Positions 1-64,000 of a stretch of DNA of 64,000 nt are shown here, in pieces (the stretch's first letter is position 1; each line of letters begins with the position of its first letter). Below the pieces are notes generated by a model. That model made no database searches. It was not told where the DNA came from and worked only from the letters and a program-made list of their open reading frames with translations. The translations under genes and the position numbers were made by a program. Source of the stretch: Lysobacter concretionis Ko07 = DSM 16239 (lineage in GTDB: Bacteria; Pseudomonadota; Gammaproteobacteria; Xanthomonadales; Xanthomonadaceae). The DNA is taken from assembly GCF_000768345.1 (NCBI RefSeq), contig NZ_AVPS01000008.1, forward strand, positions 1-64,000, written 5' to 3'.

Positions 1-32
1 CACCACGGCGCCCCGGAACGAGGCGCCTGGTG
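1..32. other. Stem-loop at window edge
   Basis: The six bases GGCGCC at 7-12 pair with GGCGCC at 22-27, and CACCA at 1-5 pairs with TGGTG at 28-32, leaving C6 bulged. No T-tract follows on the plus strand. It may be the terminator or repeat of a gene outside the window. No gene is visible in the first 90 bases. Confidence 0.35.
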
Positions 33-90
33 GTACCGGATTGGAAGATCGAACTTTGCTGGTGGCGGGCACAGCGGGCATGAGCGGCGA

Positions 91-486
91 TCAGTTGGCA
101 AGCAGAGCGGCTTGAACCAGCAAAGCGACGACGCAGACCAACCCGCCGGTCCAGCTCAGGCTGCGGAAGGTGGGCTTGTCGGCAAGGTAAAACACGCCGT
201 GCAGGACCCTGCAGACGATGAAGATGATCGACAGCACGGCGATCGTGTGGTGCTCGACGCCTGCGAGTTGGGCCAGCACGACACCGGCGGCAAACGGTGC
301 GAAGGCTTCGAACGCGTTGAGCTGGGCGGCATTGGCGTGGATCGAGCGGGGGTTTTTCTGGCGGGCCAGCCAGCCGCGCGGGTCGCGGTTGTCGAGTTTC
401 TCGCCGCTCGCTTTCGCAATCACTGCCCACGGATAAGGCAGGAGGGCCGCGATGGCTACACACCAGTAGGCGATGGACAAGGTCAT
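91..486 (-). CDS. MAPEG family membrane protein
   Basis: This 131-residue protein has four hydrophobic segments, at about 1-20, 55-75, 80-100 and 110-130. A conserved NPR (about residue 45) and an HANAxxNxFE-like stretch (about 50-62) are typical of MAPEG (membrane-associated eicosanoid/glutathione metabolism) proteins. Bacterial members are small integral inner-membrane proteins, mostly of unknown substrate, and the family includes glutathione-dependent enzymes. I chose the ATG at 486 over the GTG at 495 because GGAG lies 8 bases upstream of it. It is separated from the upstream M28 peptidase gene by a strong hairpin, so it is probably its own transcription unit. The family call is firm; the substrate is unknown. 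Confidence 0.85.
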   Translation of the reverse strand: MTLSIAYWCVAIAALLPYPWAVIAKASGEKLDNRDPRGWLARQKNPRSIHANAAQLNAFEAFAPFAAGVVLAQLAGVEHHTIAVLSIIFIVCRVLHGVFYLADKPTFRSLSWTGGLVCVVALLVQAALLAN

Positions 487-528
487 GGCGCGCACTCCGA
501 TCGTGAGGAGGCGCCAGGGTAGCGGGAA

Positions 529-561
529 ACGACTACGGCACCCATCAGGTGCCGTAGTCGT
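529..561 (-). terminator. Hairpin terminator after M28 peptidase gene
   Basis: A perfect 14-bp inverted repeat (ACGACTACGGCACC at 529-542 and its complement at 548-561) surrounds a 5-base loop. Read on the minus strand the stem is followed by TTTCCC, a short T run. It lies 55 bases beyond the stop of the M28 peptidase gene and before the MAPEG gene, as expected for a terminator. Confidence 0.6.
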
Positions 562-615
562 GGAGCAAGGCCGGATCTCGCCGGTCCCTGCTGATTTCCG
601 GTGGGCTTGCCGATA

Positions 616-2337
616 TTACGGCGTCTTGTCTGCCTTCCCCATCATGTCGTCCCGTGCGGCGCGGAAGGCGTTGCCCGGATACCAGTTCGGCCACTGGTCA
701 CTGCCGGCCAGTTCGCGGCCGACGCCATACAGCGCCTGCAGATCCTGCACCACGCCATCGAGCTTCCACGATGGATCGAACTCGTCCCCCGGCTTGTGGT
801 AACGGTGGTCGCGGTAGTCGATTTCCGCTTTCTGGCCGGCGGCCTGACCGCCTTCGATCAGGTCGTTGCCGCCCTTCGCGTAGAGCGCCGGCACGCCGGC
901 CTTGGCGAAGTTGAAGTGGTCGGAGCGGAAATAGAATCCGCTCTCCGGGGTGGATTCCGGCAGCAGTACGCGACCCTGCTGTTCGGCGATCCCGGCCAGG
1001 AGATCTTCCAGCTCCGAACTGCCCATGCCGACGACTGTCATGTCGCGCGAGCGGCCGATCACCGACATCGCGTCCAGGTTGATCACCGCGACCGTCTTGT
1101 CCAACGGGATGCTGGGATGGGCGACGTAGTACTTGGAACCAAGCAGTCCGGACTCTTCCAGGGTGACCGCGAGGAACAGCACCGAGCGTTCCGGCGCGGG
1201 CTGCTGGGTGGCGAATGCCTGCGCGATGCCGAGGATGCCGGCCACGCCGGTCGCGTTGTCGACGGCACCGTTGTAGATGTTGTCGACGGCCGGGCCATCG
1301 CCGTTCTGGCCTTCGTGGCCGTGGTCGCCCAGATGGTCCCAGTGCGCCATGTACACCACCGCCTCGTCCGGGCGCGTGGTGCCGGGCAGCAGGGCGACGA
1401 CGTTGCGCGAGGACTTCTCGGTGATCGTGCTCTTGAGGTCCAGTGACAGCGAGGCGTTCAGCGGGATCGCCTTGAAGCCCGGCTGGTTGGCGGCCTGGTA
1501 CAGCGTGTCCAGGTTCTGGCCGAGCTCACCAAGTACCTGGCGGGCGACGTCGCCGGTGATCCAGCCCTGCGCGGGCAGGCGCGGCTCCGGATCGTCGGCG
1601 ACGGCGAGGTCGAACTGCGCGCCCGACCAGGAGTTCTTCACCACGTCCCAGCCATAGGACGCGCCGTCGGTGTCGTGGATGATCAGCGCCGCCGCGGCAC
1701 CCTGGCGTGCGGCCTCTTCGAATTTGTAGACCCAGCGGCCGTAATAGGTCATCCGCTTGCCTTCGAACAACTCCGCATCCTGCACATGGAAGCCGGGATC
1801 GTTGATGAACATCACCACGGTCTTGCCCTTGACGTCGACACCGGCGTAATCGTTCCAGCCCAGCTCCGGTGCGTTGACGCCGTAGCCGACGAACACCAGA
1901 TCGCTGTCGGCGATCTTGACCTCGGTCTGGCCGCTGCGGGTGCCGATCACCATGTCGTCGCCGAACTTCAGGTCGCGCGGCTTGCCGTCGACGACCAGAT
2001 GCAGCCGGGTCGATTCGTCGGCGGTCGTTTCCACCATCGGCACGGTCTGGAAGTAGCTGTCGCCGTTGCCCGGCTTCAGGCCGAGGCGCTCGAACTCCGC
2101 CTTCAGGTACTCGACGGTCTTCTCCTCGCCGATGCTGCCGGGCGCGCGGCCGGCGAAGTCATCGGAGGCCAGCGTCTTCACCCGTTCGGCGAAGTCGGCG
2201 GCGTTGATCGGTGCATCCGATGACGTGGCAGCGATGCCGGATGGGGCGGCCGGCGCATCGGCCGGCTTGTTGCAGGCCGCCAGCACCAGTGCGGCGGCGA
2301 CCAGCGAGGTGGCGGGCAGGAGCGGAATGCGGGACAT
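616..2337 (-). CDS. M28 family metallopeptidase, lipoprotein
   Basis: This 573-residue exported zinc peptidase starts at the ATG at 2337, which has GGAGG 6 bases upstream; the longer reading frame upstream lacks this. A signal peptide ends in the lipobox LAAC, so the protein is probably anchored to a membrane facing the periplasm or outside. A PA-type insert occupies the middle (about residues 150-270). The M28 zinc ligands are visible in order: H in HWDHLG, D in GAVDNATG, E in LEESGLLGS, D in NLDAM and H in SDHFNFA. The family contains aminopeptidases and carboxypeptidases; which one this is cannot be read from sequence. It probably degrades peptides in the envelope. Confidence 0.9.
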   Translation of the reverse strand: MSRIPLLPATSLVAAALVLAACNKPADAPAAPSGIAATSSDAPINAADFAERVKTLASDDFAGRAPGSIGEEKTVEYLKAEFERLGLKPGNGDSYFQTVPMVETTADESTRLHLVVDGKPRDLKFGDDMVIGTRSGQTEVKIADSDLVFVGYGVNAPELGWNDYAGVDVKGKTVVMFINDPGFHVQDAELFEGKRMTYYGRWVYKFEEAARQGAAAALIIHDTDGASYGWDVVKNSWSGAQFDLAVADDPEPRLPAQGWITGDVARQVLGELGQNLDTLYQAANQPGFKAIPLNASLSLDLKSTITEKSSRNVVALLPGTTRPDEAVVYMAHWDHLGDHGHEGQNGDGPAVDNIYNGAVDNATGVAGILGIAQAFATQQPAPERSVLFLAVTLEESGLLGSKYYVAHPSIPLDKTVAVINLDAMSVIGRSRDMTVVGMGSSELEDLLAGIAEQQGRVLLPESTPESGFYFRSDHFNFAKAGVPALYAKGGNDLIEGGQAAGQKAEIDYRDHRYHKPGDEFDPSWKLDGVVQDLQALYGVGRELAGSDQWPNWYPGNAFRAARDDMMGKADKTP

Positions 2338-2462
2338 GCGTCCTCCAGGGTCAGCGGGGATTGTCGATACTAGCAGCGGCGCATCGGCAACGACCCGGCT
2401 TCGCACGCCGCTGCACCTGCGGCCGGTCCGCGCGCCGCCACCGCGCGACCGTACCGTTGTCG

Positions 2463-3143
2463 TCAGTCGCCGGCGGGCACCTGGGTGCCGGAATACTTCA
2501 CGGCGGTGGCACCGGTGACAGTCCCGATTCTGGCGCTGTCATGGACATGGAGGGTGACCTTGCGCTCGAACACCAGCGGCCCGTCGACCTGCGCGTTCGG
2601 CCCGATCACCACCCGCGGGTCGTGCTTGCGGATGCTGATCCATTGCGGCTTCGACTTCTGGTAATGGATCCCGCCGTGCACATGCGAATCGGCGCCTACG
2701 GTGAGGTTGCCGGCGACCATGTCGATATTGCCGTGGATCTGCGTCCCAACGACGCCGACCGCGCCGTTGACGGTGCTGACATCGCCGCGGACCACGCCGC
2801 CACGATCGATGAACACCTGGCCGTTGACGGTTTCCACGTCGTCGTTGACCTGCACATTGCGGCCGGCTCGGATGCTGCCGTTGACCGTGGACAGGTCGCC
2901 GACCCGTGAGTCGTCGTCGACCTTGATGCTGCCGTTCACCGTTTCCGCATCGCCGGTGACGGCGCGCGCACCGATCGTGATCGAGCCGTTGACGGTGTCC
3001 AGATTGCCGACATTCCGGTTGTCGGCGTCGACCTGGATTGCCCCGTTGACCTTGCTGATATCGCCTTCGGCAGCGGATGCCGTGGCGGGAACGAGCAGGG
3101 CCAACGCAAGCGGGAGGGCAAGGCTGGTTTGGCGTAGTGTCAT
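2463..3143 (-). CDS. Exported VNG-repeat beta-helix protein
   Basis: This 226-residue protein has a clear signal peptide (MTLRQTSLALPLALALLVPA, cleavage near AxA at 23-25). The mature chain is a chain of rungs: six copies of VNG followed by a hydrophobic pair, then VAG, spaced 18-19 residues apart. This is the pattern of DUF4097/bactofilin-like right-handed parallel beta-helices. After about residue 165 the repeat degenerates into a capping region with alternating hydrophobic residues. The ATG at 3143 has GGAG upstream; extending to 3428 would run into gpmI. It diverges from gpmI and lies upstream of the M28 peptidase gene, same strand, 125 bases apart. The role is unknown; a periplasmic scaffold or binding protein is plausible. 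Confidence 0.75.
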   Translation of the reverse strand: MTLRQTSLALPLALALLVPATASAAEGDISKVNGAIQVDADNRNVGNLDTVNGSITIGARAVTGDAETVNGSIKVDDDSRVGDLSTVNGSIRAGRNVQVNDDVETVNGQVFIDRGGVVRGDVSTVNGAVGVVGTQIHGNIDMVAGNLTVGADSHVHGGIHYQKSKPQWISIRKHDPRVVIGPNAQVDGPLVFERKVTLHVHDSARIGTVTGATAVKYSGTQVPAGD

Positions 3144-3325
3144 GGTGGGGCTCCGGTAATGAGGGGGCGAAGCATCTGGGATGCGGCGCAGGCACGGGAG
3201 GTTGAAGCCGCAGGCCCGAACCCGGCCGGCTGCGGTTGCGATCCGCGCCGGGTGGCCTCCCGATACGAGCTTGATACGCCCCTTCGCTACAATCCACCCC
3301 TGTCCAAAGTCATCGGGTCCATACC

Positions 3326-4879
3326 GTGCCAGTTTCCCCGCCGTCCGCCATCCGCCCCGTCGTGCTGTTGATCCTCGATGGCTGGGGACACCGCGAGGAA
3401 ACCGCCGACAACGCGATCGCGCAAGCACGTTTGCCGAACTGGGATGCGTTGCTGGCGTCCTCGCCGCACACGCTGATCCACACCGAGGGTCGTCATGTGG
3501 GCCTGCCCGACGGACAGATGGGCAACTCCGAGGTCGGCCACATGAACCTCGGTGCCGGGCGCATCGTCTACCAGGACCTGACCCGGATCGACGCCGCGGT
3601 CGAGGACGGCAGTTTTTTCACCAACCCCGAACTGCGCGCCGCCTGCGCCGCGGTCAAGGCCAACGGCGGCACCCTGCATCTGCTCGGACTGATGTCGCCG
3701 GGCGGCGTGCACAGCCACGAAGCCCACATCGCCGCAATGCTGGAGCTGGCACGTCGCGAAGGGGTGGCGAAGGTCGCCGTGCACGCATTCCTGGATGGAC
3801 GGGACGTGCCGCCACGTTCGGCGCGGCCGAGCCTGCAGAAGTTGCAGCAGGCCTGCGCACAGGCCGGCAACGCGCACATCGCCAGCGTCTGCGGGCGCTA
3901 TTACGCCATGGATCGCGACCAGCGCTGGGATCGCCTGCGCAAGGCCTGGGACGCGATCGTCGAAGGCCGGGCCGATCATCGTGCCGCCGATGCCTTGACC
4001 GCACTGGATGAGGCCTATGCGCGCGGCGAGAACGACGAGTTCGTCGATCCGACCGTGATCGGCGAGTCGTTGCCCATGGCCGATGGCGATGCGGTGGTGT
4101 TCATGAATTTCCGCGCCGATCGCGCCCGTCAACTGGCGGCGGCGTTCGTGTCGCCGGCGTTCACCGGGTTCCAGGCGCGGCGGCCGGCGTTGTCGCGCTT
4201 CGTGTGCCTGACCGAGTACGACGCCCGCTTGCCGGCCCAGGTCGCGTTCGCCCCGGATGACCTGCGCAACACGCTGGGCGAGGTGTTGTCGGACAACGGC
4301 ATGCGCCAGCTGCGCATCGCCGAGACCGAGAAATACGCGCACGTGACGTTCTTCTTCAGCGGCGGCCGCGAGGACGCCTATGCCGGCGAGACGCGCATCC
4401 TGGTGCCCAGTCCGAACGTCGCCACCTACGACCTGCAGCCGGAAATGAGCTGCCCGGAGGTCACCGAAAAGCTCACCGCCGCGATCCGCTCGGGCGACAT
4501 CGACGTCGCCATCTGCAACATCGCCAACCCCGACATGGTCGGCCACAGCGGCAATCTGGCAGCGGCGGTGAAGGCGGTCGAGGCGGTCGATATCGCGATC
4601 GGCGCGATCGTCGCGGCGGTGCGCGACACCGGCGGCGCGATCCTGGTGACGGCCGACCACGGCAACGTGGAAATGATGCGCGACCCCGTCACCGGGCAAC
4701 CGCATACCTCGCACACCGTCGGCCCGGTGCCGCTGGTGTATGTCGGTCCGCGCTCCGCGGATCTGCGGGCGGGCGGCTCGCTGCGGGACGTCGCCCCGAC
4801 CCTGCTCGATCTGCTCGGTCTGCCCAAGCCGGCGGAGATGACCGGCCACAGCCTGCTGCTGGACGGACGCCTCGACTGA
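3326..4879 (+). CDS. gpmI: 2,3-bisphosphoglycerate-independent phosphoglycerate mutase
   Basis: It interconverts 3- and 2-phosphoglycerate in glycolysis and gluconeogenesis, using two Mn ions in the cytoplasm. The 517-residue length is usual. The first metal-site motif LLILDGWG (about residue 15), the nucleophile serine in GNSEVGHMNLG (about 66) and the distal VTADHGNVEMM metal motif (about 442) are present. The start is GTG at 3326. A good -10-like TACAAT lies at 3288-3293 without a clear -35. The stop overlaps the envC start by one base (TGATG), so the two are translationally coupled. gpmI-envC-ctp is a conserved proteobacterial order. Confidence 0.97.
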   Translation: MPVSPPSAIRPVVLLILDGWGHREETADNAIAQARLPNWDALLASSPHTLIHTEGRHVGLPDGQMGNSEVGHMNLGAGRIVYQDLTRIDAAVEDGSFFTNPELRAACAAVKANGGTLHLLGLMSPGGVHSHEAHIAAMLELARREGVAKVAVHAFLDGRDVPPRSARPSLQKLQQACAQAGNAHIASVCGRYYAMDRDQRWDRLRKAWDAIVEGRADHRAADALTALDEAYARGENDEFVDPTVIGESLPMADGDAVVFMNFRADRARQLAAAFVSPAFTGFQARRPALSRFVCLTEYDARLPAQVAFAPDDLRNTLGEVLSDNGMRQLRIAETEKYAHVTFFFSGGREDAYAGETRILVPSPNVATYDLQPEMSCPEVTEKLTAAIRSGDIDVAICNIANPDMVGHSGNLAAAVKAVEAVDIAIGAIVAAVRDTGGAILVTADHGNVEMMRDPVTGQPHTSHTVGPVPLVYVGPRSADLRAGGSLRDVAPTLLDLLGLPKPAEMTGHSLLLDGRLD

Positions 4880-6150
4880 TGCCCCGCTCGCGCGCAGGCG
4901 TCGGCAGTGGGTCCGCGAGGGTCGTGCGGGTTGCCGTCGTGCTGACGGCCGCCTGGCTGGTGGCGACGCCGGTGCACGCGCAGAACAGCCGCGATACCGA
5001 GCGCAGGCTGCAGACGATCAAGAAGGAGCTCAAATCGGTCGCCGGGGAGCGCCGGGAGATCGAGACCCGGCGCGGTGCGGCGACCCGGCAATTGCGTCAG
5101 GCCGATGAGCGGGTCGCCGGATCCAGCCGCCAGTTGCGTGACGCAGAGCGCGAACTGGCGGCCAGCCAGACGCAGCTGGAGCAGGTACAGCAGCGTCGGG
5201 ACGGCTTGCAGAAGAACCTCGGCAATCGCCGTGACGAGCTCGCCCGCCTGCTGCGTGCCGCCTACACCCAAGGCGAGGCCGCGCCATTGAAGCTGATGCT
5301 GGCGCAGGACCGCGTCGCCGATGCGAACCGCCTGCTGACCTACCACCGTTACCTGCAGGCCGACCGCGCCGGGCGCATCGCGTCCTTGTCCGCCGAACTG
5401 GCCGAGGTGGATGCGCTGGAGCAGGAGATCGTCGCCCGCCGCACCGAACTCGACGCGGCCCGCGCGCGCCAGCAGGCCCGGCTGGTGCAGCTGGAGAAAG
5501 ACCGGAAAGCGCGCCAGCAACTGGTCGCCGAACTCGACCAGCGCTACCAGGACCGGCAGCAACGCGAACAGGCCCTGGGCCGCGATGCCCAGGGGCTGGA
5601 ACAGGTGCTGAAGAAACTGCGCGCCGCGGCGGCCCGTGCGGCCGCCGAGCGCCGTGCGGCGGCCGCCAAGGCCGAGCGCGAAGCCCGGGCCGCACAAGAG
5701 GCGGCCAAGCGCGCCGGGCAACCGCCACCGCGTGCCCCGAGTGCTCCCGCGTCGATCGCCGGCGGCCCCGCGGTCGGCGGCGCCGGCTGGCCCCTGGCCG
5801 GCAGCCTGATAGCCGGTTACGGCGCCAAGCTCCCCGACGGTCGGGCCAGCCACGGGCTGCTGATCGGGGCGGCGGCCGGCACCCCGGTCCGCGCCGTCGC
5901 CGACGGCAGCGTGGTCTACGCCGAGTGGATGAGTGGCTTCGGCCTGATCCTGATCGTCGATCACGGCAACGGCTACATGAGCCTTTACGCGCACAACGAT
6001 TCGGTCCTGCACGATGCCGGCGACACCGTCCGGCGTGGCGATCCGGTCGCCACCGTCGGCACGTCCGGCGGTCACGGCCGGCCGGCGCTGTATTTCGAAC
6101 TGCGCCGCAATGGCGATCCGGTCAATCCGGATGTCTGGCTCAAGCGTTGA
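4879..6150 (+). CDS. envC: Murein hydrolase activator EnvC, LytM-type
   Basis: This 423-residue periplasmic protein has a signal peptide ending near VHAQ, a long charged coiled coil (about residues 35-270, rich in Q, R and E), an alanine/proline linker and a C-terminal LytM (M23) domain (about 300-423). In E. coli EnvC recruits to the divisome through FtsX and activates amidases AmiA/AmiB at the septum. The LytM zinc site is degenerate: HxxxD reads HGLLIG, and the usual HxH strand reads YFELR without its first His. This fits an activator rather than a peptidase. It overlaps gpmI by one base and is followed by ctp. Confidence 0.93.
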   Translation: MPRSRAGVGSGSARVVRVAVVLTAAWLVATPVHAQNSRDTERRLQTIKKELKSVAGERREIETRRGAATRQLRQADERVAGSSRQLRDAERELAASQTQLEQVQQRRDGLQKNLGNRRDELARLLRAAYTQGEAAPLKLMLAQDRVADANRLLTYHRYLQADRAGRIASLSAELAEVDALEQEIVARRTELDAARARQQARLVQLEKDRKARQQLVAELDQRYQDRQQREQALGRDAQGLEQVLKKLRAAAARAAAERRAAAAKAEREARAAQEAAKRAGQPPPRAPSAPASIAGGPAVGGAGWPLAGSLIAGYGAKLPDGRASHGLLIGAAAGTPVRAVADGSVVYAEWMSGFGLILIVDHGNGYMSLYAHNDSVLHDAGDTVRRGDPVATVGTSGGHGRPALYFELRRNGDPVNPDVWLKR

Positions 6151-6278
6151 TGCCCGCGGCTTCACCCGCGATTCGGTGGTCGCGGCTTACCGTGGCGGGC
6201 GTCTTTGCCTGCGCGGCCCATGCGCGCGACATAATCGACGTCGCCTGTCCTGACGCCACCCGTCTTCGGAGTTCGCCC

Positions 6279-7763
6279 ATGTCCCTGCGTCGCCTGAGCC
6301 CGCTCGCCCTCGCCATTGCGCTGGCATTTTGCCTCCCGATGGCGGTTGCGCAGGAGCGCCAGCCTGCCGCGCCGGTTCCTGCCCTGCCAGCCCCGGAGGC
6401 CGCACCGCAAAACACCGGCGAACATCCGTCCGCGTCACCGGTCCAGGGCCATCCCGTGCAGGAGGGTGAGCAGGCCACCCCCGCGGCCAATGAGGAGCCG
6501 CCGGCCGGTCAGGACGAGCCCCGCGGTGGACAGCCCAGGACGGACGAGTCGAGCGCCGACAGCCCCGGCAGCAGCGATTCGAATATCCCGCTGGATGAAA
6601 TCCGCCGCTACGTGGCGGTCTACAAGGCGATCAAGGCCGCTTATGTCGAACCGGTCGGTGACCACAAGCTGATGCAGTCGGCGATCCGCGGCCTGCTGCT
6701 CGATCTGGATCCCCACAGCGCCTACCTGGAAGGCGATGCGGCGGTGAACTTCGACGAGCAATCGCGTGGCAACTACGAAGGCATCGGGGTGGAGATCCTG
6801 CGCCAGGCGGACGGCACCCTGCGCGTGATCGCGCCGATCGACGACACGCCGGCCGCGCGGGCGGGGATCAAGGCCGGCGACGTGATCGTCGCCGTGGACG
6901 GCGTGCCATTGACACCATCGGACGACGACAACTCCGCCTCGTTGCGCGGCAAGGCCGGCACCAAGCTCGAGCTGACGGTCCTGCGCGAAGGCGAGGCGGA
7001 GCCGCTGAAGCTGATCGTGGAGCGGCAGACGATCCGCATTGCCAGCGTGCGCGGCCGGATGCTCGAGCCGGGTTACGGCTACATCCGCATCAGCGCTTTC
7101 CAGGCCGACACCGCGGCGGATTTCGAGCGCCAGCTGGAGGCGCTCAACCAGCAGGCCGGCGGCCGTCTGCGCGGACTGGTCATGGACCTGCGCAGCAACC
7201 CCGGCGGCCTGCTGACCGCGGCGGTGCAGATCGCCGATGCGTTGCTGGACAGCGGCACCATCGTCAGCACCCGCGGTCGCATCCCGATCAGCGACGCGAT
7301 GTTCAGCGCCACCCCGGGCGACCGCCTGCAGGGTGCGCCGGTGGTGGTGCTGGTGGATGCCGGATCGGCGAGCGCATCGGAAGTGCTCGCCGGCGCCCTG
7401 AGCGACAACGGCCGCGCAGTTGTGGTCGGCAGCCGCACCTTCGGCAAGGGTTCGGTGCAGACCGTGCTGCCGCTGGACAACGGCGACTCGGTCAAGCTCA
7501 CCACCGCGCGCTACTACACGCCCAGTGGCAAGTCGATCCAGGCCCTGGGTGTGGTTCCGGCGGTGCTCCTGCATGCCGACCAGTCCGCCGGTCACGGTGG
7601 TCGGATGGGCTATACCGAGGCCAGCCTTCCCGGCCATCTGGATGGCGAGGGTGACCAGCGTTCCGGCGAACAGGCCGGCGAAGTGCTGGAGGGCGACTCC
7701 TACATCACCGCCGCGCTGGGGGAGCTGAAGAAACTGGCGACGAAGCCGAAGCCGAAACGCTGA
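6279..7763 (+). CDS. ctpA: S41 family carboxyl-terminal processing peptidase
   Basis: This 494-residue periplasmic serine protease has a signal peptide (cleavage near VAQ), a proline/alanine-rich linker (about 25-105), a PDZ domain (about 165-245, GIGVEIL and AGIKAGD motifs) and an S41 catalytic domain. The nucleophile serine lies in DAGSASASEVLAG and the general-base lysine in FGKGSVQT. Family members trim C termini of envelope proteins, including murein hydrolases, which suits its place behind envC. The ATG at 6279 follows CGGAG and opens directly into the signal peptide. An in-frame ATG at 6150 overlapping the envC stop would add 43 residues with a second hydrophobic stretch; I consider it less likely. 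Confidence 0.93.
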   Translation: MSLRRLSPLALAIALAFCLPMAVAQERQPAAPVPALPAPEAAPQNTGEHPSASPVQGHPVQEGEQATPAANEEPPAGQDEPRGGQPRTDESSADSPGSSDSNIPLDEIRRYVAVYKAIKAAYVEPVGDHKLMQSAIRGLLLDLDPHSAYLEGDAAVNFDEQSRGNYEGIGVEILRQADGTLRVIAPIDDTPAARAGIKAGDVIVAVDGVPLTPSDDDNSASLRGKAGTKLELTVLREGEAEPLKLIVERQTIRIASVRGRMLEPGYGYIRISAFQADTAADFERQLEALNQQAGGRLRGLVMDLRSNPGGLLTAAVQIADALLDSGTIVSTRGRIPISDAMFSATPGDRLQGAPVVVLVDAGSASASEVLAGALSDNGRAVVVGSRTFGKGSVQTVLPLDNGDSVKLTTARYYTPSGKSIQALGVVPAVLLHADQSAGHGGRMGYTEASLPGHLDGEGDQRSGEQAGEVLEGDSYITAALGELKKLATKPKPKR

Positions 7764-7769
7764 TCCCGA

Positions 7770-7796
7770 CGCGGTCCCGGGCGACCGCGGCTTTCT
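7770..7796 (+). terminator. Terminator-like hairpin after ctpA
   Basis: CGCGGTC at 7770-7776 pairs with GACCGCG at 7783-7789 around a 6-base loop, followed by GCTTTCT. It sits 7 bases after the ctpA stop, between convergent genes. The T-tract is short, so efficiency is uncertain. Confidence 0.5.
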
Positions 7797-7869
7797 GCGA
7801 CGGACTCATCCGGCAGAAGAGCACCGGTTTGCGGCTTCGGAAGGCTCGTTGCGCGGTCTTTCCCCGCAA

Positions 7870-8190
7870 TCAGCGCGGCTTGCCCGGCAGCGGGAACGGG
7901 GTAACGACCTTCTCCCCGGTGGTCGCGTCGCGGATCGCCGAGGCGCCTTTGCGTTCGACTTCCTCGATGCGCACGATGCTCTGCATCGGCAGGTGCAACA
8001 CTTTGGTGCCGCCGAATTCATCGCGCAGGCGCTCCTCGGTCGGATCGACCACCAGCCCTTCGTGGACGTCGAACACCAGCTCGGCGACTTCGGTGAATCC
8101 CCACAGCGCGCTTGAACCGACCCGCCGGGCATACAGCTCGTACACCTTGCCGGCGTTGAAAAACGTGATCTTGTAAAGCGTCTTGGCCAT
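7870..8190 (-). CDS. DUF1820 family protein
   Basis: This 106-residue soluble protein contains the family core: N-terminal YKITFFNxGKVYELYAR (about residues 5-21), then a WGFTEVAELVF segment and a conserved C-terminal basic/hydrophobic strand pair. No signal peptide or membrane segment is present. The start is ATG at 8190; longer reading upstream merges into the neighbouring rhomboid frame. The function of the family is not known to me. Members are widespread in gamma- and betaproteobacteria. It is convergent with ctpA and co-directional with the rhomboid gene 50 bases upstream. Confidence 0.85.
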   Translation of the reverse strand: MAKTLYKITFFNAGKVYELYARRVGSSALWGFTEVAELVFDVHEGLVVDPTEERLRDEFGGTKVLHLPMQSIVRIEEVERKGASAIRDATTGEKVVTPFPLPGKPR

Positions 8191-8240
8191 GCGCGGATTG
8201 TACGGTGCGGGTGTGCGGATCGTTGCCGTCCGAGGTGCGG

Positions 8241-8933
8241 TCAGTACCCGCGCCGGCGGCGCAGGCGGCGGGCGATCCCGGCGCGCGTGAGCAACGCGAA
8301 CACGCCGCCAAACGCGAAACCGGCCAGGTGGGCCGACCACGCCACCGCACCGAAGGCCGGGCCGATATAGGTGAACACCACCTGCAGCAGCGCCCACACC
8401 CCGATCAGCAGCGGCGCAGGTACTTTCACGAACTGCAGGAACAATCCCAGCGGCACCACCACCCCGAGCCGGGCCCCGGGAAACAGCGCCAGATAGGCGC
8501 CGATCAATGCCGACACCGCGCCGCTGGCGCCGATGATCAGGCGGTCCGGGGTGGAGATCGCCAGCACCGCGGCGAGGTTGGCCACCGCCCCGCCGAGCAG
8601 GAACAGCAGCACGAACCGCCACGGCCCCATGGCGCGCTCGGCCGGCAGGCCGAAGATCAGCAGGAACACCAGGTTGCCCAGCAGATGGGCCCAGTCGGCA
8701 TGCAGGAACAACGCGCTGACCAGCCGCACCAGGTTGCCGTCCGACAGCGACTGCTGCCAGGCCACCGGCGTGGTCAGGCCGCCCGACAGCGCGCCCCATT
8801 CCAGCAGCAGATGGCGCTGCGAGGCCTCGGGCGCCAGCGCCAGCCACGTGAAGCAGATCCACAATGCTGCGAACAGCAGCGGCGTCGCCCAGCGCAGCGG
8901 TGCCTTCTGGCGGGATGGAATCGCAATGAACAC
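8241..8933 (-). CDS. Rhomboid family intramembrane serine protease
   Basis: This 230-residue inner-membrane protein has six predicted transmembrane helices. The catalytic serine is in GASGAVSAL (about residue 140) and the catalytic histidine in WSAHLAGF (about 205). The HxxWxHLLGN segment (about 88-97) is typical of loop 1 to TM2 in rhomboids. It cleaves membrane-protein substrates within or near the bilayer; the substrate here is unknown. The start is GTG at 8933 with a weak ribosome site; no better start precedes the first helix. The C terminus is strongly basic (RRLRRRRG), consistent with a cytoplasmic tail. It diverges from the fadL-like gene. Confidence 0.9.
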   Translation of the reverse strand: MFIAIPSRQKAPLRWATPLLFAALWICFTWLALAPEASQRHLLLEWGALSGGLTTPVAWQQSLSDGNLVRLVSALFLHADWAHLLGNLVFLLIFGLPAERAMGPWRFVLLFLLGGAVANLAAVLAISTPDRLIIGASGAVSALIGAYLALFPGARLGVVVPLGLFLQFVKVPAPLLIGVWALLQVVFTYIGPAFGAVAWSAHLAGFAFGGVFALLTRAGIARRLRRRRGY

Positions 8934-8998
8934 GTTGCAGGAACCCAGGAGAGGCCGAAGCGGCCTGATGAAACGGGTGGAAAGGGCGACGCGACGAG

Positions 8999-9016
8999 CG
9001 CTGAACCGGTTCAGCG
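8999..9016. promoter_or_regulatory. 18-bp perfect palindrome, candidate operator
   Basis: CGCTGAACCGGTTCAGCG is a perfect palindrome in the divergent region between the rhomboid gene and the FadL-type gene. It lies just upstream of a possible promoter for the latter (TTAGCG at 9031-9036, 18-base spacer, TATAGT at 9055-9060). A dimeric repressor site is a reasonable guess. The regulator is unknown. Confidence 0.35.
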
Positions 9017-9161
9017 TGGCCGGCAGATTGTTAGCGTGAGGTTAATCGGCAGGCTATAGTGGACACGGTGCCGTATGGCGGCAGCCTCCGGTATCCGCCG
9101 GTGACCGGCGAGACCGGCGCTGCAGACCAGATCAAAAACAATGCCATTGGAGATTACACGC

Positions 9162-10505
9162 ATGCAACACGCACATCGCATTACACGCCTGTCCGCCCTT
9201 GCCCTGGGTATCACCGGCGCACTGGCGCTGGGGCAGGTCCACGCCTCCGGCTTCCAGCTCAAGGAAAACAGCGTCAAGGGCCTGGGCAGCGCGTTTGCCG
9301 GGGCTGGCGTGAAGACCGGCGACACCGCGGTGGTGGTCAACAACCCGGCCACCATGACCCAGTTTGAAGGCACCGCGGCGCAGTTCGACGTCACCATGAT
9401 CGACCTGAACTACGAGTTCCAGGGCTCCGGCTCTGACGTGCTCGGCCGCCCGCTCAGCGGCGGCGACGGTGGCAACGCCGGCGATTTCACTCCGATCCCC
9501 GCGTTCTCGCTGGTGCACAAGTTCGACAACGGTACCGCGATCGGCGCGATGGTCAGTGCCCCGTTCGGCTTGGCGACCAAGTACGACAATGACTGGGTCG
9601 GCCGCTACTACGCGGTCGAGTCGGACGTGAAGATCGTCGAACTGGCGCTGTCGGGCGCGGTCGACATCATCCCCGACCGCCTGTCGGTGGGGCTGGGTCT
9701 GACCTTCTCCAAGGCCGACGTGACCCTGTCCAAGGGCGTGGATTTCGGCACGGCGCTGATGGGCGCCGGCGTGCCGGGCTTCCTGCCGCAGGGCGCCGAC
9801 GGTTTTGCCGAGGTGCAGGGCGATGACACCGGCATGGGTTGGATCGCGGGCGTCAATTTCCGCCCGACCGACAAGCTCAGCATCGGCCTCAACCACCGCT
9901 CCGAGGTGAAGTACGACCTGAGCGGCAAGGTCGACTGGACGGTGCCGGCCCCGGCCCGCGCCACCTTCGATGCAGTCGGTCGCGGCGCGTTCTTCGTCGA
10001 CGGCGACGCGTCCGCCAAGCTGACCACCCCGGGCATGACCACCGTCGACGTGAACTACCAGTTCACCGACCGGTTCTCGATGGCCGCGACCTACTCCGAG
10101 ACCAAATGGGAGTCGCTGCGCGAGGTCCGCATCAACTTCGCCGGTCCGGATCCGGACAGCGTCGAACCGTTCGAGTGGAGCGAGACCCGCTTCGCCTCGA
10201 TCGGCGGCGAGTACAAGTTCAGCGATGCCTGGACCTTCCGCGCCGGCTACGCGTATGACGAGACCCCGACCACGTTCGCGCACCGCACCCCGCGCCTGCC
10301 GGACGAGGATCGCCAGTGGTACTCGGTCGGCGCGACCTGGAACTTCAGCCCGAATCTGGAGTTCAGCCTCGCTTACACCCGGCTGGAGCCGGACACCCCG
10401 AAGATCGGCATCATCACCGCGCCGCAGGCCGGTGGCCAGCGCCTGTTCGGCGAGTTCGACGGCGGTGCGGACCTGTACGGCATCTCCGCGCAATACAAGT
10501 TCTGA
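9162..10505 (+). CDS. FadL-type outer membrane transporter
   Basis: This 447-residue protein belongs to the OmpP1/FadL/TodX family, beta-barrels that carry long-chain fatty acids or other hydrophobic compounds across the outer membrane. The signal peptide ends at VHA. The mature N terminus SGFQLKENSVKGLGSAFAG is the family hatch motif, followed by NNPATM. The C terminus has the alternating pattern and terminal aromatic (IQYKF-like end, YKF) of an outer-membrane barrel. The ATG at 9162 has GGAG 9 bases upstream; the ATG at 9141 adds only seven residues and has no such site. It ends at a strong bidirectional terminator. Fatty acid is the likeliest substrate, by family. Confidence 0.92.
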   Translation: MQHAHRITRLSALALGITGALALGQVHASGFQLKENSVKGLGSAFAGAGVKTGDTAVVVNNPATMTQFEGTAAQFDVTMIDLNYEFQGSGSDVLGRPLSGGDGGNAGDFTPIPAFSLVHKFDNGTAIGAMVSAPFGLATKYDNDWVGRYYAVESDVKIVELALSGAVDIIPDRLSVGLGLTFSKADVTLSKGVDFGTALMGAGVPGFLPQGADGFAEVQGDDTGMGWIAGVNFRPTDKLSIGLNHRSEVKYDLSGKVDWTVPAPARATFDAVGRGAFFVDGDASAKLTTPGMTTVDVNYQFTDRFSMAATYSETKWESLREVRINFAGPDPDSVEPFEWSETRFASIGGEYKFSDAWTFRAGYAYDETPTTFAHRTPRLPDEDRQWYSVGATWNFSPNLEFSLAYTRLEPDTPKIGIITAPQAGGQRLFGEFDGGADLYGISAQYKF

Positions 10506-10521
10506 TCGCTGGAACAAGGAC

Positions 10522-10552
10522 AAAAAAACCCCGCTTCGGCGGGGTTTTTTTT
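10522..10552. terminator. Bidirectional intrinsic terminator
   Basis: CCCCGC at 10529-10534 pairs with GCGGGG at 10539-10544 around the stable tetraloop TTCG. Seven A residues precede and eight T residues follow, so it can terminate both the plus-strand porin gene and the minus-strand putA, which converge here. Confidence 0.92.
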
Positions 10553-10613
10553 GGGCGTTGGGTCGGGGCGACCCAGACCACGCCGATGGCGACGTGGCCT
10601 GGTCTGGCGGTCG

Positions 10614-13600
10614 TTACTCGCCCAGGGTCAGCAACGATGCGTTGCCGCCCGACGCGGTGGTGTTGATGGTGATCGTCTTCTCGGTGACGAAGCGCGGCAG
10701 GTAGTGCGAGCCGCCGGCCTTCGGGCCGGTGCCGGACAGGCCCTGGCCGCCGAACGGCTGCACGCCGACCACCGCGCCGATCTGGTTGCGGTTGACGTAG
10801 CAGTTGCCGACCCGCGTGTTGGCGGCGATCTTTTCCACCGTGGCGTCGATGCGCGAATGCACGCCCAGGGTGAGGCCGTAGCCGGTGGCGTTGATCGCGT
10901 CGATGACCTGGTCGAGCTGGCCGCCCTTCCAGCGGATCACGTGCAGGACCGGTCCGAACACTTCCCTGTCGAGCTGGTCGAGCGACTTCAGCGCATACGC
11001 GCGCGGGGCGAAGTAGCTGCCGTGGGCGGTGTCGTCATCCATCTCGACGGCCGCGATCAGGGTCGCCTCGCGGTCCATGCGCTCGGCATGCGCCTGCAGC
11101 ATCTCCAGTGCGTCCTCGTCGATCACCGGACCGACGTCGGTCGACAGCAGGCCGGGGTCGCCGACCTTCAACTCGGCCATCGCGCCGGCCAGCATGGTAG
11201 TGACCTTGTCGGCGATGTCTTCCTGCACGAACAGCACGCGCGCGGCCGAGCAGCGCTGGCCGGCCGAGGTGAAGGCCGACGACAGCGCGTCCTTGACCAG
11301 CTGCTCGGGCAGGGCGGAGGAGTCGGCGATCAGCGCGTTCTGGCCGCCGGTCTCGGCGATCAGCACGCCGATCGCGCCATCGCGCGAAGCCAGCGAGCGG
11401 TTGATCGCCGAGGCGGTCTCGTTGGAACCGGTGAATGCGACGCCGGCCACGCGCGGGTCACGGGTCAGGGCCGCGCCGACGGTAATGCCGTCGCCGGGCA
11501 CGAACTGCAGCACGTCCTCGGGCACGCCGGCCTCGTGCATCAAGCGGGTCGCGTAGTAGCCGACCAGGTTGGTCTGCTCGGCCGGCTTGGCGATCACGCT
11601 GTTGCCGGTCGCCAGGGCGGCGGCGACCTGGCCGATATAGATCGCCAGCGGGAAGTTCCACGGGCTGATGCACACGAACACGCCGCGGCCGTTGAGCTGC
11701 AGGACATTGCTCTCGCCGGTCGGTCCCGGCAGGGCCTGCGGGGTGAACATTGTGCGCGCCTGGGCGGCGTAATAACGCAGGAAGTCGACCGCCTCGCGGA
11801 CCTCGCCGACGCCGTCGGCAATCGTCTTGCCGGCGTCCTTGGTGCACAGCGCGATGAACTGCGCGGTGCGCGATTCCAGCAGGTCGGAGGCGTGTTCGAG
11901 GATCGCCGCGCGGCTCGCGGCCGGGGTCGCGTTCCACTTCGGCTGCGCGGCGACGGCGTTCTGCAGCGCCTGCTCCACCACGCCGGCATCGGCCGGCAGC
12001 CACTGGCCGACGATCTCGCGGCGATCGGCCGGGTTGGTCACCGGCAGGCGCTCGCCGGTCAGGGTCGCGCCGGGCACCAGCGGTTCGGCCTGCCAGTCGC
12101 TGCGCGCGGCGGCATTGATCTGCTCGGCCAGCGTGCGCAGCTGGTTGTCGTCGGCAAGGTTGACGCCCATCGAATTGCTCCTGTCGCAGTATTTCATCGT
12201 GTCCGCATGGCTCCGGAACAGCTCGACCGGCAGCGGGATGCGGGGGTGCGGAATGGTCTGGAAATCGGCTACGGTCTGCAGCGGGTCGCGGACGAGGTCG
12301 TCGATGGCGACGTCCTCGTCGGTGATGCTGTTGACGAAGCTGGAGTTGGCGCCGTTTTCCAGCAGGCGGCGCACCAGGTACGGCAGCAGGTCCTCGTGGC
12401 TGCCGACCGGCGCATACACGCGGCACGGCACGTCCAGGCGGTCGGCGGGGATCACCTCGGCATACAGGTCGTCGCCCATGCCGTGCAGCTTCTGGAATTC
12501 GAACTCGACCTTGCGCCCGCCCAGGTTCGCCATCGCATGCACGACGGCGATGGTCTGCGCGTTGTGGGTGGCGAACATCGGGTAGATCGCATCGGCCGCG
12601 TCGAGCATCCGGCGTGCGTTGGCAAGGTAGGACACGTCGGTGTTCGGCTTGCGGGTGAAGACCGGGTAGCCGGGGTAGCCATCGACCTGCGCACGCTTGA
12701 TCTCGCTGTCCCAGTAGGCGCCCTTGACCAGTCGCACCGGAATCCGGCGGCCGGTCTGGCGGGCGAGGTCGGCGATGAACTCGATCGCCTCCGGTGCGCG
12801 CTTCTGGTACGCCTGGATCGCCAGACCACACCCGTTCCAGCCGTCCAGCGAGGCGTCGCGGAAGGCCGCGGCAAACACGTCCAGCGACAGCTCCAGCCGG
12901 TCGGCCTCCTCGGCGTCGACGGTGAAGCCGATGCCGTGCTGCCGGGCCAGCCGGGCCAGCTCCAGCACGCGCGGGACGAGTTCGGCCAGCACCCGCGCGC
13001 GCTTGGCGTGCTCGTAACGCGGGTGCAGGGCCGAAAGCTTCACCGAAATGCTGGGGGTGGCGAACACATCGGCGCCGGTGAAGTCGCCGCTGCCGCCGAT
13101 CGCCTGGATCGCCTGCCGATAGGCATCCTGATAGCGCAGCGCGTCGGCCTGGGTCAGTGCCGCCTCGCCGAGCATGTCGTAGGAGTAGCGGTAATTGGCG
13201 TTGTTGCCCTTGCGGGCGCGCGCCAGGGCTTCATCGATGCTACGGCCCATGACGAACTGATGGCCCATGATCCGCATCGCCTGCCGTACGGCCAGACGGA
13301 TCACCGGTTCGCCGACGCGCCCGACCAGACGCTTGAACGCGTTGTGGACGTCGCGCTTGGTGTCGTCCGCCAGGTCGACCAGTTGGCCGGTCAGCATCAG
13401 TCCCCAGGTGGACGCGTTGACCAGCACCGAATCGGACTGGCCCAGGTGGCGCTTCCAGTCCGCCTCGCCGAGCTTGTCGCGGATCAGCTTGTCGGCGGTG
13501 GCCTGGTCGGGAATGCGCAGCAGCGCTTCGGCCACGCACATCAGCAACACGCCCTCTTCGCTGCCCAGGTCGTACTGGCGCATGAAGGCCTCGATGGCGC

Positions 13601-13841
13601 CCTGATCGTGCGCGCGTGCTCGTACGCGCGTGACCAGGTCGGCGGCCACGGCCTGCGCGGCGGCGCGTTCGCTGTCCGGGAGTCGCGCCTGCTCGGCCAG
13701 TTGCCGTACGTGCGTGGTCTCGTCGCGAACCCAGCCGGCGGTGAGTGCGGCGCGCGTTCCGGCCGGGCTGACCGGCAGTTCGGGAGTGATCAACGCGCGC
13801 GGTGGTGCCGGGTTGCCGGAAGAAGCTGATTGAATGGTCAT
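10614..13841 (-). CDS. putA: Bifunctional proline dehydrogenase / L-glutamate gamma-semialdehyde dehydrogenase
   Basis: It oxidises proline to glutamate in two steps at the inner face of the membrane, passing electrons to quinone by FAD. In the 1075-residue chain, the PRODH barrel (about 85-480) contains SVKLSALHPRYE, LVKGAYWDSEI and FATHNAQT. The aldehyde dehydrogenase domain (about 560-1020) contains SPWNFPLAIY, FTGSNETA, ETGGQNALI and the catalytic cysteine in SAGQRCSAAR. The N terminus lacks the ribbon-helix-helix of autoregulating PutA proteins, so it is probably not its own repressor. The start ATG at 13841 has only a weak ribosome site. It diverges from the oxidase operon and shares the 387-base intergenic region. 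Confidence 0.97.
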   Translation of the reverse strand: MTIQSASSGNPAPPRALITPELPVSPAGTRAALTAGWVRDETTHVRQLAEQARLPDSERAAAQAVAADLVTRVRARAHDQGAIEAFMRQYDLGSEEGVLLMCVAEALLRIPDQATADKLIRDKLGEADWKRHLGQSDSVLVNASTWGLMLTGQLVDLADDTKRDVHNAFKRLVGRVGEPVIRLAVRQAMRIMGHQFVMGRSIDEALARARKGNNANYRYSYDMLGEAALTQADALRYQDAYRQAIQAIGGSGDFTGADVFATPSISVKLSALHPRYEHAKRARVLAELVPRVLELARLARQHGIGFTVDAEEADRLELSLDVFAAAFRDASLDGWNGCGLAIQAYQKRAPEAIEFIADLARQTGRRIPVRLVKGAYWDSEIKRAQVDGYPGYPVFTRKPNTDVSYLANARRMLDAADAIYPMFATHNAQTIAVVHAMANLGGRKVEFEFQKLHGMGDDLYAEVIPADRLDVPCRVYAPVGSHEDLLPYLVRRLLENGANSSFVNSITDEDVAIDDLVRDPLQTVADFQTIPHPRIPLPVELFRSHADTMKYCDRSNSMGVNLADDNQLRTLAEQINAAARSDWQAEPLVPGATLTGERLPVTNPADRREIVGQWLPADAGVVEQALQNAVAAQPKWNATPAASRAAILEHASDLLESRTAQFIALCTKDAGKTIADGVGEVREAVDFLRYYAAQARTMFTPQALPGPTGESNVLQLNGRGVFVCISPWNFPLAIYIGQVAAALATGNSVIAKPAEQTNLVGYYATRLMHEAGVPEDVLQFVPGDGITVGAALTRDPRVAGVAFTGSNETASAINRSLASRDGAIGVLIAETGGQNALIADSSALPEQLVKDALSSAFTSAGQRCSAARVLFVQEDIADKVTTMLAGAMAELKVGDPGLLSTDVGPVIDEDALEMLQAHAERMDREATLIAAVEMDDDTAHGSYFAPRAYALKSLDQLDREVFGPVLHVIRWKGGQLDQVIDAINATGYGLTLGVHSRIDATVEKIAANTRVGNCYVNRNQIGAVVGVQPFGGQGLSGTGPKAGGSHYLPRFVTEKTITINTTASGGNASLLTLGE

Positions 13842-14228
13842 CGAGTCCGCGAAATCGGGCGGTGGAGGGATCGGGATAGTCTAGGCACAAAAGGCCGCGG
13901 ATGCCTTAAGGCATGGGCGTTTCAGCGACCCGGTCGAGGTCGGCGACCGCCATCGACCAGAACCTGCAAAACAAGGTGGACTGATCCAGATCAAAGAGTT
14001 TTTCCGGCGATCCAGCTAGAGCATTGCTTGCTGCAAATCCTCCCGACGGATACCCTTTGGCAGCTATCCGTAGCGCCGATACCGGCGTGACGGGCCCCAG
14101 GGGGCTCGCCAGCCACCTGTCCACGACTCGTTCCAGCGCCGCCGCGCAGGGCCGTAGTGGCAGGCAGCTCGCGGAGCGGGAACACAGCCAACTCTATGAT
14201 CAACCAGCGGACTTTGGGGCTCGAATTG
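13842..14228. other. Divergent putA-coxB intergenic region
   Basis: These 387 bases hold no recognisable gene. They contain the FNR-type box at 13981-13994 and the longer frame upstream of coxB (ATG at 14196), which shows no ribosome site. Promoters for both divergent genes must lie here, but no strong -35/-10 pair is evident. Confidence 0.5.
13981..13994. promoter_or_regulatory. FNR/Anr-type binding site candidate
   Basis: CTGATCCAGATCAA matches the FNR/Anr consensus TTGAT-N4-ATCAA at nine of ten positions and contains the perfect palindrome TGATC-CA-GATCA. Its centre (13987.5) is 29.5 bases upstream of a weak -10-like TAGAGC at 14017-14022 on the coxB strand. That is the geometry of a class II FNR-dependent promoter. 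Whether an FNR-type protein acts here is inference. Confidence 0.5.
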
Positions 14229-15140
14229 ATGAAAGCCGGTCGTTTCAAGCAATGGACCATGGGGCTTGCCGCCATGGCGATGCCGATGCTGGCCTTCGCG
14301 CAAAGCGCGGACCCGCAGCCCTGGCAACTCAACATGGGTCGTGGCGTCACCCACCTGTCCAACAACGCGTATGAAGCGCACATGCTGGCGTTGTGGATCT
14401 GCGTCGGCATCGGCGTGGCGGTGTTCATCGCCATGGCGATCGCGATGTTCCGTTTCCGCAAGTCGCGCGGCGCGGTGGCGGACACGACGTTCGTCCACAA
14501 CACCCGGCTGGAGATCCTGTGGACCGCGATCCCGGCGGTGCTGCTGGTGGCGATGGCGGCGCCGGCGACCACCAAGCTGGTGCAGATGTACGACGTCCGC
14601 GATTCGGAAATGACGGTCAAGGTGACCGGCTACCAGTGGATGTGGGAATACGAATACCTCGGTGAGAGCGTGAAGTTCACCAGCCGCCTGGACCGCAAGA
14701 GCGACCAGCTCCGCCAAAGTGGCGTGGTGCCGACGGCGGACGATCACCAGCACTACCTGCTCGATGTCGACAACCCGCTGGTGCTGCCGGTCGACACCAA
14801 GGTCCGTTTCGTGATCACCGCCGACGACGTGATCCACTCCTGGTGGGTGCCGGCGCTGGGCTGGAAGCAGGACGCGGTGCCGGGCATCGTCAACGAGGCC
14901 TGGGCCGACATCTCCACCCCGGGCCTCTACCGCGGCCAGTGCGCCGAGTTGTGCGGCAAGGACCACGGCTTCATGCCGATCGTGGTCAAGGCGCTGCCCA
15001 AGGACGAGTTCGCCCAGTGGCTGGCGGCGCAGAAGAGCGCGAGCGCGCCTGCTCCGGCCGCTCCGGCCGAAGCAACCCCGGACACTCCCGAAGCAACCCC
15101 CGAATCCGACGCCGCGGCCGCTGTTGCGGTCGCCGGCTGA
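14229..15140 (+). CDS. coxB: Cytochrome c oxidase subunit II
   Basis: This subunit takes electrons from cytochrome c through the binuclear CuA centre. The 303-residue precursor has a signal peptide (cleavage near AFAQ), two transmembrane helices (about 50-70 and 95-115) and a periplasmic cupredoxin domain. The CuA ligands are in HSWWVPALG and in GQCAELCGKDHGFM (about 230-245). There is no fused cytochrome c domain; the C terminus is a 33-residue Ala/Pro/Glu/Thr tail of low complexity. ATGs at 14196 and 14229 both fit; I chose 14229 because it opens on the basic n-region of the signal peptide. It is the first gene of the oxidase cluster, 43 bases before ctaD. Confidence 0.95.
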   Translation: MKAGRFKQWTMGLAAMAMPMLAFAQSADPQPWQLNMGRGVTHLSNNAYEAHMLALWICVGIGVAVFIAMAIAMFRFRKSRGAVADTTFVHNTRLEILWTAIPAVLLVAMAAPATTKLVQMYDVRDSEMTVKVTGYQWMWEYEYLGESVKFTSRLDRKSDQLRQSGVVPTADDHQHYLLDVDNPLVLPVDTKVRFVITADDVIHSWWVPALGWKQDAVPGIVNEAWADISTPGLYRGQCAELCGKDHGFMPIVVKALPKDEFAQWLAAQKSASAPAPAAPAEATPDTPEATPESDAAAAVAVAG

Positions 15141-15183
15141 CCGGCGCGCCGGCTTTTCACCACACGAATCCAGAGGTTAGGCC

Positions 15184-16800
<1,617 letters not shown>

Positions 16801-16827
16801 TCGGCGAAGGAAGAGCGATAGAAGGCC

Positions 16828-16962
16828 ATGGCCCCGACCCCCGGATCCCCTGACGAGATCGCCGCGCGCCGCAAGGCCGCACGGCGGACCGCGCTGTGGA
16901 TCGCGTTGGTCGCGGCCGCGGTGTATGTGGGTTTCATCCTGACCGGGGTGATCGGGCGATGA
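16828..16962 (+). CDS. Cytochrome oxidase small assembly protein, 44 aa
   Basis: This short gene encodes 44 residues: a polar N terminus, a run of R and K (IAARRKAARR), and one transmembrane helix (about 20-42). GAAGG precedes the ATG and the stop overlaps the ctaG start (ATGA), showing coupling. Small single-pass proteins of this form sit between ctaD and ctaG in many beta- and gammaproteobacteria and are annotated as small oxidase assembly proteins. The molecular role is not established; the context suggests help with CtaG or subunit I. The call rests on position, size and topology. Confidence 0.75.
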   Translation: MAPTPGSPDEIAARRKAARRTALWIALVAAAVYVGFILTGVIGR

Positions 16963-17564
16963 GCTCCGGGCAGCCACCGGTGAAGGAAGAACGCAAGGCG
17001 ACGGCCGGCATCGCCAAGATGCTGGTGGCCGCGCTGCTCGCGTTCGCTTTCAGTTTCAGCCTGGTACCGCTGTACCGGATCGCCTGCCAGAAGGTGTTCG
17101 GGATCCGCCTGGACAACAGCGCGGTCGAGCACGTCGCCGACGCCGGGGAGGCGCTCGACCGCATGGTCACGGTGCAGTTCGACGGCGGCGTGAACTCCAA
17201 GCTGCCGTGGTCGTTCAAGCCCAACCAGTTGAACATGCAGGTGCGTCCGGGCGTGCAGTACGAGACCACCTACTACGCGCACAACAACAGCGACCGGACC
17301 ATCGTCGGAAGTGCGGTTCCGTCGGTGGCCCCGGCACGCGCTTCGGGCTTCTTCAGCAAGACCGAATGCTTCTGTTTCACCGCACAGACCATGGCCGCAG
17401 GGGAAACACGCGACATGCCGGTGCGTTTCATCATCGATCCGAATTTGCCCAAAGACATCAAGACGGTCACGCTGTCGTACACGTTCTTCAAGAATGACGC
17501 GCTGACCGCGCAGCAGGCATCCAGCGCCCATCCGGTCGCTGCGACACCTGCATCCGCACCCTGA
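16959..17564 (+). CDS. ctaG: Cytochrome c oxidase assembly protein CtaG/Cox11
   Basis: It delivers copper to the CuB site of subunit I. The 201-residue protein has a single N-terminal transmembrane helix (about 18-38) followed by LYRIACQKVFG and a periplasmic immunoglobulin-like domain. The copper-binding CxC lies in FSKTECFCF (about residue 130), and FIIDP plus SYTFF near the C terminus are family signatures. The ATG at 16959 overlaps the stop of the small assembly ORF by four bases; a GTG at 16896 in the same frame would run through that ORF and is rejected. coxC follows 38 bases downstream. Confidence 0.95.
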   Translation: MSSGQPPVKEERKATAGIAKMLVAALLAFAFSFSLVPLYRIACQKVFGIRLDNSAVEHVADAGEALDRMVTVQFDGGVNSKLPWSFKPNQLNMQVRPGVQYETTYYAHNNSDRTIVGSAVPSVAPARASGFFSKTECFCFTAQTMAAGETRDMPVRFIIDPNLPKDIKTVTLSYTFFKNDALTAQQASSAHPVAATPASAP

Positions 17565-17602
17565 TCGCTTCATCGCATCCAACGCATAACGGAACCGCCG
17601 CC

Positions 17603-18487
17603 ATGGCCCAAGCCCAAGCCTCGTCGCCAGACGCCAACGTCTACTTTGTCCCGCACCACAGCCGTTGGCCGATCCTGGGGTCGGTCGCCCTGTTCGTGAT
17701 GATGAGCGGGGCCGGCGGCTGGCTCAATGCCACCAGTTGGGGGCGCTGGACGTTCATAGTCGGCGTCGCGCTGCTGGTGGCGGTGTTTTTCGGCTGGTTC
17801 GGCGACGTCATCCGCGAATCGGTGAGCGGCAAGTACAACCGCCAGGTCGATGTGTCCTTCCGGATGGGGATGATCTGGTTCATCTTCTCGGAAGTGATGT
17901 TCTTCGGCGCATTCTTCGGCGCGCTGTTCTATGCGCGCCAGCTGTCCCTGCAGTGGCTGGGCGGCGCCGGCGACGGCGCGATGACCAACGCCCTGTTGTG
18001 GGACACATTCACCACCGCCTGGCCGAGCAACGGCCCCGGCGATGTCGGCGGCGCCTACCAGACCGTGCCCGCCTGGGGCCTGCCACTGGTCAACACGCTG
18101 ATCCTGCTGAGCTCCGGTGTGACCATCACTGCCGCGCACCATGCGCTCAAGGCCGGTCGGCGCACGGCGCTGCTGGTCGGGCTCGGCCTGACGGTATTGC
18201 TGGGCTGCATGTTCCTGTTCTTCCAGGCCGAGGAATACGTGCATGCGTATTCCGAGCTGAACCTGACTTTGGGTTCCGGCATCTACGGCTCGACGTTCTA
18301 CATGCTGACCGGCTTCCACGGCGCGCACGTCACCCTGGGCACGATCATGCTGATCGTGATCTGGTTCCGCTGCCTGAAGGGCCATTTCACCAAGGACAAC
18401 CACTTCGGTTTCGAGGCGGTGGCGTGGTACTGGCACTTCGTCGACGTGGTGTGGCTGATGCTGTTCGTGTTCGTCTACGTGCTGTAA
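17603..18487 (+). CDS. coxC: Cytochrome c oxidase subunit III
   Basis: This seven-helix membrane subunit stabilises subunit I and its proton uptake. At 294 residues it is of usual length. The FSEVMFFGAFF glutamate motif (about 95), FQAEEY (about 210), TGFHGAHV (about 235) and the final AVAWYWHFVDVVWLMLF helix are all present. It starts with ATG at 17603 after ctaG. A 190-base stretch without a recognisable gene follows, so the first transcription unit of the oxidase cluster may end here. Confidence 0.97.
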   Translation: MAQAQASSPDANVYFVPHHSRWPILGSVALFVMMSGAGGWLNATSWGRWTFIVGVALLVAVFFGWFGDVIRESVSGKYNRQVDVSFRMGMIWFIFSEVMFFGAFFGALFYARQLSLQWLGGAGDGAMTNALLWDTFTTAWPSNGPGDVGGAYQTVPAWGLPLVNTLILLSSGVTITAAHHALKAGRRTALLVGLGLTVLLGCMFLFFQAEEYVHAYSELNLTLGSGIYGSTFYMLTGFHGAHVTLGTIMLIVIWFRCLKGHFTKDNHFGFEAVAWYWHFVDVVWLMLFVFVYVL

Positions 18488-18676
18488 GGACACGTCAGGA
18501 ACGACCCCGCCATCTGCTTATCGCGGCCGGGTTGCGCACATCGCCGGATCGACGGGATTGTCCGGAAGGTTGCAGCAACGCTGGCCGTGATCCGTGCGGT
18601 TGGCCAAGTGCGACAGGCAAGATCCCCCGACGCGTCGCGTGCCGGCCGCCGAACTCCTTGTATGCAGGCGGCAACG

Positions 18677-18883
18677 CTAGCCGTTGATGCCGTGGAACTG
18701 GATCCAGCCCATCTTGGCGGCGATCACCACCATCACGATCAGCGCAATGGACAGCGCGACGCGTCGGGTCAGGGCATTGACGGTTCGTTTGCTCTCGCTT
18801 TTGTCGACCAGCATGTAGTACAGGCCGGCACCGAGGTTCCAGAGAATCAGGATCAGGAAGCCGACGATCAACAGGGTCTTCAT
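18677..18883 (-). CDS. Twin transmembrane protein, DUF2909-like
   Basis: This 68-residue protein has two helices (about 3-25 and 43-62) separated by a basic loop (DKSESKRTVNALTRRV), the layout of DUF2909. GGAG lies 7 bases before the ATG at 18883. It runs opposite to the genes on both sides and diverges from the SURF1 gene across an 84-base gap. A small two-helix gene at this place is a recurring feature of proteobacterial aa3 oxidase clusters. Its function is unknown; a role in oxidase assembly is inferred only from neighbourhood. Confidence 0.8.
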   Translation of the reverse strand: MKTLLIVGFLILILWNLGAGLYYMLVDKSESKRTVNALTRRVALSIALIVMVVIAAKMGWIQFHGING

Positions 18884-18967
18884 CAATTTGCTCCGGCGCC
18901 GCAACGCCCCGCCCGGCGTGGCAGCCGGTGTGGGCGCATTATTGCAGCCTGCCACGGTGGGTGAGGG

Positions 18968-19699
18968 ATGAGCCGGCGCGCGACGTTGCTGATTGGCTGG
19001 TTGCTGGCCCTGGCGACCATCGCCGTGTTTACCAGCCTTGGTTTCTGGCAGTTGCGCCGCGCGGTCGAGAAGCAGGCGATGCTGGATGCCGCCGTGCAGG
19101 TCGTGACGGAACGCCGGGCGGCGCCGCTTGCCGCCGCGGCCCGGACGGACGGCATCGACCGGTATGACTGGAGTTCGGGTACCGGCGAGTTCGCCGACAG
19201 CCCGGCCCTGCTGCTCGACAACCAGCAGCGCGAGGGGCGGGTGGGCGTGCGCGCGTACCGGATCTTCGATCCCGACCAGGGCCCGCCGCTGCTGGTCGAC
19301 CTGGGCTGGTTGCCGTTGCCGGGTGATCGGACGATGCCGTCGGTGCCGCGGCCGGAGGGCCGGTTTATGTTGCAAGGCCTGTTGGCGCCGCCGCCATCGA
19401 GCGGCATCGCGCTGGGGCCCGGCATCGCGCGCAGTGACGATGCCTGGTTGCTGATGCGGGTCGACATCCCGGCGATCCGGGCTGCAACCGGCGTGTCCCT
19501 GTCGCCGCGCGTGCTGCGGCTGGATCCGGCGTCGCCGCTGGGTTACGCGCGAGACCTGGAGCTGCTGCCCAACACCCTGCCGCCGGACAAGCATCGCGGT
19601 TACGCCCTGCAATGGTTCGGGCTGGCGCTGGCGGTATTCGTTACGGCACTGATCCTCACTTTCAAGCAACCACGGCGCGCCACGAAGGCCGCTGCATGA
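18968..19699 (+). CDS. SURF1 family cytochrome oxidase biogenesis protein
   Basis: SURF1/Shy1 proteins assist heme a insertion into subunit I. This 243-residue protein has the family topology: an N-terminal transmembrane helix (about 8-28) followed by LGFWQLRRAVEKQAML, a periplasmic loop containing LLLDNQQREGRVGVRAYRIF and LVDLGWLP, and a C-terminal helix (about 210-230) preceded by the HRGYALQWFGLA signature. The ATG at 18968 directly follows a GGTGAGGG ribosome site. The next gene begins 10 bases downstream, so it is co-transcribed with the SCO-like and heme synthase genes. Confidence 0.92.
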   Translation: MSRRATLLIGWLLALATIAVFTSLGFWQLRRAVEKQAMLDAAVQVVTERRAAPLAAAARTDGIDRYDWSSGTGEFADSPALLLDNQQREGRVGVRAYRIFDPDQGPPLLVDLGWLPLPGDRTMPSVPRPEGRFMLQGLLAPPPSSGIALGPGIARSDDAWLLMRVDIPAIRAATGVSLSPRVLRLDPASPLGYARDLELLPNTLPPDKHRGYALQWFGLALAVFVTALILTFKQPRRATKAAA

Positions 19700-19709
19700 C
19701 GGGCAATCC

Positions 19710-20318
19710 ATGATGAGCAACGAGCAACCGGCGGCGACACCGCCGATCGACACCAGGGCCCGCAATCGCAACCGCGCGATGCTGGTCGCGATCTTCGTGC
19801 TGTTTTTCGGCAGCATGCTGGTGGCCGGACTGCTGCGGTTCTCGGGTTGGCAGCCGGAAGGCCGGAAGAACCACGGCGAACTGCTGCAGCCGCCGACCGA
19901 CCTGCGTGCCGTCACGCCGGTGCTGATGGACGGCACGCCCTACCCCTGGAACCCGGGCGAGCGGACCTGGCGCATCGTGCTGGCGCCGCCGACGCAATGC
20001 GGCGCCGAATGCGCGCGCCTGGGCCATGACCTGGACACCGTCTGGCAGCTGTTCGGCAAGGACGCCGACCGCGTCCACGTGCTGTGGATCTGCGCGGAAG
20101 CCAGCTGCATGCCGCCCACCGAGGTCGTGCTGCCGCGCACCCTGCGGCAGGTCCGGCCGGACCCCCAATGGCGCGCATCGTTGCCCGGCGTGGACGATCC
20201 GGCCGGCGTGCCGGTGTACGTGATCGATCCCAATGGCTTCGTGGTACTGCGCTACGCGCCTGGTTTCGATGCCGGCGGATTGCGCGCGGATCTGGCCAAA
20301 CTGCTGAAACTGATCTGA
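19710..20318 (+). CDS. SCO-like membrane-anchored thioredoxin-fold protein
   Basis: This 202-residue protein has one N-terminal transmembrane helix (about 24-44) and a periplasmic domain. It contains TQCGAEC (about residue 93), a CxxxC of the kind SCO copper chaperones use, followed by a helix with HDLD. Later elements [22 protein letters not shown] and a C-terminal helix match the second half of a thioredoxin-like fold. A distinct ASC (about 134) is extra. The position between SURF1 and heme A synthase is where oxidase clusters often carry an uncharacterised membrane protein. Copper or redox work on the CuA site is a reasonable inference, not shown. ATG codons at 19710 and 19713 are both possible starts. 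Confidence 0.65.
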
Positions 20319-20338
20319 CTTCGCGCAAAGAGACCTGC

Positions 20339-21526
20339 ATGACTGCCTCCTCCTTCCACCCGGCTTCCGTGTCGGCCGCTTCCCGGCCGGCGGTCGTCCG
20401 GCCGACCCGGAACTTCCACCGCCTGGCCTGGCTGGCCGTCGCGCTGGCCGTCGGTGTCATCGTGTTCGGTGCGTTCGTGCGCCTGTCCGATGCCGGCTTG
20501 AGTTGTCCCGACTGGCCGACCTGCTACGGCCGCGCCGCCTGGCCGACCCAGGCCCATCACGCGGCCGAGCACGCCGCCACTGCGATCCGGCCGGTGGAGG
20601 TCGACAAGGCCTGGCGCGAGCAGTTCCACCGCATGATCGCCGGCGCCCTCGGCGTGCTGACCCTGACCCTGGCGCTGCTCGCGGCACGCCGGCGCAGGCA
20701 CGGCATCGCGCAGATCGTCGCCGCCGCGGTGCTGGTCGCGATCGCGATCCCGTTGTACATGCGCGGCAATCATGTGGGCGCGTCGATCCTGGCCATCGCC
20801 GGCGAGGCACTGTTGCTGTTCGCGGCGTTGCGATGGAGCAACCTCGACCTGGCGCGCGTGGCGGCATTCACGCTGGCGGTGATCATCTTCCAGGCCCTGC
20901 TGGGGATGTGGACGGTGACCTGGCTGCTCAAACCCATCGTGGTGATGGGGCATCTGCTGGGCGGCCTGCTGACGTTCTCGCTGCTGCTGTGGATGGCGTG
21001 GCGATCGACCAACCTGCCGATCCGGCTGGCCGACGCGATGAAGCTGCGCAAGCTGTTGATCGTCGGGTTGGCGCTGCTCGGGCTGCAGATCGCGCTGGGC
21101 GGCTGGACCAGTGCGAACTATGCCGCGCTGGCCTGCGGCACCGATTTTCCGACCTGCGTCGGCCGCTGGTGGCCGCCGACCGACTTCCGCGAAGGCTTCG
21201 TGCTGTGGCGCGGGATCGGCGTGGACTACGAAGGCGGCGTGCTGGACGGCGCCAGCCGGATCGCGATCCAGATGGCGCACCGGATGATGGCGGTGGCGGT
21301 GTTCGCCTGGCTGCTGTGGTTTGCGTGGCGCCTGCTGCGCACGCCGGGCATGCGCGGCTGGGCGAGCCTGCTGGCTTTGGCGACGATCGCCCAGGTCAGC
21401 CTGGGCATCGCCAACGTCAAGCTCGCGCTGCCGTTGTGGACGGCCGTGCTGCACAACGCCGGCGCGGTCCTGCTGCTGTTCGTGCTGGTGTCCCTGCTTG
21501 CGCGGCTTCGCGCGCCGGAGGCGTGA
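20339..21526 (+). CDS. ctaA: Heme A synthase (COX15/CtaA family)
   Basis: It oxidises the C8 methyl of heme O to a formyl group, making heme A for the aa3 oxidase. The 395-residue, eight-helix protein is two related four-helix halves. The first-half markers are [17 protein letters not shown] and QFHRMIAG; the second-half ones are [30 protein letters not shown] and [11 protein letters not shown]. The paired histidines that bind heme are present. The ATG at 20339 follows an AAAGAGA site and starts a 35-residue tail before helix 1. The stop overlaps the cyoE start by one base, coupling the two heme-modifying enzymes. Confidence 0.95.
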
Positions 21527-22446
21527 TGGCGCATTCCTTCCGCCAGACCTGCCGCGAGTACTGGGATCTCACCAAGCCGCGCGTGGTCGCACTGATCATC
21601 TTCACCGCGGCGATCGGCATGTTCCTGGCGGTGCCGGGCCTGCCGCCGCTGCAGGAGTCGGTGCTCGGCTTTCTCGGCATCTGGCTGGCAGCGGCGTCGG
21701 CGGCGACCATCAACCAGCTGCTCGATGCGCGCATCGACGCGAAGATGGCGCGCACGTCGTGGCGGCCGATCGTGGTCGGCCAGGTCACCCCGCGCCAGGC
21801 GTTGCTGTTCGCGCTGGCGCTGGCGGCGCTGTCGATGCTGATCCTGCTGGTGTGGGTGAACGTGCTGACCGCGGTGCTGACGTTCGCCTCGATGATCGGC
21901 TACGCGGTGATCTACACCGTGTACCTCAAGCACGCGACACCGCAGAACATCGTGATCGGCGGACTCGCCGGCGCGGCCCCGCCGGCGCTGGGCTGGACCG
22001 CGGTCACCGGCCAGCTCGACCCGCACGCACTGTTGCTGGTGCTGATCATCTTCATCTGGACGCCGCCGCATTTCTGGGCGCTGGCGATCTTCCGCCGCGA
22101 GGACTACCGCAAGGCGATGGTGCCGATGCTGCCGGTCACCCACGGGGTGGAGTACACCCGCTGGCAGATCCTGTTCTATACGGTGTTGCTGGTGCTGGTG
22201 ACCGTGCTGCCATGGGCGACCGGCATGAGCGGGCTGTTCTACCTCGGCGGCGCGCTGGTGCTCGGCGTGGCGTTCCTGTACTACGCGTGGCGCCTGATGG
22301 ACCCACCGGACGAACGCTACGCGATGAAGGTGTTCGGCTTCTCGATCGTGTACCTGATGGCGCTGTTCGCGTTCCTGCTGGTCGACCACTGGCTGCTGCC
22401 GTTCCTGCAGCCGGCGGCGGCGATGGAGTTCCGTGCGATGGGGTGA
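21526..22446 (+). CDS. cyoE: Protoheme IX farnesyltransferase (heme O synthase)
   Basis: It adds a hydroxyethylfarnesyl group to heme B, making heme O, the substrate of the adjacent CtaA. The 306-residue, nine-helix protein belongs to the UbiA superfamily. The Asp-rich metal motif is NQLLDARID (about 64-72). The following basic loop reads [10 protein letters not shown], with Trp where homologues I know have Asn (as in RTKNR). The second loop has [25 protein letters not shown], also conserved, and [16 protein letters not shown] is intact. The start overlaps the ctaA stop (TGATG). Alternative symbol ctaB. Confidence 0.94.
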
Positions 22447-22508
22447 GGGGCGACCTGCTTTGCCGGTTGCCTGACCCACATCGGATGCCGCCCCTGAGGA
22501 GTTCTGCC

Positions 22509-23360
22509 ATGTCATGGATCTGCTGGAATGCGGTGCTTGCCGTTTACCTGCTGCTGTCGATGCCGGCGCATGCGGCTGACAGGTGGTTGGATGAAGGCAT
22601 CGCCGCGGCGTCGGAGCTGATCCGCAGCCAGGCGGGCGAACATCGCCTTTTGCTGTTGGGAGAGAAACACGGCACGCGGGAGATCCCGGTCCTGGTGGAG
22701 ACGCTCGTCGCCGCCTATGCGGACGGCGCGCCTGTGGTGCTCGGGCTGGAAGTGCCGCATGGCGAGCATGGGGCACTGAAGTCCTACATGGATTCCGACG
22801 GCGGCGTCGCGGCGCGTGCGCGACTGCAATCGACGTCGTTCTGGTCACGTGCCGACGACCAGCACGACGGTCGCCGCAGCCACGACATGCTGGATCTGGT
22901 CGACGCGTTGCGTGTGATGCGTCAGCGTGGCCGCGATGTGGCCGTGCTGCCTTACGATCTCGGCCCCGATGATGCGCGGGACCATCACGCGCGCGACGCG
23001 GCGATGGCCGACACCTTGCGGGCGGCATTCGCGGCGCTGCCGGTGGGGCGTCTGGTCGTGCTGACCGGCAACGTCCACGCCATGCGGGAGAAGCCCCGCG
23101 ACGCGCCACCGCAGATGCAGCGACCGATGGGCTCGTACCTGCGCGACCTGGATCCGTTTTCCGTGGATATCGTCGCCCGGCAAGGCGAGTTCTGGGCCTG
23201 TACCAACCGCTGTGGCCCGATCAGGGAATCCGCGGGTGCGCACCTCAATCAGGTGGATGGCAGCGGCGCTTGGGATTTCCGGATAGTGCTGCCGCGATTC
23301 AGCGTGGCGCGCCTGATCGGCGCAGGCCCGGCCGGGGAGGGACGGCCGCCAAGCGGTTGA
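22509..23360 (+). CDS. Exported ChaN/TIKI/EreA-like protein
   Basis: This 283-residue protein has a signal peptide (cleavage near AHAA). The mature part begins a fold of the TIKI/ChaN/erythromycin-esterase type: LLLLGEKHGTREIP (about 47-60), GLEVPHGEHG (about 79), and LTGNVHAMREKP (about 185), whose GExH and GNxHA histidines would form the active or ligand site. A CTNRCGP segment lies near residue 240. ChaN itself is a heme-binding lipoprotein and EreA an esterase; the sequence does not decide between these roles. It lies 62 bases after cyoE, so a heme-related job is possible, but that is inference. Confidence 0.6.
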   Translation: MSWICWNAVLAVYLLLSMPAHAADRWLDEGIAAASELIRSQAGEHRLLLLGEKHGTREIPVLVETLVAAYADGAPVVLGLEVPHGEHGALKSYMDSDGGVAARARLQSTSFWSRADDQHDGRRSHDMLDLVDALRVMRQRGRDVAVLPYDLGPDDARDHHARDAAMADTLRAAFAALPVGRLVVLTGNVHAMREKPRDAPPQMQRPMGSYLRDLDPFSVDIVARQGEFWACTNRCGPIRESAGAHLNQVDGSGAWDFRIVLPRFSVARLIGAGPAGEGRPPSG

Positions 23361-23397
23361 TCGTTCCCGCGCGCCAGGAAAGGTCTCAACAACTGCC

Positions 23398-23480
23398 GTC
23401 GTCCCCGCGAAAGCGGGGACCCAGCGACTTCAGTTCATCGACAGCAAAAGGCGCTGGGTTCCCGCATTCGCGGGAATGAC
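23398..23480. repeat. REP-like imperfect palindrome, CCCGCG type
   Basis: Two arms of about 29 bases face each other at 23398-23426 and 23452-23480: one has GTCCCCGCGAAAGCGGGGAC then CCAGCG, the other CGCTGGG then TTCCCGCATTCGCGGGAA. Each arm is itself a small hairpin. Such doublets are common dispersed repeats in xanthomonads. It lies between the ends of the ChaN-like gene and dnaG and may also act as a terminator. Confidence 0.75.
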
Positions 23481-23510
23481 AAGCAGAAGGTCGAGTTGTA
23501 CGGATATTTC

Positions 23511-25247
23511 CTAATCGAAGCGCGCGTTCAACAGCCCGCGCAGTTCGTCCTTGTCGTCGTCGTCCAGTCCGCTCTGGCGCTGTTTGGCGAGCAGCTCGTC
23601 GATGCGTTGCTGCAGTGTCTGCCGGTTGAGCTGGGCGATCGTGTCGAGCAGTTCCTCGCGCAACGTGGTTGCGTCGCCGGGCAGGGTCACGGCGGCGAGT
23701 TTCTGCAGGGCGGCGTGTTCTTCGCGGTCGGCAAAGTGCTCGACCAGCGCACCGGTGCCGATGTCGGGCCGGTCGTAGATCAGTCCGAGCAGGTCGACCA
23801 GCAGTTCGATGCCGGGTTGCCGCAGTCCGGCGAAGCGGAACGGCGGCTCCAGCTCCAGCGCGAGCGCGGGCTGTTGCAGCAGCAACAGGATCGCGCTGCG
23901 TACCAGGCTGCGTCGCGGGGCGGTGATGCCGTGGCCGATGCGTCCACGCTGCACGCGCTGTACCGGCACGTGGGTAGCGGGGTCGCTCGAGCGGGCACCC
24001 ACGCCGGTCAACTCGGTCAGGCGCTGCTGCATCAGGTCGGCGAACGCGCCATCGGGAATCTGCGCGAGCAGCGGTTTGGCGCGCTCGGCCAGCCGGCCCT
24101 TGCCTTCCAGCGTGCCCAGGTTGACGTCGGCCGACAGCGAGTCGAACAGGAACTGCGACAACGGCGTGGCCGCCTGCAGACGGGCGTCGAAACCGGCGGC
24201 GCCTTCGGTCCGCACGATGCTGTCGGGGTCCTCGCCATCGGGCAGGAACAGGAAGAAGCCCTGGCGGCCGTCCTTCATGCGCGGCAGCACCGACTCGACC
24301 GCCTTCCACGCCGCGGCGCGGCCGGCGCGGTCGCCGTCGAAACAGAAGTACACATCGGGCGCGTTGCGGAACAGCAGCTCGGCGTGGTCGGGCGTGGTCG
24401 CGGTGCCGAGGGTGGCGACGGCGGTGTCGACGCCGTGCTGGAACAGCGCGATCACGTCCATGTAGCCCTCCACCACCACCAGCCGCGGGATCTTGTTGTG
24501 CGCTTGGCGAACCTGCCACAGGCCATAGAGCTCGCGGCCCTTGTGGAACAGCTCGGTCTCCGGCGAGTTGAGGTACTTCGGGCTGGCGTCGGCGTCCAGC
24601 ACGCGGCCGCCGAAACCGATCGCGCGGCCGCGGCGGTCGTGGATCGGGAACATCACCCGGTCGCGGAACTTGTCGTAGATGCGGCCGCTGTCGTTCCTGG
24701 AGAACAGGCCGCCGCGCTCGAGCAGGCCGAGCTGGCGCTGGTCGGTGCCGAGCGCGTCGCGCAGCGCGTTGAAACCGTCCGGCGCGTAGCCGATGCCGAA
24801 GCGTGCGCGGATGTCGGTATCCACGCCGCGATCGTCGAGATAGGACTGCGCCTTCGGGCTGCCGAGCAGCTGTTTCTGGAAGAACGCCGAAGCCGCCGCC
24901 ATCGCATCGAACAGCGCCTGGCCGTCGGGATTGGCATTGCGCTGGACGGTGTCGCGCGGCACTTCCATGCCGGTCTGCTTGGCAAGCTCGTCGATCGCGT
25001 CGAGGAACTCGAGCCGGTCGTAGTTCATCAGGAAGCTGATCGCGGTGCCATGCGCACCGCAACCGAAGCAGTGGTAGAACTGCTTGGCCGGCGAGACCGT
25101 GAAGCTCGGCGAGCGCTCGTCGTGGAACGGGCAGCACGCCGCATACTCCTTGCCCTGCCGCTTCAACGGCACGCGCGCGCCGATCAGCTCGACGAGGTCG
25201 GCGCGGGCGAGCAGGTCATCGATGAATGCGTCCGGGATGCGGGCCAT
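23511..25247 (-). CDS. dnaG: DNA primase
   Basis: It makes RNA primers for replication. The 578-residue protein has an N-terminal CHC2 zinc-binding domain (CCPFHDERSPSF at about 38, FYHCFGCGAHG at about 58), the RNA-polymerase core, a TOPRIM domain with VVVEGYMDVIAL (about 258) and CFDGDRAGRAA (about 300), and a C-terminal helical DnaB-interacting domain. The start is ATG at 25247. An imperfect second copy of its first codons lies 126 bases upstream. It follows yqeY and rpsU on the same strand, the classic macromolecular-synthesis arrangement; rpoD is not within the window. Confidence 0.97.
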   Translation of the reverse strand: MARIPDAFIDDLLARADLVELIGARVPLKRQGKEYAACCPFHDERSPSFTVSPAKQFYHCFGCGAHGTAISFLMNYDRLEFLDAIDELAKQTGMEVPRDTVQRNANPDGQALFDAMAAASAFFQKQLLGSPKAQSYLDDRGVDTDIRARFGIGYAPDGFNALRDALGTDQRQLGLLERGGLFSRNDSGRIYDKFRDRVMFPIHDRRGRAIGFGGRVLDADASPKYLNSPETELFHKGRELYGLWQVRQAHNKIPRLVVVEGYMDVIALFQHGVDTAVATLGTATTPDHAELLFRNAPDVYFCFDGDRAGRAAAWKAVESVLPRMKDGRQGFFLFLPDGEDPDSIVRTEGAAGFDARLQAATPLSQFLFDSLSADVNLGTLEGKGRLAERAKPLLAQIPDGAFADLMQQRLTELTGVGARSSDPATHVPVQRVQRGRIGHGITAPRRSLVRSAILLLLQQPALALELEPPFRFAGLRQPGIELLVDLLGLIYDRPDIGTGALVEHFADREEHAALQKLAAVTLPGDATTLREELLDTIAQLNRQTLQQRIDELLAKQRQSGLDDDDKDELRGLLNARFD

Positions 25248-25249
25248 GG
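25214..25249 (-). repeat. 36-bp duplicated segment, dnaG copy
   Basis: This segment covers the first codons of dnaG (MARIPDAFIDD). It matches 25340-25375 at 35 of 36 bases in direct orientation, with one C/T difference. Confidence 0.9.
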
Positions 25250-25250
25250 C

Positions 25251-25373
25251 CTAGAGATCGACTCCAAACCGGCAGGCGGGTTCCGCCAGCGCGCGGCGGC
25301 GCGTTGAGACAGGTTCGCAAGCGAGGTTTCTCGTTGCGCGGTCATCGATGAATGCGTCTGGGATGCGGGCCAT
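25251..25373 (-). pseudogene. Mini-ORF from duplicated dnaG 5' end
   Basis: The upstream copy of the dnaG start (25340-25375) keeps the ATG at 25373 and reads MARIPDAFIDD, then departs from dnaG and continues for 29 codons to a TAG at 25251-25253. That stop is 3 bases before the true dnaG ATG, so the frame fills the whole gap. It looks like a partial duplication or recombination scar; it could also act as a leader ORF that couples ribosomes into dnaG. No family is recognised in the divergent part. Confidence 0.55.
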
Positions 25374-25375
25374 GG
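25340..25375 (-). repeat. 36-bp duplicated segment, upstream copy
   Basis: This is the second copy of the dnaG 5' end, 126 bases upstream of the first and in the same orientation, with 35 of 36 bases identical. Confidence 0.9.
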
Positions 25376-25417
25376 TCTGGGTGGGCCGAGCCGGGGCGGG
25401 ATCGGCGGAACCGGTGC

Positions 25418-25864
25418 TCAGGCGCTCAGGCGCTGCTTGACCAGTTTGGACACCAGGCCCATGTCGGCCTGTCCCGCGAGCCGGGGCTTGAGCGCGCCCA
25501 TCAGCTTGCCGATGTCGGCGGGGCCGGCGGCACCGGTTTCGGCGATCGCGGCATCGATCGCGGCGACGATGGCGGGCTCGTCCAGCTTGGCCGGCAGGTA
25601 ACGCTCGATCACCACGATCTCGTCGCGCTCGATGACGGCCAGATCCTCGCGGGCGGCGGCTTCGAACTGGCTGACCGAATCGCGACGCTGCTTGACCATC
25701 TTGTCCAGGATCGCGAGCACCTGGGCGTCGTCCAGCTCGATGCGCTCGTCGACTTCCCGCTGCTTGATGGCCGCCAGCATCAGCCGGATCACGCCGAGGC
25801 CGTGCTTGTCGCCGGCCTTCATGGCGGCCTTCATGTCATCGGTGAGTTGCTGCTTGAGCGTCAT
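25418..25864 (-). CDS. yqeY: GatB/YqeY domain protein
   Basis: This 148-residue cytoplasmic protein begins MTLKQQLTDDMKAAMKAGDK, continues with LGVIRLMLAAIKQREVDER and ends in the GKLMGALKPRLAGQADMGLVSKLVKQRL helix pair. It is related to the tRNA-binding tail of GatB amidotransferase. In bacteria the gene is almost always between rpsU and dnaG, as here. A GAGG lies about 8 bases upstream of the ATG at 25864. The biochemical role is not defined; a tRNA-linked role is inferred from the domain. Confidence 0.93.
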   Translation of the reverse strand: MTLKQQLTDDMKAAMKAGDKHGLGVIRLMLAAIKQREVDERIELDDAQVLAILDKMVKQRRDSVSQFEAAAREDLAVIERDEIVVIERYLPAKLDEPAIVAAIDAAIAETGAAGPADIGKLMGALKPRLAGQADMGLVSKLVKQRLSA

Positions 25865-26016
25865 GGCGGTGCCTCGCTGTGTGAATGGGGCCAATGCAAA
25901 AAGCCGACTGCGCATCATGGCGCGGCCGGCTTGCTGCGGACAAACACGCACCAAGCCGCGAAGGCCGGTGCGGTGGCGCGACCGGGAGCGTCGATCAAAC
26001 GCTTCCGGTCAGGCGA

Positions 26017-26232
26017 TCAGTACAGGCGCTGACGCTTGGTCACATCGCGCGAGGCGCGACGGGACTGGCGCTTCACTGCGGCTGCAGCCTTGCGCTTGCG
26101 CTCCTGGGTCGGCTTCTCGTAGTACTCGCGCTTGCGGGTCTCGGCGAGGACGCCGGCTTTCTCGCAGGTGCGCTTGAAGCGACGCAGGGCAAACTCGAAG
26201 GGCTCGTTTTCGCGGACTTTGACGGCGGGCAT
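26017..26232 (-). CDS. rpsU: 30S ribosomal protein S21
   Basis: This 71-residue basic protein of the small subunit helps initiation on the mRNA leader. [27 protein letters not shown] is followed by a KRxYYEKPTxxRKRK motif and an Arg/Lys-rich tail. The start is ATG at 26232; a clear promoter lies upstream at 26283-26312. It heads the rpsU-yqeY-dnaG group and diverges from tsaD, the usual proteobacterial layout. Confidence 0.97.
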
Positions 26233-26282
26233 GCGGAATCTCGGTTCGGGTGAACTGCCCGGCAAGTCCGGGCGAGCCGCGT

Positions 26283-26312
26283 ATGATAGCGAAACCAGCC
26301 GCGGTGGTGCAA
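26283..26312 (-). promoter_or_regulatory. Sigma-70 type promoter for rpsU
   Basis: On the minus strand TTGCAC (26307-26312) and TATCAT (26283-26288) are separated by 18 bases, with the TATCAT about 50 bases upstream of the rpsU ATG. Both hexamers are close to consensus. Confidence 0.7.
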
Positions 26313-26404
26313 GTCCGGGGGCCTTTGTGGCGTGAGCCGGGCAGGACGCAGCCGGGTGCTGGCGTACCCTTTCCGGTTCCCTGAACCGTCACGTGGCCGC
26401 ATTC

Positions 26405-27427
26405 ATGAAAGTCCTGGGCATCGAAACCAGTTGCGACGAGACCGGTGTGGCCGTGTACGACACGCGGTCCGGCCTGCTCGCGCATGCGCTGTACAGCCAG
26501 ATCGCGCTGCATGCCGAATACGGCGGCGTGGTGCCGGAACTGGCCAGCCGCGACCACGTGCGCAAGCTGCTGCCGCTGATCCGCCAGGCCCTGGCCGAGG
26601 CCGGGATGACAGTCGGGGGCATCGATGGCGTGGCCTACACCGCCGGGCCTGGGCTGGTCGGTGCGCTGCTGGTGGGCGCGGGGGTGGCGCGTTCGCTGGC
26701 GTGGGCGCTGGACATACCGGCGGTTGCGGTTCACCACATGGAAGGCCACCTGCTGGCGCCGCTGCTGGAAGACGACCCGCTGGGCCGCCCCGAGCCGCCA
26801 TTCGTCGCACTGCTGGTGTCCGGCGGGCATACCCAGTTGATCGCCGTGGATGCGATCGGCCGCTACCGCCTGCTCGGCGAGACGCTGGACGACGCGGCCG
26901 GCGAGGCGTTCGACAAGACCGCCAAGCTGATGGGCCTGCCATACCCGGGCGGGCCGCAGCTGGCGATGCTGGCCGGGCAGGGGCGGGCGGGAGCCTATAA
27001 ATTTCCGCGGCCGATGACCAACCGGCCGGGGCTGGATTTCAGTTTCAGCGGACTCAAGACCCAGGTGATGCTGGCCTGGCGCGACGGCGACCAGTCCGAC
27101 CAGACGCGCGCCGACATCGCCCGCGCGTTCGAGGAGGCGGTCGTGGATACGCTGGCGATCAAGTGCGAGCGTGCGCTGGAGGCAGCCGGCTGCGAAACGC
27201 TGGTGGTGGCCGGCGGTGTCGGCGCGAACCTGCGACTGCGCGCGAAGCTGGGCGAGATGGCGGCCCGGCGCGGCGGCCGGGTCAGCTTCCCGCGGCCGGC
27301 GTTCTGCACCGACAACGGCGCGATGATCGCCTTCGCCGGCGCGCTGCGGCTGCAGGCCGGCCAACACGAGGACGCGGCAGTGAGGGTGCTGCCGCGCTGG
27401 GACATGGCGACCCTGCCGGCCGTGTGA
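26405..27427 (+). CDS. tsaD: tRNA N6-adenosine threonylcarbamoyltransferase
   Basis: It transfers threonylcarbamoyl to A37 of ANN-decoding tRNAs together with TsaB, TsaC and TsaE. In the 340-residue protein, [17 protein letters not shown] opens the ASKHA fold, the metal ligands are in HHMEGH (about 110-115), and [18 protein letters not shown] and [10 protein letters not shown] are all present, with the distal Asp in FCTDNGAM. The ATG at 26405 was preferred over a GTG four codons upstream because family members begin with MKVLGIETS. It diverges from rpsU. Confidence 0.97.
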
Positions 27428-27443
27428 TCGCGGGGTTTTTGTC

Positions 27444-27499
27444 GGAGCGACGTAAGTCGCGACCCGGAACGATATGGACGTCGCGACTGACGTCGCTCC
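27444..27499. repeat. REP doublet (REPIN), GGAGCGACGT family
   Basis: GGAGCGACGTAAGTCGCGA at 27444-27462 faces TCGCGACTGACGTCGCTCC at 27481-27499. The arms differ only at the A/C in their centre. It lies between tsaD and folB. Other copies in the window are at 30073-30145, 58323-58395 and 61812-61904. Confidence 0.85.
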
Positions 27500-27556
27500 C
27501 ACAAGGGCAAGACTCTTCTGAGCAAGGGCATCCATCAACGAGGCACCGGAATCGCA

Positions 27557-27922
27557 ATGGACAAGGTTTTCATCGAGGGTCTGCAGGTCGATGCGCTGAT
27601 CGGCATCTACGACTGGGAGCGGCGCATCCGCCAGCCGCTGGTGTTCGACATCGAGATGGCGTTCGACAACCGCATCCCGGCCGCCAGCGATGCGATCGGC
27701 GACACGCTCAACTACAAGGCGGTCAGCAAGCGGATCATCGCCTACGTGTCGCAATCCGGGTTCGGCCTGGTGGAGACGCTGGCCGAGCGGGTGGCGGCGA
27801 TCATCCTGGAGGAATTCGGGGTGCGGCACGTCCGGCTGAAGCTCAGCAAGCCCGGCGCGGTGCGTGGCGCGCGCGCGGTGGGGGTGATGATCGAGCGCTC
27901 CGCGGCTACCCTGCAGCAATGA
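27557..27922 (+). CDS. folB: Dihydroneopterin aldolase
   Basis: It cleaves dihydroneopterin to 6-hydroxymethyl-dihydropterin in folate synthesis. The 121-residue protein carries IEGLQVDALIGIYDWERRIRQ (pterin-site motif), DTLNYKAVSKRI and LVETLAERVA, with the conserved catalytic lysine near the C terminus (LKLSKPGAVRGA). It forms an octameric tunnel fold by family. The stop overlaps the start of the mechanosensitive channel gene by four bases, and folK lies just beyond that gene. Confidence 0.95.
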   Translation: MDKVFIEGLQVDALIGIYDWERRIRQPLVFDIEMAFDNRIPAASDAIGDTLNYKAVSKRIIAYVSQSGFGLVETLAERVAAIILEEFGVRHVRLKLSKPGAVRGARAVGVMIERSAATLQQ

Positions 27923-29238
27923 ATTTTCTTGCCGATGTCGAGTTTCTGCGGCCGCTGATGGCCATTCCCCATATGACCATGCTGATCGGCCTCACCGGCC
28001 TGCTGCTGCTGGCCTGGGTGGCGAACTGGCTGACCCGGCAGGTCCTGATCCGGGTGGTCGGCGGGCTGGTCAAGGCCTCGCCGATGAAGTGGGACGACGC
28101 GGTGATGTCGCGCCGGGTGCTGGCGCGGCTGGCCAACATGGTGCCGGCGTTGATCATTGTCGTGGGCATCGGCGGTATCGACGGCCTGTCGGACGGTATG
28201 GTCACGGTGGTGCGCAACGTGGCGCTGGCGTTCGTCGCGCTGACCATCGCGCTGGCGATCAGCAACGTGCTCGACGCGGTCAATGACCTGTACGTGGCGA
28301 ACAGCCGCCGCGCCAACGAGCGGCCGATCAAGGGCTACCTGCAGGTGGTCAAGATCGTGGTGTTCGTGTTCGCGCTGGTGGTCATGGTGGCGACCCTGAT
28401 CGATCGCTCGCCGCTGCTGCTGCTGTCGGGGTTCGGCGCGATGAGCGCGGTGCTGATGCTGGTGTTCAAGGACACCATCCTGTCGCTGGTGGCCAGCGTG
28501 CAGTTGAGCAGCAACGACATGCTGCGGGTCGGCGACTGGATCGAGATGCCCTCGCTGCAGGCCGATGGCGACGTGATCGACATGGCCCTGAACACGGTCA
28601 AGGTGCAGAACTGGGACAAGACCGTCACCACCATCCCGACCTACCGGCTGATCAGCGACAGCTTCAAGAACTGGCGCGGCATGCAGGAATCGGGCGGCCG
28701 CCGGATCAAGCGCGCGCTGCTGATCGACCAGTCGTCGGTGCGCTTCCTGGAACCCGACGAGCGCACCCGCCTGCACCGGATCGCGCTGATCGACGGCTAC
28801 CTGGACGACAAGCGCCAGGAACTGGAGGCCTACAACGCGACCCTGCTGTCGGCCGGCAAGGACCCGATCAACACCCGTCGGGTCACCAACATCGGCACCT
28901 TCCGCGCCTACGTCAGCCATTACCTGCGCGTGCATCCGGGCATCAACCAGCAGATGACCCAGATCGTGCGCCAGCTCGCGCCCGGCCCGACCGGGCTGCC
29001 GCTGGAGCTGTACTGCTTCACCGACACCGTGTCGTGGGTGCCGTACGAGGGCATCCAGGCCGACATCTTCGACCACCTGATCGCGATGCTGCCGGAGTTC
29101 GGCCTGCGCCTGTACCAGGCGCCGGGCGGCGCGGATGTGGCGGCGCTGGCCGGGGCGGGCGCGGATGCGCGCGCGGGAGCTGCCGCCAGAACCAACGCCG
29201 AAACCGGCACCGAAACCGGCACCGAAACCAGCGCATGA
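27919..29238 (+). CDS. MscS-type mechanosensitive channel, YbdG/MscM-like
   Basis: This 439-residue membrane protein has five transmembrane helices, the last being the pore-lining TM with SGFGAMSAVLMLVFKDTILSLVASVQL, and then a beta domain beginning RVGDWIEMPSLQADGDVIDM. A long C-terminal part (about 255-415) with WVPYEGIQADIFDHLIAMLPEFGLR matches YbdG-type channels. They open under osmotic downshift. The extreme C terminus is a low-complexity tail (AETG-TETG-TETS) coded by three 12-bp repeats. The start overlaps folB and the stop overlaps folK (both ATGA), so it is coupled into a pterin operon with no obvious functional link. Confidence 0.9.
   Translation: MNFLADVEFLRPLMAIPHMTMLIGLTGLLLLAWVANWLTRQVLIRVVGGLVKASPMKWDDAVMSRRVLARLANMVPALIIVVGIGGIDGLSDGMVTVVRNVALAFVALTIALAISNVLDAVNDLYVANSRRANERPIKGYLQVVKIVVFVFALVVMVATLIDRSPLLLLSGFGAMSAVLMLVFKDTILSLVASVQLSSNDMLRVGDWIEMPSLQADGDVIDMALNTVKVQNWDKTVTTIPTYRLISDSFKNWRGMQESGGRRIKRALLIDQSSVRFLEPDERTRLHRIALIDGYLDDKRQELEAYNATLLSAGKDPINTRRVTNIGTFRAYVSHYLRVHPGINQQMTQIVRQLAPGPTGLPLELYCFTDTVSWVPYEGIQADIFDHLIAMLPEFGLRLYQAPGGADVAALAGAGADARAGAAARTNAETGTETGTETSA
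29197..29232 (+). repeat. Three tandem 12-bp units at channel gene 3' end
   Basis: Units at 29197-29208, 29209-29220 and 29221-29232 differ by one base each (forms of GCCGAAACCGGC). They keep frame and code for four residues per unit. Copy number could vary without frameshift. Confidence 0.85.
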
Positions 29239-29735
29239 GTCGCGCCTACCTGAGCCTGGGCAGCAACCAGGACGCGGAGTGGCATCTGCGTGAAGCGGTG
29301 GACGAGCTGCGCGCGCGGTTCGGCCCGTTGGTGCTGTCGCCGGTGTACCGCACCCGTGCGGTCGGCTTCGACGGTCATGATTTCCTCAACGCGGCGGCGG
29401 TGATCGAGACCGACCTCGACCCGGTCGAACTGCACGACTGGCTGCACGCGCTGGAGGACGCCCACGGCCGCGATCGCAGCGGCCCGCGCTATGGCGACCG
29501 CACGCTGGATATCGACATCGTGCTGTTCGACGACCGGGAGTTCGTCGGCCCCGGCAACCTGCGCATACCGCGTCCGGACCTGCAGCACGCGTTCGTGCTG
29601 CGTCCGTTGGCCGATATCGCGCCCGACGTGGTGGTGCCCGGCGATGGCCGCAGCCTGGCGCAATGCTGGGCCGCGCATCCCGACCGCGATGTGGTGCTGG
29701 AAACCGTGCGGCTGCAGCCTCCCGCGGGGATTTGA
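29235..29735 (+). CDS. folK: 6-hydroxymethyl-7,8-dihydropterin pyrophosphokinase
   Basis: It transfers pyrophosphate from ATP to the FolB product, the next step of folate synthesis. This 166-residue protein has AYLSLGSNQ at the N terminus, FLNAAAVIET (about 50), and the Mg-binding signature GPRYGDRTLDIDIVLF (about 85-100), followed by IPRPDLQHAFVLRPL. The ATG at 29235 overlaps the preceding stop. It lies one gene away from folB. Confidence 0.96.
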   Translation: MSRAYLSLGSNQDAEWHLREAVDELRARFGPLVLSPVYRTRAVGFDGHDFLNAAAVIETDLDPVELHDWLHALEDAHGRDRSGPRYGDRTLDIDIVLFDDREFVGPGNLRIPRPDLQHAFVLRPLADIAPDVVVPGDGRSLAQCWAAHPDRDVVLETVRLQPPAGI

Positions 29736-29806
29736 TCCTGCTCAAGCCCGGCCCGCTGCGATCGGGCAGGATGATGGCATTGACACCGCCACAAAGGAGG
29801 GGCGCG

Positions 29807-30001
29807 ATGCATCCGATCTGGGTTGAACTGTTGACCAAGCCGGTGGGCTGGCTGTCGCTTGGCGGCTCGATTTTCCTGCTGGTATTGCTGCCACTGGGCA
29901 TCCACCTGTTTCTGCGCAAGCAGATCCGTGACAACGAAGGCGGGGCCGAGGCGGAAGCCTACGAGCGCCGCCGCCGGGGCGAGCTGCCACCGGAGGACTG
30001 A
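29807..30001 (+). CDS. Small single-helix membrane protein, 64 aa
   Basis: The protein has a short N-terminal amphipathic start (MHPIWVELLTKP), one hydrophobic helix (about 13-36) and a charged cytoplasmic tail rich in R, E and D. The helix and LSLGGSIF segment resemble DUF3149-type proteins, but I am not certain. A consensus AAAGGAGG lies 6 bases before the ATG at 29807, the best ribosome site in this region, which argues that the gene is real. It is downstream of folK by 71 bases on the same strand. Function unknown. Confidence 0.75.
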   Translation: MHPIWVELLTKPVGWLSLGGSIFLLVLLPLGIHLFLRKQIRDNEGGAEAEAYERRRRGELPPED

Positions 30002-30060
30002 TCCGTCGGCGAGCGACTGTGGAGGTGTGCAGGCTTCGGTCGTCCGACTGGACTTCCTTT

Positions 30061-30145
30061 GTAGGAGCGACTGTAGGAGCGACGTGAGTCGCGAAGCTGC
30101 GAATTTCGGACACGATGGCCAGGTCGCGACTGACGTCGCTCCTAC
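30061..30145. repeat. REP doublet (REPIN) with extra half arm
   Basis: A 22-base arm at 30073-30094 (core GGAGCGACGTGAGTCGCGA) faces its near complement at 30124-30145. A truncated extra copy of the left arm (GTAGGAGCGACT) precedes it at 30061-30072. It fills part of the convergent gap between the small membrane protein and the pteridine reductase gene. Confidence 0.85.
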
Positions 30146-30233
30146 ATAGAGCGTGGTGGCGGTGATCGTTACCGTAAGGAACGGCGTCAGCCGCGAGCGC
30201 GCAGCGACCGCGCTCAAGGGCGCAGGCGCGACC

Positions 30234-30980
30234 TCAGCCGGCGAGCATCCGTCCGCCATCCAGGTACAGCACCTGGCCGGTGCAGTAGCTCGCGTCCTGC
30301 AGCAGCCAGCGCACGGCTTCGGCCACTTCGGCGGGGGTGCCGGTGCGGCGCAGGGGCGTGCGCGCCAGTTTTTCCGCCTGCGCCGCCGCATCGGGCGCAT
30401 GTTCGCCGGGATTCTGCGGCCACAGGATCGCGCCCGGCGAGACCGCATTGACGCGCACGTCCGGCCCCAGCTCGATCGCCAATGACCGGGTCGCCATCAG
30501 CAGCGCGGCCTTGGCCATGCAGTAGATCGTGTGCCCGGCCAGCGGGCGTTCGGCGTAGATGTCGGTCATGTTGACGATCGCGCCGCCGCGTGCGGCCAGG
30601 TGCGGGGCGGCGGCCTGGGCCAGGAACAACGGCGCGCGCGCGTTGCTGGCGAACAACACATCCCACTGCGCCGGGGTGGCGCTGCCGATCGGTGTGGGGA
30701 TGAAACCCGAGGCGTTGTTGACCAGCGCATCCAGCCGGTCGAAACGGCCGATCGTGCGCGCGACCATCTCGGGCAGGCGGTCGAACTCGGCCAGGTCCGC
30801 CTGCAGTATCAGGGTGCTGCCGGCGCGTGCGGCTTCCAGCTCCGCCACCAGCGCGTCGAGTTCCGCCCGCGAGCGGCGGTAATGCAGGGCCAGGTCGTAA
30901 CCGGCCGCGTGCAGCGTGCGGGCGGTCACCGCGCCGATGCGGTGGGCACTGCCGGTGATCAGGGCGACGGGTCGTGACAA
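30234..30980 (-). CDS. SDR family oxidoreductase, pteridine reductase-like
   Basis: This 248-residue NADPH-dependent short-chain dehydrogenase has the cofactor motif TGSAHRIG (about 9-16), where the Arg is typical of pteridine reductases. NNASGF, then the catalytic Ser/Thr-Tyr-Lys set with YCMAK (about 155) follow. A proline-glycine turn and WPQNP near residue 205 match FolM/PTR1-type enzymes, which reduce dihydrofolate and biopterin. Its place next to folB and folK agrees. The sequence supports the family, and substrate specificity is inferred. It is convergent with the folK side and divergent from the MidA-like gene. Confidence 0.85.
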   Translation of the reverse strand: MSRPVALITGSAHRIGAVTARTLHAAGYDLALHYRRSRAELDALVAELEAARAGSTLILQADLAEFDRLPEMVARTIGRFDRLDALVNNASGFIPTPIGSATPAQWDVLFASNARAPLFLAQAAAPHLAARGGAIVNMTDIYAERPLAGHTIYCMAKAALLMATRSLAIELGPDVRVNAVSPGAILWPQNPGEHAPDAAAQAEKLARTPLRRTGTPAEVAEAVRWLLQDASYCTGQVLYLDGGRMLAG

Positions 30981-31109
30981 GGCGAGTCTCCACGCGGGGA
31001 AGGCCCCGGTCAGCGGGCAGAGGCGGACGAACCGTTATCCTGCGCGACTGCAACGCGCAATGCCAACGAACGGTGCCCTTGTGAGTGACGATCCCGTGAG
31101 TGATGCCCA

Positions 31110-32294
31110 GTGAGCGATTTCGACCTTCCCCCACCCGATGCCGATGCACTGGCCCACAGCGGGCGGCTGCAGGCGTTGATCCGCCAGCAGATTGCCGGCA
31201 GCGGCGGATCGATCCCGTTTTCGCGCTTCATGGAACTGGCGTTGTACGCGCCGGGACTGGGGTATTACAGCGCCGGGGCGAGCAAGTTCGGCGAGGCCGG
31301 TGATTTCGTCACCGCGCCGGAACTGGGGTCGGTGTTCGCCCGCTGCATCGCCAATGCGCTGGCGCCGGTGATCGCGCAATGCGGCCCGCAGGCGCGGATG
31401 CTGGAGCTGGGCGGCGGCACGGGTGCGTTTGCCGAGGCTGCGCTCGGGCGCCTGAGCGAGCTGGATGCGCTGCCGCTGCGTTACGCGATCCTCGAACCCA
31501 GCGCGCAGTTGCGCCAGCGCCAGCGCGAGCGCCTGCAGCGGCGGCTGGAGGCGTCGGTGTTCGCGCGGGTCGAGTGGCTGGACAGGCCGTTCGAGGATGA
31601 CTGGACCGGCGTGCTGTTTGCCAACGAAGTGCTCGATGCGCTGCCGACCCCGCGTTTCGCGATCGATCGCGGACAGGTCTGTGAGGAGCATGTCGTGGTG
31701 GGCGATGCGGGCTTCGCGCGCGAGTTGCGGCCGGCCGACGCGTTCCTGGAAAGCGCGGTGCGCCATCTGGAACGGGGGTTGGGGTGCGCGCTGCCCGAAG
31801 GCTACCGCTCCGAGGTGCTGCCGCAGTTGCCGTACTGGATCCAGGCGGTCGTCGGCGGCATGCAGCGCGGCGCGATGCTGTTTGCCGACTACGGTTACCC
31901 GCGTGCGGAGTTCTACCTGCCCGAGCGGGATGACGGCACCCTGCGCGCGTATTACCGCCACCGCATGCACGCCGATCCGATGCTGTGGCCGGGCCTGCAG
32001 GACATCACCGCGTCGGTCGATTTCACCGCGCTGGCGGAGGCCGGTACGGGAGCGGGTTTTGATTTTTCCGGCTATTGCCACCAGGCCGGCTTCCTGCTCG
32101 GAAACGGGCTCGGTGACGTGCTCGAAGAACTCGGCGGGATCGAGGACGATGCCGAGCGCCAGTGCCGCATCAACGAGGTCAAGCGGCTGACCCTGCCGAG
32201 CGAGATGGGCGAGCGGTTCCAGCTCATGGGGTTCGCCATGGAGGTCAATTTCGAGGATGCGTTCATCGATGGCGACCTGAGTTTCCGCCTGTGA
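31110..32294 (+). CDS. SAM-dependent methyltransferase, MidA/NDUFAF7 family
   Basis: This 394-residue protein has PFSRFMELALYAPGLGYYSAG (about 35-55) and GDFVTAPELGSVFARC, then the SAM-binding LELGGGTGAFAE (about 98). LFANEVLDALPT is followed by RAYYRHRMHADPM and LGLQDITASVDFT-like segments. The mitochondrial homologue methylates an Arg of complex I subunit NDUFS2; the bacterial substrate is not known to me. The start is GTG at 31110. It is preceded by two near-repeats of the same start (GTGAGTGA at 31081 and 31096) that form a short in-tandem leader frame ending across the start. Its stop overlaps the VanZ start. Confidence 0.9.
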   Translation: MSDFDLPPPDADALAHSGRLQALIRQQIAGSGGSIPFSRFMELALYAPGLGYYSAGASKFGEAGDFVTAPELGSVFARCIANALAPVIAQCGPQARMLELGGGTGAFAEAALGRLSELDALPLRYAILEPSAQLRQRQRERLQRRLEASVFARVEWLDRPFEDDWTGVLFANEVLDALPTPRFAIDRGQVCEEHVVVGDAGFARELRPADAFLESAVRHLERGLGCALPEGYRSEVLPQLPYWIQAVVGGMQRGAMLFADYGYPRAEFYLPERDDGTLRAYYRHRMHADPMLWPGLQDITASVDFTALAEAGTGAGFDFSGYCHQAGFLLGNGLGDVLEELGGIEDDAERQCRINEVKRLTLPSEMGERFQLMGFAMEVNFEDAFIDGDLSFRL

Positions 32295-32707
32295 TCGAGC
32301 GCGGCACGGACGCGCGCTGGCTGCGCGGGTTCGAGCGGCCGGGGCTGTGGCTGGCGCTCTGGTTCGGTCTGTTCGGACTGGTCGCGACCGGCTCGCTGGT
32401 GTCGTCCGCTGACTTGCCGGAGGTGTCGATCGCGCACTTCGACAAGGTGCAGCATTTCGTCGGCTACGCGGCGCTGTCGGGATACGCGGTCATGCTGTTC
32501 GCGCGTCTGCGCACCCAGGCCTTGATGGCATTGGCCGTTATCGGTTTCGGCATCGCGCTGGAGGTTGCCCAGGCCACCCTGACTCCGGACCGCATGGGCG
32601 ATGCCGCCGATGTGGTGGCCAATAGCCTGGGCGCGCTGGCGGGCCTGTTGCTCTCGGCGACACCGGTGGCGCACTGGCTGCAGCGGCTGGATGCGCGACT
32701 GGGTTAG
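32291..32707 (+). CDS. VanZ family membrane protein
   Basis: This 138-residue protein has four predicted helices and the VanZ signature: FDKVQHFVGYAALSGYA (about 50-67), then IALEVAQATLTPDRMGDAADVVANSLGALAGLL. In enterococci VanZ gives low-level teicoplanin resistance; in proteobacteria the function is unknown. The start is GTG at 32291, overlapping the MidA-like stop by four bases. The following 531 bases contain no gene. Confidence 0.85.
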   Translation: MIERGTDARWLRGFERPGLWLALWFGLFGLVATGSLVSSADLPEVSIAHFDKVQHFVGYAALSGYAVMLFARLRTQALMALAVIGFGIALEVAQATLTPDRMGDAADVVANSLGALAGLLLSATPVAHWLQRLDARLG

Positions 32708-32823
32708 TCGTCGGGTTGCGGATGTTTCAGCCGATTGATCACCGCGCGGCCGGTCAGAGTGAGCGCGAGTAACGACGATCTTTCCTGAAGCCGGTACACA
32801 AAAATGCGTGTCATTGCGCTGAA

Positions 32824-32892
32824 GCGCCTGCCGGGTATCCCGCTCAGTCGCTCCACGAAATTCGCTTGGTGATCGGGACACCCGGCAGGCGC
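32824..32892. repeat. Long inverted repeat, 19-bp arms
   Basis: GCGCCTGCCGGGTATCCCG (32824-32842) pairs with CGGGACACCCGGCAGGCGC (32874-32892) with one mismatch and a 31-base loop. No T-run follows on either strand. It could end VanZ transcription or be a REP-like element of a second type. Confidence 0.7.
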
Positions 32893-33000
32893 CACCGGGA
32901 TCCTCCGGTAGCTGAGAGGAAATCAAAAGCACAACCTGATTAGCGCCGCCGCTCAGCTGGCTCTGGCCGAAACCACATCAAACACGGGCCGATGCGGCGT

Positions 33001-33098
33001 CCTGGCGGGGTGTTGCGGACAGCGGGCCATGGATGGTCCGCGGCGGTGAGTGCGACCATGGATGGTCGCCCGAACCGGGCAGCAAGCACCCCGCCAGG
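33001..33098. repeat. Cloverleaf-like palindrome cluster
   Basis: A perfect 12-bp outer stem (CCTGGCGGGGTG at 33001-33012 with 33087-33098) encloses three hairpins. One is GCGGGCCAT-GG-ATGGTCCGC (33022-33041), the next GCGACCAT-GG-ATGGTCGC (33052-33069), and the last a 4-bp CCCG-AAC-CGGG (33069-33079). The repeated CCATGGATGG core suggests a REP-type element of the lineage, but the nested form could also be an RNA structure. Confidence 0.7.
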
Positions 33099-33238
33099 GC
33101 GACGCTCCTGCCGGAGTCGACGAGCTCGTCCCACTCGAGCCGGGCAGCACCACCCCTGCCCGGCGACGCCGTCACCGAAGCAATCAATACCGCTGTTGCT
33201 GTTGCTGTTGCTCGTTGAGCCCGTGCCAGTTGGTGGGG

Positions 33239-34465
33239 TTACGGCTTTTTCCCGGTTGCAGCAGCCACCGCCGCGATCCGGGCGTCGCGCATGGCCTCGC
33301 CGATAGCAGGGCCGGTGAGGCCTTCGGGCAGGTCGCTGGCCCGCACCGCGCAGGCGGCGGCGTGGGCGGCGCGCAGCGCATCGGCCTGGGGGTAGGCGTC
33401 TTCGGCGTGGCCGGTGCGGCCGCGCTTGTCGGCTTCGCAGACGGTGGCGAGCTGGTCGATCCGGCCGGGTTTGCGGAAGCCGTCGCAACGCTCGATCAGC
33501 CGCACCACGGTGGTCGCGCGCAGCTCGTCGAAACGGTGGATGTTGAGGTGTTCGCGGCAGGCGATCTCGCCCAGCAGGCGGTGTTCGACGGGGACTTTCA
33601 GGCGTTCGCACAGCGCCTGCAGCGGGGCGACGCCGGCCTGCTCGTGGCCGATGTGGCGCGGCAGTACGTGCGCCGGCGTCAGCGCCTTGCCCAGGTCGTG
33701 GGTAAGGGCGGCGAAGCCGATCAGGTCGTCGCCGGGCGCGAGCCGAGCGGCCATGTCGCAGACCAGTTCGGCGTGCACGCCGGTGTCGACTTCCGGGTGG
33801 AACTCGGCGCGCTGCGGGACGCCGTACAGCGCATCCACTTCCGGCAGCACCACCGCCAGCGCGCCGGCGTCGCGCAGGGTGCGCAGGAAGGCCGACGGGC
33901 GCTGGCTGGCGATCGCGCGCCGCAACTCCTGCCAGATCCGCTCGGGCACCAGGTCGGCCAGTTCGCCGGAGGCGACCATCTGCCGCATCAGGGCCATGGT
34001 CTCGTCGGCGACGGTAAAGCCCAGCGGCGCGAAGCGGGCCATGAACCGTGCCGCGCGCAGCACCCGCAACGGGTCTTCCACGAACGCGTCGCCGACATGG
34101 CGCAGCACCCGCGCCTGCAGGTCGGCCGCGCCGCCGAGGGGATCCACCAGTTCGCCTTGGGCGTCCTGGGCCATCGCGTTGATGGTGAAGTCGCGGCGGC
34201 CGAGATCCTCCTCCAGCGTCACCGACGGGTCGGCGTCCACCACGAAGCCGCGGTAGCCGCGGCCGGACTTGCGCTCGGTGCGGGCCAGCGCGTACTCCTC
34301 GCCGGTGTCGGGGTGCAGGAAGACCGGGAAATCGCGCCCCACCGACTTGAAGCCGGCGGCTTCCATCGAGGCCTGGGTCTCGCCGACGACGACCCAGTCG
34401 CGGTCGCCGGGAGCGAGGCCGAGCAGCCGGTCGCGCACCGCGCCGCCGACCAGGTAGATCTTCAT
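33239..34465 (-). CDS. cca: Multifunctional CCA tRNA nucleotidyltransferase
   Basis: It adds or repairs the 3' CCA of tRNAs without a template. In the 408-residue protein, [16 protein letters not shown] and GDRDWVVVG hold the nucleotide-binding GGxxR and the DxD carboxylates; [12 protein letters not shown] and [15 protein letters not shown] follow, with the RxxR-type template motif later. A C-terminal HD domain (HDLGKALTP, about 255) marks the form with phosphatase/phosphodiesterase activity. The start is ATG at 34465. It is 16 bases downstream of the slt stop, same strand, and may share a transcript with slt. Confidence 0.95.
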
Positions 34466-34481
34466 CACCAAGCCGCCTGCA

Positions 34482-36530
34482 TCACGAAGCCGCCACCGCA
34501 TGGGGCAGCGGGCACATGAACGGCTTGCGTGGTGCATTGGTGCGGCCTTCGAGGCGGTCGCTGAGGCGCAATGCATCGCCGTCCAGCCGCCAGTCGTAGA
34601 TCACGCTGAAGGCGAGCACGCGGGCGACGTATTCGCGGGTTTCCTTGTAGCTGATGGTTTCGATCCAGAAGTCCGGATCCATCCCCGGGCGCTGCGATTG
34701 CCAGCGGCCCAGCGGCGCCGGACCGGCGTTGTAGCCGGCGATCGCGAAGTACGGTTTGCCGCCGTACTGGTCGAGCATCTGACGCAGGTAGGCGGTGCCC
34801 AGCGCGATGTTGGTGTCGGGCTCGTACAGGCTGTCTGCGCCGGTCCAGGCCTGGCCGATGCGGCGGGCGACGGCGGCGCCGGTGGCCGGGATGACCTGCA
34901 TCAGGCCCATCGCATTCGCGCCCGAACGTGCCTTCGGATTGAAGATGCTCTCGGCGCGGATCTCGGCCGCGACCCAGGCCGGATCAATGCCGTTGCGTTT
35001 CGCTTCACGCCGGATCGAGGCATCGTGGTGCAGCGGGAAGCGCAGGTCGTACAGCTGCATCTCGCCGGGGGCCTTGCCCAGCGAAAACACCGCGCGATCG
35101 AACCAGCCGTTGGCCTGTGCGATCTGCACCGCGACCTGGCGCTGGGTGTCGTTGAATCCGGCGATGGCGTCGCTCCACTCCTTCACCGCCCAACCGTGGC
35201 GACCGAGCAGGTGCAGGCCGATCGCACGCTGCAAGGCGGGGTTGGCGGCCACCGCGTTTCTGGTTGCGGGATCGGCATCGATGCTCGACGGGCACAGCGC
35301 GTACGGCTGGCCGATCCGGTCGGCCGCGAGGAAACCGTGGAATTCGGCGTGGCGCGCGGCGGCCCGGTACTTTGCCTGCGCAGTGCTCCGGTCGCCGGTC
35401 AACTCGGCCAGGCGAGCCTCGAAATAGGCGTAGCGCGAATCGTTGCGCTGGCTGTCACCCATCTGGCGGATCGCGGCCAACGCAGCCGGCCAGTCCGAAC
35501 GCGACAGCGCTTCGCGCACGCGCCACTCGTGCAGGCGCTCGTCATAACTGGCCGCAGGCACCAGGTTGAGCCGGCGTGCGGAGTCGGGCAGGTAGGAGGC
35601 CACCGTCCACAGCGCGATCTGGTACAGCACCCGCCCGCGATCGGCCTCGCTGAAACCCAGCGCGCTGGCGTACTGCGGCAGCAGCGCCTCGGCGCGGTCG
35701 GGATCGGATTTGCCCAGCTTGGCCAGTCCTTGCGAGGCGATCAGGCGGCTGCGGTCGGTCTTCGGCCAGTTCAACGCGCGCGGATGCGGTGCCTCCAGGA
35801 AAGATGCGTATTCCTCGGCCAGCCCGCGCTCGCCCGCCGGCAGGCCGCGCGAGGCGCTGCGCATCACCCCGGGTTGCCATTCGGTGGCGGCCTTCTCGAT
35901 CCGGCTCCAGCGCATGGCCGGTGGCAGCCCGCCGCGCGCGTCCAGGGCGGCGAATACCGGATCGCATTCGTCGGGCAGCGACCTGCCGCTGCTGTTCCAG
36001 ATCGCCTGCGCCTCCTGTGTCCACGGCGCGTCGGTCCGGCCCAGCGACAGCTGTGCATCGAGTCGCACGCAACGCAGCCGGGGCGCGGTGAGCCGGTCGC
36101 TCCAGGCGGCGAGCACCGAGGCCGGATCGTCGCGACGGGCGCTGGCGGCCAGCCACAGCGGGCGGAATTCCGCACCGACCGCAGTGTCCCGGTACTGCTG
36201 CAGGAAGGCGTTGGCCTGGGCCGCTGGCAGGCGGTCGATGTCGCGGCGCAGGTTGGCGTATTCGACCCAGCGGAACAGCGGATGGTCGGCGAGGTCGACG
36301 TACTGGGCGGCATCGAAGCGGCCCTGCTCGGCGGCCTCGATCGCCGCGCCGATCCGCAGCCGCTGCAGGTCGATCAGCGGCTGGACGGGTGTGGTCGCGG
36401 CCGTTGTCGATACCGCCGTCGTGGTGGGCGCGGCCGTCGGCGATGCTGTGGGGGTGGAGCGTGCGCAGGCACTGGTGGCGAACGAGGTCGCCAGCGTGGC
36501 GAGTACGATGGGCAGGATTCTGGGCAGCAT
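34482..36530 (-). CDS. slt: Soluble lytic murein transglycosylase
   Basis: This 682-residue periplasmic enzyme cleaves peptidoglycan between MurNAc and GlcNAc with formation of 1,6-anhydroMurNAc. The signal peptide ends near SAC/ACA, where an atypical lipobox (TSAC) leaves lipidation open. A Thr/Ala/Pro linker is followed by a long alpha-superhelical U/L domain (about 55-500), and the catalytic domain is near the C terminus: the acid glutamate in [34 protein letters not shown] and AIAGYNAGP. The ATG at 36530 starts the signal peptide; a longer frame reaching 37049 crosses the TSUP gene. Confidence 0.93.
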
Positions 36531-36631
36531 CGGGCGACTATAGCCCAGCCCCGATGAACCCTTTATCGGTGGCCTGCGGGGCTGCGTGGGCCGTGCGGGT
36601 GGGGTGCAGAGCCGGCGCAGCATGGCTTTGG

Positions 36632-36659
36632 GTCGGCGTCCGGGAGTCGGCGTCCGGGT
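36632..36659. repeat. Two tandem 14-bp units
   Basis: GTCGGCGTCCGGGA at 36632-36645 is repeated with one change at 36646-36659, between the divergent slt and TSUP genes. No promoter is evident around it. Confidence 0.6.
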
Positions 36660-36753
36660 GCGGACTCCGGCTGGCGTCGGCCCTGGTTCGTGGTTTCTGT
36701 CCGGTATTCTCCGCCCTGTTTTTTTCTTGCCGGGTGCACCCTCTGGAGTGTCG

Positions 36754-37566
36754 ATGAGCGCGTTATGGCTGCTGTTTCCCCTGCTCGGCATCGTGGCCGG
36801 CGTGCTGGCGGGCCTGTTGGGTGTCGGTGGCGGCCTGGTGCTGGTGGCGGCGTTGGCGTGGCTGCTGCCGTTGATGGGCATCCCGACCGAGGCGGCGATG
36901 CATGCGGCGCTGGCCAGTTCGCTGGCCAGCATCGTGATGACCGCGGCGGCCTCGGCGCGCGCGCACTCGCGTCGTGGCAGCGTGCTGTGGCCGACGGTCG
37001 CGTGGATGGTGCCGGGCCTGTTGCTGGGCGGCTGGCTGGGCAGCGCCACCGCGGTGCGGCTCGACGACGACGTATTGCGCTACATCGTCGCCGGCTACTG
37101 CCTGCTGGCGGCGGCGCAGTTGCAGTACGGCCGTTCACGGCTGCGGACCGGCGATGCGGGCGACACGCCCGTGCCCCGCGGGGTGCCGATGACGGTGGCC
37201 GGTGGCGGGATCGGCGCGCTGTCGGCGGTGGTCGGCATCGGTGGCGGCAGCATGACCGTGCCGCTGCTGGTGTGGCACGGCGTCACCCCGGTGCGTGCGG
37301 TCGGCACCTCGTCGGCGTGTGGCGTCGCGATCGGCCTGGCCAGCGCGCTGGGGTACGCCCTGCATGCACCGGCCGGGGCGCTGCCCGACCACGCGGTCGG
37401 CTACGTCTACCTGCCCGCGGCGATCGGCGTGGCGTTCGCGTCGGTACTGGCCGCTCCACTGGGCACCCGGCTCGCGCACCGGCTGCACGGCGACATGCTC
37501 AAGCGGATCTTCGCGCTGTTCCTGGTGGCGGTGGCGGTGAGCCTGCTGGTGGCCGGCTGGTTTTGA
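36754..37566 (+). CDS. TSUP family (TauE/SafE) membrane transporter
   Basis: This 270-residue protein has eight predicted transmembrane helices and the two internal repeats of the family: GVLAGLLGVGGGLVLVAAL (about 13-31) and GALSAVVGIGGGSMTVPLLV (about 150-170). Members export sulfite, sulfonates or related organic anions. GGAG lies 7 bases before the ATG. It diverges from slt. No sulfur-metabolism neighbour is present, so the substrate cannot be assigned. Confidence 0.88.
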   Translation: MSALWLLFPLLGIVAGVLAGLLGVGGGLVLVAALAWLLPLMGIPTEAAMHAALASSLASIVMTAAASARAHSRRGSVLWPTVAWMVPGLLLGGWLGSATAVRLDDDVLRYIVAGYCLLAAAQLQYGRSRLRTGDAGDTPVPRGVPMTVAGGGIGALSAVVGIGGGSMTVPLLVWHGVTPVRAVGTSSACGVAIGLASALGYALHAPAGALPDHAVGYVYLPAAIGVAFASVLAAPLGTRLAHRLHGDMLKRIFALFLVAVAVSLLVAGWF

Positions 37567-37681
37567 CTGGTCCGTTTTGACTGGTCCGTTCTGACCCGCC
37601 AGCCGTGACCGGCTTGTTTCGACCCGGCGCGCGTACGGCCATTACCATGGGCGCCTCAACACACCGCCATGCGAGGCACCC

Positions 37682-38068
37682 GTGGAAGCCGTCCTGACCC
37701 CTGTATCGATCGGTGAGCTGATCGACAAAATCACCATCCTCCAGATCAAGGCCGAGCGCATCGGGGATCCGTCCAAGCTGGCCAATGTCCGCGCCGAGCT
37801 CGCCGGCCTGCTGCCGCTGTGGCAGCCGCTGGAAGACGGTATGCCCGCGCTGGCCACTCTCAAGGATGAGCTCAAGGCGATCAACGAGCGGATGTGGGAC
37901 ATCCAGGACGGGCTGCGGAACAAGGAGGCAGCACAGCAGTTCGACGCCGAGTTCATCCGGCTCGCGCGCGGCGTCCATGCCACCAATGAAGCCCGCGTCA
38001 ACGTCAAGAACACCGTCAACCGGCTGGCGGGGTCGCGGTTTGTCGAGGAGAAGCAGTACAAGGCCTGA
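37682..38068 (+). CDS. DUF6165 family protein
   Basis: This 128-residue, mostly helical protein begins with TPVSIGELIDKITILQIKAERI, continues with NVRAELAGLLPLW and ends in a conserved NTVNRLAGSRFVEEKQY block. The composition and heptad-like spacing suggest a helical bundle or coiled coil; no signal or membrane segment is present. The start is GTG at 37682. The family often accompanies glycosyltransferase or polysaccharide genes elsewhere, but none is near here. Function unknown. Confidence 0.75.
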   Translation: MEAVLTPVSIGELIDKITILQIKAERIGDPSKLANVRAELAGLLPLWQPLEDGMPALATLKDELKAINERMWDIQDGLRNKEAAQQFDAEFIRLARGVHATNEARVNVKNTVNRLAGSRFVEEKQYKA

Positions 38069-38239
38069 TCGGATCGGTGTTCAACCCGCCCGGCGCCCCG
38101 TTCAAGCCGGGAGTGTCCTGAGGCGGGATTGAATGACTGCGTGACCGCCGCAGACCTGCGTCCCGCCGACACCTCGACCCGGTTCACGACTCCATTTGGC
38201 GCCGCCTTCCGGTATTTGCCAAAGCGGGGGTTTTGATTT

Positions 38240-38251
38240 GCCACTTGTGGC
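38240..38251. promoter_or_regulatory. GCCACTTGTGGC palindrome upstream of TonB receptor
   Basis: This is a perfect 12-base palindrome 83 bases before the receptor ATG, in a 265-base gap. A further short palindrome, TTGTTTACAA, is at 38263-38272. Either could be an operator; no clear -35/-10 pair is seen. Confidence 0.25.
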
Positions 38252-38333
38252 GGCTTTACGGATTGTTTACAACGGTGCTTCGTCGCAGACAGGGGAGCGA
38301 CGCCTCGAAATACTCTTATGGAGAGAGCAGTCG

Positions 38334-41306
38334 ATGAACGCACCTCGTCGTCACCCGTTGGCGAAAGCCGTCTCGTTGTGCCTGCTGATCGGGTTGCCCT
38401 TGCTGGCCGCCGCGCAGGAACCGTCCACCCCCACTGACCAGACCCGTCGCGGCGCGACCACGCTCGACAGCATCCAGGTTACCGGCACCCGCATCAGGAA
38501 AGCGGAGATCGAGACCCAGACGCCGGTGCAGACGCTCACCCGCGAGGACATCGAGCGCACCGGCCTGACCTCGATCGGCGACATCCTGCAGGAGCTCACC
38601 GGCTCGGGCTCGGCGCTCAACACCAAGTTCAACTCGTCGGGCAACTTCGGCTTCTCGCCCAACGGCGACGGCGTGGGCGCGGGTTCGGCCCAGGTCGACC
38701 TGCGCAACCTCGGCCCCAAGCGGGTGCTGGTGCTGGTCGACGGCATGCGCTGGGTCAACGAGGCCTCGGCCTCCGGCGTCGGTGCGGCCACCGACCTCAA
38801 CACGATCCCGCTGGCCCTGATCGAACGTATCGATGTGCTCGAGGACGGCGCCTCGTCGCTGTACGGCTCCGATGCGATCGGCGGCGTGGTCAACATCATC
38901 ACCCGGCGCAATTTCGAAGGCGGCCAGGTCACGCTGAACTACGGCCAGTACGGCGAGGGCGACGGCACCCAGAAGGGCGCCGACATCGCGTGGGGCTTCA
39001 ACACCGACCGCAGCAACCTGTTCGTCGGCATCAGCCACGTCGACCAGGAGGAGATCCTGTCGAAGACGCGCGCGCAGTCGCGCTTCCCCGTACCGGGCAC
39101 CGGCCTGACCTTCGCCAGCTCGGGTACCCCCAACGGTCGTTTCATCTTCTTCCCCGGCACGGCCAGCAGCGCCTGCCCGCTGACCGATGTCGACGACAAC
39201 CCGGCGACCGCGCCGGTGCCGTTCTGCAACATCACCACGCCCAACGGCAGCAGCTACGCGCCGATCCCCGCTTATCCGGGCGACTTCATCGGCTTCGGCA
39301 CCGCCAACCGCTTCAACTTCTCCGAATACAACATGCTGCTGACGCCGTCCGAGCGCACCGGCGTGTTCGGCCAGTACCGGTTCTACTTCAACGACAAGGT
39401 CCACGCCTACGCCAAGGCGCTGTACAACCGCCGCGAGTCGACCAACCAGGCCGCCCCGGAGCCGATCTTCCTCGGCCCCGATGCCGGTACCGGCAACCCG
39501 TATGCGGACGACATCACCATCCCCGGCTCGCACCCGTACAACCCGTTCGACATCGACCTGGTCTCCAGCGGGCCGGGCGCGAACCTGGTGCTGATCGGCC
39601 GCCGTCCGGTCGAGGGCGGCGCGCGGGTGTACGAGCAGAAGGTCGACACGAAGTACTTCGCCGCAGGCCTGGAAGGCAGCTTCGGCAACGAGCAGACCTT
39701 CTTCTGGGACATCAACGTGGCCACCAGCGAGAACGAGGCCGAGCAGACCAACTACGGCTCCTACAACATCCGCAACATCGCCCTCGCGCTGGGCGACACC
39801 GACAGCAGCGGCGCCACCTGCGCGGGCACGCCGGGCTGCGTGCCGCTGAACATCTTCGGCGGGCCGGGCACGATCACGCCCGAGATGCTGGCCTGGATCC
39901 AGCCGGTGGTGCGCGACCGCAGCGAGCAGAGCCTGGACCTGGTCACGGCCAACCTGTCCGGCGACCTGTTCGATCTGTGGGCCGGGCCGGTCTCGTTCGC
40001 GGCCGGCGCCGAACACCGCCGCTACGAGGGCTCGTACACCCCCGATCCGATCAACTACGTGACCATGCCGGACGGTTCGGTGGAGAGCCACTACAACGGC
40101 GTGCCGTCGCTGCCGACCGCGGGCAAGTACGACGTCAGCGAGGCCTACGTGGAACTCAATGTGCCTCTGATCCGCGAAGGCACGTTCGGCAAGAGCCTGG
40201 ACCTGAGCCTGGCGGGCCGCTACTCGGACTACTCGACCTTCGGCAGCCAGTTCACGCCCAAGTACGGCCTGCGCTGGCAGGTGGCCGACGAGTTGTTGCT
40301 GCGGGCGACCTATGCCGAAGGCTTCCGCGCGCCGTCGATCGGCGAGCTGTTCGGCTCCGCCAGCCGCGGCGACCTGCAGATCGACGACCCGTGCCTGGTC
40401 GGCCTGGACGGCTCGCCGCCGACCGGCAGCGCGGCCAACTGCGCCGCGCTCGGCGTGCCGCCGGGGTCGGCCCAGTCGAACTCGCAGATCTCGGTCACCA
40501 CCGGCGGCAACCCGGATCTGGACCCGGAAACCGCGCGCAGCTTCAGCGCCGGCCTGGTGTTCAGCCCGGCGTTCGCGTCCGGCGCGGCGTGGTCGGACCG
40601 GCTCGATTTCGAGCTGACCTTCTACCGCCACAGCCTGGAGGGCGCGGTGCAGGCGATCGACGCCCAGACCCAGCTCGACCTGTGCGTGGAGACGTTGAAC
40701 CCGTTGTACTGCGACGGCATCACTCGCTCGTCGGTGGGCAGCATCAACGGTTTCAACAACCGGTTGACCAACCTGGGCTCGATCAAGACCGACGGCTGGG
40801 ATGCGGATGTGTTCTGGACGCTGCCGGAAACCGCGGCGGGTCGCTTCAAGCTGAGCTGGCAGAACACCATCGTCACCCGCTACGAGGCGGTCGGCGCGGC
40901 CGGGCAAGTGCAGCCGCGCGGGGTCGGGATCGAGGTCACCGACAGCGCGATCCCGGAATGGACGTCCACGGCGAACCTGGATTGGCGACGCGACAACTGG
41001 AACGCATCGTGGAGCGTGCGCCACATCAGCGAACTGGAGGAGCAGTGCGGGGATGCGGTGTCGTTCCCGGTCTGCAGCGACCCGGCCAAGGGCACCAACA
41101 CCCTGGACGCGATCACCTACCACGACCTGCAGCTGGGTTACCGGATCGAGTGGTTCAAGGGCCTGCAGCTGACCGCCGGAGCCAACAACGTGTTCGACAA
41201 GGATCCGCCGATCTGCCTGTCGTGCTCGCTCAACGGTTATGACGCCTCCACCTACGACATCCCCGGCGGCCGTTATTTCTACCTGCGCGCCGACCTGCGC
41301 TTCTGA
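38334..41306 (+). CDS. TonB-dependent outer membrane receptor
   Basis: This 990-residue receptor has a signal peptide (cleavage near AAAQ), a TonB-box-like [13 protein letters not shown] (about 40-52), a plug domain with [28 protein letters not shown] and [19 protein letters not shown], and a 22-strand-type barrel. [14 protein letters not shown] and the terminal aromatic (RADLRF) are typical. The size and plug resemble the large receptors of xanthomonads for carbohydrates, peptides or siderophores. GAGAG lies about 8 bases before the ATG. The substrate is unknown: no sugar-utilisation or iron genes adjoin. It ends at a strong hairpin terminator. Confidence 0.92.
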
Positions 41307-41348
41307 TCGCCGAGCGGGGAGGGGCGGCGTCGATGACGCCCTCCCGAA

Positions 41349-41388
41349 AACAACAACGGCCGACGGGAAACCCTCGGCCGTTGTTGTT
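41349..41388. terminator. Strong hairpin terminator
   Basis: A 15-bp stem at 41349-41363 pairs with 41374-41388 around a 10-base loop; the right arm ends TTGTTGTT. It lies between the convergent TonB receptor and EEP genes and could serve both. Confidence 0.8.
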
Positions 41389-41411
41389 GCTGCGTCGTCC
41401 GTGCGCCGGGC

Positions 41412-42239
41412 TCAGCCCAGCGCCTTGTCCGGCACGTCCAGCTCCAGCGACAACGCCAGATGGTCCGACTGCGCGGCCGACATCGCGCGGGCGCCAGAGC
41501 AGCCCAACCCGTCGCTGATCAGGATGTGGTCGATTGCACGCTGCGGCTGCCAGCTGGGGAACGTCGGCACCGCAAAGGCCGGCGGCTGCAGGCGGGTGTT
41601 GCGGAACAACGCCTGCATCTCGGGACGGTCGACCGCGCAGTTGAAGTCGCCCATCAACACCGCATGGCGATGGTCCTGCAGCAGCTCGGCGATGAAACCC
41701 AGCTGCACGCTGCGCGAGTTGGCGCCCAGCGACAGGTGGGCGATCGCGATCATCAGCCCGTCGTCGCCGCTGCCGAACCGGGCCAGCAACACGCCGCGGC
41801 CGGAAATCCGGCCCGGCAACGCGTGGTCGGTCACCTCGATCGGTTCCAGCTTGCTGAGCAGGCCGTTGGCGCTGGACGCCACGCCCGCCATGCGGCGGTT
41901 GGGCTGGTGGCTCCAGTAGTCGAAGCCGCCGTGCTGGGCCAGGTACTGGGTCTGGTTGGTGAAACCCGAGCGCAGGCTGCCGGGATCGGCCTCGTTGAGA
42001 CCGACGATGTCGTACTGGCCGGCCAGTTGTGCGATCAAGTCCAGGCTGCCGCGCTTGTTGCCGGCCGGCAGCACGTGCGACCAGCTGCGCGCGACGTAGT
42101 CGTGGTAGCCGCGCGTGCTGGATCCGGCCTGGATGTTGGCGCTGAGCAGGCGCAGCCGTCGCGACCCCGCCGGAGCGGCCCGGGGGCCGTCGGCATGGGG
42201 AGCGTTGACGGGTAATGCGACGGTGTCTGCCTGCGACAT
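41412..42239 (-). CDS. Endonuclease/exonuclease/phosphatase family protein
   Basis: This 275-residue EEP-fold protein carries LLSANIQAGSSTRGYHDYV (metal Asn), VGLNEADPGSL (catalytic Glu), LMGDFNCAVD (Asp/Asn) and the terminal SDHLALSLELDV (catalytic His). It resembles the EEP hydrolase that sits beside cytochrome c4 and DsbA genes in many gammaproteobacteria. The target may be nucleic acid, phosphoester or lipid; the sequence does not tell. No signal peptide is visible. The ATG at 42239 follows the stop of the DsbA lipoprotein gene by 32 bases. Confidence 0.85.
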   Translation of the reverse strand: MSQADTVALPVNAPHADGPRAAPAGSRRLRLLSANIQAGSSTRGYHDYVARSWSHVLPAGNKRGSLDLIAQLAGQYDIVGLNEADPGSLRSGFTNQTQYLAQHGGFDYWSHQPNRRMAGVASSANGLLSKLEPIEVTDHALPGRISGRGVLLARFGSGDDGLMIAIAHLSLGANSRSVQLGFIAELLQDHRHAVLMGDFNCAVDRPEMQALFRNTRLQPPAFAVPTFPSWQPQRAIDHILISDGLGCSGARAMSAAQSDHLALSLELDVPDKALG

Positions 42240-42271
42240 GGCGTTGGTGCGTGTTCCGATCAGTGTTCCGC

Positions 42272-43108
42272 TCAGCCGCCGTCGCCGGCCGGCTGGGCGC
42301 TGGCGACACCGGCCGCGCGCTCGGCGGCGATCAGGTGCTCGGCGACGCGCAGGCTCTCCTCCCAGCTCTTGTTGATGATCCGGTACTTGCCGTCCACCAC
42401 CAGGGTCGGGGTGGAGTCCACGCCACTGCGCTGCAGGAACTGCTGCGCGCGGCTCATCTTGGCGTTGATCGCGAAGCTCGCCATGGTGCTGGCGAACTGC
42501 TTCGGGTCGGCGCCGTACTGGGCGTAGAACTGGGCGATCTGCTGGTCGTTGGCGTCGTGGGCGAGGGAGCGGTCGAGATGGATCGCCTTGAACATCGCTT
42601 CGTGGCTCTGGGCCAGCAGGCCGGTGGACTGGGCGGTGTAGAACGCCTTGGCGTACGGCATCCAGAAGCCGCCGAACGGCGCCGCCAGCGGGGTGAACTC
42701 GACATCGGCCGGCAGCTTGGCTGCCCAGGCGGAGACCAGCGGCTCGAAGTTCGCGCACGCCGGGCAGGTGTAACCGAACACCTCGACCACTTCGATCTTG
42801 CCGCTGTTGGGCTGGAACGGCTGGCCGCCGGCGATCTCGACGTAATCGGAACCGGCGACCGGCGCCGGGCCGGTGGGCGGCACGATCGGCCCGGGGGTAC
42901 GGACGATGGCTTCCGAGCCGGTGGCGGTAGCGGCAGCCGGGGCGGGCGGGGCCACGGTACCGGCGGCGTCGGCCGGCGCGTTGGCGGCCGGTGCGCCAGT
43001 GGTGGCCGGGGCCGCCGGCGTGGGCGCTTCGGAAGAGCACGCGGCGAGGGCGAGGGCGGCGGCCAGGGTCAGGCCGAGACGGAACAGCGAAGCCGGGCGC
43101 AAAGTCAT
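42272..43108 (-). CDS. DsbA-like thiol:disulfide oxidoreductase, lipoprotein
   Basis: This 278-residue protein has a signal peptide with lipobox LAAC (about 23-26) and a 60-residue Ala/Pro/Thr linker. The thioredoxin-fold domain with helical insert reads GKIEVVEVFGYTCPACANFEPL, so the active site is CPAC where the neighbouring paralog has CPHC. The cis-proline motif is in DSTPTLVVDG. It should introduce or shuffle disulfides in the periplasm from a membrane-anchored position. The Ala in place of His usually weakens oxidising power in DsbA proteins (family knowledge). The start is ATG at 43108. Confidence 0.9.
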   Translation of the reverse strand: MTLRPASLFRLGLTLAAALALAACSSEAPTPAAPATTGAPAANAPADAAGTVAPPAPAAATATGSEAIVRTPGPIVPPTGPAPVAGSDYVEIAGGQPFQPNSGKIEVVEVFGYTCPACANFEPLVSAWAAKLPADVEFTPLAAPFGGFWMPYAKAFYTAQSTGLLAQSHEAMFKAIHLDRSLAHDANDQQIAQFYAQYGADPKQFASTMASFAINAKMSRAQQFLQRSGVDSTPTLVVDGKYRIINKSWEESLRVAEHLIAAERAAGVASAQPAGDGG

Positions 43109-43224
43109 GGGAAGGATCTCCAGGAGTGGGTCGGTGCTGCCGACGGCGCGATGTCTGCCGGCGCGGAAAATATCGACCAAGGATACTCAGCGGTACCCGA
43201 GGAATGGAGGAGCGTTGTCGCGGT

Positions 43225-43992
43225 TCAAGTGCCGGTGACGGGTTTTCGCGTCGGCCGTTCAGTTTTGGGGCGCGCTTGTGCGGCGCGTTCGCGCTGGATC
43301 AATGCGTCGGCGATGCGCAGCATGTCCTGGGCACTGTTGCCCAGCACCCGGTACTTGCCGGCGACGATCAGCGACGGAGTGCCCTCGACCCCGCTGCGTT
43401 GCAGGAAGTCGCGCGCCTGCACCAGTTTGGCCTGGGTCTGCGGGCTGGCCATCGCCTGCGCGAATTTCTCCGGGTCCGCGCCGTAATCGGCATAGAAGCC
43501 GGCGATCTGCGTGGGTGTCACGCCACCGATCGGCAGGCGGCGCTGCTCGTGGATGGCGCGGAACATCGCCGAATGGCTGCGTTCCAGCAGGCCCATCGAC
43601 TGGGCGGCGTAGAACGCCTGGGCGTAGGGAATCCAGTAGCCGCCAAACGGCGCCGGCACCGCGACGACCTCGACATCGGCCGGCAGCTTGGCCTTCCAGG
43701 CGCGCAGCAACGGTTCGAAATGGGCGCAATGGGGGCAGGTGTAGCCGAACACCTCGACCACTTCGATCTTTCCGGGCTGCGGCGCAAAGGCGGTACCGCC
43801 GGGCATGTCCACGTAGTCGACGCCGGCCACCAGTCCCTGCGCGGCGGGCGTGGCCGCCGCTGCGAACAGTGGCAGCGTCGCCAGCGCGACAAGCGAGACA
43901 ACGGCGAGCCAGGTCCGGCGCACGCGGCGACGCGATGGCGAAGGGCGCGTGGGCGAAGGGAGCGTGGTGGACGGGGTGGGATCGTGCTGCAT
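43225..43992 (-). CDS. dsbA: DsbA family thiol:disulfide interchange protein
   Basis: This 255-residue periplasmic oxidase has a basic N terminus (RRRVRRTW), a hydrophobic signal sequence (about 28-48, cleavage near AAAAT) and the domain with EVFGYTCPHCAHFEPL: the classical CPHC pair. The cis-proline loop is in EGTPSLIVAG. The paralog downstream shares GKIEVVEVFGYTCP and the PFGGYW-type segment, so the pair arose by duplication. It likely provides general disulfide formation, including for c-type cytochromes; cytochrome c4 is the next gene upstream on the same strand. Confidence 0.92.
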   Translation of the reverse strand: MQHDPTPSTTLPSPTRPSPSRRRVRRTWLAVVSLVALATLPLFAAAATPAAQGLVAGVDYVDMPGGTAFAPQPGKIEVVEVFGYTCPHCAHFEPLLRAWKAKLPADVEVVAVPAPFGGYWIPYAQAFYAAQSMGLLERSHSAMFRAIHEQRRLPIGGVTPTQIAGFYADYGADPEKFAQAMASPQTQAKLVQARDFLQRSGVEGTPSLIVAGKYRVLGNSAQDMLRIADALIQRERAAQARPKTERPTRKPVTGT

Positions 43993-44086
43993 CGGGTGGT
44001 CCTCAAACAAAAGCGCCGACCGTAACGATACGGCCGGCGCAATGAACAACCGCAGGAAGCCTCCGGGCCGGGCCGGTGCCGCCCCC

Positions 44087-45016
44087 TCAGCCTTCGGGTG
44101 TCGCCGGCGCGCTGGCGTCCGGTGCAGTCTCCGCTTCCGGTGCGGCCGTCGCTTCCGCGCCTTCGGCGGGCGCCTCGGCCGCGCTCCCCGCATCCGGGGT
44201 TTCGGTGCTGGCCGGCGCAGCTGCGGCCACGGGAGCGGCGGCGACATTGCCGGCGCCGACATCATTGGCGGCCGGGTGCAGGCCCTGCAGGTAGCTCGCC
44301 AGACTGCCGATTTCCTCGTCGGTGAGCTGCTTGCTGATGCTCGCCATCATGTTGAACAGGTGCGGATCCTGCCGCGTGGTGACGCCGGCGCGGTAGATCT
44401 CCAGCCGTTGCTGGGTGTAGCTGGCCTGCTGGCCGGCCACGTGCGGGTAGGCAGGGCCGGGATTGCCGCCGCCGTCGGGGCCGTGGCACGCCATGCAGGC
44501 CGGGATGCCGCGCGCCGCGTCACCGCCCATGAACAGCTGCTCGCCGATCTGGTAGAACTTCTTATCCTTGTACGGTCCTGACGTCACCACGGTGTCGTCG
44601 GCGACGCCGGCGCCCGAGGTCTGGGTCGCGAAGTACGCGCCAACGTCGCGCGCATCCTGCGCGCTGAGCATGTCGGCGAACGGCTTCATCACCGCGGCCA
44701 TGCCGTCGCTGCGTTCGCCGCTCTTGAACAGGGCCAGCTGGTGGGCGATGTAGCGCTCGCTCTGGCCGGCCAGGCGCGGGTACATCTCGATGGGCGGGTT
44801 GCCGTCCAGCCCGTGACAGGCCGCGCAGGTGCCGGCCAGGGCCTGGCCGTTCTGCGCATCGCCCCAGGTGGCCTTCTCCGCAGCGGCGGTGTCCAGCGGC
44901 GCGGTCTCCACCGGTGCGGTATCGGGGATCGGGGTGACCGTGGTCTGGGCGTAGGCGACAGCGGCGGCCGCGAGAACGGCAAGACCGATGAAACCTAGGG
45001 CGCGGGCGTGGCTCAT
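44087..45016 (-). CDS. Diheme cytochrome c4
   Basis: This 309-residue periplasmic electron carrier has a signal peptide (cleavage near AYAQ) and two cytochrome domains with CAACHG (about 63) and CMACHG (about 172). Methionine ligands appear in MKPFADML and FNMMASIS. A 60-residue Ala/Pro/Glu tail follows the second domain. C4 cytochromes pass electrons to terminal oxidases such as the aa3 enzyme coded at 14-18 kb. A consensus-like promoter (TTGACC, 17 bases, GATAAT) lies upstream at 45076-45104. It heads the group with the two DsbA genes and the EEP gene. Confidence 0.92.
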   Translation of the reverse strand: MSHARALGFIGLAVLAAAAVAYAQTTVTPIPDTAPVETAPLDTAAAEKATWGDAQNGQALAGTCAACHGLDGNPPIEMYPRLAGQSERYIAHQLALFKSGERSDGMAAVMKPFADMLSAQDARDVGAYFATQTSGAGVADDTVVTSGPYKDKKFYQIGEQLFMGGDAARGIPACMACHGPDGGGNPGPAYPHVAGQQASYTQQRLEIYRAGVTTRQDPHLFNMMASISKQLTDEEIGSLASYLQGLHPAANDVGAGNVAAAPVAAAAPASTETPDAGSAAEAPAEGAEATAAPEAETAPDASAPATPEG

Positions 45017-45075
45017 GGGGCTGGGCTCCGGAAAACACTGAAGTGACGGTCCGTGAACGGCCGCCGAACCGCAGA

Positions 45076-45104
45076 ATTATCATCGGCGGCGGCGGTGGGG
45101 TCAA
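45076..45104 (-). promoter_or_regulatory. Sigma-70 type promoter for cytochrome c4 operon
   Basis: On the minus strand TTGACC (45099-45104) and GATAAT (45076-45081) are separated by exactly 17 bases, about 60 bases upstream of the c4 ATG. This is the best promoter in the window by eye. Confidence 0.8.
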
Positions 45105-45272
45105 CGCGAGCCCGCCGGAGCGGCGATCCGGAGCGCGATCCGGACGGGGCTTGCGGGTCGGTTTCCGGATCCGGTTCTTGCGCCAGTTCCCATACCGGTC
45201 TCGCTGTCCGCTTCCGGCCGGCCGCTGGACGCGGTCCGCGCGGCGCCGGCCATGGCGTGCGATCCTAGCGCG

Positions 45273-45878
45273 ATGGCCAATCCTCTTATCCGCGCCCAGT
45301 ACCTGCTGTCGGCGCACACTCCGCAACAGCTGCCGCCCGATGGCGGCTTCGAAGTCGCGTTCGCGGGACGCTCCAACGCCGGCAAGTCCAGCGCGTTGAA
45401 TGCGATCTGCCAGCAGAACGCGTTGGCGCGGGTGTCCAAGACGCCCGGACGGACCCAGCAGCTGGTGTTCTTCAACATTCCGCCGACCACCGACCGCTTC
45501 CTGGTCGACCTGCCCGGCTACGGGTACGCGAAGGTGCCCAAGGACCTGCAGGCGCATTGGCAGGCGTTCCTGGACCGCTACTTCCGCACCCGCGAGGCGC
45601 TCAAGGGTCTGGTGGTGGTGATGGACATCCGTCATCCGCTGAAGGAGTACGACAGGCAGATGCTCGGCTATGCGGTCAGCCGGGGCCTGCCCGCGCACGC
45701 GATCCTGACCAAGGCCGACAAGCTCAGCCGCGGTGCCCAGGGCACCGCATTGCTGGAAGTTCGCAAGCTGCTGCAGGCCGAGCACGGCGATGCGGTCAGC
45801 GTGCAGCTGTTCTCCGGCGAGTCGAAGCTGGGTGTCGACGTCGCGCGCGGCGTGATCGGCGGGTGGCTGGAGCTGTAG
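45273..45878 (+). CDS. engB: Ribosome biogenesis GTPase YihA/YsxC/EngB
   Basis: This 201-residue P-loop GTPase is needed for late assembly of the large ribosomal subunit. The motifs run in order: G1 AGRSNAGKSSA (about 34), G2/G3 SKTPGRTQQL and DLPGYGYAKVP (about 75), G4 TKADKLSR (about 145) and the G5 Ser/Gly segment. The ATG at 45273 is chosen because family members begin a few residues before the helix IRAQYLLSAH; an ATG at 45252 adds seven residues. It diverges from cytochrome c4, a common pairing in xanthomonads and pseudomonads. Confidence 0.95.
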   Translation: MANPLIRAQYLLSAHTPQQLPPDGGFEVAFAGRSNAGKSSALNAICQQNALARVSKTPGRTQQLVFFNIPPTTDRFLVDLPGYGYAKVPKDLQAHWQAFLDRYFRTREALKGLVVVMDIRHPLKEYDRQMLGYAVSRGLPAHAILTKADKLSRGAQGTALLEVRKLLQAEHGDAVSVQLFSGESKLGVDVARGVIGGWLEL

Positions 45879-46058
45879 CGGGTGGCGGCTGCCTTGCAGC
45901 GCCTGCAGGCGTTGCCTGGAGCAATGCAGTGTTTCATTGCCCGGCGGTATCGGTTGGGTGCGCGTTCTAAACTGCGGGTCTTGTGTACGCCGGTGTGGTC
46001 CCGCATATCGTCGTCCGGCATTTAGCCACCCCTTACCAACGACCCCAACGAGGTGCGC

Positions 46059-47438
46059 GTGTCCGGCCCCAGTCATGTCAAGGATGTTTTGATCGAGTCG
46101 CGCCAGCAACTGGTCGAGTACCTCAGCTCCGGCGCACGCGAGCGGGATGACTGGCGGATCGGCACCGAGCACGAGAAATTCGGCTTCCGGGTCGATGACC
46201 TGCGGCCGCCGACCTTCGATGGCGAGCGTGGCATCGAGGCGTTGCTCAAGGGCCTGGTCCAGTTCGGCTGGACGCCGGTGGAGGAGCATGGCCGGGTGAT
46301 CGCGCTGACCCGCGACGATGCGTCGGTGTCGCTGGAGCCGGCCGGGCAGCTGGAATTGTCCGGCGCGCCGCTGGCGACCCTGCACGAGACCTGCCGCGAG
46401 GCGTCGACGCACCTGCGCGAAGTGCGCGCGGTGGCCGAGCCGATGGGACTGGGCTTCCTCGGCATGGGCTTCCAGCCCAAGTGGCGCCGCGACGAGATGC
46501 CGTGGATGCCGAAAGGCCGCTACAGGATCATGCGCGAGTACATGCCCAAGGTCGGCACGCTCGGCCTGGACATGATGACCCGCACCTGCACCGTGCAGGT
46601 CAACCTGGACGTCGGTTCGGAAGCCGACATGGTGAAGAAGTTCCGCGTCTCGCTGGCCCTGCAGCCGGTCGCGACCGCACTGTTCGCCGACTCGCCGTTC
46701 ACCGAAGGCCAGCCGAACGGGTTCCTGTCGTACCGCTCGCACATCTGGACCGACACCGACAACGACCGCTCCGGCTTGCTGGATTTCGTGTTCGAGGACG
46801 GTTTCGGCTACGAGCGCTACGTCGATTACCTGCTCGACGTGCCGATGTACTTCATCTACCGCGAAGGTGAGGCTTCCGGACAGAATTACATCGATGCCTC
46901 CGGCCAGTCGTTCCGCGACTACATGGCCGGCAAGCTGCCGGCGCGTCCGGGCCAGCTGCCGACCCTGCAGGACTGGGCCGACCACACCACCACCGCGTTC
47001 CCCGAGGTGCGGCTGAAGAAGTACCTGGAGATGCGCGGTGCCGACGCCGGGCCGTGGAACCGGATCTGCGCGCTGCCGGCGTTCTGGACGGGTCTGCTGT
47101 ACGACGACACCGCGCTGGATGCGGCCTGGGATCTGGTCAAGGACTTCAGCCTCGCGGAGATCCACGCCCTGCGCGACGGCGTGCCGCGGCAGGCGCTCAA
47201 ACTGCCGTTCCGTGGCGGCACCGTGCTCGATCTCGCCCGCCGCGCGGTGCAGATTTCCGCCCACGGACTGGCGCGCCGCGCCCGCCTCAACGGCAACGGC
47301 AGCGACGAGTCGATCTTCCTCGGCCCACTGATGGAGCTGGTCGAGGCGGGCGAGACGCCGGCCGAGCGCAAGCTCGCGCTGTTCCATGGCGTATGGGGCG
47401 GCAACATCGACCCGGTATTCCGCGAGTTCGCGTACTGA
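46059..47438 (+). CDS. gshA: Glutamate--cysteine ligase, plant/alphaproteobacterial-type
   Basis: It makes gamma-glutamylcysteine, the first step of glutathione. The 459-residue GCS2-family protein has the ATP-grasp-like [10 protein letters not shown] (about 40), [25 protein letters not shown] (about 90) and a conserved [14 protein letters not shown] (about 180). It is unlike the E. coli GshA class. Two GTG starts compete; the one at 46059 has GAGG 5 bases upstream, so I prefer it to 46053. The next gene, ppc, begins 215 bases downstream beyond a degenerate repeat. Confidence 0.95.
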
Positions 47439-47494
47439 GGCGGCCGCCGCTGGCGGAGTGATCCAAGCTCACCCGCGACTGCGTGCAACCGGAT

Positions 47495-47520
47495 GCAGGA
47501 GCGGTTTCGGCGGCCGCGAC
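47495..47520 (+). repeat. Single REP-type arm, GGAGCGG family
   Basis: GCAGGAGCGG-TTTCGGCGGCCGCGAC is one arm of the repeat seen as a full doublet at 58217-58286. No second arm is recognised before ppc; a separate 13-base palindrome GCGGAAATTCCGC follows at 47541-47553. Confidence 0.5.
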
Positions 47521-47653
47521 CAGCACGTTCCGTCCCGCGCGGAAATTCCGCCAGCAAGTAGCGACGTGCCGAGCCCGCGGGAGCGGTAAGGCCCAAGCGC
47601 GTTCCAGACGCGCAGGCACGTCCCACCGGCAGGCGCTGGGGTAGCCTTGGGCA

Positions 47654-50422
47654 ATGAGCGACCCATCCGATACCACCGACGACTCCCTGCGCACGGTCGA
47701 GTTCGCGCCGGTCGATACGCTGCTGCGCGAGGACGTGAAACTGCTGGGCGCGCTGGTCGGCGAGATCCTGGCCGAGCAACGCAGTCCGGCGTTCCTGGCC
47801 GAGGTCGAGCGCCTGCGCCGCGCGGCGATCCTGCGCCGCGAGAACGACCGCCCGGTGACCGGACTGGCCGACGCGCTGGCCGGTCACGAACTGATCCATG
47901 CCGGCGATCTGTCGCGTGCGTTTTCGACCTATTTCCAGGCGGTCAACCTGGCCGAACGCGTGCACCGCATCCGTCGCCGACGCGAGCACGAGCGCGCCGA
48001 GCACGGTGCCCAGCCCGGTGGCTTGAGGGATGTCATCGGCGCGCTGGCCGCCCAGGGCGTGGGCGTGGAGGAGTGGGCCGGGCTGCTGCCGCGGTTGCGG
48101 ATCGAGCCGGTGTTCACCGCCCATCCGACCGAGGCGGTGCGGCGGGTGCTGCTGCACAAGGAGCGCGAGATCGTGCGCAGCCTGGTCAACGACATCGACC
48201 GTGGCCGCACACCGACCGAGCGCCGTGCCGATCGCGGCCGCATGCGCATGGCGCTGACCGCCAGCTGGCAGACCGTCGAGGCACCGGCCGCCAAGCCCAG
48301 CGTCGCCGACGAGTTCGAGCACGTCGGCTTCTACCTGTCGGAGGTGTTGTACCGGGTGCTGCCGGTGTTCTTCGAGGTGTTCGAGACCGCGCTGCGCGAG
48401 CAGTACGGCGACGCCCTGGCGCTGCCCGACGTGCTGGGTTTCGGCAGCTGGGTCGGTGGCGACATGGACGGCAATCCGAATGTCGGTGCCGACACCATTG
48501 CCGCGACCCTGGCCGGGCAACGCGCGCTGGTGCTGGCCGCGTACCGGCGCGATATCGACCGGCTGGCCGACCTGTTGAGCCAGTCGCTGAGCCGGGTGGA
48601 TTTCAGCGATGACGTCCTGCAGCGCATCGCGCAGTACCGCGAACTGCTGCCGCAGGCGGCCGCCAGACTGCACCCGCGCCACGCCGACATGCCATACCGC
48701 AACCTGCTCACGCTGATGGGCGCGCGGTTGCGGGCGACCAGCCACGACGAGGCGGCCGGCTATCCGGACGCGGCGGCGTTCGTGGCCGACATCGAATGCA
48801 TCCACGCCAGCCTGCTGGCCCATCGCGGCGAGTACGCCGGGGATTTCGTGCTGCGCCGGCTGCTGCGGCGCGCGCGCTGTTTCGGCTTCCACCTGGCCAG
48901 CCTCGACCTGCGGCAAGACTCGGCGATGCACGATCTCGCCCTGGCCGGCCTGCTGGGCGATCCGCAGTGGGAGGCGCGCGATCCGGCCGACCGTGCGGCA
49001 CGGCTGCACGGGCTGATCGACGGTCATACCGCGCCGGTGGATGCGGACCACGCAGAAGCGCGCGCAACGCTGGAGGTCTTCCGCGCCGTGGCCCGGCTGC
49101 GCCCGCGCTACGGCGACCGTGTGTTCGGTCCGTACATCGTCAGCATGAGCCGCAGCGCCGCCGATGCCTTGGCGGTGCTGGCGCTGGCGCGCATCGCCGG
49201 TTGTGTGGAGCCGGGCGATGACGGCGATGTGGTGCCGCTGGACGTCGCGCCGCTGTTCGAGACGGTGGCCGACCTGGAGGCCGCGGCCGACACCATGCGC
49301 GCGTTGTTCGACGACCCGGTCTACCGCACGCACCTGGCCGCGCGCGGTCACCGACAGGTGGTGATGCTGGGCTATTCCGACAGCGCCAAAGACGGCGGCA
49401 TCATCGCCTCGCGCTGGGCGCTGCAGCAGACCCAGGTCGCGTTGACCGCGCTGGCCCAGGACAGCGGCGTGCGGATCGTGTTCTTCCACGGCCGTGGCGG
49501 GTCGGCCAGTCGCGGCGGCAGCAAGACCGAGCGGGCGGTGATCGCCGCGCCGCGCGGCTCGGTGGACGGCGTGCTGCGCCTGACCGAGCAGGGCGAGGTG
49601 ATCCATCGCAAGTACGGCATCCGCGCGCTGGCGCTGCGCAACCTGGAGCAGGCCACCGGCGCGGTGCTGCGCACGACCCTGCGCCCGCGTCCGCCCGAAC
49701 CGCGCGCGCCGCGCTGGAAGCAACTGGCCGCCGAGCTCGCGCGCGATTCCAGTGCCCACTACCGCGCGCTGGTCCACGAGCATCCGGATTTTCCCGCGTA
49801 TTTCCGTGCGGCCACGCCGATCGACGTGATCGAGCGCCTGCGGATCGGTTCGCGTCCGGCCAAGCGCATCGGCACTGGCGGGGTGGAATCCCTGCGCGCG
49901 ATTCCGTGGGTGTTTTCCTGGGCCCAGAACCGTTCCGGGCTGACCGCCTGGTACGGCGTCGGCACGGCGCTGGAGCGTGGCCTGGCGCTGCATGGTCGCG
50001 ACGCCTACGCCGAGATGGTGCGCGACTGGCCGTTCTTCGCGACCCTGGTCGACGATGTCGAGATGGTGCTGGCGAAGTCCGACCTGGGCATCTTCGAATG
50101 CTATTCGCGACTGGCCGCGGACCTGGCGTCGGCCTCGGGCCGGCCCGATCTGCATGCGCAGATGCACCCCGGCATCGTCGCCGAGTTCCGGCGCACGCGC
50201 GCTGCGGTGCTGGCGATCAAGGGCGAGGACGAGCTGCTGGCAGGCGACCTGCGCCTGCGGCAGTCGATCCGCCTGCGCAACCCGTATGTCGATCCGATCA
50301 GCCTGTTGCAGGTCGACCTGCTGCAGCGCTGGCGGGCCGGTGACCGCAGCGACGATGGGTTGCTGCAGGTGCTGATGGCGACCGTGAACGGCATCGCCGC
50401 GGGGATCCAGAACACCGGTTGA
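47654..50422 (+). CDS. ppc: Phosphoenolpyruvate carboxylase
   Basis: It makes oxaloacetate from PEP and bicarbonate, an anaplerotic step. The 922-residue enzyme has the first catalytic His in FTAHPTEAVRR (about 152), GFGSWVGGDMDGNPNV, GYSDSAKDGGI (about 575), FFHGRGGSASRGG (about 610) with the mobile-loop glycine run, and the C-terminal IQNTG needed for activity. All family hallmarks are intact. It begins with ATG at 47654 and converges with maeB, whose product works in the opposite direction at the same metabolic node. Confidence 0.97.
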   Translation: MSDPSDTTDDSLRTVEFAPVDTLLREDVKLLGALVGEILAEQRSPAFLAEVERLRRAAILRRENDRPVTGLADALAGHELIHAGDLSRAFSTYFQAVNLAERVHRIRRRREHERAEHGAQPGGLRDVIGALAAQGVGVEEWAGLLPRLRIEPVFTAHPTEAVRRVLLHKEREIVRSLVNDIDRGRTPTERRADRGRMRMALTASWQTVEAPAAKPSVADEFEHVGFYLSEVLYRVLPVFFEVFETALREQYGDALALPDVLGFGSWVGGDMDGNPNVGADTIAATLAGQRALVLAAYRRDIDRLADLLSQSLSRVDFSDDVLQRIAQYRELLPQAAARLHPRHADMPYRNLLTLMGARLRATSHDEAAGYPDAAAFVADIECIHASLLAHRGEYAGDFVLRRLLRRARCFGFHLASLDLRQDSAMHDLALAGLLGDPQWEARDPADRAARLHGLIDGHTAPVDADHAEARATLEVFRAVARLRPRYGDRVFGPYIVSMSRSAADALAVLALARIAGCVEPGDDGDVVPLDVAPLFETVADLEAAADTMRALFDDPVYRTHLAARGHRQVVMLGYSDSAKDGGIIASRWALQQTQVALTALAQDSGVRIVFFHGRGGSASRGGSKTERAVIAAPRGSVDGVLRLTEQGEVIHRKYGIRALALRNLEQATGAVLRTTLRPRPPEPRAPRWKQLAAELARDSSAHYRALVHEHPDFPAYFRAATPIDVIERLRIGSRPAKRIGTGGVESLRAIPWVFSWAQNRSGLTAWYGVGTALERGLALHGRDAYAEMVRDWPFFATLVDDVEMVLAKSDLGIFECYSRLAADLASASGRPDLHAQMHPGIVAEFRRTRAAVLAIKGEDELLAGDLRLRQSIRLRNPYVDPISLLQVDLLQRWRAGDRSDDGLLQVLMATVNGIAAGIQNTG

Positions 50423-50451
50423 GTGCGCCGGACATGGCGGACCCGGAGGCA

Positions 50452-50475
50452 CCGGCCCGGCATGCACCGGGCCGG
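50452..50475. terminator. GC-rich stem-loop between ppc and maeB
   Basis: CCGGCCCGG (50452-50460) and CCGGGCCGG (50467-50475) form a 9-bp stem with a 6-base loop in a 64-base convergent gap. No T-run is present, so termination may be factor-dependent. Confidence 0.4.
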
Positions 50476-50486
50476 CGATGCGGCAC

Positions 50487-52766
<2,280 letters not shown>

Positions 52767-53182
52767 TGCGGGCGCGTGGCGAAAGGGACCTCCGATTCTA
52801 TCCGTCTGCGACCGCTTGGCCACCGGCCGGAGGCTGGCCTTCCATGGGGCATGGCTACGGAAGGTCATGTTGCGACCGTTTGCCGGCTGCCAACGAGTTG
52901 TCGCGGATGCGCGATCTGGCGGCGACGGCCTGGTGCGCGGGCACTGTTGGCCTGCCCGCCGGGATTTTCCATGTGTCCCGCCGCCATGTCGATGCCGACG
53001 GACCGGTCGCCACCGAAGCCGCGCGCCGCGCGGGAAAGCCGGTGCGCAGCGCCCACATCAAGGCGCCGGGGCAGATGCACTTGCCGGAAGGGCTGCTTGG
53101 CCACGGCCCAACCAACGGGACTTGCCCGTGATGGCGAATACGCGTCTGATCACCTGTCGCAAAAAGCAGGGGAAGAAACCAG
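52767..53182. other. 416-base gap between maeB and gltS
   Basis: Two overlapping plus-strand frames run through this divergent region, but neither has a recognisable domain, consistent codon pattern or clear ribosome site. I see no repeat or riboswitch. It must hold both divergent promoters. Confidence 0.5.
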
Positions 53183-54382
53183 GTGCTTCAACTTGACGCG
53201 GTGGAAACGGTCGCCCTGGGCGGCCTGGCTCTCCTTGGTGGGTACGCGCTGTGCCGCGCCATTCCTTTTTTGCGGCGCTACAACATTCCCGAGCCGGTGG
53301 TGGGCGGGTTGGTCGTCGCCCTGATCGTGCTGTTCGCCCACCGGCAGGGCACCACGCTGTTCGAGCTGGACACCTCGCTGCAGACGCCGCTGATGGTGGC
53401 GTTCTTCACCACGCTGGGCGTCAACGCGAGCATTTCGCTGATGCGGGTCAGCGGTCGCCAGGTGGGCATCTTCCTGGCGCTGGCGACCGGCTTTGCGGTG
53501 CTGCAGAACGTGATCGGACTGGGCGTGGCGTCGCTGTTCGACCTGCACCCGCTGTTCGGCGTGCTGGTGGGCTCGGCGACGATGGCCGGCGGGCCTGCCA
53601 CCGGCCTGGCGTTTGCGCCGCTGTTCGAGGAGGCCGGGCTGGTGGGCGCGGAGTCGATCGCGATCACCTCGGCGATGGCCGGCATCGTGGCCGGCGGGCT
53701 GATCGGCGGGCCGGCGGCGACCGTGCTGATCCGGCGCTGGCGCCTGAAGACGCCGGGCGACCATCCAGTCGAGGTGGCGGACCCGACCGAGATCGTGCTG
53801 GAGCCGGGGCAAAGCGAGGCGCAACGGGAGTTCGGTGCGCTCAAGAGCATCGTCTTCATCCTCGTGGCGATGTGGCTGGGCGCCTGGATCGGCAAGGGCT
53901 TCGCGGCGCTGGGCCTGACCCTGCCGGCCTACATCGGCGCGATGCTGGTCGGTGCGGCGGTGCGCAACATCGACGACGTCACCGGCTGGATCGGCCTGTC
54001 GGTGCCCACCGTCGAGCTGATCGGCAACGTCAGCCTGGCGTTGTTCCTGTCCATTGCGCTGATGAACCTGAAACTGTGGGAACTGGCCGGCATGGCGGTG
54101 CCGCTGGCGTTCAACCTGTTCGTGCAGGCGGCGGCGGTGGTGGCGTTCTGCGTGGTCGTGTTCCGTGCGATGGGCAAGGACTACGACGCGGCGGTGATGG
54201 GCGGCGGCTTCGTCGGCTTCATGCTCGGCACCTCGGCCAACGCGATCGCGGTCATGCGCACGCTGGTGCTGCGTTACGGCTCGGCGCCGCGTGCCTTCCT
54301 GGTCGCGCCGCTGGTGGGGGCGTTCTTCATCGACTTCAGCAACGCCCTGATCATCACCGGCTTCATGAACTTCCTGAAATAA
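53183..54382 (+). CDS. gltS: Sodium/glutamate symporter
   Basis: This 399-residue inner-membrane protein of the ESS family imports glutamate with sodium. It has about ten helices and two inverted halves. The pore-loop motifs GSATMAGGPATGLAF (about 132) and GGGFVGFMLGTSANAIAVM (about 336) are the duplicated family signatures; IPEPVVGGL (about 35) is also typical. The start is GTG at 53183, with a purine-rich GGGGAAGAAA about 10 bases upstream. dadA follows 60 bases downstream on the same strand. Confidence 0.95.
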   Translation: MLQLDAVETVALGGLALLGGYALCRAIPFLRRYNIPEPVVGGLVVALIVLFAHRQGTTLFELDTSLQTPLMVAFFTTLGVNASISLMRVSGRQVGIFLALATGFAVLQNVIGLGVASLFDLHPLFGVLVGSATMAGGPATGLAFAPLFEEAGLVGAESIAITSAMAGIVAGGLIGGPAATVLIRRWRLKTPGDHPVEVADPTEIVLEPGQSEAQREFGALKSIVFILVAMWLGAWIGKGFAALGLTLPAYIGAMLVGAAVRNIDDVTGWIGLSVPTVELIGNVSLALFLSIALMNLKLWELAGMAVPLAFNLFVQAAAVVAFCVVVFRAMGKDYDAAVMGGGFVGFMLGTSANAIAVMRTLVLRYGSAPRAFLVAPLVGAFFIDFSNALIITGFMNFLK

Positions 54383-54442
54383 AGGCGCGCTGAGCGATGT
54401 GCCGACGATTTTCCCTCCCACCATCTGCCGGGTCCGCACGCC

Positions 54443-55660
54443 ATGGATGACACCGCTGTCGACCTGACCGTGCTGGGTGCCGGTGTGGTCGGCGTGGCCA
54501 CGGCGTATGCCGCGGCCCGGCGTGGCCTGTCGGTGCGGATCGTGGAGCGCGCATCCGCGCCGGCGCTGGGCGCGTCGTTCGCCAACGGCGGACAGCTGAG
54601 TTACGCCTACACCGAAGCCATGGCCAGCCCGTCGCTGTGGGCAAAGCTGCCCGCGGTGGCGCTGGGCAGGGATCCGGCACTGCGCCTGCAGTGGTCGCTG
54701 GATCCCGACTTCTTCCGCTGGGGGCTGTCGTTCCTGCGCAACACCGGTGCCGGCCAGTTCCAGCGCAACACCCTGGCGGTGCTGCGGCTGGCGCTGGAAT
54801 CGCGCACTGCGATGGCCGCCCTGCTGGACCGTCATCCGCTCCGGTTCGACCACCTTGCGCCCGGCAAGATGCACCTCTACCGCGATGCCAAGGCGTTCGC
54901 GGCGGCCCGGACGATGGTGGACATCAAGCGCGCGCACGGCGTGGAGCAGCACGTCCTGAGCGCGTCCGAGGCGATCGCGATCGAACCGGCGCTGGCCGAC
55001 GCCACGGGGCTGATCGGAGTGATCCATTCCCCGACGGAGGAGGTGGGTGACACGCACCGGTTCTGCGAGGAACTGCTCGCGGTCCTGCGGGAGCAATATG
55101 GGGTGCGCACGGATTTCGACTTCGATGTCGCCCGCGTCGAGGAAACGCCGCAGGGCGTGATGCTTACCGCCCGGGATGGCCAGCAGCGGACATCGCGCTC
55201 GCTGGTGGTGTGTGCCGGCGTGCAGGCGGTCTCGCTGGCGAAACAACTCGGGGTGTACCTGCCACTGATGCCGATGAAGGGCTACTCGCTGACCGCTCCA
55301 CCGGGCGGGAACGCTCCCTCGGTCAGCATCACCGACACCGACCGCAAGATCGTGTTCTGCCGGCTCGGCGGCAGGATGCGGATCGCCGGAATGGCCGAGG
55401 TCGGCAATCACCGGGTGGACGTCGATCCGGCGCGGTCGAAGCAGCTGATCGCGATGGCGCGCGCGTCGCTGCCGGACGCCGCGCGCTACGACGCGATCGA
55501 AAGCCTGTGGGCCGGTCTGCGGCCGATGACGCCGGAATCGGTGCCGATCATCCGCCGCGAGCGCGGCAACATCGCCTTCAACGTGGGTCACGGAATGCTC
55601 GGCTGGACCCTGGCGATGGGCGCCGGCGAGCGGGCGGTCGCGTTGTTGCTGGATCAGTAA
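54443..55660 (+). CDS. dadA: D-amino acid dehydrogenase
   Basis: This FAD-dependent membrane-associated enzyme deaminates D-amino acids and feeds electrons to the quinone pool. In the 405-residue protein, the Rossmann fingerprint VLGAGVVGVATAYAAARRG (about 10) is followed by the VERA segment, FANGGQLSYAYTEAMASP (about 45), MPMKGYSLTAP (about 275) and the C-terminal HGMLGWTLAMGAGER (about 382) that closes the flavin site. It is probably co-transcribed with gltS. Other DAO-family dehydrogenases share these features, so substrate preference is by similarity only. Confidence 0.9.
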   Translation: MDDTAVDLTVLGAGVVGVATAYAAARRGLSVRIVERASAPALGASFANGGQLSYAYTEAMASPSLWAKLPAVALGRDPALRLQWSLDPDFFRWGLSFLRNTGAGQFQRNTLAVLRLALESRTAMAALLDRHPLRFDHLAPGKMHLYRDAKAFAAARTMVDIKRAHGVEQHVLSASEAIAIEPALADATGLIGVIHSPTEEVGDTHRFCEELLAVLREQYGVRTDFDFDVARVEETPQGVMLTARDGQQRTSRSLVVCAGVQAVSLAKQLGVYLPLMPMKGYSLTAPPGGNAPSVSITDTDRKIVFCRLGGRMRIAGMAEVGNHRVDVDPARSKQLIAMARASLPDAARYDAIESLWAGLRPMTPESVPIIRRERGNIAFNVGHGMLGWTLAMGAGERAVALLLDQ

Positions 55661-55696
55661 AAGGCGTTCCCCGGCAGCGGTTCCCGTCGAATCCGA

Positions 55697-56965
55697 TCAG
55701 ATATCCGCGAAACCCGTGTCCTCGATCGTGTCCAGCCGGATCTGGTTGGCGAACAGCGAGAACGCGAGCATGCCGGCCAGGCCGTTCGCGCGGGCGACCC
55801 AGGTCGGCAGCCAGCGCGGCGGGTGCAGTACGCCGGACTCGAACAGCGGCGCCAGCCGCTGCACGTCGCCCAGGGTCATCTTGCCGGCGAACAGCCAGCG
55901 GCACAGGCGCAGCTGGCGTTGGCGCAGGGCCCAGCGGAAGAAGGTGTGCACGCCGATCAGGCCGCGCAGGTAGACGGTGTCCTTGGTGAATGCGTCGCCG
56001 CCGCCGGTCGGCACGCCGCGGAACACGCGCTGGGCGGAAGCGAAGCCCTCCTGCGGGGTCTGGCCGGCGTCGAGGAAGAAACGGAACACCTCGATGAAAT
56101 CCGCGCCTTCCAGCGCGCGGGCGATCGCCTCGATGCGCAGGCTGAGCCGCTTCATCCGGGCGATGTCAATCGTGCCGGTGATCTGCTCGGCGAACGTGGC
56201 CAGGCCTTCCTGGGTCGCGGTGGTGCGCGGCGAAGCCAGCGCCAGGCTGCCCAGCACCGGTTGTTCGCGGCCGTTGAGCGCGCTCAAGGAGTGCACGAAT
56301 GCCTCGTGCTGGAGCAGTTGCTGGCGGTCGTAGTCGGTGAACGCGGCGCCGCTGCGCAGGCGGATCCGGGTCGCGCCGGCGGCCGCCTTGGCGATCAGGT
56401 CGGGATCGAGCACGACCTCGATCCGGCGTTCGTTGAAATAGTCGTCCAGGTCCCGCTGCAGCTGCAGTTGCAGCGCGGTGGCGGAAATCTCGACCTGCTC
56501 GGCGGGGGAGACGAGCTCGCGGTTGAACTGGTCGGCGATGCCGATGAAGTGCTGCGCCGCCACGCGTGCGCTGGGGCCGTTGCCGGGCAGGGCGGCGTCG
56601 GGATCGCCGTACAGCTGCCGCGACAGGCCGGTGACCGCGCCGGTGCCCAGGGCCTCGCACAGGCGCGCGGCGGTTTCCCAGCTGCCGGTGGCGTCGATCA
56701 GGTACTGGCCCAGCGGGTGGTCGGGATCGGCCTGGCGGGCGATGGCGGCCAGTTCGGCGCGGGCCTCGCCGAAGTCGTGGCGCGGGTAGGCCACCTGCGG
56801 CAACCGCTCGACGCCGCGGGCGTGGTCGGCCAGGAACGCGGTCGCGTGCGCGGCCGGCCAGCTGGCGAGGGTCAGCACCTTGATCCCGCCCGCCGCCCGC
56901 ACCATGCGCTCGTCCAGCGCGGCGTGGTGGGCGATGTCGGGGTCAGTCTTCCCCGTAGTCATCAT
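55697..56965 (-). CDS. Flavohemoglobin expression-modulating QEGLA motif protein
   Basis: This 422-residue DUF1704-type protein has the name-giving QEGLATFAEQITG (about 255), with an upstream HEAFVHSLSALNGREQP (about 208) resembling a zinc-metalloprotease HExxH-like site, and a later FRGVPTGGGDAFTKDTVYLRGL segment. The start is one of two adjacent ATGs (56965 or 56962). It overlaps the 3' end of rsgA by about 23 bases, so the two are coupled. The family was named for an effect on flavohemoglobin expression; the biochemical function is unclear. Confidence 0.88.
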   Translation of the reverse strand: MMTTGKTDPDIAHHAALDERMVRAAGGIKVLTLASWPAAHATAFLADHARGVERLPQVAYPRHDFGEARAELAAIARQADPDHPLGQYLIDATGSWETAARLCEALGTGAVTGLSRQLYGDPDAALPGNGPSARVAAQHFIGIADQFNRELVSPAEQVEISATALQLQLQRDLDDYFNERRIEVVLDPDLIAKAAAGATRIRLRSGAAFTDYDRQQLLQHEAFVHSLSALNGREQPVLGSLALASPRTTATQEGLATFAEQITGTIDIARMKRLSLRIEAIARALEGADFIEVFRFFLDAGQTPQEGFASAQRVFRGVPTGGGDAFTKDTVYLRGLIGVHTFFRWALRQRQLRLCRWLFAGKMTLGDVQRLAPLFESGVLHPPRWLPTWVARANGLAGMLAFSLFANQIRLDTIEDTGFADI

Positions 56966-58133
56966 CGGGCCGCGGCAGTTGCCGGGAGGGTTTGCCGGAC
57001 GTCCTGCCTGCTGGCTTCGCGACCACTTTTTTTCCAGCGGTCTTGGCGGGTGGCGTGGCGGCGATGTTCTGGGCGCGGCGCGCGGCGAGTTTCCCGGCGG
57101 CGCCGGCGACCTCCTCTTCCAGCTTGAGGTAGTTGGCGAAACGCCGCGGGTCGAGTTTCCCGCCTTCGATCGCGGCACGGATCGCGCAACCGGGCTCCTG
57201 CGCGTGCCGGCAGTCGCGGAACCGGCAGTGCGCGGCCAGTGCCTCGATGTCGCTGAAGTTTTCGGCGACATCCTCCTCGCCGGTCGGTTTCAGCTCGCGC
57301 ATGCCGGGGGTGTCGATCAGGCAGGCGCCAGTGGGCAACGGGATCAGCGCGCGGTGGGTGGTGGTGTGGCGGCCGCGTTCGTCGCTCTCGCGCACCGCGC
57401 CGGTTTTCATGCGCTCGTGGCCGAGCAGGGTGTTGGTCAGCGTCGACTTGCCCGCGCCCGAGCTGCCGACCAGCACCGCGGTGGTGCCCGGGCGCAGCCA
57501 CGGATCAAGCGCGGCGACGCTGTCGGGATCGCGTGCATTGACCGCGCGTATCGCGACGTCCTGCGCCGCCAGATCGATCAGCGCTTCCAGCGAGCCGGCC
57601 ACGTTTTCGGCTTCGTCGGCCTTGGTCAACACCACCACGGGTTCCGCGCCGCTGCCGCTGACCAGCAACAGATAGCGCTCGATCCGGCGCGGGTTGAAGT
57701 CCGCATCCAGCCCGCAGACCACGAACACGGTGTCGACGTTGGCCGCGATCAGCTGCTGGCTGTAATGCTCGCCGGCGGCGCCGCGCTTGATCGCGCTGCG
57801 GCGCGGCAGCAGGGCGACGATCTGGTCCGGGGTGTTGACGGTGCCGGCCGGTGCCGGCTCCACCAGCACCCAGTCGCCGACCCCGGCGCGCTGCTCGGCC
57901 GGGGTCGCGCCCTTTTTGTAGCTCGGTGCCCGCTGCCATTCCGGGGGCGACTCCACCGGCGAGCTGTGGTCCGGCCCGTCGGCGACGACGTAGCCGCTGC
58001 GGTGCTGTTCGACCACCCGCGCCGGATGCGCGGCGGGGAAGCGGGCCAGCATCTCGCGCCATTCCGCCACCGCCGGCCGGCCGTCGTCGTCAAGCGGCCA
58101 GCCAATCGCCTGCAGGGCGCGGTCGGGGTTCAC
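56943..58133 (-). CDS. rsgA: Small ribosomal subunit biogenesis GTPase RsgA
   Basis: This circularly permuted GTPase helps mature the 30S decoding centre. The 396-residue protein has an N-terminal OB fold, then G4 VLTKADEAEN (about 215), G1 GSSGAGKSTL (about 272), G3 DTPGMRELK (about 325) and the zinc knuckle CRFRDCRHAQEPGC (about 350). A Lys/Pro/Ala-rich tail of about 45 residues ends in acidic DDDYGED. The start is GTG at 58133 (VNPDRALQAIGWPL); the frame upstream is in repeat DNA. No strong ribosome site is visible. It overlaps the QEGLA gene. Confidence 0.92.
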   Translation of the reverse strand: MNPDRALQAIGWPLDDDGRPAVAEWREMLARFPAAHPARVVEQHRSGYVVADGPDHSSPVESPPEWQRAPSYKKGATPAEQRAGVGDWVLVEPAPAGTVNTPDQIVALLPRRSAIKRGAAGEHYSQQLIAANVDTVFVVCGLDADFNPRRIERYLLLVSGSGAEPVVVLTKADEAENVAGSLEALIDLAAQDVAIRAVNARDPDSVAALDPWLRPGTTAVLVGSSGAGKSTLTNTLLGHERMKTGAVRESDERGRHTTTHRALIPLPTGACLIDTPGMRELKPTGEEDVAENFSDIEALAAHCRFRDCRHAQEPGCAIRAAIEGGKLDPRRFANYLKLEEEVAGAAGKLAARRAQNIAATPPAKTAGKKVVAKPAGRTSGKPSRQLPRPDDDYGED

Positions 58134-58216
58134 GGAGCGTGCTGGAATCGGGGCATGGCGCGATTCTACATAGCGGACGGGTGCCTGCTTCCGGTCCAAC
58201 GGGGACTTCCCTGGTC

Positions 58217-58286
58217 GCAGGAGCGGCTTTGGCCGCGATCGGGAATCGTTCGCCCGCGCCAACTCCCGATCGCGGCTGAAGCCGCC
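58217..58286. repeat. REP doublet, GGAGCGGCTTTGGCCGCGA family
   Basis: The left arm 58217-58244 (GGAGCGGCTTTGGCCGCGAT core) and the right arm 58264-58286 (TCCCGATCGCGGCTGAAGCC) are imperfect complements; each arm is a hairpin of its own. It is a relative of, but distinct from, the GGAGCGACGT family. Confidence 0.75.
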
Positions 58287-58322
58287 CTGCACGCGAGCCA
58301 AACACCCTGCAACGTGCTCCCG

Positions 58323-58395
58323 GCAGGAGCGACGTGAGTCGCGACAGCACGGCGAAATCGGATGCCAGTGCATTCGCGACTCACGTCGCTCCTGC
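58323..58395. repeat. REP doublet (REPIN), GGAGCGACGT family
   Basis: This is a perfect 22-base inverted repeat: 58323-58344 (core GGAGCGACGTGAGTCGCGA) and 58374-58395. It is 94 bases upstream of the alaA start. Confidence 0.88.
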
Positions 58396-58488
58396 AGAAA
58401 AGTGCGTGCCGTTTGATAAGGACAGTTACTCCTACAACCGCCCGGGAATCGGCTAGGCTTCGTTTTTCCCCCTATTCTGCCCGCCCCG

Positions 58489-59787
58489 ATGTCTCCTGCC
58501 CGCCTGAAAACCCGTGCCCGCCTGTCGGAAGTCCGTTATGAAATCCGCGGTGAGCTCGCCCGCCGGGCGCGGGAGCTGGAGGCCCAGGGCCGCACGCTGA
58601 TCAAGCTCAACATCGGCAACCCGGGCGCGTTCGGTTTCCGCGCGCCGGCGCACCTGCAGCGCGCGATCGCCGGGCGGATCGCCGACACCGACCCCTACAC
58701 CCACCAGCAGGGACTGCCGGCTGCGCGCGAGGCGATCGCCGCCTTCCATCGCGGGCGCGGCACGCCGCAGGCATCGGCGGAACGGGTGTTCATCGGCAAT
58801 GGCGTCAGCGAGCTGATCGACCTGTCGCTGCGCGCGTTGCTGAACCCCGGCGACGAGGTGCTGCTGCCGTCGCCCGACTACCCGTTGTGGTCGGCGGCCA
58901 CCATCCTCAACGACGGCCGGCCGGTGTATTACCGCTGCGCACCCGAGCACTCCTCCTCAGGGCAGGGTTTCCTGCCCGACCCGGTGGAGATCGAGGCGCT
59001 GGTGTCGCCGCGCACCCGCGCGATCGTGCTGATCAACCCCAACAACCCGACCGGCGCGACCTACCCGCGCGCGCTGCTGGAGCAGATCGTCGCCATCGCC
59101 CGCCGGCACGGCCTGCTGCTGATGTGCGACGAGATCTACGATTCGATCCTGTACGACGGGGCGACGTTCGAGCCGGTCGCGCCCCTGGCCGGCGACCTGC
59201 CGTGCCTGTCGTTCGGCGGACTGTCCAAGGTCCACCGCGCCTGCGGCTGGCGGGTCGGCTGGGCGGTGCTGTCGGGCGATCCCGCCGCGAGCGCCGACTT
59301 CCACCACGCGATGGACCTGCTGGGCGCGCTGCGGCTGTGCGCGAACGTGCCGGGCCAGTTCGCGATCGACGCCGCGCTGCATGGCGAGGACACCATTACC
59401 GCGCTGTGCGCCCCCGGCGGCCGGCTGCACGAGGCGCGGCGGGTGGTGGTGGAGGCAATCAAGGCCAGCGCGCACCTGCAACTGGTGGCCCCCGCCGGCG
59501 CGCTGTACGCGTTCCCGGCGGTGACCGGCATCGCCGCCCGCGGTTTCGACGACCACGCCTTCGCGCTGGAGCTGCTGGAAACCGAGGATGTGCTGGTGGT
59601 GCCGGGTTCCAGCTTCAACGTGCCGTACCGCAACCACTTCCGGGTCACCCTGCTGCCGCAGCCGGAGCAACTGGCCGAAGTGTTCCGGCGGATCGAGCGG
59701 GTGCTGGACCGGGTCGCCGAGCGTGCGACCGGACTCGCCGCCGCAAGTTCGCCGGAACCTGCGACCGCTGCAGTCGCGGTGGCCTGA
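58489..59787 (+). CDS. alaA: PLP-dependent aminotransferase, AlaA type
   Basis: This fold-type I aminotransferase probably interconverts pyruvate/glutamate and alanine/2-oxoglutarate. The 432-residue protein carries KLNIGNPGAFGF, YTHQQGLPAAREAIA, GNGVSELIDL, the PLP-binding INPNNPTGATYP (about 182), CDEIYDSILYDG (about 216) and the catalytic lysine in SFGGLSKVHRACGWRVGW (about 250), with the AlaA-like FNVPYRNHFRVTLLP at the end. The ATG at 58489 has no strong ribosome site. A low-complexity Ala/Thr tail ends the protein. The GDSL hydrolase gene starts one base after its stop. Confidence 0.92.
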   Translation: MSPARLKTRARLSEVRYEIRGELARRARELEAQGRTLIKLNIGNPGAFGFRAPAHLQRAIAGRIADTDPYTHQQGLPAAREAIAAFHRGRGTPQASAERVFIGNGVSELIDLSLRALLNPGDEVLLPSPDYPLWSAATILNDGRPVYYRCAPEHSSSGQGFLPDPVEIEALVSPRTRAIVLINPNNPTGATYPRALLEQIVAIARRHGLLLMCDEIYDSILYDGATFEPVAPLAGDLPCLSFGGLSKVHRACGWRVGWAVLSGDPAASADFHHAMDLLGALRLCANVPGQFAIDAALHGEDTITALCAPGGRLHEARRVVVEAIKASAHLQLVAPAGALYAFPAVTGIAARGFDDHAFALELLETEDVLVVPGSSFNVPYRNHFRVTLLPQPEQLAEVFRRIERVLDRVAERATGLAAASSPEPATAAVAVA

Positions 59788-59788
59788 G

Positions 59789-60466
59789 ATGGCCGCGATG
59801 CGCTGGCTCGCGCTGGGCGACAGCTACACCATCGGCGAGGGCGTGGCCGAAACCGCGCGCTGGCCGGTGCGGCTGGCCGCGCAGCTGCGTCATGCGGGGA
59901 TCGACATCGCGGACCCGCGCATCATCGCCACCACCGGCTGGACCACCGACGAGCTGTCCAGCGCGATGGACGCCGCCGAGCCGCTGGGCCGCTGGGACCT
60001 GGTGAGCCTGCTGATCGGCGTCAACAACCAGTACCGCGGCCGCAGCGTGGCCGACTACCGGGGCGAGTTCCACGGCCTGCTGCGCCGTGCGATCGCGCTC
60101 GCCGGCCAGCGTGCCGACCGCGTGCTGGTGCTGTCGATACCCGACTGGGGCGTGACCCCGTTTGCGGCCGCGCAAGGTCGCGACCGCGCGCTGATCGCGC
60201 ATGAGCTGGACGCCTACAACGCCACCGCCGCGGAATTGTGCAGCGTGCACGGCGTGGCCTTCGTCGACATCACGCCGGTCAGCCGCGCACACGGCGGCGA
60301 GCCCGCGATGCTGGTCGACGACGGCCTGCACCCGTCCGCGTCACTGTATGCGCTGTGGGCGGAGCAGGCGTTGCCGGTGGTTCGCGGACTGCTGGCGGGA
60401 GCGTCGGCAAACGCGCCGGCAAACGCGCCGGCCGGCATGCGCCAGCCCGGCGGCGACATCCGCTGA
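59789..60466 (+). CDS. SGNH/GDSL family hydrolase
   Basis: This 225-residue cytoplasmic-looking esterase has block I LGDSYTIGEGV (nucleophile Ser, about 11), block III LIGVNNQYRG (Asn, about 77) and block V DDGLHPSASLY (Asp/His, about 188). No signal peptide is present. Members hydrolyse short acyl esters; the natural substrate is not readable. The start overlaps the alaA region almost directly (one base between stop and ATG); a second ATG at 59798 is also possible. The C terminus includes two 12-bp units coding ANAP. Confidence 0.88.
   Translation: MAAMRWLALGDSYTIGEGVAETARWPVRLAAQLRHAGIDIADPRIIATTGWTTDELSSAMDAAEPLGRWDLVSLLIGVNNQYRGRSVADYRGEFHGLLRRAIALAGQRADRVLVLSIPDWGVTPFAAAQGRDRALIAHELDAYNATAAELCSVHGVAFVDITPVSRAHGGEPAMLVDDGLHPSASLYALWAEQALPVVRGLLAGASANAPANAPAGMRQPGGDIR
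60406..60429 (+). repeat. Two tandem 12-bp units in GDSL gene 3' end
   Basis: GGCAAACGCGCC occurs twice in tandem (60406-60417 and 60418-60429), coding ANAP-type residues just before the end of the gene. Confidence 0.8.
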
Positions 60467-60494
60467 TGGATCCAGCCGCGCTGGCGCTGCATTG

Positions 60495-61193
60495 ATGGAG
60501 GCGACAACGCGTCCGATGTCGCCGGAAAGCGCGCACGGGATTGCCGCCGCATTCGCATCGGCAGGCCGGTTCGGCAAGGGCTGGGATTACCACTACGCCC
60601 GCAGCAAGTTGCTCAGCGATCCGCTGTACCCCGGCGTCTGCGCGGCGCTGCAGGGCAGCCAGCCGCCGCTGCTCGACCTGGGCTGTGGCCTGGGCCTGCT
60701 GGCTCACGCCCTGCGCGCCGATGGCAGCGGGCTGGCCTACCGCGGCGTCGACAACGACGCCGGCAAGATCGAACGCGCGCGCCATGCATCGCGACGGCGG
60801 GAGCTGCTCGACACCCGTTTCGAGTGCATCGACCTGGCCCGCGGACTGCCCGCGCACCAAGGCAGTGTGGCGATCCTCGATGTCCTGCAATTCCTCGATG
60901 CCGATGCCCAGCAACGCACCCTGGACGCGGCCATCGCGATGCTGACGCCGGGCGCGCGGCTGGTGATCCGTACCGGTCTGGACGATGGCAGCCGCCGCGC
61001 GCGCCTTACCCGCGCGGTCGATGTGTTCTCGCGCCTGATCGGCTGGATGAATGCCGGGCCGCGCCGTTACCCCGACCCCGACGCATTGCGCGGGCGTTTC
61101 GCCGCCGCCGGCCTGCACAGCCGGTTCACCCCGCTGCACGGCAGAACCCCGTTCAACAACTGGCTGGTGGTCGCGACCCGGCCGGATCAGTAG
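60495..61193 (+). CDS. Class I SAM-dependent methyltransferase
   Basis: This 232-residue protein has a Rossmann-fold methyltransferase core: DLGCGLGLLAHAL (motif I, about 60), YRGVDNDAGKIERAR (about 82), CIDLARGLP (about 113), AILDVLQFLDADAQ (about 123) and LVIRTGLDD. The N-terminal part WDYHYARSKLLSDPLYPGV resembles lipid- or polyketide-linked methyltransferases of small size. It follows the GDSL gene by 28 bases. The substrate is unknown; an acyl or quinone-like acceptor would be speculation. Confidence 0.85.
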   Translation: MEATTRPMSPESAHGIAAAFASAGRFGKGWDYHYARSKLLSDPLYPGVCAALQGSQPPLLDLGCGLGLLAHALRADGSGLAYRGVDNDAGKIERARHASRRRELLDTRFECIDLARGLPAHQGSVAILDVLQFLDADAQQRTLDAAIAMLTPGARLVIRTGLDDGSRRARLTRAVDVFSRLIGWMNAGPRRYPDPDALRGRFAAAGLHSRFTPLHGRTPFNNWLVVATRPDQ

Positions 61194-61264
61194 CGGCGGG
61201 CGCGCGCGTCAGTCCAGAGCCAGTCACAGCGAGCAGTCATCGTCAGCCCGTCACAGCGAGCCGG

Positions 61265-61738
61265 TCACAGCCAGCGCGCGTCCCAGAACGGGTAATCGCC
61301 GACCCGCTCCACCAGTCCCGCGCGCACCGGGTTCATGACCAGATAGCGGGCGGCGTGGATCAAGGCTTCGTCCTCGCGGATGGCGCGGTCGTGATAGCCC
61401 GTCGCCCATGTCCGTTCCAGTGCGGGGTTTGCCTGCCGGGCGTGCCGGCTGGTGTTCGACTTGATCCGTTGCACCAGCGACGGAAGGTAGTCCAGATCGC
61501 CCAGCCTGATCAGCCCATGCCAGTGATCCGGCATCACGACCCACGCGAGCAGCTCCGAGGACACCCACAGGCGGCGGTCGATCAGTGCCCGTGCTACCGC
61601 GCTCGCGCAGTCGGGATCCTTGAAAAGGGTGAGCCGCGCGAAGGTGGTGAACGTGACGAGGTAAACCTGATGGGTTACCGAAGCCCGCCCGCGCCGCAAT
61701 GCAGCGTGGCCTCGGCGAACGGGAGACAATGCGCTCAT
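61265..61738 (-). CDS. REP-associated tyrosine transposase (RAYT)
   Basis: This 157-residue HUH (Y1) family single-strand DNA nuclease binds and nicks REP hairpins. The HUH motif reads VMPDHWHGL (about 79-87), and the catalytic tyrosine is likely in AARYLVMNPVRAGLVERVGDYP (about 131). The GYHDRAIREDEAL segment is typical of the RAYT group. The ATG at 61738 is the best start after upstream alternatives lacking conserved sequence. A perfect REP doublet lies 74 bases upstream at 61812-61904, and three more doublets of the family are in the window. RAYTs lack independent transposition evidence and appear domesticated. Confidence 0.88.
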   Translation of the reverse strand: MSALSPVRRGHAALRRGRASVTHQVYLVTFTTFARLTLFKDPDCASAVARALIDRRLWVSSELLAWVVMPDHWHGLIRLGDLDYLPSLVQRIKSNTSRHARQANPALERTWATGYHDRAIREDEALIHAARYLVMNPVRAGLVERVGDYPFWDARWL

Positions 61739-61811
61739 GCCACGAGGGTGCGTGCCCCCGAGTTGCGGAAACATCGGGATTGGCCCCGGCGTCGCATCGG
61801 ATAACCCTGCG

Positions 61812-61904
61812 CGTTCGCGACTGACGTCGCTCCTACCAAGCGCTTGGTTACGTTTTGTCCGACTGGACCAGCCTCGATCGTAGGAGCGACGTCAGTCGCG
61901 AACG
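61812..61904. repeat. REP doublet (REPIN) next to RAYT
   Basis: This perfect 25-base inverted repeat has arms at 61812-61836 and 61880-61904 (core GGAGCGACGTCAGTCGCGA) and a 43-base spacer. It has the longest perfect arms in the window and lies directly upstream of the transposase gene. Confidence 0.9.
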
Positions 61905-62134
61905 CCCAGAACCTCAATGTGCGACCGGCTCACGACCGTTCCTGGACGAGCCGGCCCAGACCGCCTGTCGGAAGCGCCGCCGGGCCGTCCCTCCGCTTTG
62001 TCGGGCCCACTCCGCGGATTGCGGCGGATGCCGCCCCATACGCCGCCCCACGGTCGCGTCGCCGTGACCCCGGTCAGCCGTCCATCGCACCCGCGCGGTA
62101 GAATCGGCCGCATCGATCCCACCTGTTCACGAGG

Positions 62135-62152
62135 CGCGGCCACGGGGCCGCG
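62135..62152 (+). promoter_or_regulatory. GC hairpin immediately before aceE start
   Basis: CGCGGCC (62135-62141) and GGCCGCG (62146-62152) form a 7-bp stem with loop ACGG. A GAGGCGC repeat flanks it on both sides; the right copy runs into the ATG at 62159 and includes the only ribosome-site-like GAGG. A translation-level effect is possible. Confidence 0.35.
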
Positions 62153-62158
62153 AGGCGC

Positions 62159-64000
62159 ATGACCCATACATACGAAAGCCCGCTCAACGAGCTGATGCAC
62201 AACGATCCGGACCCGACCGAGACCCGGGAGTGGATCGAGTCCGTCGAGGCCGTCATCCAGCGCGACGGCACCGACCGTGCGCACCAGCTGCTCGAGCGCA
62301 TGGTGGAGGTCTCGCGCCGCGCCGGCGCGCACCTGCCGTTCGAGCCGACCACCGATTACATCAACACCATCCCGCCGCACCTGGAGGCCAAGAGCCCCGG
62401 CGATGCCGCGATGGAATGGCGCATCCGCTCGATCATCCGCTGGAACGCGATGGCGATGGTGGTGCGGGCCAACCGCAAGCCCGGCGACCTGGGCGGCCAC
62501 ATCGCCACCTTCGGCTCCTCGGCGACGCTGTACGACGTCGGCTTCAACCACTTCTGGCGTGCCCCGAGCGACGACCACCCGGGCGACCTGCTGTTCATCC
62601 AGGGCCACGGCTCGCCGGGCATCTACGCCCGCTCGTTCCTCGAAGGCCGCATCAGCGAGGACCAGCTCGACCACTTCCGCATGGAAGTCGATGGCCGCGG
62701 CATCAGCTCCTACCCGCACCCGTGGCTGATGCCGGACTACTGGCAGACCCCGACCGTGTCGATGGGCCTGGGTCCGATCAGCGCGATCTACCAGGCGCGC
62801 AACTTCAAGTACCTGGAAGGCCGCGGCCTGATGCCGAAGACCGACCGCAAGGTCTGGTGCTTCCTCGGCGACGGCGAGACCGACGAGCCCGAATCCCTCG
62901 GCGCGATCTCGGTCGCCGGCCGCGAGGGCCTCGACAACCTGGTGTTCGTCATCAACTGCAACCTGCAGCGCCTTGACGGCCCGGTGCGCGGCAACGGCAA
63001 GATTATCCAGGAGCTGGAAGGCCAGTTCCGCGGCGCCGGCTGGAACGTCATCAAGAACGTCTGGGGCAGCTACTGGGATCCGTTGCTGGCCCGTGACAGC
63101 AGCGGCAAGCTGCGCCAGCTGATGATGGAAACCGTCGACGGCGAGTACCAGAACTGCAAGGCCTTCGGCGGCGCGTACACCCGCGAGCATTTCTTCGGCA
63201 AGTACCCGGAGACCGCCGAGCTGGTCGCCAACCTGTCCGACGAGGACGTCTGGCGCCTCAACCGCGGCGGCCACGACCCGCACAAGGTCTACGCCAGCTA
63301 CCACCAGGCGGTGAACACCAAGGGCATGCCGACCGTGATCCTGGCCAAGACGGTCAAGGGCTACGGCATGGGCGTGGCGGGCGAGTCGCTGAACCCGGCC
63401 CACGGCACCAAGAAGATGGATGACGATGACGTGCGCGCGTTCCGCGACCGCTTCAACATCCCGGTGACCGACGACCAGCTCAAGGACAGCGCGGTGCCGT
63501 TCTACCACCCCGGCAAGGACTCGCCGGAGATCGAATACCTGCTCGAGCGCCGCAAGGCCCTCGGCGGCTTCCTGCCGCAGCGCCGCCGCAAGGCCACCCA
63601 GCAGCTCGAAGTGCCGCCGCTGGCGACCTACGAGCGCCTGCTCAAGTCCACCGGCGAGCGCGAGATCAGCACCACGATGGCGTTCGTGCAGATGCTCAAC
63701 ATCTCCCTGCGCGACAAGCTGGTCGGCCCGCGGCTGGTACCGATCGTCGCCGACGAGGCGCGCACCTTCGGCATGGAAGGCCTGTTCCGGCAGATCGGCA
63801 TCTACGCCCCGTTCGGCCAGAAGTACAAGCCGGTCGACCGCGACCAGCTGATGTACTACCGCGAGGACACCGCCGGGCAGGTGCTGCAGGAAGGCATCAC
63901 CGAGGCCGGCGCGTTCGCCTCCTGGCTCGCCTGCGCCACCAGCTACAGCAGCAACGACCTCGCCCTGCTGCCGTTCTACATCTACTACTCGATGTTCGGT
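62159..64000 (+). CDS. aceE: Pyruvate dehydrogenase E1 component, homodimeric type (5' part)
   Basis: This is the thiamine-diphosphate E1 of the pyruvate dehydrogenase complex, which decarboxylates pyruvate and loads acetyl onto E2. The 614 codons present run off the window end; full homologues are near 890 residues. Visible landmarks are LNELMHNDPDPTETREW at the start, HIATFGSSATLYDVGFNHF (about 120), the TPP/Mg motif FLGDGETDEPES (about 238) with NCNLQRLDGPVRG, GVAGESLNPAHGTKKM (about 405), and PIVADEARTFGMEGLF near 530. The ATG at 62159 matches the family N terminus. The E2 and E3 genes are expected beyond the window. Confidence 0.96.
   Translation, partial: MTHTYESPLNELMHNDPDPTETREWIESVEAVIQRDGTDRAHQLLERMVEVSRRAGAHLPFEPTTDYINTIPPHLEAKSPGDAAMEWRIRSIIRWNAMAMVVRANRKPGDLGGHIATFGSSATLYDVGFNHFWRAPSDDHPGDLLFIQGHGSPGIYARSFLEGRISEDQLDHFRMEVDGRGISSYPHPWLMPDYWQTPTVSMGLGPISAIYQARNFKYLEGRGLMPKTDRKVWCFLGDGETDEPESLGAISVAGREGLDNLVFVINCNLQRLDGPVRGNGKIIQELEGQFRGAGWNVIKNVWGSYWDPLLARDSSGKLRQLMMETVDGEYQNCKAFGGAYTREHFFGKYPETAELVANLSDEDVWRLNRGGHDPHKVYASYHQAVNTKGMPTVILAKTVKGYGMGVAGESLNPAHGTKKMDDDDVRAFRDRFNIPVTDDQLKDSAVPFYHPGKDSPEIEYLLERRKALGGFLPQRRRKATQQLEVPPLATYERLLKSTGEREISTTMAFVQMLNISLRDKLVGPRLVPIVADEARTFGMEGLFRQIGIYAPFGQKYKPVDRDQLMYYREDTAGQVLQEGITEAGAFASWLACATSYSSNDLALLPFYIYYSMFG

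Follow-up and report, generated by a model that had tools for sequence, protein, structure and literature searches.

The RAYT locus and its REP sequences

The window, meaning the whole stretch of 64,000 nucleotides analysed here, contains a gene for a REP-associated tyrosine transposase (RAYT) together with four doublets of a short repeat (REP), one of them beside the gene. The features are listed below, with the coordinates of the window.

27441..27502, unstranded: convergent REP doublet, 37 nt start to start, with GTCG and GTGG tetranucleotides
30073..30145, unstranded: canonical 73-bp REPIN
30175..30196, + strand: decayed REP-like copy with three mismatches, adjoining the REPIN at 30073..30145
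58323..58395, unstranded: 73-bp REPIN with GCAG heads
60495..61193, + strand: gene which we take to be SAM-methyltransferase-like, convergent with the RAYT and also its neighbour in four sister species with dead RAYTs
61265..61774, - strand: RAYT (TnpA-REP), 169 aa, from the ORF list, family models and fold; single copy
61331..61345, - strand: codons of Y144...N148 (catalytic Tyr and metal-ligand Asn of the Y---NP signature), placed by alignment
61517..61525, - strand: codons of the HUH motif H84-W-H86, placed by the 40-RAYT alignment with coordinates by arithmetic from the ORF
61815..61836, - strand: REP upstream of the RAYT and in its orientation, GTAGGAGCGACGTCAGTCGCGA
61880..61901, + strand: second RAYT-linked REP in the opposite orientation, its GTAG end inward (divergent pair)
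62159..64000, + strand: gene presumed to be aceE (pyruvate dehydrogenase E1), running off the window; marker of the conserved RAYT site

The identification of the gene as a RAYT is well supported by family models and fold. The protein matches Pfam Y1_Tnp (4.9e-9) and scores 122.3 bits against the NCBIfam model for REP-associated tyrosine transposases (cut-off 80), and its closest solved structure by sequence is 4er8, a TnpA-REP (6.3e-8). The same structure ranked first (E 1.6e-9, TMq 0.62), ahead of the ISDra2 and IS608 transposases, when the predicted fold was searched with Foldseek; this AlphaFold2 model was built from 40 sequences and has a mean pLDDT of 85, with residues 1-29, within which Met13 is a possible alternative start, falling below 50. 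In an alignment of 40 RAYTs, comprising the window protein and 39 of 80 relatives, 26 columns are invariant and these include H84, H86, Y144 and N148. The tyrosine aligns with that of E. coli TnpA-REP, and the Y---NP signature given in PMC6006769 fits Y144 and N148. Among the matches listed, the closest named RAYT is that of Pseudoxanthomonas yeongjuensis (55% identity). The original prediction of a single-copy HUH nuclease gene was borne out, the 3.03-Mb genome matching Y1_Tnp once and REP_Tyr_transpos once. The gene product thus combines a Y1 HUH fold, the HUH motif, the tyrosine and the Y---NP signature, and the gene is flanked, on its 5' side only, by a REP class that is repeated genome-wide. 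Three short direct repeats resembling AGCCAGTCACAGCGAGC lie at 61218-61275, downstream of the RAYT end and overlapping it, and similar letters also flank tandem REPs at locus L085. A promoter and terminator scan of 61150-62200 found nothing, and Rfam gave no match at 57000-64000.

The REP core, GGAGCGACGTNAGTCGCGA, is present in eight window copies, all of them without mismatch in a search that allowed two; 100 dinucleotide shuffles of the window gave a mean of 0.02 copies and a maximum of 1. The perfect inverted repeat predicted beside the RAYT is real, its length being 26 nt rather than 25 (61811-61836 against 61880-61905, with 43 nt between the arms), and the three other predicted doublets with the same core were recovered in place without mismatch. 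These three are convergent (+ then -, heads outside), whereas the RAYT-linked REPs run - then + with the GTAG heads inside and lie 68 nt apart, start to start. Because of this divergent arrangement and spacing the RAYT-linked doublet is a REP pair and not a REPIN. The REPIN/RAYT layout that had been proposed therefore holds for the RAYT and its REP/REPIN population, on the evidence of models, fold, counts and presence or absence in the genus, and fails for the doublet beside the gene. Each of the four doublets folds much better than shuffled sequence (z -8.2 to -10.2). By a crude codon-bias rule, the doublet at 27441..27502 lies within a gene-like ORF and the REPIN at 58323..58395 overlaps the 5' part of another.

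Three loop centres had been reported among the window doublets, with C on both RAYT-linked arms, and this is as seen (A/C, G/C, G/G and C/C for the doublets at 27444, 30076, 58326 and 61815), but the centre is no marker of a RAYT-linked class. The third loop base is G in 51, C in 31, A in 25 and T in 1 of 108 exact genomic copies, and both arms share the same centre in 13 of 21 exact convergent pairs (expected 36%, p = 0.014). In SELEX and cleavage tests on TnpA-Mb (PMC8266576), loop bases 12, 13 and 15 proved important and base 14 free. The variable centre corresponds to this free position, so that by analogy the three centres would look like expected drift. A role for the centres as class tags was rejected, the position being free in a related RAYT and G being the commonest base.

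The genome-wide count foreseen in the original prediction gave 116 exact copies of GGAGCGACGTNAGTCGCGA, often arranged as 73-bp inverted doublets, and no copy of a reversed control pattern. In the 108 copies examined in context, in stretches chosen around exact matches, the preceding triplet is GTA in 92 cases and GCA in 14, and the extended consensus reads GTAG-GA-GCGAC-GTNA-GTCGC-GA. Gene-like ORFs, called by the same crude rule, cover about 80% of these stretches, though 88 of the 108 copies lie outside them. When up to three mismatches were allowed the stretches held 166 matches (108 exact, 27 with one mismatch, 12 with two and 19 with three, the last partly belonging to a second REP class). 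This second class, GGAGCGGCTTCAGCCGCGA, accounts for 10 of the 166 and has 30 exact copies in the genome. Under the same limit, and with the second class included, there are 85 neighbour pairs at most 160 nt apart, of which 61 are convergent, 17 divergent and 7 same-sense; 31 of the convergent pairs are spaced 47-49 nt start to start, 48 nt being the spacing of a 73-bp REPIN, and a second cluster falls at 97-139 nt. The genome-wide doublets accordingly have the inverted REPs, near-fixed spacing, hairpin, high copy number and extragenic position of REPINs, and the single REP has the GTAG, two-base spacer and short perfect stem (GTAG-GA-GCGAC) of group 3 / subclass 2.5 REPs. An outer flank resembling TCCGACTGGACTTCCTTCGGTCGTAGG recurs at several REPs of the window genome (for example at 61858-61882 of the window), so that a longer composite repeat may include some of the copies. 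In two other genomes the repeats show a strand bias in contig coordinates, perhaps linked to replication (G228, 32 forward and 10 reverse; G023, 16 and 2).

RAYT and repeats in the genus and family

Ten genomes of the genus were compared. All four with an intact RAYT, scoring above the model cut-off, carry exact repeats (116 in the window genome G000, 140 in G002, 89 in G006 and 92 in G009) and all six without one carry none, namely G001, G003, G004 and G007, in which the RAYT is dead, and G005 and G008, in which genome searches gave no RAYT match. This association (Fisher p = 0.005, uncorrected for kinship) agrees with the expectation that genomes lacking the RAYT would also lack the repeats. 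With GTAG added to the pattern and up to three mismatches allowed, the counts are 208, 200, 182 and 387 against 0, 0, 0, 0, 1 and 2. This relaxed pattern takes in the second class of REP, the TTCA class, which has three differences, and the large G009 figure is therefore mostly TTCA class, of which that genome has 273 exact copies. No exact copy of the TTCA class is present in G008 or in any of the four dead-RAYT genomes, and G005 has one. A strict hairpin search of the six genomes, within 20 kb of where the RAYT is dead or missing, revealed no REP remnants.

The window genome groups with the four dead-RAYT species in aceE, rsgA and outgroup-rooted DnaG trees (support 98-100). By plain identity of the aminotransferase neighbour gene it is nearer to G002 and G006 (86%) than to the dead-RAYT four (81%), because those four evolve faster in this gene. 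The pairing of G002 with G006 has a support of 100 in DnaG, rsgA and aceE plus DnaG, 88 in aceE, and 84 and 53 in two further genes; a methyltransferase tree pairs G006 with G009 instead (59). Deeper forks are weak. Since the outgroups G011 and G016 also carry the repeat (24 and 63 copies), two losses, one in the dead clade and one in G005/G008, are the simplest reading, and the contrast within the genus counts as about two independent events of loss, not as ten independent genomes.

The start of aceE is present in all ten genomes and in eight of them a RAYT lies divergently beside it. A wider survey covered 128 RAYT loci, made up of a family sample of 48 (the best match per genome) and 80 named RAYTs. 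The fetched flank contains aceE in 24 of the 48 family loci, drawn from genera g1, g3, g8, g15, g21, g24 and g42. All 24 have the RAYT 5' of aceE, 20 of them in divergent orientation and four (G262, G216, G292, G321) on the strand of aceE. The aceE flank is thus an old, re-used RAYT site across seven genera. In a RAYT tree made by a quick method, in which 16 of 52 forks are weak, the RAYTs of G000, G002 and G009 fall with those of g15 (lineage A), and those of G006 and the dead clade, the latter a long branch, fall with TTCA-flanked RAYTs of g32 and other RAYTs (lineage B). As the species tree groups G002 with G006, and G000 with the dead clade, either the site has switched RAYT type two or more times or the lines have lost different members of an ancient tandem pair.

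The class of REP beside the best RAYT was read in 31 genomes, 27 of them scorable, and three classes were compared. In 24 of the 27 the flanking class is the commonest in the genome (the misses being G006, G009 and G011), against a mean of 11.5 agreements after label shuffling (p about 1e-5, uncorrected for kinship and for the best RAYT per genome only). By hand count, 42 of 45 family genomes with at least ten window-class copies have a RAYT at E <= 1e-30, the three exceptions being G020, G240 and G201, the last 76% complete. Two further genomes are rich in the TTCA class, G208 with 60 copies and no RAYT match and G346 with 113 copies and a best E of 5.5e-6. The RAYT of G006, at the same aceE site, is of another subtype and is flanked by GCGGC-TTCA-GCCGC REPs. 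Both G006 and G009 carry both repeat classes and one REP-flanked RAYT each, and the non-cognate class is the larger (89 against 70 copies in G006, 273 against 92 in G009). In G009 the TTCA class is this abundant although REPs of the other class flank its sole RAYT match. The original prediction had named as evidence against itself repeats that are equally common in relatives without this type of RAYT. G006 partly provides such evidence, with its 89 exact copies although its RAYT is of the other subtype, but the six genomes without an intact RAYT have none. A strict pairing of RAYT and repeat therefore has some counter-cases, in G006 and in the repeat-bearing family genomes without a close RAYT.

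The reading that we prefer, with a probability of roughly 0.9, is that of a vertically kept, single-copy RAYT nuclease with REP/REPIN repeats that it spread in the past and is probably still spreading at a low rate. It draws on the identity and fold of the protein, on its active-site residues, on the number, spacing and extragenic bias of the repeats, on the tie between RAYT and repeat in the genus and on the class match in most scored relatives; recognition, cleavage, copying, present activity and any benefit to the host would follow by analogy with published relatives. By that analogy, the REP as single-stranded DNA would fold as GA-GCGAC-GTNA-GTCGC after GTAG, the RAYT would recognise GTAG, the stem and loop bases 1, 2 and 4, Tyr144 would cut at a nearby CT or CA, and the 73-bp inverted pair would be copied elsewhere by the RAYT.

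It is rather unlikely, if well short of negligible, that the window RAYT is now inactive and that the repeats are relics of the past, perhaps left by two RAYT subtypes alternating at aceE. Such a history would account for two repeat classes in genomes with one REP-flanked RAYT, for the conflict between the RAYT tree (lineages A and B) and the species tree and for the decayed copies among the 166 matches, those with three mismatches being partly of the other class. The active-site residues are intact, however, and 108 of the 166 matches are exact, though in stretches chosen around exact matches. That the repeats are instead selected host sites (terminators, nucleoid or gyrase sites), with the RAYT playing no causal role in their number, appears improbable. 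Within the genus, the genomes without the repeats are precisely those with a dead RAYT or none, the class found beside the RAYT is the commonest in 24 of 27 scorable genomes, and 61150-62200 holds no terminator-like site, against which stand the extragenic bias, the repeat-rich genomes G208 and G346 and the role of REPs/BIMEs as binding sites in other species, as described in PMC2817692. An ordinary IS200/IS605 insertion sequence with end hairpins, which would share the HUH Y1 superfamily and the Foldseek matches to ISDra2 and IS608, is hardly credible for a single-copy gene that keeps the same aceE site in seven genera and scores a weak 22.5 bits with the IS200 model (cut-off 55) against 122 with the RAYT model.

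Catalytically dead RAYTs in sister species

The syntenic RAYTs at aceE in G001, G003, G004 and G007 (loci L214, L212, L213 and L215) have open frames, and in all four Tyr is replaced by Arg and Asn by Thr. The HUH motif reads RWH, GWQ and CWQ in three of them and is kept as HWH in G003. The residues H-H-Y-N are otherwise kept in 121 of the 128 surveyed loci, the seven exceptions being these four and three further genomes. G352 (L029) has Tyr changed to His, 190 repeats and three RAYT matches; G137 (L226) has both Tyr and Asn changed to His, 54 TTCA copies and two RAYT matches; G340 (L241) reads S-H-S-Q and has no copies of the window class, four of the TTCA class and two RAYT matches. For Pseudomonas and Stenotrophomonas PMC3686654 describes orphan REP classes, RAYT pseudogenes and syntenic RAYTs whose REP class has switched, and models a slow decay of repeats after loss of the RAYT. 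G352, G137 and G340, each with further RAYT matches, would fit as stages of such a decay.

Constraint on the dead RAYTs was estimated by simple counting methods on four sequences. In the RAYT-homologous part dN/dS is 0.17-0.23 in the four deep pairs, 0.33 in G001-G007 and about 0.64-0.65 in G003-G004, the last being indistinguishable from neutral (p = 0.35), and the neighbour genes of the same pairs give 0.03-0.34. Variable sites at the three codon positions number 27, 14 and 46 of 118 each (position 3 against 1+2, p = 1.4e-5), with no constraint in the first 45 or so codons (16, 21 and 13 of 37). Non-synonymous changes make up 46 of 97 over the whole tree (p <= 1.6e-5) and 39 of 70 on the end branches (p <= 0.018), in both cases below neutral expectations that allowed for various degrees of transition bias and various base compositions, with hand-derived totals; a recount by site gave 48 of 101 and 43 of 77. 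Residues that are invariant in live RAYTs are kept in all four dead ones at 17 of 22 non-catalytic positions as against 0 of 4 catalytic positions (p = 0.008). The non-catalytic residues not kept throughout the four are Arg27, Arg30, Arg47, Asp129 and Val80, the position of Val80 being Leu in three live relatives also. As the change from Tyr to Arg is common to the clade, constraint within the clade postdates it, unless the change occurred more than once.

An antisense gene as the cause of the low dN/dS is the less likely explanation. Of the frames compared, that of the RAYT gives the lowest value in five of the six pairs, and no other is free of stops in all four sequences, although one antisense frame comes near it (0.27-0.65) and in G003-G004 two antisense frames (0.43 and 0.48) are lower than the RAYT frame (about 0.65). 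A 48-residue C-terminal extension of the dead RAYTs was considered as a new domain and rejected, because it overlaps, in antisense, the 3' end of the methyltransferase gene, whose coding can explain its constraint.

Our tentative reading of these loci, which we hold at slightly less than an even chance, is that of a second stage of RAYT domestication. The catalytic Tyr and Asn would have been lost in the ancestor of the four species and the HUH motif eroded separately in three, neither of the searched REP classes being found, and purifying selection would have kept the core, which presumably serves as a regulatory or nucleic-acid-binding protein that does not cut, at an old aceE site where two deep RAYT lineages followed each other. 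Purifying selection on the core is suggested by four sequences that lie outside the window. In one open-access library, covered mostly through titles and abstract openings, no RAYT without catalytic residues and under purifying selection was found, and the dead but constrained RAYT is a new lead. If true, it would show the protein to be useful for something besides DNA cleavage. The exact function of RAYTs is described as unknown in PMC8049555, and a single genus with the same RAYT intact with repeats, dead without them or absent without them provides a natural comparison for asking why bacteria retain these genes for so long.

Comparison with known systems

The system of the window is an ordinary, well-supported RAYT/REPIN of known kind. 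It resembles the Group 3 TnpA-REP/REPtron Mb of Marinomonas sp. MWYL1 (PMC8266576) in its GTAG, two-base spacer, 5-bp stem and 4-base loop, and in both systems the third loop base is free or variable and the HUH enzyme has a single Tyr. Loop base 12, a G in the window REP, is T in Mb, whose cleavage activity dropped sharply with G12 (PMC8266576), and the specificity of the window RAYT should by this analogy differ from that of Mb. GA between head and palindrome is shared with the GT(A/G)G-GA-palindrome REPs of Xanthomonas and Pseudomonas, and the start GTAGGAGCG is common to the window REP and that of X. campestris (PMC2817692), although stem and loop differ and the repeats form doublets here and large clusters there. 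The REPINs of P. fluorescens SBW25 (PMC3116915) are likewise extragenic inverted doublets forming a hairpin around a short middle, with REPs beside the RAYT; SBW25 however has three RAYTs in place of one, and the RAYT-adjacent pair is divergent in the window. TnpA-Y1 subclass 2.5 (PMC6006769) is similar in its Xanthomonad and Pseudomonad hosts and in its short REPs, in some of which the tetranucleotide lies 1-2 nt from the stem. The table for that subclass gives the motifs DH[LF]H and YI[VI]ANP, whereas the window RAYT has DHWH and YLVMNP and was therefore filed only as a RAYT with group-3-like REPs rather than under subclass 2.5. The ‘orthoswitch’ orthogroups of Pseudomonas and Stenotrophomonas (PMC3686654) offer a parallel for the genus as a whole, with syntenic RAYTs that have different REP classes, orphan REPs and RAYT inactivation. 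In the genus studied here, by contrast, the RAYT gene itself seems to have been exchanged between two deep lineages, and inactivation takes the form of active-site loss in an open and apparently constrained frame, where the available text of PMC3686654 reports frameshift or nonsense mutations.
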